Shown here: in pieces, positions 1 to 34,729 of the stretch
Layout of the letters: each line of letters starts with the position of its first letter
How positions within the stretch are numbered: the stretch's first letter is position 1
NCBI GenBank assembly: GCA_913055615.1
Contig: CAJXKK010000027.1
Coordinates: 1-34,729 of the forward strand
Reading direction: 5' to 3'
From: an uncultured Ectothiorhodospiraceae bacterium
Lineage (GTDB): Bacteria; Pseudomonadota; Gammaproteobacteria; XJ16; Halofilaceae
Length of the DNA: 34,729 nt
Program-made: the position numbers and the translations under genes
The notes under the pieces: model-generated
The model's database searches: none
Seen by the model: the letters and a program-made list of their open reading frames with translations, nothing else
What the model was told of the DNA's origin: nothing

Positions 1-3000
1 ACCATCGAGTCCTTCGACCCGGCCACGATGCCGCTCGACGGCATCCGCCTGATCGAGGCGAGCGCCGGCACGGGCAAGACCTTCAGTCTCGCGGGGCTGT
101 ACCTGCGGCTGATCGTCGAGAAACAACTCGACGTGCGCGAGATCCTGGTGATGACCTTTACGCGCGCCGCGACCCAGGAACTGCGTGAGCGCCTGCGGGC
201 ACGGCTGGCGATGGCGACCCGGGTCGCCGCCGAACCGCCGCGGAACGATCGCACCGACGCCGCCGAGGATTTCGCGGAGCGCGTCATCACAAACGCCGAT
301 GCCGACCGGGCGACCGTGGCGGCCCGCCTGCGGGACGCGGCCACGCGTGTGGACCAGGCGACGATCACGACCATTCACGGCTTTGCCCAGCGCGCCGCGG
401 GTGAGAACGCGTTCGAGAGCGCCTTGCCCTTCGATCGCGGCGAGCAGGTCGAGGATGCCGAGATCCAGCGGGAAGCTGCGGCGGATTACTGGCGGGCGCG
501 CGTGTTCGGGCAGCCGGCCCAGCAGGCGGGTGCGTTCGTCTCGCTGTGGGCCTCGCCGGAAGCGCTCTATCAGGACATCCGCGATGTGCTCGGCAAGCCC
601 CATGCGCACCTCATCCGCCCGGACGGCGCGGCGGTCGAGCGCGATCAGAAAAAGGCGCTCAAGCAGTGGGCCAACGAGCGCGACGCGTTTATCGAAACGC
701 TGGACAAGGCGCTCGAACACGGTGGGCTTCTGGCCGGGTCCACCCTGAAGACACAACTGGAGGCGGAAGGATCAGAGGCCATCGCGGCAGCGATTGATGC
801 CGGACTCGCGGGGACCAGCGATGGTTTCCCGGCACTGCCGGCCGTACTCGCCGACCTGCGCGATGAAGAGGGCGTCCGCAAGCACGCGAAGAAAGCGGCA
901 ATGAAATGGCTGCGGCCGCAGGATCTCAGGATTGTCCCGATGCTGGCCCGGTTACAGGTCAATGGCCGGATGGCGGCGGTAACGGCGGCGATCGACGCGA
1001 TTCGCACGTTGACCGCCCAACGTAAACGCGAACGGCGCCTGTTCAGTTACAACGACATGATCCTCGGACTTCACCAGGCGGTGACCGACCCGGGGGGCGG
1101 CCCTGCGCTCGCCGCGGCATTGCGACGGATCTGGCCGTGGGCGCTGGTCGATGAGTTCCAGGATACCGATCCGCTGCAGTACGAGATCCTGCAGCGGATT
1201 TATGGCGACGATGACGACGACGCCGATGTAGCCCGGATGGAGCGAAGCGGAATCCGGGACGCCCCGGACATGACATCCCGGATTCCGGCTTCGCCTTCAT
1301 CCGGGCTACGAAGCGGGCGCGGCACCGGCGGCCTGATCCTGATCGGCGATCCCAAACAGGCCATCTACGGCTTCCGCGGCGGCGATGTCTTCGCCTACCT
1401 CGATGCGGCCAACGATGCCCACGGCCGGTACGGCATGGACACAAATTTCCGCTCCACCGGTGCGGTCCTCAAGGGTGTCGGCGCGGTATTCGAGGCCGGT
1501 GGCGATGATGCCTTCGTGCTGGAGGGCATCGATTTTCGCCCCGTGAAGCCCGGGCGCAATGAGGGCGATCTACGCCTCGAACACGACGGTGCCGAACCCC
1601 CCGGCGTGACCGCGTGGTCCATTCCGGAAGACGCTGGCACCAGCAAGGGCGATGTACCAAAACGCATCGAGCGTGCGACCGTGGAGCGCATCGTCACCCT
1701 GATCGACGAAGGTGCTTTCGTAACGGCGGACAGCCAACGCCGTGATATCCGGCCGAGCGAGATCGCGGTCCTCGTGAACAGCAACCGCGAAGCGGCCGCG
1801 ATGCAGTCCGCGCTCGGCGAAGCCAACGTGCCTGCCGTCTGTATCCACCAGGACAGCGTCTTCACCCACGAAGCCGCGCATGACCTGCTGCAAATGCTGC
1901 GCGCCGCCGCAACCCCGTTCGACGCCCAGCGATTGCGGGTGGCGCTGACGACCGCCCTGTTCGGCTACCGAATGGGCGATCTGGTTGCACTCGACCAGGA
2001 CGAACACGCGTGGTCCGAGGCCACCCATCGCTTCCAGGAGGCCCATGTACGCTGGTCGCAGACTGGCGTGCAGGCCATGCTCGAACCATTGCTGCAGAAG
2101 GCCGCGGCACGCGTGGTCGCATTGACCGACGGCGATCGCCGGATCACGGACTTCCTGCACGTCGCCGATCTGCTCCAGCGCGCGGAACACGAGGTTTTCG
2201 GCATGGAGGGTCTCGTCCATTGGCTTGAGAACGCGATCCGCCGGGCCGACGACGGCGAGGTCGGGGATACCGATCGGGTGCGCCTCGCGGACGATGGCGA
2301 GCTCGTGCAGGTCACGACCGTGCACAAGGCCAAGGGCCTGCAGTTCCCGGTCGTGTTCGTGCCCTACTCGCCCTGGCTGGGGACCGGCGGCGGCAAGCCG
2401 AGCGACCCGCCGCTCGCCTTCCATGACGAAAACAATCAGGCCGTGGTCGATCTCGGCTCCGATACGATCGACGAGCACACTGGTCAGGCCGTGCGCGAAC
2501 GGCGTGCCGAACAGATCCGCTCACTCTATGTGGCCCTCACCCGCGCGGAACAAGCCTGCTTCTTCGTCCATGGCGCCGCCAACAACGCGGTCGACGGCCC
2601 GCTCGCCTGGCTGTTGCACAAGGATGATGGCGTGACGTCCGACGGCTGGCACGGCGGCAAGAAAATCCCTGAGTGGTTCAATGCGGCGAGCACGAACCAA
2701 CGCCTCGGTGAACTGGCGAACAACAGCGGCGGCGCATTGAAGGTGGAACCACTGCCTGATCCCGCCAGGAACACGCAGCTGCAGACGTCGACCGCCACAC
2801 TGGAACTCGGCCCGGCACGCAGCGACCTCCCCGCACCGCGCCAACCGTGGTCCGTATTCAGCTTCTCGCGGCTCGCCGGGCGCATGACCGGACCGACGGA
2901 GCCCACCGCCGGCGCGGATGACGAAACCACCACGGCCACACTGCCGGTTGGCCTTGATGAATCAGGCGATATCGCGGATGAGGTGATTACCCATCCGCGC

Positions 3001-3732
3001 GGAGCCGGTTTCGGGAAAGCGTTCCACGATATCGTCGAAGCGGCGTCGTTCGACGCCTGGCCGAAGCCCGCTGACGAGTTGGATGAAAAAACCCGTGACG
3101 CCGTGCGCGAGAAGTTTCGGCGCAATGGCGTAGCGACCGTGGACGCGGACAATGCCGAAACGCCGGTCGATGATACGGCACGGATGATCGCGGCCACGCT
3201 GCATGCACCACTTCCGGAGATCGGTCCACTCACGGCAATCCCCGAGACGCGTCGCCGCGATGAAATGGAGTTCTTCATGCGCCTGGGCGGAAGCCAGGCC
3301 GGTGCCGTTCTGGAGGCCATGGCGGCGGCCGGCTATGAAGGGGCCCGCGGGACGCGCCCCATCATGTCGCTACGCGGCCTCATGCATGGTTTCATCGATC
3401 TGGTCGTAGAGCACGAGGGGCGTTACTGGGTTCTCGACTACAAGACCAACGCCCTTGGGCGCCTGCGTGCGGATTACGCGCCCGAGCGCCTGGCCGCAGC
3501 CATGGCCGAACATCACTACGACCTGCAATACCTCATCTACACCGTCGCGCTGCACCGCCATCTTCGTCAGCGGCTGCCTGAATATGACCCACGCGAGCAT
3601 CTCGGTGGCGTGCAGTATCTCTTCGTGCGGGCGCTCGATGAGAACGGTGAAAACGGCGTATTCAGCGACCGCCCGGATCCAGCGTTGATCGAACGGCTCG
3701 ATGCTTTGTTCGGCGGGAAAGCTGCGGCATGA
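1..3732 (+). CDS. recB: RecBCD enzyme subunit RecB (5' end outside window)
   Basis: RecB is the 3'-5' helicase and nuclease subunit of RecBCD, which processes double-strand breaks. The frame is open from base 1, and the codons before the ATG at 28 read TIESFDPAT, a normal RecB N-terminus, so the true start lies upstream. Counting from the ATG at 28, Walker A ASAGTGKT is near residue 12. Next come motif Ia (MTFTRAATQELRERL), motif II (LVDEFQDTDPLQYEI), motif III (ILIGDPKQAIYGFRGGD), motif V (TTVHKAKGLQFPVVFVPY) and motif VI (SLYVALTRAEQ). The C-terminal nuclease domain shows GLMHGFIDLV and the catalytic DYKTN near residue 1137. A stretch of about 28 residues between motifs II and III is encoded by a palindromic repeat (1228-1309). 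recD follows after 490 bp; no recC is visible. Confidence 0.96.
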   Translation, partial: TIESFDPATMPLDGIRLIEASAGTGKTFSLAGLYLRLIVEKQLDVREILVMTFTRAATQELRERLRARLAMATRVAAEPPRNDRTDAAEDFAERVITNADADRATVAARLRDAATRVDQATITTIHGFAQRAAGENAFESALPFDRGEQVEDAEIQREAAADYWRARVFGQPAQQAGAFVSLWASPEALYQDIRDVLGKPHAHLIRPDGAAVERDQKKALKQWANERDAFIETLDKALEHGGLLAGSTLKTQLEAEGSEAIAAAIDAGLAGTSDGFPALPAVLADLRDEEGVRKHAKKAAMKWLRPQDLRIVPMLARLQVNGRMAAVTAAIDAIRTLTAQRKRERRLFSYNDMILGLHQAVTDPGGGPALAAALRRIWPWALVDEFQDTDPLQYEILQRIYGDDDDDADVARMERSGIRDAPDMTSRIPASPSSGLRSGRGTGGLILIGDPKQAIYGFRGGDVFAYLDAANDAHGRYGMDTNFRSTGAVLKGVGAVFEAGGDDAFVLEGIDFRPVKPGRNEGDLRLEHDGAEPPGVTAWSIPEDAGTSKGDVPKRIERATVERIVTLIDEGAFVTADSQRRDIRPSEIAVLVNSNREAAAMQSALGEANVPAVCIHQDSVFTHEAAHDLLQMLRAAATPFDAQRLRVALTTALFGYRMGDLVALDQDEHAWSEATHRFQEAHVRWSQTGVQAMLEPLLQKAAARVVALTDGDRRITDFLHVADLLQRAEHEVFGMEGLVHWLENAIRRADDGEVGDTDRVRLADDGELVQVTTVHKAKGLQFPVVFVPYSPWLGTGGGKPSDPPLAFHDENNQAVVDLGSDTIDEHTGQAVRERRAEQIRSLYVALTRAEQACFFVHGAANNAVDGPLAWLLHKDDGVTSDGWHGGKKIPEWFNAASTNQRLGELANNSGGALKVEPLPDPARNTQLQTSTATLELGPARSDLPAPRQPWSVFSFSRLAGRMTGPTEPTAGADDETTTATLPVGLDESGDIADEVITHPRGAGFGKAFHDIVEAASFDAWPKPADELDEKTRDAVREKFRRNGVATVDADNAETPVDDTARMIAATLHAPLPEIGPLTAIPETRRRDEMEFFMRLGGSQAGAVLEAMAAAGYEGARGTRPIMSLRGLMHGFIDLVVEHEGRYWVLDYKTNALGRLRADYAPERLAAAMAEHHYDLQYLIYTVALHRHLRQRLPEYDPREHLGGVQYLFVRALDENGENGVFSDRPDPALIERLDALFGGKAAA
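1228..1309. repeat. REP-like inverted pair, family A, inside recB
   Basis: The left arm starts GTAGCCCGGATGGAGCGAAG and the right arm is its imperfect reverse complement, ending CATCCGGGCTAC. Both arms carry GTAG at the outer end. The element spans 82 bp and is read through in the recB frame as VARMERSGIRD...SSGLR. A single copy of one arm recurs at 9941-9973. A GTAG tetranucleotide followed by an imperfect palindrome matches REP elements mobilised by RAYT transposases; no such transposase is in the window. Confidence 0.85.
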
Positions 3733-3773
3733 GGCGGCGTATAAGAATAATGCCGCAACTGGAGCACACCCAC

Positions 3774-3934
3774 GTAGGCCGGCCCTGTCCGGCGCTTGCG
3801 TCGCGGAACGGATTTGCGACGAGGGTTGTGCGCCGGGCAATGCCGGCAGTGCGTGTGCAATGTGTGACCGCTAAGCCGGTGGAGATGCCCTTCGTCGGCA
3901 TTGCCTCCATTTCATTACGGCAAGGCCGGCCTAC
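3774..3934. repeat. REP-like element, family D (diverged copy)
   Basis: The element begins GTAGGCCGG and ends CCGGCCTAC, with GTAG at both outer ends. It contains the internal CCGGGCAATGCCGGCA that recurs as CCGGGGAATGCCGGCA in the copies at 13810-13942 and 23138-23269. At 161 bp it is about 28 bp longer than those copies and more diverged. Confidence 0.7.
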
Positions 3935-4017
3935 GGCGCTGCAGCCGGGCGCGACCACGTGGCCTCTTTTGTGTGGGCTGGATGCTCGTGGCTCGTCACC
4001 GGTACGGCCCAGCCACC

Positions 4018-4103
4018 GTCATTGCGAGGAGCGAAGCGACGAAGCAATCCAGACTCGTCGGCCTTGCAGAACGTCCGGATTGCTTCGCTTCGCTCGCAAT
4101 AAC
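4018..4103. repeat. Palindromic repeat, family F (ATTGCGAGGAGCGAAGC type)
   Basis: The left arm reads GTCATTGCGAGGAGCGAAGC and runs into GACGAAGCAATCC. The right arm is its imperfect reverse complement, GGATTGCTTCGCTTCGCTCG and then CAATAAC. The spacing gives an 86-bp inverted-repeat unit. It lacks the GTAG head of the other families. Similar ATTGCGAGGAGCGAAG repeats are dispersed in many bacterial genomes. Confidence 0.75.
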
Positions 4104-4222
4104 GGTATCGGCGTATCCCACGGATTCATCGATCGGAATCGGCCCGCCCGGATATCCGCAGGCGCAACCGTACTGCGGTGCCAGCATTCGACGTGCGTCT
4201 CACCAACCGGGAGTCACCACTC

Positions 4223-6040
4223 ATGAGCGCTCTGCCCGCCGCACTCCGGGAATCCCTCGAAGGCGAAGGCCTCCGCCCGGTGGATATCGCCCTGGCCGAC
4301 TGGGGCTGGCGCCACGGCGGTCAGCGGGCGGGGGCGCTCGGTCTCGCGCTGGCGAGCCACGCCATCGGACTCGGTCATACCTGCCTGCCGCTGAGCGCCC
4401 TGCGCGAAGCGATCGGCTCCGCATCCCGGCTCGTGAACGCCGAACGCTTCACGGAGGAGCTCGGAACGAACGCACTGGTCGCGCCCCCTGACGCGGATGC
4501 ACCCTTGCCGCTCATCCTCGATGGCGGCCACCTCTACCTGCAGCGCTACTGGATCTACGAGCGCCGTCTCGCTACGCGTCTGCGGGAACTGCTCGCCGCG
4601 TCACCGATGCCTGTCGATACCCAACGCCTCGGGCCGGATGGTGAACTGTTTTCCTGGGACTGGACCGGGGCCGGAGAGACCAACTGGCAGGCCGTGGCCG
4701 CATTCGTCGCCCAACGCCATCGCTTCGCCGTGATCTCCGGCGGCCCGGGCACAGGCAAAACCTACACCATCGTGCGCCTGATGCTGCAGCTGATCGAATC
4801 CGCACTCGCGAATGACGAACCCCCGCCCGTATTCCGTCTCGCAGCGCCGACCGGCAAGGCCGCCGCACGCATGATCGCGTCCGTCCGGGCGGGTCTGTCC
4901 CAACTGCATGCGTCAACGGAAGCCGCGCAACACCTGCCACACGACGCCACCACGCTGCATCGGCTGCTTCGGCTGCGGCGGGGCAGCACGGAACCGGGCC
5001 ATGACCGTGAACGACCGATCCCGGCGGACGTTGTCATCGTCGACGAGGCCTCGATGGTCGATCTGCCGATGATGGCCAAACTCGCCGACGCCGTTCCGGA
5101 TCATGCACGCCTGATCCTACTCGGCGACCGCTATCAGCTGGCCTCGGTCGAGAGCGGCGCCGTACTCGCGGACCTGTGCGAACCGGCCGGCGTCAACGAT
5201 TTCTCGAAAGAACAGTGCGCCGAGGCCGGCACACTGTTACCACAGGAGGACGGCGGCACAGGCCCATCCGCACTCGCCGATCACGTGGTCACCCTGCAGA
5301 CCAGCCACCGCTTCCATGCCGACAGCCCTATTGGCCGCCTTGCCGCCGCCATCAACGCCGGCGATGCCGAGGCCGTCGCGGAGGTCCTCAACGATCGCAC
5401 GGGCGAAGTCCGGGCGACCTTCGATACCGATACCACCAGCATCCAGCGACTGGTCACCGGCTTGGCCGATGCCTACTCGGCCCTGCATGAAGCGGAGAGC
5501 CCCGGATACGCCATCGACTCTCTGGAAGACATCCGACTGCTGACCGCCACACGCGTCGGCCCGCTCGGCAGTGAGACCATGAACCGGCGAATCGGTGCCA
5601 CGCTGGGCGAACGCTACGGATTCGATCCGGATACCCAGTGGTATCACGGGCGCCCGATCATGATCGTGCAGAACGAACCACGTGCCGGATTGTTCAATGG
5701 CGACGTGGGCGTGGTCTGGCATGACGCCGACGGTCACACCCGCGCATGGTTCCGCACCGAGGACGGCCTGCGCTCGTTCCATCCATCGGTATTGCCGAGA
5801 CATAGCACGGTCTACGCCATGACGATCCACAAGAGCCAGGGCTCGGAGTTCAAGGCCGTTTACCTCCTCCTGCCACAGGGGCAGTCCCGCGTGCTCACCC
5901 GGGAGCTGCTCTATACGGCCGTCACCCGCGCCCGGAACGTGCTTGAGGCATATGGTTCACATGAGGCGTGGCAAGCCGGTGTGCAACATAGGATCCAGCG
6001 GTATTCGGGGATTGGTGAGCGCTTGGCTGCGGCGGATTGA
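4223..6040 (+). CDS. recD: RecBCD enzyme subunit RecD
   Basis: RecD is the 5'-3' helicase of RecBCD. The ATG at 4223 is chosen over the upstream in-frame codon at 4178 because GGGAG lies 9 bp before it and the protein then starts MSALPAALRESL, giving 605 residues, the usual RecD length. Walker A GGPGTGKT is near residue 172, followed by the PTGKAAARM segment, Walker B VIVDEASMVD near residue 273 and LGDRYQLASVESGAVL. The C-terminal UvrD-like segments are MTIHKSQGSEF and LLYTAVTRAR. It follows recB on the same strand, is probably co-transcribed with it, and is the last gene before a strand switch. Confidence 0.95.
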   Translation: MSALPAALRESLEGEGLRPVDIALADWGWRHGGQRAGALGLALASHAIGLGHTCLPLSALREAIGSASRLVNAERFTEELGTNALVAPPDADAPLPLILDGGHLYLQRYWIYERRLATRLRELLAASPMPVDTQRLGPDGELFSWDWTGAGETNWQAVAAFVAQRHRFAVISGGPGTGKTYTIVRLMLQLIESALANDEPPPVFRLAAPTGKAAARMIASVRAGLSQLHASTEAAQHLPHDATTLHRLLRLRRGSTEPGHDRERPIPADVVIVDEASMVDLPMMAKLADAVPDHARLILLGDRYQLASVESGAVLADLCEPAGVNDFSKEQCAEAGTLLPQEDGGTGPSALADHVVTLQTSHRFHADSPIGRLAAAINAGDAEAVAEVLNDRTGEVRATFDTDTTSIQRLVTGLADAYSALHEAESPGYAIDSLEDIRLLTATRVGPLGSETMNRRIGATLGERYGFDPDTQWYHGRPIMIVQNEPRAGLFNGDVGVVWHDADGHTRAWFRTEDGLRSFHPSVLPRHSTVYAMTIHKSQGSEFKAVYLLLPQGQSRVLTRELLYTAVTRARNVLEAYGSHEAWQAGVQHRIQRYSGIGERLAAAD

Positions 6041-6074
6041 CGCCGCCCGATGTGAGATTGCATCAGAGCGACGC

Positions 6075-6172
6075 GCGCGTTCGCCTTCGGCGAAAACGCG
6101 CCTACGGACGTGGAAGATCCGACGCGATGCCATGGATTGGCGTAGGGGCGTTTTCGGCGAAGCCGAACGCGC
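6075..6172. repeat. REP-like inverted pair, family C
   Basis: The left arm (6075-6105) runs from GCGCGTTCGCCTTCGGCG to CCTAC, and the right arm (6142-6172) from GTAGGGGCGTTTTCGGCG to ACGCGC. The GTAG ends face each other in the centre, opposite to the recB element. The pair sits between the convergent ends of recD and the ABC operon and may act as a bidirectional transcript end, though no T-run terminator is visible. A single arm recurs at 23325-23355. Confidence 0.8.
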
Positions 6173-6188
6173 CCGGTATTTGCCCGGC

Positions 6189-6386
6189 TCAGGCGCGGCG
6201 GTCGAGCACACCGGTTACGGCGATGGCCATGCCGATGAACAGGGCGATGTAGCCGCCGAGGCTGAGCGGAAGCATTGGTTCCAGCAGGCCGATGACCATC
6301 GCGAACTGGAGGCCGATCGCGGCGAGCATGACGAGCGCGCCGGCCATCAGGCGGGTGACCGGCGTGTTGATCCCGCCGCGCTGCAT
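6189..6386 (-). CDS. Small two-helix membrane protein at the end of the ABC operon
   Basis: This 65-residue protein has no family I recognise. The ATG at 6386 overlaps the stop codon of the upstream ATPase gene as TGATG, the same kind of junction used between the SBP and first permease genes, so I prefer it to the ATG at 6404, which would lie deeper in the ATPase. Two hydrophobic segments are clear: roughly residues 14-36 (MAGALVMLAAIGLQFAMVIG) and 44-61 (GGYIALFIGMAIAVTGVL), followed by a short DRRA tail that would face the cytoplasm if both ends are inside. Its position suggests an accessory subunit of the importer, but it could simply be co-transcribed. Confidence 0.65.
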   Translation of the reverse strand: MQRGGINTPVTRLMAGALVMLAAIGLQFAMVIGLLEPMLPLSLGGYIALFIGMAIAVTGVLDRRA

Positions 6387-7399
6387 CAGCGGTGGAGCCA
6401 GCATGCGCTGTAATGACCCGGTCGGGGTTCGAAGTCCGGCGGGTCTTCGACGTCGCAGGTGCCGGCCATGGCGTGCGGGCAGCGCGGGTGGAAGCGACAG
6501 CCGGGCGGTGGCGTGAGCAGGCTCGGGGCTTCGCCTCCAGGCACCGCGCGCTCGTGCAGGGCGTTGTCGGCATCCGGGTCGGCCAGGGCCGCGAGCAGGG
6601 CCTGGCTGTACGGGTGCTGGGGGTTTTCGAGGAGATCGTCGACCTGGGCGGCTTCGACGATCCGGCCGGCGTACATCACGAAGATCCGGTCCGTGAAATG
6701 GCGCACCGTGGACAGGTCGTGCGTGATGAACACGAGCGTCAGGTTGTGCTCGGCGCGGATGCGGCGCAGCAGCTGCAGGATCTCGACGCGCACCGAGGCA
6801 TCGAGCATCGATACGGGTTCATCGGCGACCAGCATGGCGGGTTCCAGCACCAGGGCGCGGGCGATGACAACGCGCTGCTGCTGCCCGCCGCTCAGCATAT
6901 GCGGGAACTTGCCCATGTAAGCGCGTGCCGGTGACAGGCGGACCTCCTCGAGCGCGGCCTCGATCCGGCGCTCACGTTCGGGGCGGTCGTGCACGCCCTG
7001 CACCTTGAGCGGTTCGGCGAGGATGCGGCCGATATCCATGAACGGCGGCAGCGCGCCATAGGGATCCTGCTGGACGTAGCCGATGCGCGCGCGGTAGGCC
7101 TTGAGTTCTTTCGCGTTCAGATCACGGAGGGAGTGGCCCTCGAAATGGACACTGCCATGCGACGGCCTGTGCAGGCCGAGTAGCGTGCGTGCCAGCGAGC
7201 TCTTGCCGCAGCCGCTCTCGCCCACGAACGCGACCGACTCGCCACGCTTGAGGTCGAACGAGACGCCGTCGACCGCGCGCACGGAACCAACGCGCAGGAA
7301 GCCCCACTGGCGCAGTTCGAACCAGGTATGGAGGTCCTGAACCGACAGGACCGGTCCGGTGTGTTCCGTTGCCCGTGTGTTGGCGGCGATTGCGGTCAT
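6386..7399 (-). CDS. Peptide/nickel-type ABC importer ATPase (DppF/OppF-like)
   Basis: This is a 337-residue cytoplasmic ATPase that would power the importer together with the preceding ATPase. Walker A GESGCGKSS, signature LSGGQQQRV, Walker B MLVADEPVS and the switch histidine in FITHD are all present. The C-terminal oligo_HPY extension carries the cysteine motif CRFHPRCPHAMAGTC seen in DppF/OppF proteins. The start at 7399 (MTAIAANT) gives an ATGA overlap with the upstream gene; the alternative upstream start at 7501 would lie inside that gene. The stop overlaps the ATG of the small membrane protein. The substrate cannot be told from the ATPase. Confidence 0.93.
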   Translation of the reverse strand: MTAIAANTRATEHTGPVLSVQDLHTWFELRQWGFLRVGSVRAVDGVSFDLKRGESVAFVGESGCGKSSLARTLLGLHRPSHGSVHFEGHSLRDLNAKELKAYRARIGYVQQDPYGALPPFMDIGRILAEPLKVQGVHDRPERERRIEAALEEVRLSPARAYMGKFPHMLSGGQQQRVVIARALVLEPAMLVADEPVSMLDASVRVEILQLLRRIRAEHNLTLVFITHDLSTVRHFTDRIFVMYAGRIVEAAQVDDLLENPQHPYSQALLAALADPDADNALHERAVPGGEAPSLLTPPPGCRFHPRCPHAMAGTCDVEDPPDFEPRPGHYSACWLHR

Positions 7400-8370
7400 G
7401 AGCGGCCTCCGGCCGCGTGCAGCCAGCAACGTACCTGTTGGCCCTCGTTCGGTTCGTACATCCCGGGCGCCTGGCGGCACTTGTCGAACCGCGACGGGCA
7501 TCGATCCGCGAACCGGCAGCCGGCCGGCGGGTCGGCGAGGCTGGGCGGCTCACCGGGGATGTGTTCGGGCCGTTCGCGCTGGTGCAGCCGCGGGACGCTC
7601 GCCATCAGCATCTGCGAGTACGGGTGTGCCGGATCGCTGAAGAATGAGCGCGCATCCGCCAGTTCGACGATCTGACCGGCGTACATCAGGGCAACACGAT
7701 CGGCGAGTTCGCTGGAGGTGGCGACGTCGTGCGTGATCAGGATGAAGCTGGTATCGAGTTCACGCTTGATGCGCTTGAGGCGGTTCATGATGCTCGCCTG
7801 GGTGAGCACATCGAGCGCGGAGGTCGGTTCATCCATGATGACGAGATCCGGTTCGGTCACCAGCGCCATGGCGAGCACGACCCGCTGGCGCATGCCCCCG
7901 GAGAGCTCGAACGGATAGCGTTCGAGGAAATCGCCGGACACCCCGACCAGATCGAACGCCTCGCGCGCGCGCTTCGTGGCCACCTGTTTCGACCAGCCGA
8001 GGTGCGTGCGCAGCGGCTCCGCCACCTGCTCCCCTACCCGCACCACGGGGTTGAGGGCGTTCATGGCGGCCTGCATGACCAGGCTGATGCGCTGCCAGCG
8101 GACCTCGCGGCGGAACAGCTCTTCGCTGTAGTGCATGGTCTCGACGCCGTCGACCTGCACGCTGCCGCCGAAGTGGTGCACGTTGCGCGGCAGTACGCGC
8201 AGCAGCGCCTTGGCCAGCGAGCTCTTGCCGCAGCCGGACTCGCCGAGAATCACCAGCGCCTCGTTGCGCCCAACGTCGAAATCGATGCCGTCGACCGCGC
8301 GTACCGTCCCGCCGCGGATGCGGTACTGCAGTTGGAGGTCGCGGACGCGCAGCAGTGGAGGCCGACTCAT
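7396..8370 (-). CDS. Peptide/nickel-type ABC importer ATPase (DppD/OppD-like)
   Basis: This 324-residue ATPase is the partner of the DppF-like protein. It has Walker A GESGCGKSS near residue 41, signature LSGGMRQRV, Walker B LVIMDEPTS and the switch histidine in LITHD. The C-terminal segment CRFADRCPSRFDKCR is the cysteine-bearing region of oligopeptide ABC ATPases. Its ATG lies 2 bp after the stop of the upstream permease gene, and its own stop is shared with the next start as ATGA. The pair would form a heterodimer, as is usual in Dpp/Opp systems. Confidence 0.94.
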   Translation of the reverse strand: MSRPPLLRVRDLQLQYRIRGGTVRAVDGIDFDVGRNEALVILGESGCGKSSLAKALLRVLPRNVHHFGGSVQVDGVETMHYSEELFRREVRWQRISLVMQAAMNALNPVVRVGEQVAEPLRTHLGWSKQVATKRAREAFDLVGVSGDFLERYPFELSGGMRQRVVLAMALVTEPDLVIMDEPTSALDVLTQASIMNRLKRIKRELDTSFILITHDVATSSELADRVALMYAGQIVELADARSFFSDPAHPYSQMLMASVPRLHQRERPEHIPGEPPSLADPPAGCRFADRCPSRFDKCRQAPGMYEPNEGQQVRCWLHAAGGRS

Positions 8371-8372
8371 CG

Positions 8373-9710
8373 TCAGATGCTCCGCAGGCGTGGGTTGAAG
8401 ACGCGGTCGAGCGCGAAACCGAGCATGGCGAACCCGAGGCCGGTCAGCATCAGCAGCACGGCCGGTTCCAGTACCCAGTAGAAGAACCCGTGATAGAGCG
8501 CACTCTGATCCTGGGCATCGTTGAGGATCTTGCCCCAGGTCGGCAGCGACGGATCGCCGAGGCCGAGCAGCGCCAGCGAGGCCTCCAGGAACACGAACGT
8601 CGGGATCAGCGTGACGAAGTTCGGGATCAGCACGGGCAGCACGCGCGGGATCATGTAACGCATCACGATCCGGCTATTGCTGGCGCCATAGGACCGCGCC
8701 GCCTCGATATACGGCGCCTCGCGGATGGGCAGCAGCATGGCCCGGTACATCTTGATGCCCGCGCTGAAGATCCCGAGCAGGATCACCACGCCGAGCATGA
8801 TCCAGATACTGGTCGAGTAGAGCGTGCCGACCATGACCAGGATCGGCAGCAGCGGCAGGATCATGTTCACTTCGGTCAGGCGCTGGATGACGGCATCGAC
8901 CCAACCGCGGTACCACACGCCCACGGCCGCGATCACGAGCGTCGTCACTGTGGTCCCGACGGTCGCCAGCAGCCCGAACGCCAGCGCAATCGGCGTCCCC
9001 CAGAGCAGCGCGAGCAACAGGCTGCGGCGTTGATGGTCCGTGCCGGCAAGGCCATGGACCTGGCCGTAGACGACCAGCTCGGCGTCCAGTTCCGCATCGT
9101 CCTCGAACAGGATGGCGTCGACCTGCAGCCCATATGTGCCCTTCTGCACTTCGCGCTGCGCGGGCTGCGCCGCCGGCTCGTCAGCGAAGAGACCGACATG
9201 CGGCAATGCGTCAAGCCGGCGCTGCAGATCCCAGTCCTGGGAGATGGAGATCCGGCGGTCGCCGGTAATCTGATGGTTGCCGAGCGGGATCGTACGGCCA
9301 TCCGGTGTGCGCCAGGTGAGCCGCACAAACGGTGCGGTCTCCTCATACTCGGCCGAGAGGAATACATTCAGTTCGCTCGGGAAGCCGTCCGCGTCGTAGT
9401 CGAACGTCAGCGGCATCGAGACGCGACGCCCCCCGTTAAAATCCTTGCTTGAGATCGCGGATTCATCGGTCTTGACGGTCTGCGTGGCCGGCAGATTGCC
9501 GCCGGTCAGGCGATCCGCCCAGACGGGACCGGCGTTGACCGGATTACGCTCCCAGACCTCACCGCCGCGCCACTGTTCGATCGCCTGGGAATACGGGATG
9601 GTGATGACCGTGTAGAGCGACAGCAGGACCAGTAACAGGATCAGCAGCGCGCCAGCGATCGCGGACGGATACTGCCGCAGCTGATACAGGCCCTCCGCCC
9701 AGCGGTTCAT
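8373..9710 (-). CDS. ABC importer permease with large periplasmic insertion (DppC/OppC-like)
   Basis: This 445-residue inner-membrane permease has its first helix near residues 17-40. A soluble insertion of roughly 180 residues follows (ending near YGLQVDAILFEDDAEL), and then the conserved permease core. The EAA-type loop appears as YIEAARSYGASNSRIVMRYM. DppC proteins are usually near 300 residues, so the insertion accounts for the extra length. GAAGGAG lies 7 bp before the ATG at 9710, a strong ribosome-binding site. Unlike the other junctions of the operon, 292 bp of repeat-rich DNA separates it from the upstream permease. Confidence 0.92.
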   Translation of the reverse strand: MNRWAEGLYQLRQYPSAIAGALLILLLVLLSLYTVITIPYSQAIEQWRGGEVWERNPVNAGPVWADRLTGGNLPATQTVKTDESAISSKDFNGGRRVSMPLTFDYDADGFPSELNVFLSAEYEETAPFVRLTWRTPDGRTIPLGNHQITGDRRISISQDWDLQRRLDALPHVGLFADEPAAQPAQREVQKGTYGLQVDAILFEDDAELDAELVVYGQVHGLAGTDHQRRSLLLALLWGTPIALAFGLLATVGTTVTTLVIAAVGVWYRGWVDAVIQRLTEVNMILPLLPILVMVGTLYSTSIWIMLGVVILLGIFSAGIKMYRAMLLPIREAPYIEAARSYGASNSRIVMRYMIPRVLPVLIPNFVTLIPTFVFLEASLALLGLGDPSLPTWGKILNDAQDQSALYHGFFYWVLEPAVLLMLTGLGFAMLGFALDRVFNPRLRSI

Positions 9711-9761
9711 GGCCGGGCTCCTTCAGCGCCGACAGCTCGCGGGCTTACGAACGCAGGTTTG

Positions 9762-9920
9762 GAACCACAGATGAACACGGATGAACACGGATGGAGGCGC
9801 GTTCCGGGTTTGTATGCAGATTCCACCAGGAACGCATAGTCGCTTCGACAAGGCTTACACGCCACGGGGACATGAGTCCTTTGACCCTTATCTGTGTTTA
9901 TCTGTGTCCATGTGTGGTTC
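9762..9920. repeat. Long inverted repeat, family G (ACCACAGATGAACAC type)
   Basis: The left arm begins GAACCACAGATGAACACGG, with the unit GATGAACACG repeated. The right arm (9890-9920) is the imperfect reverse complement, ending CCATGTGTGGTTC. The arms enclose about 95 bp of non-coding DNA. I noticed no other copy in the window. Confidence 0.7.
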
Positions 9921-9940
9921 ATGAACGTCTCACGCACGAT

Positions 9941-9973
9941 CCCGGATTCCGCCTTCGGCTTCATCCGGGCTAC
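9941..9973 (-). repeat. Single REP-like unit, family A
   Basis: On the minus strand it reads GTAGCCCGGATGAAGCCGAA and ends ATCCGGG, matching one arm of the pair inside recB. It lies just downstream of the upstream permease stop in the ABC operon. Confidence 0.75.
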
Positions 9974-10002
9974 GGACTGAACGGTTTGCGCTTTCGTCCG
10001 CA

Positions 10003-11106
10003 TCATTCCGGCCCCACCCGCACGCGTGGATCGAGGATGGCGTAGAGGATGTCGAGGATGAACACGGTCAGGGCCAGCAGGTAGGCGAAGATGACGACGC
10101 CGCCGATGATGACCGGAGTGTCGCGGTGCCCGATGGCCTCGAACAGGAGCGTACCGAGGCCGGGCCAATTGAAGACCGACTCCAGGATGATGGCGCCGCT
10201 CCAAAGGCCGATCAGCATGAGCAGGAAGCTGGTGACGATCGGCGCCAGGGTCGGGCGCAGGATATAGCGGCGTTCGACGCGGCCTTCCGGCAGGCCCTTG
10301 GCACGCGCCATCTCGACGTAGTCCTCGCTCGAGTGGATCAGGAAGAAGGTGCGCCATGAGTAGATCGAGATGAAGATCTGCGACATGAACATGGCCAATA
10401 CCGGCAACACCATGTGCTTGAGGACCGAAAGCCCGTACGCCGCCATGCCTTGCGGCGGCGGCACGTCGACCATGCCGCCGGCCGGGAGGATCGGCGCGAT
10501 GAACGCGAAGAACAGGATCAGGAAGATGCCGTAAAACCACGCCGGTGCCGCCGAGGTCGGTGCAAGACCGATCACCGCCCGGTCCGCCGGACTGCCGTAG
10601 CGGCGTGAAAGACGCAGCGCGATGAACACCGAACTGAAGAAGATCAGCAGGTTCGCCGTGCCGAACAACAGGATGGTGGCCGGCAGGCGCTCGCCGATGA
10701 TGTCGTAGACATCGCGCGATCCGCGATCGCTGGACATCTGCTCGGCTCGGCCGAGATTCAGCCAGATCGCCTGGTTGAGGTAGTCGAAACTGCGCCAGAT
10801 GAACGGTTCGTCGAGGTTCAGGCGATCCACCTCGAGCTGTACCCGTTCATTGATCATCTCGTTGCGCTCCTGCGACGACATGTCATTGAAATCGGGATTC
10901 GCGCGCACCTCTTCGGCGACGGTGCTCTCGATCTGGATGCGGCGCAGTTCGTCGACCTTGCCGCCCATGTTGGCCACGAGGATGGTGAGATAGACGCCCA
11001 CCACGACCGTGAGGAACAGCGCGAGGATGCGCTTGACCATGAACAGCGCGAGCCGCCGCAGGTCACGCAGGAGGCCGCGGCCGGGCACCATCGAACGGTC
11101 GGCCAT
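10003..11106 (-). CDS. ABC importer permease with N-terminal insertion (DppB/OppB-like)
   Basis: This 367-residue inner-membrane permease is the partner of the DppC-like protein. The first helix is near residues 21-46 (LALFMVKRILALFLTVVVGVYL). A charged soluble stretch of about 100 residues follows and carries the FIWRSFDYLNQAIWLNLG segment. Five further helices follow. The EAA-type loop appears as EDYVEMARAKGLPEGRVERR, and the end LDPRVRVG is typical of the family. Its ATG shares an A with the SBP stop as TGATG, so the two are translationally coupled. Confidence 0.93.
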   Translation of the reverse strand: MADRSMVPGRGLLRDLRRLALFMVKRILALFLTVVVGVYLTILVANMGGKVDELRRIQIESTVAEEVRANPDFNDMSSQERNEMINERVQLEVDRLNLDEPFIWRSFDYLNQAIWLNLGRAEQMSSDRGSRDVYDIIGERLPATILLFGTANLLIFFSSVFIALRLSRRYGSPADRAVIGLAPTSAAPAWFYGIFLILFFAFIAPILPAGGMVDVPPPQGMAAYGLSVLKHMVLPVLAMFMSQIFISIYSWRTFFLIHSSEDYVEMARAKGLPEGRVERRYILRPTLAPIVTSFLLMLIGLWSGAIILESVFNWPGLGTLLFEAIGHRDTPVIIGGVVIFAYLLALTVFILDILYAILDPRVRVGPE

Positions 11107-13640
11107 CAGTCGCCCTCCCCGTTCGGCGCCGGCAGCGTGGCGAATGCGTGCGAGGCGAACCGCGGCAGCGCCACCTGGTTCGATTTCACGGTGATCTCGA
11201 GCCGGTTGGCCCCGCTGCCGAGCGCGCTGATGTCCTCGCGCGCGATGGACACCTGCCAGGCGCCCTCCCCGGTCTCGACCGCGTCCGCCACGCCGCGCGT
11301 CTGGACATCGCCGTCGCCGTCGAGCAGCAGGTATTCGACGCTGTCGATGCCGGAGCGTGGATACGGCTCGCCGGCATAACGGATGTCGACGCGGAACTGG
11401 GCGCCCTCGTTGGTGGTTACCGTCATCGGGCCCTCGACGGACACCACCGGGATCTGCGGCTCAGTGAAACGCAGCCATTTGTCGCTGCGGTCCGGGAAGT
11501 CCTCGTTGCGGCGCATCACCAGCGAGCCTTCCACCGGATGCACCGAATGCAGATAGAACGGGCCATCACCGATCCAGTAATGGCCGCGCTCTTTGCGCCA
11601 TTCGGCGATTGCGGCGTAACGCTGATCCGGCCCGTCCTCGCGCGTCAAGTCGCCCAGGGTCTCGGCGAATGGGACCCAGCCGCTCGCCGCCGCGTCGCGG
11701 CGGTGGCGATCGAGCACCGGCAGGCTCGGACCGGAGACCATGCTCAGCCAGGTCTCACCGGTCTGATCGGCCTTGTCCGAGGAGAACATCAGCCCGCCGT
11801 TGCGCTCGGCGCGGATACCGAGCGCGAGCGTATGCCAGGGCTGTGTCGAGGGGGTTCGGGCGGCGACGATCGTCTCCGCGTCCGGGTAGATCTGGTCGCT
11901 GTAGACCTCGACCACGAGCGGATCCCGGGAGACGATCCGCCAGCCCCGGAAGTGGCGCTGGAAGGTCTGGAACGAGGGGACGTGGCTCCGGTCATAGAGC
12001 GGGCTGTCCTCGTCCGCCCGTTCGAACTGCAGGATGTAAGGCAGGACGAGATCGGCCAGCGACATCTGCGAGCCGTCATGCCACCGCCGGTCGAGATACC
12101 CCTCCTCGAACCGGATCCGGGTGCGGGTGCGCGCAGTGAGGCCGTCGGGATGCTTCTCCTCGACGCGCCGGAAACGCTCGGCCTCAGTATCCCAGTCGAT
12201 CCAGACATCACCCGGCACCTCGATCTCGTCCGCGCGATCGAGCGTCAGCCAGTCGAGATTGCGCTGCACGGGGGCGTCCTCGACCACCGTTACCTCCGCC
12301 CCCTGTATCCGCTGAGGCCAGTAGAGGCCGGTGAACGGATCCGGCATGACCGGGGCGTCCTCCGTGGCGCGGATCATCATCGTGTCGTAGAGCCAGTTGG
12401 TGCCCGCTATCGGGTTCCAGGGCTCGGTCAGCACGGTCGGCGACGAGACGATCATCTCGCCGCCCACCTTGTCCTCGAACCGCAGCGTGAAGGGCCACAG
12501 CCGTGATCCGGCGAGACCGCCGGCGAGGTCCATGGCAAGCTCCACATCGGCCGCGTAGGGCCAGACATTGAGGCCATCAGCGAGCCAGATGCGCGCAGAG
12601 TTCTCCATGGACAGCCTCAGTGCCCGCGTCATCAGCGCCCTGCGTTGATCGACCGTCTCATAATCGCGGCGCGAGAGGCGCTGGGAGATCTCATGGAGTT
12701 CCTCGGACGGCTCGTAGGCCTGCCACAGCGGGGACGGACGTCCCTCCGGCGTATAGAAATCCGCGAAGTTCTGGGCCTGATCCCGATTGATGACGGTCGA
12801 GACCCAGCCCCCCGTGTAGATATGCCAGCGCCCGGCGGACGGATCGCTGGCCAGCCAGATCGGCCCCGCCTGCTCGGCGGTGCGGTACATGCGCTCGGTC
12901 TCGAAGCCGAGTTCCTCGAGCTGGTTGGCGACGTAATCGCCGACCTGTTTGCGGGCGTCCTCGGTGCGGATCAGGAGTTTGATCCGCACCGGACGGCCCT
13001 CGTACATCCAGCGGCCGCCGCTGCGGATCGCGCCCAGCGCCTCCATCTCGCGCTCGATGACCTCGCGGGCCCGCACCGGCTTGTGCCCATACTGCACTTC
13101 CAGTTCCCGGGCCACGTCGGCGAGGCGCGCATAATCGGGGAATGCGGTCGACAGCGGCAGATAGCGGGGGGCTGCCAGGCCGCCGTAGAGTTCGTTGGCG
13201 ATGTAATCCCGGTCCACGAGCCAGTTCATCGCCTCACGGATCTCGGGCACGGCAAACGGGTTGAGTTCGCCGTCGCCGAACTCGGGCCCGGACGGATTGA
13301 GGGTCAATTCCGAGGAAGACCCGTAGGACAGGTCGAACTCCGCGTGCTCCGACTGGCGCAGCTGGTGATATACGGTCTTATTGGTCACGCCCTGCGCGAA
13401 CACGTGCCGGCTGCCGGATTCGATCCGCCCGACGGCCTTGCCCGGATTGCCCTCCTCCGTGAACACGACCTGGTCGATGAGCGCGCCGCGACGTTCCGAC
13501 GGATCGCCTTCCACGGCGCCTTTGCGTTCCTGCCCCGCCTTCCCACCGGGCCCGGCCGCGGGCTCCGGCCAGAGCGCCACGATCAGGGCGATCGCGAACA
13601 ACACGATCGCCGCGATCAGATATCGGGACCTGCGTCTCAC
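11106..13640 (-). CDS. Long, lobe-swapped ABC substrate-binding protein with C-terminal Ig-like domain
   Basis: This is the solute-binding protein of the importer, 844 residues from the GTG at 13640, which has AAGGG 10 bp upstream. An N-terminal hydrophobic segment (residues 8-23, IAAIVLFAIALIVALW) lacks a lipobox, so it is probably a membrane anchor or an uncleaved signal. The first half holds what is normally the second part of the SBP_bac_5 fold: NPFAVPEIREAMNWLVDRDY, then GGLAAPRYLPL, then a DYVANQLEELGF segment. The second half holds what normally comes first: LTEPWNPIAGTNW, then RWHDGSQMSLADLVLPYI. The last 90 residues resemble an Ig/FN3-like domain (PVVSVEGPMTVTTNEGAQF). I have seen this long layout mainly in archaeal and thermophile transporters. 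The substrate is unknown; peptides are the default guess. Confidence 0.85.
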   Translation of the reverse strand: MRRRSRYLIAAIVLFAIALIVALWPEPAAGPGGKAGQERKGAVEGDPSERRGALIDQVVFTEEGNPGKAVGRIESGSRHVFAQGVTNKTVYHQLRQSEHAEFDLSYGSSSELTLNPSGPEFGDGELNPFAVPEIREAMNWLVDRDYIANELYGGLAAPRYLPLSTAFPDYARLADVARELEVQYGHKPVRAREVIEREMEALGAIRSGGRWMYEGRPVRIKLLIRTEDARKQVGDYVANQLEELGFETERMYRTAEQAGPIWLASDPSAGRWHIYTGGWVSTVINRDQAQNFADFYTPEGRPSPLWQAYEPSEELHEISQRLSRRDYETVDQRRALMTRALRLSMENSARIWLADGLNVWPYAADVELAMDLAGGLAGSRLWPFTLRFEDKVGGEMIVSSPTVLTEPWNPIAGTNWLYDTMMIRATEDAPVMPDPFTGLYWPQRIQGAEVTVVEDAPVQRNLDWLTLDRADEIEVPGDVWIDWDTEAERFRRVEEKHPDGLTARTRTRIRFEEGYLDRRWHDGSQMSLADLVLPYILQFERADEDSPLYDRSHVPSFQTFQRHFRGWRIVSRDPLVVEVYSDQIYPDAETIVAARTPSTQPWHTLALGIRAERNGGLMFSSDKADQTGETWLSMVSGPSLPVLDRHRRDAAASGWVPFAETLGDLTREDGPDQRYAAIAEWRKERGHYWIGDGPFYLHSVHPVEGSLVMRRNEDFPDRSDKWLRFTEPQIPVVSVEGPMTVTTNEGAQFRVDIRYAGEPYPRSGIDSVEYLLLDGDGDVQTRGVADAVETGEGAWQVSIAREDISALGSGANRLEITVKSNQVALPRFASHAFATLPAPNGEGD

Positions 13641-13770
13641 CGTCTCTAAGCCCTTTCCCCGGCAGGAACTCCGACCACCGCGGCACGCGATGGACATGAA
13701 AGCCATGATGCTACCGGTATTTGGCTGGTCGTGCCGAGGGTAATATCGGGATCGTAATCTTTGGGGCGGA

Positions 13771-13805
13771 GGGTGAAGGGCCAAGGGCCAAGGGCCAAGG
13801 GGCGA
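13771..13805. repeat. 7-bp tandem repeat array
   Basis: Five consecutive heptads read GGGTGAA, GGGCCAA three times, then GGGGCGA. On the other strand the core is CCCTTGG or close variants, the same pattern (CCC followed by four variable bases) as the larger array at 23360-23450. Confidence 0.85.
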
Positions 13806-13809
13806 GTGT

Positions 13810-13942
13810 GTAGGCCGTCCTTCCCTGGCGTCCGCCGCATTTCCGGCCTGCAGCGGCACACGCCGCCGGGGAATGCCGGCATTGCGCGGTGAGATGCGTC
13901 CGCCCGGGATCCAGCGCCGCGGACCGCGCAAAGCCGGCCTAC
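13810..13942. repeat. REP-like element, family D
   Basis: The unit is 133 bp with GTAGGCC at one end and GGCCTAC at the other. It contains CACGCCGCCGGGGAATGCCG and a GCGCGGT...ACCGCGC inner inverted repeat shared with the copy at 23138-23269. Confidence 0.82.
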
Positions 13943-13969
13943 ATAGCCGCAGCAGCAGGCGGCAGGATC

Positions 13970-14004
13970 GTAGGCCGGTTTGCGACCGAAGGGAGCCTGC
14001 CGGC
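13970..14004 (+). repeat. Single REP-like arm, family E
   Basis: It reads GTAGGCCGGTTTGCGACCGA and ends GCCTGCCGGC, the reverse complement of the right arm of the family E copy at 20949-21044. It lies 17 bp beyond the radical SAM gene's stop. Confidence 0.75.
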
Positions 14005-14021
14005 TTCGTTGCGGAATACGG

Positions 14022-15113
14022 TCAGCGGGTGGCGGCAATCCATACGGGTTGGCGGCGGCGGCCCCAGTGGCCGGGTTGGCCGGCGAAGACGCCGGCGCAG
14101 CGGGTGCCGCATTGCAGGCAGTGGCCCTCGTTGTCCAGTTTCCAGTCGGAGAGCTGGTACCAGTCGCGGCCGATCAGACGGGTGCCGCAGCCATGGCAGT
14201 ACGTGCTCTGGCCGTCCTTGTCGTGGGTGTTGCCCGTGTAGGCGTAGCGGATGCCGTGGTCGAGCGCGATACGCCGCGCGCGATGCAGGGTCTCTGGCGG
14301 AGTCGGCGGATAATCGAGCATCCTGAAGTCCGGGTGGAACGCCGTGAAATGCAGCGGCACTTCCACGCCGATCTCGTCGCGTACCCACTCCACCAGCCTT
14401 GTGATCTCCTCGTCGCCGTCGTTCTCACCCGGTATCAACAGCGTGGTCAGTTCGATCCAGACATCCGTCTCGAAACGCAGGTAGCGGATGGTATCGAGAA
14501 CCGGTTCCAGGGCGGAGCCGGTCAGCTTTTTGTAGAAGCGTTCCGTGAATGCCTTGAGGTCGATATTCGCGGCATCCATGCGGGCGTAGAACTCCTGCCG
14601 CGGCTCCGGGCAGACGTAGCCGGCGGACACCGCGACGGCCTTGATCCCGCGCTCATGACACGCATCGGCGATATCGATAGCGTATTCGTGGAAGATTACC
14701 GGGTCGTTGTAGGTAAAGGCGATGCTGTGCGCGCCCAGCCGTTCGGCGGCCGCCGCGATCTCCTCCGGCGATGCGCTGTCCGCGAGCGTGTCCATCTGGC
14801 GGGACTTGCTCATGTCCCAGTTCTGGCAGAACTTGCAGGCAAGATTGCAGCCGGCGGTGCCAAACGAAAGCACCGAGGTGCCGGGCAGGAAATGGTTCAG
14901 CGGTTTCTTCTCGATCGGGTCGATGCAAAAGCCCGAGGAGCGGCCGTAGGTGGTCAGGACCACCTGGTCGTCCTGACGACCGCGCACGAAACACAGCCCG
15001 CGCTGGCCCTCCTTCAGTCTGCAGAAACGCGGGCACATGTCGCACTGGATGCGCCCGTCATCTAGCCAATGCCAGTAGCGTGTCGGCACGCCTTCGAGAT
15101 GTTCGCGGGTCAC
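14022..15113 (-). CDS. AmmeMemoRadiSam system radical SAM enzyme
   Basis: This 363-residue radical SAM protein belongs to the family that travels with Memo and AMMECR1 proteins. The SAM-cluster cysteines are Cys89, Cys93 and Cys96 in CNLACKFCQNW. An N-terminal cysteine set (Cys24, 27, 31, 41 in CDMCPRFC...GLC) and a C-terminal pair of CxxC motifs (CHGC, CLQC) suggest extra metal sites; the C-terminal pairs resemble a zinc ribbon. The start at 15113 is GTG, with a G-rich stretch a few bases upstream. It is divergent from the Memo and AMMECR1 genes, with a 309-bp shared control region between. The family resembles pyruvate formate-lyase activating enzymes, but no glycyl radical enzyme is nearby. 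The substrate is unknown to me. Confidence 0.92.
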   Translation of the reverse strand: MTREHLEGVPTRYWHWLDDGRIQCDMCPRFCRLKEGQRGLCFVRGRQDDQVVLTTYGRSSGFCIDPIEKKPLNHFLPGTSVLSFGTAGCNLACKFCQNWDMSKSRQMDTLADSASPEEIAAAAERLGAHSIAFTYNDPVIFHEYAIDIADACHERGIKAVAVSAGYVCPEPRQEFYARMDAANIDLKAFTERFYKKLTGSALEPVLDTIRYLRFETDVWIELTTLLIPGENDGDEEITRLVEWVRDEIGVEVPLHFTAFHPDFRMLDYPPTPPETLHRARRIALDHGIRYAYTGNTHDKDGQSTYCHGCGTRLIGRDWYQLSDWKLDNEGHCLQCGTRCAGVFAGQPGHWGRRRQPVWIAATR

Positions 15114-15422
15114 GTTGCCCCCCGCCCATACAGGGCGGAATCGTTGTCTTATTCAATAAAATGGTGGATTTGCCGCGTTTTTCAAGGTTGCTGGTGGCGC
15201 GCCGGGGCACCCGGGAGTCCTGCAGGTCCGGCTGCCAGCCCGACAGATCGGGGCCCCGGGGTCGGGCTCGAGGCCCGATCCACTCCCGCTGCCGACGTTC
15301 TCGCTGCCAGGGGGCGATATGCGCCCAACGGGCTCGTAGGACCAATCGCACCCGCGTGTTGATTTTTGGCGTGCACGGCTACATTCCATGGAGTGTGATG
15401 TGGGCATTTCGGGGTGTTATCG
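15114..15422. promoter_or_regulatory. Divergent control region between radical SAM and Memo genes
   Basis: This 309-bp gap lies between divergent starts, so promoters for both directions must be here or further away. An AT-rich patch at 15148-15180 (TTATTCAATAAAATGG) stands out in this high-GC DNA, 35-65 bp before the radical SAM start. A hairpin with stems AGCCCGAC (15237-15244) and GTCGGGCT (15261-15268) surrounds GGGGCCCC. No operator can be named. Confidence 0.4.
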
Positions 15423-16229
15423 ATGGGTGACAAGGTACGCGCAGCGGCCGTGGCGGGACAGTTCTACACCGGCGGAGGCGACGCCCTCCGCCGGGAGGTC
15501 GATGAACTCCTTGAGGCAGCCCCGAAACCGGACGAACCGGCGCCGAAGGCGATCATCGCGCCGCACGCGGGCTTCATGTTCTCCGGTCGGGTCGCGGCGA
15601 CCGCCTATGCGTGCTTCCTTCCCGCGGGCGGGCGGATCCGCCGCGTGGTGATCCTGGGTCCTTCGCACTTCGTGCCGATCCGGGGGCTCGCCGCCAGCAG
15701 CGCCGGATGGTTCGAGACGCCGCTTGGGCAGCTGCGGGTCGATAGGCCGGGGCTGGACACCGCGCTCGACTTCCCGTCCGTGGAGATCAACGACGCCGCG
15801 CACGCACGCGAACATTCGATCGAGACGCAGTTGCCCTTCATCCAGCGGGTGCTGGGGGATGACGTGACGATCGTGCCCCTGGTCGTCGGCGATGCGACGC
15901 CGAGCACGGTCGGTCGGGTGCTCGCGGCCATCTGGGGCGATGACGAGACCGCGATCGCGATCAGTTCCGATCTCTCGCATTTCCACGATGACCATAACGC
16001 GCGGCACTTGGATAAGGCGACGGCACGGGCCATCGAGGGCCTGCGAGGCAGCGAACTCGGTCCGGGCAACGCCTGTGGCTTCCTGCCGGTGGCCGGGCTG
16101 TTGTGGAACGCCGAACAAACTGCCGCTACGGTACACACCCTGCAACTCGCTACTTCCGCCGACGCGGGGGCGCCGCCGGACCGTGTGGTCGGCTACGGCG
16201 CTTTCACCCTGCACGAGCACGCGGCATGA
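15423..16229 (+). CDS. AmmeMemoRadiSam system protein B (Memo family)
   Basis: This 268-residue Memo-family protein belongs to the fold of extradiol-type dioxygenases. Visible conserved segments are VAGQFYTGGGDAL at the start, APHAGFMFSGRVAATAY, GPSHFVPIRGLA, AREHSIETQLPFIQRVLGDD and ISSDLSHFHDDHNA; the histidines in these are the likely metal ligands. Human MEMO1 is described as metal- and redox-linked, but the bacterial role is not settled. The ATG at 15423 is preferred to the GTG at 15414 because it begins the conserved MGDKVRAAAVAGQFY. The stop overlaps the AMMECR1 gene start as ATGA, so the two are coupled. Confidence 0.93.
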   Translation: MGDKVRAAAVAGQFYTGGGDALRREVDELLEAAPKPDEPAPKAIIAPHAGFMFSGRVAATAYACFLPAGGRIRRVVILGPSHFVPIRGLAASSAGWFETPLGQLRVDRPGLDTALDFPSVEINDAAHAREHSIETQLPFIQRVLGDDVTIVPLVVGDATPSTVGRVLAAIWGDDETAIAISSDLSHFHDDHNARHLDKATARAIEGLRGSELGPGNACGFLPVAGLLWNAEQTAATVHTLQLATSADAGAPPDRVVGYGAFTLHEHAA

Positions 16230-16807
16230 CGGAGGCGACGTCGCCCTCAACGCTGCAGCGCCACGGGCCAGACCTGATCGCAGTCGCTGAGGGGGCCATC
16301 GACCATGGCCTTGCGCACGGTACACCACCGGACGTGGACATCGAGCGCTGGCCGGATTCCCTGCGCGCGGAGCGCGCCAGCTTCGTGACCCTGTTGGCGG
16401 CGGACGGGCGCCTGCGCGGCTGCATCGGCACGATCGACTCCTGCCGGGCGCTCGTGGCCGACATCAGCGCCAACGCCTTCGCCGCCGCTTTCGAAGACCC
16501 GCGGTTTCCGCCACTCCGGCAAGCCGAGCGCATTGAACTGTCCTGTGAGCTGTCGATCCTCACGACGCCCGAACCGCTGGACTTCACGGATGAGAGCGAT
16601 CTGGTCGAACGCCTGGTCCCGGGCATTGACGGGGTTCTCATCGAGGCCGGTTCGCGCCGTGGCACACTGTTGCCCGCGGTCTGGGAACAATTGCCCGATC
16701 CGACGGAGTTCTGGCAGACGGTCAAGCGGAAAGCGGGCATCCCGGATGGAACGCTGCCCGCGGACCTGTCCGTCTATCGCTATCGGGCCGAGCATATCAC
16801 CGGGTAA
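16226..16807 (+). CDS. AmmeMemoRadiSam system protein A (AMMECR1 family)
   Basis: This 193-residue AMMECR1-domain protein carries the signature LRGCIGTIDS, followed by NAFAAAFEDPRFPPL and VPGIDGVLIEAGSRRGTLLP, then VWEQLPDPTEFWQTVKRKAG. Length and order fit the whole family domain. The start is fixed by the 4-bp ATGA overlap with the Memo gene; longer upstream frames would lie inside that gene. In some genomes the Memo and AMMECR1 domains are fused, so the overlap fits a physical partnership. The reaction is not known to me; the conserved Cys in RGCIG is the obvious candidate active residue. Confidence 0.93.
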   Translation: MTEATSPSTLQRHGPDLIAVAEGAIDHGLAHGTPPDVDIERWPDSLRAERASFVTLLAADGRLRGCIGTIDSCRALVADISANAFAAAFEDPRFPPLRQAERIELSCELSILTTPEPLDFTDESDLVERLVPGIDGVLIEAGSRRGTLLPAVWEQLPDPTEFWQTVKRKAGIPDGTLPADLSVYRYRAEHITG

Positions 16808-16862
16808 GCACCCGGGCGTTGCAGACCGTCGTGACGGCCTGCGTGACGCGCTCCTGCGGACG

Positions 16863-16962
16863 CAGGCCGGCTTTTGCCGAAAGGCAACAGCCGCTCCTGC
16901 ACTTCGTTCCGGGCCGTACCCCCGTCCGCCGGCTGGCCTTCTTCGGTCGCAAACCGGCCTAT
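16863..16962. repeat. REP-like inverted pair, family E
   Basis: The left arm starts AGGCCGGCTTTTGCCGAAAG and the right arm ends TTCGGTCGCAAACCGGCCTA. It matches the copy at 20949-21044 in both arms and in the central GCCGGCTGGC. It fills most of the 246-bp gap between the AMMECR1 and transglycosylase genes. Confidence 0.8.
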
Positions 16963-17053
16963 GCGCTTTGCCTGGCGACGGTGAGCGGCAGGAACCGGAA
17001 AGTTCACAGAGACGCGGCCCACGCGGTGGCTGCCGGAACCGGTACCCCGACTC

Positions 17054-17791
17054 ATGGAACGACACCCCGAAGGATTCCGCCCTGCCATCGCAGCAATCGT
17101 CGCGGCGCTGCGGGTGACGGCCTGGGTGCAGCGTGCACCGCCGCCCCCGGCCCAGCAGGATCTGTGCGCCATCTTCGCGCGTCATCCGCACTGGTATGAC
17201 CAGGCCCGGGACGCCGAGGCCCGCTGGAGTATCCCGGCCACTACGCTGATGGCGTTCATCCAGCTCGAATCGGGATTCCGCCGCGGCGCCCGGCCACCGC
17301 GGGAGTATCTCTTCGACATCATTCCGTGGAAACGGATATCGTCCGCCTACGGCTACGGACAGATCCAGGATCCGGTCTGGGGGGAATACCTCAATGACCG
17401 TCCGGCGATCGGGCGCAGCCGCCGGCACATCGACGACGTCCTCGATTTCATCGGCTGGTACAACCGCGCGACGGTCGAGCGAATCGGCATCGAACCCGCG
17501 AACGTCAAACACCTCTATCTTGCCTATCACCAGGGCCGCACCGGTTACCGCCGTGGCGACTGGCGGCGCAAACCGGCCATCGAGAATTACGCCGAGCGCG
17601 TGGCCGCGCGCGCGTCGGACTATCGCCGACAGCTGCGGACCTGCAGGGCCCGCTTCGACTGCGATGGCCTGCTCGAGTTCGGGCCATGGTGCAGCGGATC
17701 GAACCCGCAGAATCCCGATACTTCGGCATCAAAGCGGGGCACACCCAGGCGTGCCCGGTGGGGCGCGCGGGGGCACTCGCGGGCACGGTAG
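17054..17791 (+). CDS. Lysozyme-like transglycosylase (SLT family)
   Basis: This is predicted to cleave peptidoglycan glycan strands in the periplasm. Recognisable family segments are LCAIFARHPHWYDQA, then MAFIQLESGFRRGARPP with the likely catalytic Glu in LES, IIPWKRISSAYGYGQIQD, DFIGWYNRATVERIGI and LYLAYHQGRTGYRRG. Homologues I know are usually lipoproteins ending near the QLRTC motif. Here the N-terminus (residues 11-27, AIAAIVAALRVTAWVQR) is a weak signal with no lipobox cysteine, and about 50 low-complexity residues follow QLRTC. Either the ends are diverged, or a sequencing or real frameshift has altered them. The 245-residue length is therefore uncertain at both ends. Confidence 0.8.
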   Translation: MERHPEGFRPAIAAIVAALRVTAWVQRAPPPPAQQDLCAIFARHPHWYDQARDAEARWSIPATTLMAFIQLESGFRRGARPPREYLFDIIPWKRISSAYGYGQIQDPVWGEYLNDRPAIGRSRRHIDDVLDFIGWYNRATVERIGIEPANVKHLYLAYHQGRTGYRRGDWRRKPAIENYAERVAARASDYRRQLRTCRARFDCDGLLEFGPWCSGSNPQNPDTSASKRGTPRRARWGARGHSRAR

Positions 17792-17807
17792 GCCATGTGG
17801 GAGATGG

Positions 17808-18257
17808 TCAGCCGTTGTTGCCGCGGATCACGAAGTACAGGCCAAGCAACAGCAGCACCACCTGGAACTCCATACCCCCCATCGGGTGAGTCTGGCTGGC
17901 GACGAAGCTCCACTGGCCCCAGTGCACCATGGCGATCGCGCCGATCATCACCGGTGCGAGGACGAGTCCAGAAAGGCGCGTGACGAGGTCACCTAGTCGG
18001 CCCCGGATGGTCGCGCCGGCGATCATGCCGGCGCCGCCGAGGACTTCGGCGAGGGCCACGCCAGCCGCGATCGCGACCGGCATGTCCATCATGCCCGCGA
18101 ACCCCTCGATACCCGGCACGAGGAATTTGTGCAGACCATGGAAAAGAAAGACGCTCGTGAGCGCGGCGCGCAGGAGCCAATGCGCATGCGGCGCGAAGCC
18201 GGCGGCGATACCATGATCGGAATCGATGCCGCCATGGACGTGCGTTTCTACCGTCAT
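17808..18257 (-). CDS. DoxX family membrane protein
   Basis: This 149-residue inner-membrane protein of the DoxX superfamily has four hydrophobic segments and the family's helix patterns: LLRAALTSVFLFHGLHKFLV, then AAGVALAEVLGGAGMIAGA, then LSGLVLAPVMIGAIAMVHWG and a C-terminal VVLLLLGLYFVIRG. The ATG at 18257 has GGAG 7 bp upstream and is preferred to the TTG at 18299. DoxX proteins are linked to redox and sulfur metabolism in a few cases, but most have no proven role. It is divergent from the sensor kinase, with 222 bp between. Confidence 0.85.
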   Translation of the reverse strand: MTVETHVHGGIDSDHGIAAGFAPHAHWLLRAALTSVFLFHGLHKFLVPGIEGFAGMMDMPVAIAAGVALAEVLGGAGMIAGATIRGRLGDLVTRLSGLVLAPVMIGAIAMVHWGQWSFVASQTHPMGGMEFQVVLLLLGLYFVIRGNNG

Positions 18258-18479
18258 CAGACTGCTCCGGTTCACTCCGTTGGATCGCTGATTTGCCAAC
18301 TGGACACGCTGGGCAGTCTGTCTGTAGCCGAACCTGAGGGTAATCCGGTTTTATACGTACGTGATAACACGTGCCGAGCGGCCACACCGGGAGTTTGTTC
18401 ATGATCCATGGAACCCTCTCCGGCGGCCGCGGTCTGACCGAGTCGAAGGGCGTACCCATCGAGGAGACTGGCGCGATCG
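18258..18479. promoter_or_regulatory. Divergent region between doxX-like gene and sensor kinase gene
   Basis: This 222-bp gap lies between divergent genes. TTATACGTACGTGATAA at 18351-18367 combines an ACGTACGT core with TTAT/ATAA flanks, offset from perfect symmetry by one base. It is the only AT-rich patch and could be a regulator site or promoter core. Binding by the adjacent FixJ-type regulator is speculative. GAGGAG at 18461-18466 is the nearest ribosome-binding candidate, 13 bp before the kinase ATG. Confidence 0.35.
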
Positions 18480-20132
18480 ATGACTGACAGGGAGGCGACG
18501 ATAACGACGACCGCGGCCATTGGCGGCGCCAGACTCGCCTGGATGGCGGGCGCCGCCGCGGTCTCGTTCGCGCTGCTGGTGCTGCTGGGGCTCGCCGCCC
18601 TTCAGTTCACCGCGGCGCAACCGCCGGTCCCACTGATCTGGCCCGCGGCGGGCATTACGCTCGCATTGAGCTTCCGCTGCGGCTGGCCAGCGGCGCTCGG
18701 TGCCGCGTTGGGCGCGACCGTACTCCATGGCGCGATCGGCACCCCGATCTGGCCGGCACTTGGGCTCGGACTCGCCACCGGTGTCGCTGGCATCGCGAGT
18801 GCCGCCACCCTGCGTCGGCTGCACTTCGATCCGACCTTCCGGCGGGTGCGCGATGCCATCCTGCTGCTGGCGGTAGGCGGCGGCCTCACGGCCGTACTCA
18901 GCGCAGTCGGCGGCGCCATGGTGGTCGCGGGCTTGACACCCGACTTCGCGGCGACCTTTGGCCTGTGCTGGATCGCGGACGCCATGGGCATGATCCTGCT
19001 GGCTCCGCCCCTGCTCGCGATGCGGGCGCCCCGTATGAGTACGCGGGAAGTCCTCGAGGCCACTTCATGGGTACTCGCGGGCGTGCTGTTCGTCTACTGG
19101 GTCTACGCTGGCGGACTCTCCTCACCGATCGCTCTCGCCTCCTCATATGCGGTATTCCCGCTCGTACTCGCGGTGGCATTGCGTTTCGGGGCCGCCATCA
19201 CCGGCATCACGGTGGCGTCCGTCGCCGCCGTGGCGCTGCTGTGTACCGGCCTCGACAAGGGGCCATTCGCCCAGACCAGCATGGTCGCTAATCTCCTGTC
19301 CCTGCATGCCCATCTGGCGATGCTCGGCGTCACCGGCCTGGTCCTCGCCGCCGCCCGCACGGAACGCGACGCCGCAGACGAACAGGCCCGGGAACACCTG
19401 CGAACGCTCGCGCGCGCCGGGCGGATCAATGCAATGAGCAGCATGGCCGCAGGCATCGCGCACGAGGTCAACCAACCGCTGTCTGCGGTCAACAGCTATG
19501 CGCACGCGGCCCAGCGGATGCTGCGCGACGGGCGTGCACCGGAGGAGATCGCCGACACGCTGGAACGTGTCGTCAAGGGCAACGAACGCGCGGCCGCGAT
19601 CGTCCGGCGCGTACGCACGTTCCTGCGCACCGGCGATGGCGAACGCGCCCGTGCCGACCTGAACACGCTGGCCTGCGAAGCGATCGAGCTCACGGTGCCG
19701 GAATACCGGCGGCAGCGCGTCAGCCTGACCAGCGATCGGACATCGCGGGTGCTGATGGTCGATGTCGACCCGGTCGCGATCCGCCAGGTGGTCGTGAATC
19801 TGCTACAGAACGCTCTCGATGCGGTCCATGAGGCCCCGGATGAGCGGCTGCGCTGGGTACGGGTCAAGACGCGGGCGATTGACGAGAGTCACGAGGCCGA
19901 GCTTATGGTAGAAGACAGCGGGCCCGGCCTGCCCGCGGAGGAGCGCCACCATCTGTTCGAGCCCCTGGTTACCGGCCGCAGCGGCGGCACCGGCCTCGGA
20001 CTGGCGATCGTACGCTCGCTGGTCGAGGCGCATGGCGGGCGGGTGGAGGCCGGCGATGCCGAGGGTGGTGGTGCGCTTTTCCGGATCCGAATACCGAGCG
20101 CGGCGAAAAGTACCAACAAGGAGGCGGCATGA
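18480..20132 (+). CDS. MASE1-domain sensor histidine kinase
   Basis: This 550-residue membrane sensor kinase has an N-terminal MASE1-type region with about eight helices across residues 18-295, including PVPLIWPAAGITLALSF, typical of the domain. A short linker follows, then the dimerisation helix with the phosphorylated His328 in GIAHEVNQPLSAV. The ATPase domain follows, with N box LLQNALDAV, G1 VEDSGPGLP and G2 GGTGLGLAIV. The HEVNQPL type of H box is typical of FixL/DctB-like kinases that pair with FixJ-type regulators, and that is the next gene, overlapping by ATGA. MASE1 ligands are unknown in most cases. Confidence 0.93.
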   Translation: MTDREATITTTAAIGGARLAWMAGAAAVSFALLVLLGLAALQFTAAQPPVPLIWPAAGITLALSFRCGWPAALGAALGATVLHGAIGTPIWPALGLGLATGVAGIASAATLRRLHFDPTFRRVRDAILLLAVGGGLTAVLSAVGGAMVVAGLTPDFAATFGLCWIADAMGMILLAPPLLAMRAPRMSTREVLEATSWVLAGVLFVYWVYAGGLSSPIALASSYAVFPLVLAVALRFGAAITGITVASVAAVALLCTGLDKGPFAQTSMVANLLSLHAHLAMLGVTGLVLAAARTERDAADEQAREHLRTLARAGRINAMSSMAAGIAHEVNQPLSAVNSYAHAAQRMLRDGRAPEEIADTLERVVKGNERAAAIVRRVRTFLRTGDGERARADLNTLACEAIELTVPEYRRQRVSLTSDRTSRVLMVDVDPVAIRQVVVNLLQNALDAVHEAPDERLRWVRVKTRAIDESHEAELMVEDSGPGLPAEERHHLFEPLVTGRSGGTGLGLAIVRSLVEAHGGRVEAGDAEGGGALFRIRIPSAAKSTNKEAA

Positions 20133-20782
20133 GCAGTGAGCAGGTCTACATCGTCGACGATGACCCCGACGTCCGGGAAGCGACATCCTTTCTGGTGACG
20201 ACGGCGGACTACGCGGCCGAATCATTCGAGACGCCCGAGGAACTGCTGGATCGGGTCAACCGCGACAGCGCCGGCTGCCTCATCCTCGACGTCCGCCTGC
20301 CCGGCATGAACGGTCTCGAGCTGCAGCGCGAACTCGTCGAGCGCGGCGTGCGCATGCCCATCATCTTCATCACTGGCCACGGCGACATCCCAATGGCGGT
20401 CGAAGCCGTGAACGCCGGTGCACTGGATTTCCTGGAAAAACCGTTCGACAACGAAGCCCTGCTCGCACGCGTCGAAGAGGCCATCCAGGCCGACCGGGAA
20501 CGCCGCACGCGTGAAGCCGCCGCGGGAGACATCGATCAGCGCCTGGAACAGCTGACACCGCGCGAGCGCCAGGTCATGGAGGGGATCCTCACGGGGAAAC
20601 TGAACAAGGTAATCGGCTACGAACTCGACATGAGTACGCGGACCGTGGAGGTCCATCGCGGCCGGATCCTCGACAAGCTGGGTGCGCGCAACGCGCCGGA
20701 GATGGTCAGGCTGGTGCTTGCCGGGAACCGTTATCGGGACTGGAGCCCGCCTACGGAAGAAAGCAACGGTTCAAGGCATTGA
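20129..20782 (+). CDS. FixJ-type response regulator (REC-LuxR HTH)
   Basis: This 217-residue response regulator has REC domain acidic residues in VYIVDDDPDVRE, phosphoacceptor Asp54 in LILDVRLPGMNG, the Thr in IFITGHGDIPMAV and Lys in FLEKPF. A LuxR/GerE-type DNA-binding domain follows (LTPRERQVMEGILTGKLNKV, then STRTVEVHRGRILDKLGARN). The architecture and the HGDIPMAV segment match the FixJ/TodT/RoxR group. The start overlaps the kinase stop as ATGA, so the pair is one operon. No obvious target gene is joined to it; the divergent DoxX gene is the nearest candidate. Confidence 0.94.
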   Translation: MSSEQVYIVDDDPDVREATSFLVTTADYAAESFETPEELLDRVNRDSAGCLILDVRLPGMNGLELQRELVERGVRMPIIFITGHGDIPMAVEAVNAGALDFLEKPFDNEALLARVEEAIQADRERRTREAAAGDIDQRLEQLTPRERQVMEGILTGKLNKVIGYELDMSTRTVEVHRGRILDKLGARNAPEMVRLVLAGNRYRDWSPPTEESNGSRH

Positions 20783-20843
20783 AAACGGCCTGAGCGGGGT
20801 AAGAAGGTTTTTCGCAGTCCCACCGGAAAGGGAACCGGCAGGC

Positions 20844-20925
20844 GATCGCGAGCAAGCTCGCTCCTACCATGCCGCCATGACGCCATGGCGTGCCAGAGGC
20901 TGTAGGGGCGAGCTTGCTCGCGATC
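20844..20925. repeat. REP-like inverted pair, family B
   Basis: Two 24-bp arms, 20844-20867 and 20902-20925, are near-perfect reverse complements. The right arm begins GTAGGGGCGAGCTTGCTCGC. GTAG ends face inward. A second copy at 26909-26991 has the same arm length and spacing. Confidence 0.88.
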
Positions 20926-20948
20926 GTTACGGCCGAATGCAGAATGCA

Positions 20949-21044
20949 GCAGGCCGGCTTTTACCGAAGGCAACGAGCCGACGGTTTCGGGTGTCCGGAG
21001 CCCGGAACCGCCGGCTGGCTCCCTTCGGTCGCAAGCCGGCCTAC
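20949..21044. repeat. REP-like inverted pair, family E
   Basis: The left arm starts GCAGGCCGGCTTTTACCGAA and the right arm ends CGGTCGCAAGCCGGCCTAC. Copies lie at 16863-16962 and, as a single arm, at 13970-14004. It starts 23 bp after the family B pair; together they fill the gap between the response regulator and the small secreted protein. Confidence 0.82.
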
Positions 21045-21074
21045 GACGCATTCCCTGCGACGACCCTCGATCCC

Positions 21075-21353
21075 TCATTCCGCGGGATTATTCACCAGCC
21101 GCCCGACCGGGCCGCCGATTTCGTAGCCGACGATTTCGGTCTTCGTATCGGGGCGGATGTATTTCACGTCTCCGCGCGGGCCCGCGCCACTGATTATCAG
21201 TACCCCGGATTCACTAGCCTCGTTGGCCTCGAGGTCGTGCTCGTCGACCATCGCGGACGCGCCCTGCGCGCTGAGTGCCGTCACGAGTGCCGTGGCGAAC
21301 ATTGCGGCCGTGAGGCCGGAATTACGGGTGTTACGAGCGTTTGCGGTTTTCAT
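21075..21353 (-). CDS. Small secreted protein of unknown function
   Basis: This 92-residue protein belongs to no family I recognise. The ATG at 21353 has AGGAG 9 bp upstream. A signal peptide is clear: MKTANARNTRN, a hydrophobic core TAAMFATALVTALSAQG and a likely cleavage after ASA. The mature part is about 56 residues, acidic at its start (MVDEHDLEANEASESG) and ending with beta-prone segments (GVLIISGAGPRGDVKYIRPD, EIVGYEIGGPVGRLVNN). It contains no Cys. It should be periplasmic or exported. It is 124 bp downstream of selO on the same strand and has its own ribosome-binding site. Confidence 0.75.
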   Translation of the reverse strand: MKTANARNTRNSGLTAAMFATALVTALSAQGASAMVDEHDLEANEASESGVLIISGAGPRGDVKYIRPDTKTEIVGYEIGGPVGRLVNNPAE

Positions 21354-21477
21354 GATATCGATCTCCTGAGACTGAAGTTGTGCCATGTGGCAATTCGTAG
21401 TCTGGAGATCAGCACCCGCATGCGTAATTGGCGGTTCTACGTAAGCGCTTCCACGTAGCCCGCGTGCAACGGGGCAA

Positions 21478-22980
21478 TCAGGTCCCGCAGAACGTGTGCT
21501 GGACGACCTCCTGCGGCCTCGGCGGCTGCGCCAGTTCAGCGTGTTCCGGGTGATCCTCGAACGGGCTCGCGAGGACCTCGAGCAGCCGCTCCATGGGGGT
21601 GAAATCATCTTCCCGCATGGCCGCATCGATGGCCTGCTCGACGCGGTGATTGCGCGGGATATACGCGGGGTTGGTGGCGCGCATGGTCGTGCGGCGTGTG
21701 TCGTCATCACTGTTCTCCGCCACCAGCCGTTCGCGCCACTGCTCGGCCCAGGCGTCGAATGCGGCCGGGTCCTCGAACAGCGCCCTCACCGTCCCGTCAT
21801 TACCGGTGTCATCGCGCTCCAGATCCGCCAGGCGCCGGAACGTCAGCGTAAAGTCGGCGCCCTGGTCGGCCATGCGCTTGAGCAGATCCATCGCGAGATC
21901 GACATCACCTTCGTGCTCGGTCGCCAACCCGAGCTTGCGCCGCAGCAGCCCGTGGTAGGTCTCCTCGAACCGCGGCGCATAGTGATCGAGCGCAGCGCGT
22001 GCGGCCTCGATCGCTTCGTCCTCGTCAGCAGCCAGCAGCGGCAACAGCGTCTCCGCGAACTGGGCGAGATTCCAGTGCGCGACACGGGGCTGCTGGTTGT
22101 AGGCGTAGCGCCGCTGGACATCGATCGAACTGAACACCGTGGCCGGGTGATAGGTATCCATGAACGCGCACGGACCGTAGTCGATGGTCTCGCCCGCGAT
22201 GGACACGTTGTCCGTGTTCATGACCCCGTGGATGAACCCGACACCAAGCCAACCGGCGACCAGATCGGCCGTGCGGGTCACGACCTCGATCAGCAGCGAG
22301 GCATAGGGATTGTCGTGGTCGGCGACTTCCGGGTAGTGGCGTTCGATGACGTAGTCGGCGAGCGCACGGACGGATTCATGATCGCCGCGGCGATAGAAGT
22401 ATTCGAAGGTCCCGACACGGACGTGACTGGTGGCAACGCGTGTGAGCACGGCACCGGGTTCGACCTGTTGGCGGTAGACGGGCTGTCCCGTCGCGACCAT
22501 GGCCAGGGCGCGCGTGGTCGGGATGCCGAGACCGGCCATGCCCTCGCTTACGAGGTATTCGCGCATGACCGGACCAATCGAGGCACGCCCGTCGCCGGCC
22601 CGCGAGAACGGCGTCAGACCCGCGCCCTTGAGCTGCACGTCGCGGCGCCGACCGCCACGATCGTGCAGTTCGCCGAGCAGCACGGCACGGCCATCGCCGA
22701 GGCTGGGAACGAAGGTTCCGAACTGGTGACCGGCATAGGCCAGCGCCAATGGTTCGGCCCCGTCCGGCACCCGATTGCCGCCCAGGATCTCGACGCCCTC
22801 GGGAGACGACAGTGCGTCCGCATCAAGCCCAAGCTCCCAAGCCAGCGGCCGGTTGATCCGGATCAGCTTCGGCGCGGCCACCGGTGTGGGGGCCACTTTG
22901 GCGTAGAAGCCTTCGGGCAGGCGGAGATAGGTATTGTCGAGCGTGAACGTCGCGGCCGGGGCCGTCTCGGCGGTGCTCAT
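21478..22980 (-). CDS. selO: Protein adenylyltransferase SelO (YdiU family)
   Basis: This 500-residue SelO is a pseudokinase-fold enzyme that transfers AMP from ATP to protein side chains and is linked to redox stress. The ATG at 22980 has GGAGGT 9 bp upstream. Family segments are YAGHQFGTFVPSLGDGRAVL, LKGAGLTPFSRAGDGRASIG, REYLVSEGMAGLGIPTTRAL, GFIHGVMNTDNVSIAGETID and YGPCAFMDTYHP. The C-terminus ends TFCGT: a cysteine near the very end sits where eukaryotic SelO proteins carry selenocysteine. The gene stands alone with repeats upstream, and expression control is not visible. Confidence 0.95.
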   Translation of the reverse strand: MSTAETAPAATFTLDNTYLRLPEGFYAKVAPTPVAAPKLIRINRPLAWELGLDADALSSPEGVEILGGNRVPDGAEPLALAYAGHQFGTFVPSLGDGRAVLLGELHDRGGRRRDVQLKGAGLTPFSRAGDGRASIGPVMREYLVSEGMAGLGIPTTRALAMVATGQPVYRQQVEPGAVLTRVATSHVRVGTFEYFYRRGDHESVRALADYVIERHYPEVADHDNPYASLLIEVVTRTADLVAGWLGVGFIHGVMNTDNVSIAGETIDYGPCAFMDTYHPATVFSSIDVQRRYAYNQQPRVAHWNLAQFAETLLPLLAADEDEAIEAARAALDHYAPRFEETYHGLLRRKLGLATEHEGDVDLAMDLLKRMADQGADFTLTFRRLADLERDDTGNDGTVRALFEDPAAFDAWAEQWRERLVAENSDDDTRRTTMRATNPAYIPRNHRVEQAIDAAMREDDFTPMERLLEVLASPFEDHPEHAELAQPPRPQEVVQHTFCGT

Positions 22981-23137
22981 GATGGGCTGACCTCCGTTGG
23001 ACCGGCGCGCTCCGCGCCGGCACATGGCAATTTCCGACTGATTCGGTGAGGAATTGCCCATATTGTGCGGGCGCAGGCCGCCGCCTTCAACGGGCTTGCC
23101 CAGGACCCGGACCGCCCCTGTACGCGGCGCTTTAAAC

Positions 23138-23269
23138 GTAGGCCGGTTTTCCCCGGCGCCCCTACCTCTCGGCGATGCATCGCCACACGCCGCCGGGGAA
23201 TGCCGGCATTGCGCGGTTAGATGCTTCGGGCCGGTATGTACCGTCATGGACCGCGCAAAGCCGACCTAC
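23138..23269. repeat. REP-like element, family D
   Basis: The unit is 132 bp, begins GTAGGCCGG and ends GCCGACCTAC. It shares ACACGCCGCCGGGGAATGCC and the GCGCGGT/ACCGCGC inner pair with 13810-13942, at almost the same length. Confidence 0.83.
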
Positions 23270-23324
23270 GTGTCCGGGCATTCAAGACCCGCGTATATTA
23301 CCTCCGCCGCCGTGGCAGAAAAGC

Positions 23325-23355
23325 GCGCGTTCGCCTTCGGCGAAAACGCGCCTAT
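23325..23355. repeat. Single REP-like arm, family C
   Basis: It reads GCGCGTTCGCCTTCGGCGAA and continues AACGCGCCTAT, the same as the left arm of the pair at 6075-6172 apart from the last base. Confidence 0.8.
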
Positions 23356-23359
23356 GATC

Positions 23360-23450
23360 CCCTCAGCCCATCGCCCATCGCCCATCGCCCATCGCCCATC
23401 GTCCCTGGTCCCTGGTCCCTGGTCCTCGGCCCTCCGCCCTCAGCCCTTCT
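23360..23450. repeat. 7-bp tandem repeat array
   Basis: Thirteen heptads run in strict 7-bp phase: CCCTCAG, CCCATCG five times, TCCCTGG three times, then four variants (TCCTCGG, CCCTCCG, CCCTCAG, CCCTTCT). The array ends exactly at the stop codon of the RND transporter gene. A smaller array of related heptads lies at 13771-13805. Confidence 0.9.
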
Positions 23451-25928
23451 CTACCTCCCCCCAAACGGCCGCAACCGCTCGAGCAGCACCGGCAGCAGCG
23501 CGAGGTTGCTCACAAGTGCGAGCACCATCGCCAGACCCGTCAGGAGCCCGAAGTAGATGGTCGGCATGAAGTTGGACAGCGTCAGGATCGAGAAGCCGAG
23601 CGTGACGATGACGGTCGTGTAGACCATGGCGCGTCCGACCTCGCGATGGGTGGTTTCGGCGGCGGTCGCGTTGGTCGCGCCCGCCCGGACCTCGGTCTGG
23701 AAGCGGTCGACATAGTGGATGGTGTCATCGACCCCGATGCCGATCACGATCGCGGCGATGGTCATGGTCATGATGTCGAGCGGCAGTCCAGCCCAGCCCA
23801 TGCTGCCAAGCACGAGGCTCGCCGCCATAGCGGTCGGGAGTGGTCCGATCAACGCCATGCGCAGCGAGCGATAGAGCGCGCCGAACATCAGCATGATGGC
23901 CGCGAATACGATCGCCAGCGTGACGACCTGCGAATGGAGCAGGCTCTGCATCACGTTGTTGTACAGCACGAGCATGCCGGAGAGCGTGATCTGCTCCGGC
24001 TTGATATCGAAGCGCTGCGGCAGCTCCGTGCGGATCCGTTCGAGCAGTTGATCCCGGTTGAGGCCGGGCAGCGAATCGACCACCCGGATGTCGAACCGGA
24101 TCTGGTTGCCGTCCGCCGTCATGTAGGGATCGATCAGCTGCTGGCGCAGTTCGTCCGGGACCCGGTTATAGAGGATGCCGAGCTCGAACGGCTCGAGCGG
24201 CTCGCCGTCATTGAGTTCCAGCACCATCTCCCACGCGGTCCCCATCGACAGGATCTTGCCGGTCGCATCCAGGCTCTCGAGATAATCCTGGATCTCGGTG
24301 AGCCGCTCGAGGGCATTGGCGTTGTACCAGTAGCCCTGCGCCGGCGTCGGCTCGGCGTCGATGCCCATTTCCTTATCGAACGCGCGCGTTTCCTCGTAAT
24401 CCTCGATGAAGCCCTGCGGCGCATCGATGACGACATCGAGCGGTGTGGTGCCGCCGAGCTCCTGATCGATCAGCGCCATGCCCTGATAGATCTCGGTGTC
24501 CTCGTGGAAATAGTCGATGAAGCGGTTCTCGACCGTCAGCCGCAGCGCGCCGGCGATGCCGAGCGCCGTGAGGGCGATGAATACGATCGCCGTCGTCCCC
24601 GGGCGCCGGTGCACCACGTGCGCGATGCCGAGATTGACCGTGCCCGCCCAGTCGCGCTTCGCGTGCGGTATCGGGGCCGGCTTCAGCGGGGCCAGCAGCG
24701 AGGGGAACAGCATGAAGGTCAGCAGGAACGCGGCGACGACCGAGCACAACATCATCAGGCCGAAGTCCATTACCGGACGGATATCGGCGAACATCAGCGA
24801 GCCGAAGGAGAGCGCCGTCGTGAGGGAGGTGAACACCGACGGTTTGAATTTGCTGTGCAACGTCTGGCGGATGAGTTCCCGCTGCCCGACGGCCCCTTCA
24901 TGGGCATGCAGTTCCCGGTAACGCACGATCAGGTGGACGATCAGCGACAGCGTGATGATCAGTACGAGCGAGATGAAGTTCGAGGAGACGACCGTGACCG
25001 GCCAGCCCATCAGGCCGATCCAGCCGACCATCGCCACGACGACGCTGGCGCAGATCGCGGATGGGATTACCACCCAGCGGGTGCGGCGGAACGCCACCGC
25101 CAGCAGCACGATAATGAACAGGCCGACACCGACACCGAAGGTACGGATATCGCTGCGCACGAAATCGATCATGTCGACCGCGATCATCGGCACGCCGCCA
25201 AGATGAATTGTCGGCGGATCGCGATAGCGCTCCAGGATTTCGCGGATCTCCGCGATATCTTCTTCCATCCAGGTCTGCAGCTGGTCCTGGCGTTCACTGA
25301 ACGCGCGCTCGACATCCTCCAGTTCCGCGCGGCCCTCGGCATCGAGCTCGCCCGCATCGCGCTGTTCGCGCAGTTCCCGGCGGCGATCGACCAGCTCGTT
25401 GAAGCGCTCATCCGACTCGAACTGAACCAGCATAGCCGTGGTCTTGGCGTCATCGCTGAGGATGAGGTCGCTGTAGATTGGGCTGGTCAGGAATTCCTCG
25501 CGCGCCTGCTCCATGGACACGCCCGGGTCGCGCAGGGTCGGCGCGCCCTCCTGCAGGGTGTCGAAGTTGACACCCTCGCCCTGCACCAGCGGCACGTCGA
25601 GCAGGCTCGTGATCGAGGCGACCCGATCGATCGCGCTCAGCTCATCCCGTAGCGATTCGATCGTGTCCAGCGTGTCGTCGCTGAACAGCGGCCCCTCCGG
25701 CGTGAAGGTCACGAAGACGAAATCGTCCGATCCGTAACGCTGGCGAATGGTTCGATATTCCTCCAGATCCGCGTCCCCTTCGAGCATCAGAGACTCGGCC
25801 GAGGCATCGAGTTCGAAGTGCCGGGCCTGATGGATCGCCCCTGCGAGCAGGACGGCTACGGCGATCAGCACGAGGAACGGACGGTCGAGCACCAGTCGGT
25901 AGCAGGCGTTGATGAGCCGTTTGGGCAT
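23451..25928 (-). CDS. MMPL/RND-superfamily transporter
   Basis: This 825-residue inner-membrane protein of the RND/MMPL superfamily has two repeats of one helix, a large periplasmic domain and five helices. The first helix is near residues 19-36 (VLIAVAVLLAGAIHQA), followed by DASAESLML, a common start of the first periplasmic domain. That domain contains a charged, probably coiled-coil stretch around residues 180-250 (NELVDRRRELREQ, AELEDVERAFSERQDQL). The second half repeats the core and has GIGVDDTIHYVDRFQTE, the conserved Asp pair of RND helix 10. The ATG at 25928 has GAAGGA 9 bp upstream. No membrane-fusion or outer-membrane partner is adjacent, so it may act alone on lipids or hydrophobic compounds. 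Confidence 0.88.
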   Translation of the reverse strand: MPKRLINACYRLVLDRPFLVLIAVAVLLAGAIHQARHFELDASAESLMLEGDADLEEYRTIRQRYGSDDFVFVTFTPEGPLFSDDTLDTIESLRDELSAIDRVASITSLLDVPLVQGEGVNFDTLQEGAPTLRDPGVSMEQAREEFLTSPIYSDLILSDDAKTTAMLVQFESDERFNELVDRRRELREQRDAGELDAEGRAELEDVERAFSERQDQLQTWMEEDIAEIREILERYRDPPTIHLGGVPMIAVDMIDFVRSDIRTFGVGVGLFIIVLLAVAFRRTRWVVIPSAICASVVVAMVGWIGLMGWPVTVVSSNFISLVLIITLSLIVHLIVRYRELHAHEGAVGQRELIRQTLHSKFKPSVFTSLTTALSFGSLMFADIRPVMDFGLMMLCSVVAAFLLTFMLFPSLLAPLKPAPIPHAKRDWAGTVNLGIAHVVHRRPGTTAIVFIALTALGIAGALRLTVENRFIDYFHEDTEIYQGMALIDQELGGTTPLDVVIDAPQGFIEDYEETRAFDKEMGIDAEPTPAQGYWYNANALERLTEIQDYLESLDATGKILSMGTAWEMVLELNDGEPLEPFELGILYNRVPDELRQQLIDPYMTADGNQIRFDIRVVDSLPGLNRDQLLERIRTELPQRFDIKPEQITLSGMLVLYNNVMQSLLHSQVVTLAIVFAAIMLMFGALYRSLRMALIGPLPTAMAASLVLGSMGWAGLPLDIMTMTIAAIVIGIGVDDTIHYVDRFQTEVRAGATNATAAETTHREVGRAMVYTTVIVTLGFSILTLSNFMPTIYFGLLTGLAMVLALVSNLALLPVLLERLRPFGGR

Positions 25929-26151
25929 GCGCGGTGTTCCTTCTTCGGGGGGCGCCAAGGGTAACTGTTGCGGGTGCCGGCGTCGCGTGACGCCGGTGGT
26001 TGCCAGGGGTCGTCAGGGCGCCGGGGCGGTATAACCCAACGTTGTAAGTACAGAGATATTCATTCCTTTATCTTCCGCACGCCACACGCCATATTGCACG
26101 GTGTCAGGCCGTGGATCCCGCGGCCGCACCGGTAACAGGCGTGGAGGCGCA
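25929..26151. promoter_or_regulatory. Divergent region between RND transporter and cysH
   Basis: This 223-bp gap has the most AT-rich patch of the neighbourhood at 26041-26085 (TTGTAAGTACAGAGATATTC and following). A weak TTGTAA...TTTATC pair with 19-bp spacing could serve cysH. No CysB-like site can be claimed. Confidence 0.3.
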
Positions 26152-26874
26152 ATGGGCGACGTGGTCGCATTCGACAACGACAGTGGGCCCCTCGATACCG
26201 CCGCGGCGGATCGCCAGCTCGTGGATCGGGATGCCGAGGCTCGCGTCGCCTGGACCCTTGAGCATTTCCCGGACCACACGATCCTGTCATCCAGCTTCGG
26301 CGCACAGTCGGCGGTCCTGCTGCATATGGCCAGCAGCCAGCAATCCGACCTGCCAGTGGTGCTGATCGACACCGGATACCTGTTTCCGGAGACCTACCGT
26401 TTCGTCGATGAACTGACCGAGCGGCTCAGACTCAATCTCAAGGTGTATCGACCGGACCTCAGCCCCGCCTGGCAAGAGGCCCGCCACGGGCGCCTCTGGG
26501 AACAGGGCGTCGACGGCCTGCAACGGTACAACCGGATGAACAAGGTCGAGCCGATGCAGCGCGCCCTGGACGACCTCCGTGCGACCGCGTGGCTGTCGGG
26601 CATCCGCCGCGACCAGTCGAACAGTCGCGCAGAGCGCGCGTTCGTCGAGCAACAGAGCGGGCGCGTGAAGGTACACCCGATCCTCGACTGGAACGATCGC
26701 GATATTTTCCGCTATCTCAAGGCCTACGATCTGCCCTATCACCCGCTGTGGCACGAGGGCTACGTCTCGATCGGCGATGTACACACCACCCGGCGCCTGG
26801 CCGACGGCATGGAGGCCGAACAGACCCGATTCTTCGGGCTCAAGCGCGAGTGCGGGCTGCATACGCAGGTGTAA
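26152..26874 (+). CDS. cysH: Phosphoadenylyl-sulfate (PAPS) reductase
   Basis: CysH reduces PAPS to sulfite with thioredoxin in assimilatory sulfate reduction. It has 240 residues from the ATG at 26152, preceded closely by GGAGG. Family segments are [16 protein letters not shown] (the PP-loop), [50 protein letters not shown] and [13 protein letters not shown]. The catalytic Cys234 is in KRECGLHTQ at the C-terminus. The cysteine pairs that bind an iron-sulfur cluster in APS reductases are absent, so it should use PAPS rather than APS. No other cys gene is adjacent. Confidence 0.95.
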
Positions 26875-26908
26875 GACCGCGACGTTGCCTGGCGCAACGA
26901 GACGTTTG

Positions 26909-26991
26909 GATCGCGAGCAAGCTCGCTCCTACCGCTCCGGATTCGCCTTTGCGGTGGCTTGAAGGCTGTAGGAGCGAGCTTGCTCGCGATC
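26909..26991. repeat. REP-like inverted pair, family B
   Basis: Two 24-bp arms (26909-26932 and 26968-26991) are exact reverse complements. The right arm begins GTAGGAGCGAGCTTGCTCGC, with GTAG ends facing inward. It lies between the convergent cysH and ydbL genes and could block read-through. The other copy is at 20844-20925. Confidence 0.9.
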
Positions 26992-27024
26992 TCTTGAGGA
27001 TCCGCTCGCTAGGCCGCCACAGAC

Positions 27025-27360
27025 CTACTTCTGCACGTACTCGCCGTCCGGCGTGCGGAACCAGACGCCTTCGGAAACTCTTTCCAGGATCTGTTTCGCG
27101 TAGACGCGTCCGACCTGATCGACCGGGACATCCTGGGCCTCGGCGCGCTCTTTATAGATTTCGCGGCGCTTGGCGTTGACCTCCTCCACGACCCGGCGCG
27201 CCTCGGCGCTGCCGCTTTCACGGATCTCCACGAAGCCGTCGTAGCGCTCGGCGATGACCCCGCTGGCGCGCAGGGCATCGAGGTCGGCTGCCATGGCCGG
27301 GACGGCGCCGAATACGGCGATCAGGAGCAGTGCAGTGATCAGGGTGGCGCGGCGGATCAT
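27025..27360 (-). CDS. ydbL: YdbL family periplasmic protein (DUF1318)
   Basis: This 111-residue protein starts at the ATG at 27360 with a clear signal peptide (IRRATLITALLLIAVFGAVPAMA). The mature part ADLDALRASGVIAERYDGFV and the end GVWFRTPDGEYVQK match the YdbL family. In E. coli, YdbL is a periplasmic factor encoded with YdbH and YnbE and thought to assist their assembly. Here the three genes keep the same order (ydbH, ynbE, ydbL), and ydbL begins 26 bp after the ynbE stop. Confidence 0.9.
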   Translation of the reverse strand: MIRRATLITALLLIAVFGAVPAMAADLDALRASGVIAERYDGFVEIRESGSAEARRVVEEVNAKRREIYKERAEAQDVPVDQVGRVYAKQILERVSEGVWFRTPDGEYVQK

Positions 27361-27386
27361 GTGGGGCTCCGTACCGGTGACCGGTT

Positions 27387-27578
27387 TCAGAACAGGTCCG
27401 GGTTCTGTGCGATGTCCTGTTCGGCCTTCTCTTCCAGCTTCACACGGACTTCTGCGTCGAGTTTCACGTTCAGGTTGATCGTGATCGGTTCCTCGGGTGC
27501 CCGCATCTGTACGGTCGGCGTGCAGCCGGCGACGAGCAGCGACACCAGTGCGCCAATGGCAATCCGTATGGGAATCAT
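27387..27578 (-). CDS. ynbE: YnbE family outer-membrane lipoprotein
   Basis: This 63-residue lipoprotein starts at the ATG at 27578 (MIPIRIAIGALVSLLVAGC). LVAGC is the lipobox, so the mature protein starts at Cys19 and lacks Asp at the next position, which fits outer-membrane targeting. The rest (PTVQMRAPEEPITINLNVKL, EVRVKLEEKAEQDI) matches YnbE, which multimerises and completes a bridge with YdbH. The alternative upstream start at 27638 is TTG and would place the signal internally. The gap to ydbH is 110 bp, unusually wide for coupled partners. Confidence 0.9.
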   Translation of the reverse strand: MIPIRIAIGALVSLLVAGCTPTVQMRAPEEPITINLNVKLDAEVRVKLEEKAEQDIAQNPDLF

Positions 27579-27688
27579 GCGGGACAATGTGCGCTCTCCA
27601 TTCGCCGGTGGAGGACAGACCGGCCAATCCGGGGTCAATCGTTATCCTGACCGATACCGCCCGGTGCGGCAACACCGGGACGGACCGA

Positions 27689-30646
27689 TTATTGCGATTG
27701 CGCATTGCGCAGCTGCAGGTGGCGCTCGATCAGTTCATCGGTCAGCTCGCGGCCACGCGCGACCGCCTCGAGCAACGGTTCCACATCGCCGGTGATGGCG
27801 ATATTGAAATCGAACGGGTGGCCGTCCAGCACGTCCGGGTTACTCCCCTGCATCTGGACATCGACCCGGCTCGCACTGGCGAGTTCCCGCACGAGATCGA
27901 TCTCGATCTTCTCGTAGTCGAAATCACGGAGCGCCTGCAGCATCAGATCGACCGTGCGGTCGGTATCGGCCAGGGCCCGCTCGGCACGCTCCGAGCGATA
28001 GCGCACGTGGCCATCCAGACCGCGCAGACGGCCATCGCGGATCGCGACGCCCTCGTCCGTGATGAACAGCGGTATCGGCCCCGAGAGCTGGCCGCGGCCC
28101 TTAAGGCCGTTGATGGACAGACGCTCGAGCAGTTTCGCCAGCGAGACGCCTTCCACCAGGACCGTCGGATCATACACCTGGGCGAAGGGGTCGAAGCGCC
28201 AGTTCCGGACCGCGACCTTGCCCTCGATCACCCGACCCTCGGCCGCGATCACATGGATACCGGGCCCGCTGCCCGGGAAGCGCTCGACGCCGAACTCCAG
28301 CGTCGGCTGATCGACCCGCAGGCCGGCGTCGATGAAATCCGCCTCCAGGCGCTGTGGCCGTGCCGTGCGGGGCGGGCGCAGGCCGTCGAGCTGCAGTTCG
28401 CCGCGCAGTCCGCTCACGGTGGCGGTATCCATGCTGATATCCATATCGTCGATCGCGGCCGTGGCGGTGCCGTCAACACCATCCCCACCCCAGCTGATCC
28501 GGGCACGGCCGCGGGCGCCGCCCTCGGCCTCGATCCGTTGACCCAGTACCGGCAGCACATCCCGCGGCTGGAGCCCGTCCGGGCTGAACGCGAAATCGGC
28601 GATCTGGATATTGAGCACGCCGGCCGCGGCATCCGGCAGGGCCTGGCCGGAGAACGTGAACGGGAGCTCGCCGTCGGCCAGACGCCCCTGACCGTTCAGC
28701 GCCAGTCCATCCGGTCGCCGGGTCACGCTGCCGCCGAACGCGATGGGCGCGACCAGCGGTTCGGGGCCGGACTGATGGACACGTGCTACACCGAAACTCA
28801 GCCAGTCGTTGGCGGCACGCGGTCGCAGACGGCCGGCAATGCCGTCGATGCGGAGCTCATGTCTGGGCAGGTGGGCGCCATACCCGTTGGCACGGATCGC
28901 CAGCGGCAGGATATCCGCATCGTCACCCGCTACCTCGACGGAACCCCCACTGAGCACGACACTGCCGAGCGGGCCAGGGACATCCGATCCGGTCTCGAAG
29001 CGGACTTCATCCGTGACCAGCTCGAGGCGGTAATCGGGCTGTTCATCGACACGCAGGATGCCATCGGTCAAACGGGCCACGACCGGTGCGGCACTGCGCA
29101 GCCCCTGCGGCAATGCGAGGCGCCCGGCCTCAACCCGGCCTTCACCGCGCAGCGCCACGCGGATGCGGCCGTCATTGGCGGCGATCGCGAGGGGCAGGCG
29201 CAGACGCAGTGAACGCGCCTCGAGGTCGCCCCGCGCCAGTACCGGCAGATCAACACTGAGATCGAGTTCGCCGGTCGGCGCGTCGAGCAGATTTTCGATA
29301 CCGCCGACGAGGGCGAAACGATCGACAGCGATGCTACCCACCCGCAGGGAACGGGCATCGACCGTCGCATCGGGCATCGCGAACGCGCGCAGGCGGTAGT
29401 CTTGGCCCAGTACCCCGTCGAGACGCGCATCGATGTCGACTGCACCGGGCTGATCCGGCCAGTCGACCGTAAACCGCGGCAACCCATCGAGGCGGATACC
29501 GCCACCATCACCGGCCGGCGTGGCGTGCAGCCAGTCCCCCGCCTGCCAGCGGAACCGGACCGGACCGGTCAGCAGCGACCGGGCGGCGGCGGGCGGCGAC
29601 AACCGCGACCACAGCGGCTCCGCGATCCGCCCGATCCGCAGTTCGCCGCTATCATGGGTGGCCACGCGCAGGCGGCCATCCCCGGCCTGCCAGTCCCCGG
29701 CGGCGTCCAGATCGAGGCCCTCGAATCGGGCGTTCATCGCGAGACCGCGGGCCTCAACCTGGTAGTCACCCTGCCAGTCGCCGGCGATCATGGCCGTGAG
29801 CCCCCCGGCGATACCGTCCGCCACGGAGCCGGCCGCGATGCGGCCGGTCGCGCTGCCCGCGAGTTCAACATGCCCGGCGCTCGGCGGGGCCCCCGGCAGG
29901 AAGGCCCAGGGGAGGTCCGCGGCTGCGGGCATACCGACGCGGTACTCCACCCGGCTGCGTGCCTCGCCGAGGGGGTCGTCGACGCGGCCACTGAGTTCGA
30001 CCTCGAAGCCGTCGTTCTCGCGCAGGCGGGCACTCCCGGTGATGTCGTCGCCGTCATAGCGTGCCGAGGCCTCGCCCTCGACAACCAGGCGGTTATTGAC
30101 GATGCCGGCGTCTATCCGGGCCGAACGCGGCCCCGCGGGGCCACCCTCGATATCGGCATCGATGGAGGCGACCCAGCGCCCGAGCGGCGACTCGATCGCA
30201 ATCCGGGCATCCCGCAGGTTCAGGCTGGGCACGGCGGTGAGCCCGGCGATCCCATCGCCCGCGGTCAGCGGCCCTTGCGTGTCACCCGGGCCTTGCGGCA
30301 TCCCCGCGACCCGCAGCGCGCCGTCGACGCGCTGGAGTCGTGCCGAGAGGCCGGTGAGGGAGATCTCGAGGTGGTCGATATCACCGCGCCACAGTCGCAG
30401 CGGTGCGAAGCGCGCCGAGATGCGATCGAGCGAGGGACCATCCTCACCAGCCAAAACGAAGCGTGCGATCCGGATCCGGTTCCAGCCGAGTTCCGTGATC
30501 TCGAACTCGGCGTCCGGGAAACCCGCGCGATCCAGACGCTCGGTCAGCAAATGCGTGACAATCGGGATACGGAACGCCCAGCCGATTGCCGCGGCGATTG
30601 CCACAGCAAAGACTACCCCCACGCCCGCATACAGGATCCCGCGCAT
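27689..30646 (-). CDS. ydbH: YdbH family AsmA-like intermembrane bridge protein
   Basis: This 985-residue envelope protein has one N-terminal helix (residues 6-24, YAGVGVVFAVAIAAAIGW). A long periplasmic region of repeating beta strands follows, typical of AsmA-like proteins such as TamB, YhdP and YdbH, which form a hydrophobic groove for lipid transport to the outer membrane. The YdbH match rests on the overall pattern, the C-terminal DIDLVRELASASRVDVQMQG and FNIAITGDVEPLLEAV, and on the ynbE and ydbL genes next to it. In E. coli, YdbH is about 880 residues, so this one is somewhat longer. The ATG at 30646 follows a G-rich stretch. Confidence 0.9.
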   Translation of the reverse strand: MRGILYAGVGVVFAVAIAAAIGWAFRIPIVTHLLTERLDRAGFPDAEFEITELGWNRIRIARFVLAGEDGPSLDRISARFAPLRLWRGDIDHLEISLTGLSARLQRVDGALRVAGMPQGPGDTQGPLTAGDGIAGLTAVPSLNLRDARIAIESPLGRWVASIDADIEGGPAGPRSARIDAGIVNNRLVVEGEASARYDGDDITGSARLRENDGFEVELSGRVDDPLGEARSRVEYRVGMPAAADLPWAFLPGAPPSAGHVELAGSATGRIAAGSVADGIAGGLTAMIAGDWQGDYQVEARGLAMNARFEGLDLDAAGDWQAGDGRLRVATHDSGELRIGRIAEPLWSRLSPPAAARSLLTGPVRFRWQAGDWLHATPAGDGGGIRLDGLPRFTVDWPDQPGAVDIDARLDGVLGQDYRLRAFAMPDATVDARSLRVGSIAVDRFALVGGIENLLDAPTGELDLSVDLPVLARGDLEARSLRLRLPLAIAANDGRIRVALRGEGRVEAGRLALPQGLRSAAPVVARLTDGILRVDEQPDYRLELVTDEVRFETGSDVPGPLGSVVLSGGSVEVAGDDADILPLAIRANGYGAHLPRHELRIDGIAGRLRPRAANDWLSFGVARVHQSGPEPLVAPIAFGGSVTRRPDGLALNGQGRLADGELPFTFSGQALPDAAAGVLNIQIADFAFSPDGLQPRDVLPVLGQRIEAEGGARGRARISWGGDGVDGTATAAIDDMDISMDTATVSGLRGELQLDGLRPPRTARPQRLEADFIDAGLRVDQPTLEFGVERFPGSGPGIHVIAAEGRVIEGKVAVRNWRFDPFAQVYDPTVLVEGVSLAKLLERLSINGLKGRGQLSGPIPLFITDEGVAIRDGRLRGLDGHVRYRSERAERALADTDRTVDLMLQALRDFDYEKIEIDLVRELASASRVDVQMQGSNPDVLDGHPFDFNIAITGDVEPLLEAVARGRELTDELIERHLQLRNAQSQ

Positions 30647-30758
30647 CGTTAGCCCCCGCCGGGCGCCGCGCAGGGCGCCCCGAACGTCGATCGAGGCGGC
30701 CCGTCACATTCAGCGGGCCGCCGACACGGACGCTACTGTCGCACAGTCGCGGGGGTGT

Positions 30759-30778
30759 TTTCCCGTTATCGCGGGAAA
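30759..30778. other. Short hairpin after the stress-protein gene
   Basis: TTTCCCG and CGGGAAA are separated by six bases, just beyond the universal stress protein stop. The minus strand after the hairpin has A residues rather than a T-run, so it is not a standard intrinsic terminator; it could stabilise the 3' end of the transcript. Confidence 0.35.
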
Positions 30779-30782
30779 TCGC

Positions 30783-31313
30783 TCACTTCACGGTGATCAC
30801 CGAGCAATCCGCGCCGTGCGCTATCCGGTGCGAAACGCTGCCGCCGAGTGCGCCCATGAGATCGGACAGACCACGACTGCCCATGACGATCAGGTTGCTG
30901 TTTTCCTCTTTGGCGGTTTCGAGGATTCGTTTGGCGGCATGACCGTTCTTGAATACCACCCGGACACGATCATGCCCTACGCCGTGCTCGTGCAACTGCT
31001 CGGTGGAGCGCCGAACGATTTTGTCGGCGAGGTATTCCAGCATCCGCTGGCGCTGATCACCGCTGTCTTCGGGCTGGAGCATGGCGGCGAGCTCCGACGG
31101 CACGTTCGCGACCCATGGATACTGGCCGTGGCCACGTTCGGCGACGTGCTCGACCTCGGCCATGTGCTCCCGGGCCTCATCCAGCCGCGCTGGATCGATC
31201 ACATGCAGGACAACGACCTCAGCTGCGTATTTCGAGGCCAGATCGCCGGCTATTGCGGCCGCCCTGAGCGCGTGGTCCGAACCGTCAACGGGCAAAAGCA
31301 TACGATTGAACAT
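30783..31313 (-). CDS. Universal stress protein (UspA family, ATP-binding type)
   Basis: This 176-residue protein has a single Usp domain. It starts MFNRMLLPVDGSDHALRAA and ends with the nucleotide-binding motif GSRGLSDLMGALGGSVS, which fits the G-2x-G-9x-G-S pattern of ATP-binding Usp proteins, then HGADCSVITVK. The ATG at 31313 has GGAGGT 5 bp upstream, which decides it over the upstream codon at 31376. A charged middle stretch (residues 55-105) is longer than in minimal Usp proteins of about 140 residues. It may be a monocistron; ydbH lies 136 bp downstream. Confidence 0.92.
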   Translation of the reverse strand: MFNRMLLPVDGSDHALRAAAIAGDLASKYAAEVVVLHVIDPARLDEAREHMAEVEHVAERGHGQYPWVANVPSELAAMLQPEDSGDQRQRMLEYLADKIVRRSTEQLHEHGVGHDRVRVVFKNGHAAKRILETAKEENSNLIVMGSRGLSDLMGALGGSVSHRIAHGADCSVITVK

Positions 31314-31418
31314 CCGACACCTCCGAAGCGCCGCGCCCGCTCCGCGCGGAGACGGCGGGTTTGATTGGTTTACCATCGCTAGCCTAGCGCTTGTCCGCGA
31401 CTGATCTGTTGCTCCAGA

Positions 31419-31781
31419 TCAAATCCGCGCGTGTTTACGCACCACCTGCAGCTCAGCCGTGTGGAATGCGCGGGCCTCGCCACCGGTTTCGGCCCCATCA
31501 TACCGCCCGAGCGCCCGGGCATGGGCGAAAAAGCCCCTGGCGGGCAGGCCATCACCCACCCGGCTCACGACCGACGCCGCCCGCAGCGGGCGGCCCGCAG
31601 CGGCGTCCTCGCTCATGCTCGCCTCGAGAGCGAGTGCGAGGCGATGAATGGTCTGCGGGGGCTCCAGCCCCAGCGCCAGCGCGGCCTCCTGATAGGTGGC
31701 CGTGCGGCCCTCCCGGGCAAGCGTATCCAGATAGCCCGAGAGCGCGTCCGGATCGACGGGCGGCTTGCCACTGTCACTCAC
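31419..31781 (-). CDS. Conserved small protein of unknown function
   Basis: This 120-residue protein starts at the GTG at 31781, with AGGGGA about 6 bp upstream. The N-terminal half (YLDTLAREGRTATYQEAALA, then LGLEPPQTIHRLALALE) looks like a helix-turn-helix or winged-helix fold. The middle (MSEDAAAGRPLRAASVVSR, then GLPARGFFAHARALGRYDG) is highly patterned and looks conserved; I recall similar small proteins in alpha- and gammaproteobacteria without a known role. The TYQEAALALGL segment resembles the DNA-binding part of alkyltransferase-like proteins (YGEVA in MGMT), but the catalytic PCHR motif is absent. It starts 25 bp after the GST stop, so it is probably in that operon. Confidence 0.7.
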   Translation of the reverse strand: MSDSGKPPVDPDALSGYLDTLAREGRTATYQEAALALGLEPPQTIHRLALALEASMSEDAAAGRPLRAASVVSRVGDGLPARGFFAHARALGRYDGAETGGEARAFHTAELQVVRKHARI

Positions 31782-31806
31782 GATCGGTCCCCTGCCCGTT
31801 CTCTGC

Positions 31807-32526
31807 TCACTGCTGGCGGTACTGTTGATCGCCAAACAGGATCTCGCGCGCTTTTTCGTCAAAGCCGGTTCCCGACTTGCCCTGATCGCGTGCCTCGGCC
31901 AGGACCTCGAGTGCACGCTGGACGGCGGGGCGCTCACCGATCGTCTCGAACCACCGTTTGAGATTCGGGAACTCGGCGAGATCCTGCCCCTGGCGCTCGT
32001 GCGGACGCACCCACGGCCAGCTCGCCATGTCGGCGATCGAGTATTCGCCGGCCAGGTATTCGCTCTCGCCCAGACGCCGATCCATCACGTTATAGAGCCG
32101 GTAGACCTCGCTGGTATAGCGCGTAATCGCGTAGTCGATGGTTTCCGGCGCGTAATTGCAAAAATGGTGCGCCTGGCCGGCCATCGGGCCGAGGCCACCC
32201 ATCTGGAACATCAGCCACTGCAGCATGCTGTAATACGCGGCCGGCTCCTCGGGGATGAAACGCCCGCTCTTCTCGGCCAGATAAATCAGGATCGCGCCGG
32301 ACTCGAACAGCGACAACGGCTCGCCACCCGGCCCCTCGGGATCGATGATGGCCGGCATCTTGTTGTTCGGCGCGATTTTCAGGAACTCGGGGTCGAACTG
32401 GTGACCGCGGGTGATGTTCACCGGCTCGACCTCGTACGGCAGGCGCGATTCTTCCAGCATGATAGTGATCTTGTGGCCGTTCGGCGTGGGCCAGTAGTAC
32501 AGTTTGATCGGTTGCTGTTGGCTCAT
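31807..32526 (-). CDS. Nu-class glutathione S-transferase (YfcG/YghU-like)
   Basis: This 239-residue cytoplasmic GST has an N-terminal thioredoxin-like domain with YYWPTPNGHKITIMLEESRL, where the TPNG(H)K segment is typical of Nu-class enzymes with disulfide reductase activity. It also has NNKMPAIIDPEG and the glutathione-binding LFESGAILIYLAEKSG. The C-terminal helical domain has LQWLMFQMGGLGPMAGQAHH and YSIADMASWPWV. The ATG at 32526 has GGAGGT 7 bp upstream; longer frames lie in other genes' space. It is followed closely by the small unknown gene and preceded by the MetF-like gene after 80 bp. Confidence 0.94.
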   Translation of the reverse strand: MSQQQPIKLYYWPTPNGHKITIMLEESRLPYEVEPVNITRGHQFDPEFLKIAPNNKMPAIIDPEGPGGEPLSLFESGAILIYLAEKSGRFIPEEPAAYYSMLQWLMFQMGGLGPMAGQAHHFCNYAPETIDYAITRYTSEVYRLYNVMDRRLGESEYLAGEYSIADMASWPWVRPHERQGQDLAEFPNLKRWFETIGERPAVQRALEVLAEARDQGKSGTGFDEKAREILFGDQQYRQQ

Positions 32527-32606
32527 TCGGTCGACCTCCGACTCGGAAACGGGTCCACCCATCTTTCGCACAGGTTCACGGCGACGCCACTGGCAACCGC
32601 CGTCAT

Positions 32607-33380
32607 CTATTTGCGCGCACGCGCCGCCGCCACCAGTGGGCCGATGTCCGCACCGTAGGCGAACACGTGGAAGCCGTCCTGCGCGCGCATCCAGTCGCAG
32701 GCGGCCACCCGGGTGACGAAATCGCGGGGATCGGGCAGGCGCGAGCGCAGTATGCGGAAGATCAGGTCCAGGTTCGGCCGGTTCAGGGCGCGCAGGCTCC
32801 GTTCGGACAGGATTTCGGCACGGGCGCTGCGCAGCACTGAAGCAAGCGCCTTGCGTGGCACCTCGGCCATGACCCCGACGTGGATGGGCACGGTGACACC
32901 TGCCTGGCGCACCGTCTCGCCCCAGCGGCACATGTTGTCCGCGTCGAAGCTCGCCTGCGTGATGACGCGCTGGGCACCGGCAGCCTGCTTGCCGCAGAGG
33001 ATCGACGCGCTCTTGCGACGATGCGCTTCGTTGGTGCGCGTAAAGTAATCTTCCGGATATGCGCCGACCGACACGTGGATGTCGTTGGCGCGCAACACCG
33101 TGATGATCTCATCGAGGGCGTGTGCGCCATTGCCGTGCCCGGGGTTGCCGGAGACGGCCAGCACGCGGTCGAGGCCATTGCGCGCCAGCAGCTTGGCGGC
33201 GTCGTGCGGGTCCGCGATCCGGTTCGCCGGCGCGTGGACGGTCACGGGCCCCTTGACGCCGGCCGCCCGCCCCACCGCCTCCTCGAAGGTGTCGATGCAG
33301 GGCATCAGGACTTCATCGACACCGGCGTCGAGCAGGTTGCGTGCGCTTTTCGGCCCCAGGGCTTCCGCACTGAGCAACAT
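32607..33380 (-). CDS. Divergent methylenetetrahydrofolate reductase-like protein
   Basis: This 257-residue protein has the TIM-barrel fold of MetF. Matching segments are LARNGLDRVLAVSGNPGHGN, SVGAYPEDYFTRTNEAHRRK, GKQAAGAQRVITQASFDADN and VTVPIHVGVMAEVP. It is shorter than MetF (about 290-300). The ATG at 33380 has GGAGG 5 bp upstream, so the short N-terminus seems real. The FEFFPPK segment with the catalytic Glu of MetF is not recognisable at the N-terminus (MLLSAEALGPKSA). The usual RGD of the folate/flavin site reads SGN. It may act on another C1-folate or flavin reaction; MetF-like paralogues occur in one-carbon catabolic loci. Confidence 0.7.
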   Translation of the reverse strand: MLLSAEALGPKSARNLLDAGVDEVLMPCIDTFEEAVGRAAGVKGPVTVHAPANRIADPHDAAKLLARNGLDRVLAVSGNPGHGNGAHALDEIITVLRANDIHVSVGAYPEDYFTRTNEAHRRKSASILCGKQAAGAQRVITQASFDADNMCRWGETVRQAGVTVPIHVGVMAEVPRKALASVLRSARAEILSERSLRALNRPNLDLIFRILRSRLPDPRDFVTRVAACDWMRAQDGFHVFAYGADIGPLVAAARARK

Positions 33381-33482
33381 GACATCCTCCGCGAGACGTG
33401 GGTGTCCGACCCTTCGTTTGCAACGCGGTTCCGGTGGCGCTCCGGACTCCGTGCACCGCGCTCACCGCCCCGGTGCAGCCTC

Positions 33483-34729
33483 TCAGCCGAGCCACCGCCG
33501 CGCGTTGCGGAACATGCGCAGCCACGGCCCGTCCGCGCCCCACTCCGGGGGATGCCACGAATACTGCACCGTGCGGAACGCACGCTCCGGATGCGGCATC
33601 ATGATGGTGACACGCCCATCCGTGCTGGTGAGGCCGGTCACGCCGCAGGGGGAACCGTTGGGGTTCCACGGCCAGGTCTCGGTTGTCTGCCCCCAGGGAT
33701 CCACATAGCGCAGGGCGACCGTATCCATTGCCACCGGGCCGCCGCCGCCCCAGCTGGCGCAGCCTTCGCCGTGCGCAACCGGCACCGGCAGCCGCGAGCC
33801 TTCCATCCCGGCGAGGAACAGCGACGCCGATGACAGCACCTCGACCATCGACAGCCGGGCCTCGAACTGCTCGGAGCGGTTGCGCACAAACGTCGGCCAG
33901 TTATCGGCGCCGGGGATCAGGTCGCGCAGTTGCGCCAGCATCTGGCAGCCGTTGCATACGCCAAGCGAAAACGTATCCGCACGCGCAAAGAAGGCAGCGA
34001 ACTCATCCCGCGTGCGCTCGTTGAAGCGGATCGATCGCGCCCAGCCACCGCCGGCGCCGAGCACGTCGCCGTAGGAGAAGCCACCACAGGCGGTGATGCC
34101 GGCGAAATCGGTCAGCGACACGCGGCCCGCGCTCAGGTCACTCATATGGACGTCAACGCTCTCGAACCCGGCACGGTCGAAGGCCGCGGCCATCTCGTTC
34201 TGACCGTTGACGCCCTGCTCGCGCAGGACCGCCATCCGCGGTCGCGCGCCGCCGATCAAGGGGGCGGCGATATCCTCCTGCGGATCGAAGCCGACACTCG
34301 GGCGTAACCCCGGATCGCTCCCGGTGACGATGCTCTCGTATTGCTCCTCGGCGCACTCCGGATTGTCCCGCAGCGACTGCATCCGGTAGCTCGTCTCGTG
34401 CCAGGCGCCGTGCAGGCTGGCGCGGTCGGCCTCGAAGACGCCGACACCGCCATGACGGAATCGGATCATGCCGTCCGTGGTCGGATGACCCAGCGAGTGG
34501 ACCAGCGCTTCGAGACCATGGCGGGCAAGGATCGCGTCGACCTCGGCGCGGCGCCCCGCGCCGATCTGCACGACCGCACCGGCCTCCTCGGCGAACGCCG
34601 CCGCCAGCGGCGATTCGCCGAGCGCATCCAGATCGATCGACAACCCAGTGCCGCCCGCCAGTGCCATCTCGCAGAGCGTCGTGAACACACCCCCGTCCGA
34701 GCGGTCGTGGTAGGCGTGCAGCAGGCCGG
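33483..34729 (-). CDS. purL: Phosphoribosylformylglycinamidine synthase, C-terminal part
   Basis: PurL makes FGAM from FGAR, ATP and glutamine in purine synthesis. The gene is cut by the right edge; the frame stays open to base 34729 and reads LLHAYHDRSDGGVFTTLCEM, a hallmark of the second synthase half. The last 260 residues are the glutaminase domain: PRMAVLREQGVNGQNEMAAAF, GGFSYGDVLGAGGGWARSI, nucleophile Cys in GVCNGCQML, and the His-Glu pair in PHPERAF. The visible part is about 415 residues of a protein near 1,300. Its presence as one chain is typical of gammaproteobacteria. Confidence 0.96.
   Translation of the reverse strand, partial: GLLHAYHDRSDGGVFTTLCEMALAGGTGLSIDLDALGESPLAAAFAEEAGAVVQIGAGRRAEVDAILARHGLEALVHSLGHPTTDGMIRFRHGGVGVFEADRASLHGAWHETSYRMQSLRDNPECAEEQYESIVTGSDPGLRPSVGFDPQEDIAAPLIGGARPRMAVLREQGVNGQNEMAAAFDRAGFESVDVHMSDLSAGRVSLTDFAGITACGGFSYGDVLGAGGGWARSIRFNERTRDEFAAFFARADTFSLGVCNGCQMLAQLRDLIPGADNWPTFVRNRSEQFEARLSMVEVLSSASLFLAGMEGSRLPVPVAHGEGCASWGGGGPVAMDTVALRYVDPWGQTTETWPWNPNGSPCGVTGLTSTDGRVTIMMPHPERAFRTVQYSWHPPEWGADGPWLRMFRNARRWLG

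Follow-up and report, generated by a model that had tools for sequence, protein, structure and literature searches.

An in-frame GTAG REP doublet in recB of an uncultured Ectothiorhodospiraceae bacterium is probably a tolerated insertion in the linker between helicase motifs II and III

The window analysed here, i.e. the whole stretch of 34,729 nucleotides from an uncultured Ectothiorhodospiraceae bacterium, starts within recB, given that the recB ORF of the closest species (termed G002 below) runs further upstream and overlaps the end of recC (Table 1). The truncated recB ORF nevertheless scores 755 bits against a curated cut-off of 696 for TIGR00609. An earlier note on this DNA had described an 82-bp REP-type inverted repeat lying in frame between helicase motifs II and III, and both its arms and the spanning ORF were recovered: the outer arms are GTAGCCCGGATGGAG (1228-1242) and CTTCATCCGGGCTAC (1295-1309), the inner ones lie at 1248-1259 and 1276-1287. 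The repeat consists of two GTAG-tagged REP palindromes placed head to head (REPIN/BIME), each unit starting with the GTAG tetranucleotide that marks one end of the short palindrome in GTAG-class REPs, followed by the CCCGGAT...ATCCGGG stem. Read along the coding strand, the 82-bp unit is open in two of its three frames and meets a stop, formed by the GTAG head, in the third. The frame in use reads VARMERSGIRDAPDMTSRIPASPSSGL, 27 amino acids with DEFQDTDP on one side and GDPKQAIY on the other, so that the element lies wholly within a real gene and leaves its frame intact, as in the intragenic REPs of Di Nocera et al. Within the window, GTAGCCCGGAT occurs exactly at 1228, 1299 (minus strand) and 9963 (minus strand) and at one more site with one mismatch, a number that was matched in none of 100 shuffles. 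The third of these exact sites belongs to the single unit that had been reported at 9941-9973; it is indeed one intergenic REP unit, although its span had to be corrected (Table 1).

Table 1. Features of the recB region and the single REP unit in the window
Feature	Position	Strand	Basis
recB CDS, 5' end cut by window/contig start	28..3732	+	TIGR00609, E=1.8e-226; sister-species ORF continues upstream
Helicase motif II, DEFQDTDP	1150..1173	+	translation; E. coli RecB alignment
REP doublet (REPIN/BIME), head-to-head, RecB residues 401-427 (numbering from ATG at 28)	1228..1309	+	
Left REP unit, GTAG head + stem CCCGGAT...ATCCGGG	1228..1258	+	sequence
Right REP unit, inverted, GTAG head at 1309	1276..1309	-	sequence
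Helicase motif III, GDPKQAIY	1345..1368	+	translation; invariant columns G440-Y447 of alignment A1
recD, downstream partner gene	4178..6040	+	TIGR01447, E=3.1e-155
Single intergenic REP-a unit, same family as recB pair	9939..9973	-	matches one REP unit

No in-frame REP of the tested types was found in recD. The gap between recB and recD holds a GTAGGCCGGCC palindrome pair and a CGTC-tagged type (CGTCATTGCGAGGAGCGAAGCGACGAAGCAATCC) at 3773-3935 and 4018-4107, and a REP-c copy likewise lies between recB and recD of G002 (L087:13081-13186). More REP-c copies are present in the window at 13970-14004, 16864-16961 and 20951-21044, none of them in a convincing coding frame. A short tandem phrase (cagatgaacacggatgaacacggatg) was seen in the intergenic region upstream of the single REP (9768-9793).

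The occurrence of the recB palindrome is far beyond chance, since a search of the same genome (G000; 3.0 Mb in 87 contigs), which the earlier note had proposed together with a search for a RAYT transposase, returned 91 BLAST matches to the 82-bp unit, each palindrome being counted in both orientations. About 47 clusters of the recB type (REP-a) and a sister type (REP-b) are present, many of them 73-99 bp long; they thus show the many dispersed copies, often as inverted doublets, by which REPs and REPINs are recognized. The search for a RAYT was also successful: an ORF on contig C11 scores as a REP-associated tyrosine transposase (NF047646, E=4.7e-57) and is embedded in a REP-a array with units on both sides (1105-1452 and 2087-2280 of locus L202), which, as read from the sequence, is the anatomy of a REPtron. 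By analogy with what is known of this family, the recB copy was probably moved by this RAYT. The GTAG head, the palindromic stem, the inverted doublets and a RAYT gene with the same REP around it are shared with RAYT-mobilised REPINs (Bertels and Rainey 2011, PMC3116915; TnpAREP, PMC8266576), which are, however, described as extragenic, whereas the recB copy is intragenic. Two further RAYT-like genes are flanked by GTAGGCCGG REPs (L205, G000:C8:40570-41088; L207, G000:C11:53482-53862), and the former carries an internal TAG, which together with the other RAYTs points to the coexistence of several REPtrons of differing state in this genome. The search of G002 yielded no RAYT flanked by REP-b; the RAYTs found there have other REP types around them.

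The recB linker was compared among three genomes, namely G000 and its two congeners G001 and G002, by the alignment with close relatives that had been suggested as a check. G001, with 74% amino acid identity in recB, has a short motif II-III linker without insert (GPVAVDVAAEERARGG) and no match to REP-a or REP-b; homologues from other families lack the segment as well. G002, whose recB is 92% identical at the protein level, carries a different element at the same linker point, an 89-bp REP-b pair (GTAGGTTGGGTTGA...) with its GTAG heads pointing inward, while those of the G000 pair point outward. The similarity of the rest of recB does not extend to the non-REP bases of the linker, which differ between the two species as well. 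In G000, REP-a outnumbers REP-b (91 versus 14 matches), and in G002 REP-b outnumbers REP-a (68 versus 31), so that the pair in each recB is of the type that prevails in the genome concerned. On these three genomes, the simplest reading would be two separate insertions, although an ancestral REP may instead have been replaced. The insert had been put at roughly 28 residues; its in-frame nature stands, while the size depends on the reference, with 27 amino acids added relative to the nearest relative without insert and about 35 relative to the usual linker of the class. The idea that the repeat was domesticated as protein is not borne out, given that the recB insert peptide is private to one species rather than conserved across relatives and that the sister species has a different REP in its place.

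Outside the linker, recB shows a dN/dS of 0.13 between G000 and G002, and the same value was obtained for recC outside its REP, which indicates that both genes are being kept working. The linker from DEFQDT to GDPKQ mostly comprises 27-33 residues in our class sample, and 36-52 residues without REPs in a genus of 20 species that we take to be Xanthomonas, the family having been judged from a 16S pattern and the genus partly from the REP type. A linker of 94 residues without a REP hairpin was seen in RecB of one other genus (L184 and L188; G555 and G264). Long linkers in other families (44-94 amino acids) were considered as REP remnants and rejected, as they contain no comparable GTAG hairpin. 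An AlphaFold2 model of RecB, based on 37 RecBs, reached a mean pLDDT of 80.5 and had E. coli RecB chains as its best matches. Residues 399-404 and 407-431 received pLDDT values below 50 in it; they are framed by a helix (382-392) and a strand (435-440), both well predicted. The insert maps between residues 403 and 408 of E. coli RecB (1w36 numbering). The 27 residues are presumably translated as extra loop, and according to the model their effect is most likely a longer disordered surface loop. The earlier note had placed the insertion at an ATPase-core surface; the site proved to be a naturally length-variable, predicted-disordered loop, and disturbed catalysis is not implied. Because the length of this loop varies naturally, AlphaFold2 predicts disorder and RecB is under purifying selection, recB seems to be a working gene that tolerates the REP pair.

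A second in-frame REP-a was identified in recC (TIGR01450, E=1.2e-248; locus L094, G000:C24:39839-39914), on a contig that, judged by the distance to the contig end, probably adjoins that of the window; recC directly precedes recB in G002. This recC REP is common to G000 and G002, in which its codon position and frame agree (DVARMEPxAESGEPAxRIPASPSSGL), is absent from G001 and lies between about residues 252 and 295 in E. coli numbering (1w36). The dN/dS of the shared insert is 0.54 over only 26 codons with about six changes in all, which would fit weak constraint, and the shared recC insert appears from these comparisons to be a better candidate for long-term retention than the one in recB.

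In-frame REPs were counted by inspecting the surroundings of the listed REP matches for a spanning ORF with coding-like codon usage on both sides. Among at least 47 REP-a/b clusters in G000 and at least 50 in G002, recB and recC were the only genes in which an in-frame copy was found. The census of REP-c was confined to G000, where at least 41 clusters gave no convincing intragenic case, so that two of the 88 clusters listed for the three REP types of this genome are in frame inside genes. All these numbers are minima, each genome search having scored up to 40 candidate regions, and a few intragenic REPs may have escaped detection, given that an earlier form of the codon test recovered only 61% of control genic positions. 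Three ambiguous REP-c candidates were read by eye and discarded, one lying upstream of an apparent dehydrogenase start and two within arginine-rich, probably spurious frames; the first codon test also gave a weak in-gene call in G002 (L156), which the spanning-ORF test did not uphold. The chance that both inserts fall in recB and recC (7.2 kb) is near 7e-6 under a uniform distribution over an assumed coding length of about 2.6 Mb and with the gene pair named beforehand; for the second insert taken by itself it is about 0.3%. These are rough figures that take no account of long genes with loose loops being easier to hit. We counted recBCD as named beforehand since it had been named in the 2013 paper on intragenic REPs (PMC3733652).

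In that study, Di Nocera, De Gregorio and Rocco reported GTAG REPs in frame within genes, many of them DNA-repair genes including recBCD, with REP dimers encoding 20-30 amino acids; recB of X. campestris and that of X. oryzae bear different REPs at roughly the same site (PMC3733652). A palindrome in recB is therefore less unusual than the earlier note had assumed, and the present case, an in-frame GTAG dimer in a recBCD gene with different REPs at one recB site in two species, belongs to the published kind, differing by a new lineage, a new REP sequence and the RecB loop concerned. Its contribution to the literature lies in recB and recC both carrying in-frame REPs and being the only genes found to do so in two species, with different REPs in one recB loop; some repair genes had already been described as the sole REP-tagged genes of their species, in a paper that also speculated about altered repair and mutator states (PMC3733652). 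Rickettsia palindromic elements likewise occupy in-frame positions in protein genes, according to PMC3733652, but they concern another organism and REP class and occur in many genes, whereas the in-frame copies described here were found in recB and recC only.

In the Xanthomonas-like genus, most RecBs of the 20 species carry GTAGGAGCGGCTTCAGCCGCGAC-type REPs, often paired, in a loop N-terminal to TIHGF. We considered whether this is the same RecB loop and rejected it, as the REP is in another loop and none was seen in the motif II-III linkers. The left REP shows a four-fold-site conservation of 0.91 versus 0.77 in the rest of the gene, compared between subgroups in which sites and species are non-independent.

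Taken as a whole, we are fairly confident that a GTAG REP doublet was inserted into the recB linker, probably mobilised by a RAYT, and is tolerated as a nearly neutral addition. One of the about 47 REP-a/b clusters of G000 would have been derived through the activity of the RAYT on contig C11, inserted into the motif II-III linker most simply after the split from G002, and would persist because the loop tolerates it at little cost to RecB. In this lineage, the tolerant loops of recB and recC are then probably sites at which REPs repeatedly land or survive, because G002 has a different REP at the same recB loop and both species share the older recC REP. An ancestral REP array in the recB linker that each species exchanged or trimmed in its own way would also account for a pair at the same point in both, and the inward GTAG heads in G002, unlike those of head-to-head pairs, could result from such trimming; we nevertheless regard this history as rather doubtful, since neither the REP types nor the non-REP linker bases show evident similarity in otherwise 92% identical recB genes, and each REP matches the commoner type of its genome. 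An assembly or sequencing artefact that wrongly joined a repeat into recB is highly improbable. REPs are repeats that break assemblies and the contig does start in recB, but the insert lies 1.2 kb inside the contig with the RecB reading frame continuing through both flanks, and the sister genome, assembled separately, shows another REP at this recB point and the same REP in recC.

One point speaks against plain tolerance: many proteins have loose loops, yet in-frame REPs were found in recB and recC only, among the 47 and 50 clusters of the two species. The REPs might be non-neutral, altering the amount or activity of RecBCD via an mRNA hairpin or a surface peptide and being kept as altered RecBCD was favoured, along the lines of what Di Nocera et al. 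speculated for mutator states. This would agree with the restriction to recB and recC, the retention of the recC insert in both species, the recB REPs and their four-fold-site conservation across most of the Xanthomonas-like genus, and the finding that an excess of RecB is harmful in E. coli, where the protein is very scarce and under tight control (PMC12342828). We consider it unlikely, however, given that the recB insert differs between the sisters so that no particular peptide is conserved, that the recC segment appears weakly constrained and that the insertion sites are loops whose length varies elsewhere in the absence of REPs. Our default explanation is that loose loops tolerate the inserts, with selection on RecBCD as the interesting alternative.

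There is, in our estimate, only a small probability that recB and recC are preferred REP hosts in which the inserts change RecBCD dosage or behaviour and thereby favour the REP or a more recombination-permissive cell; were this true, REPs would repeatedly tune the enzyme that processes DNA ends. The 2013 paper suggested that REPs do not enter repair genes fortuitously; should in-frame REPs really survive in no genes but those of two subunits of a single repair enzyme, and this in two species and with two types of REP, nature would have provided a clean test of that idea. The inserts also mark loops of RecB and RecC that accept about 27 extra residues.

In the recB of most Xanthomonas-like species (L067-L086, N-terminal RecB loop), rare GTA and GGA codons are retained in the left REP, a sequence pattern that suggests conservation at the DNA level or re-copying.
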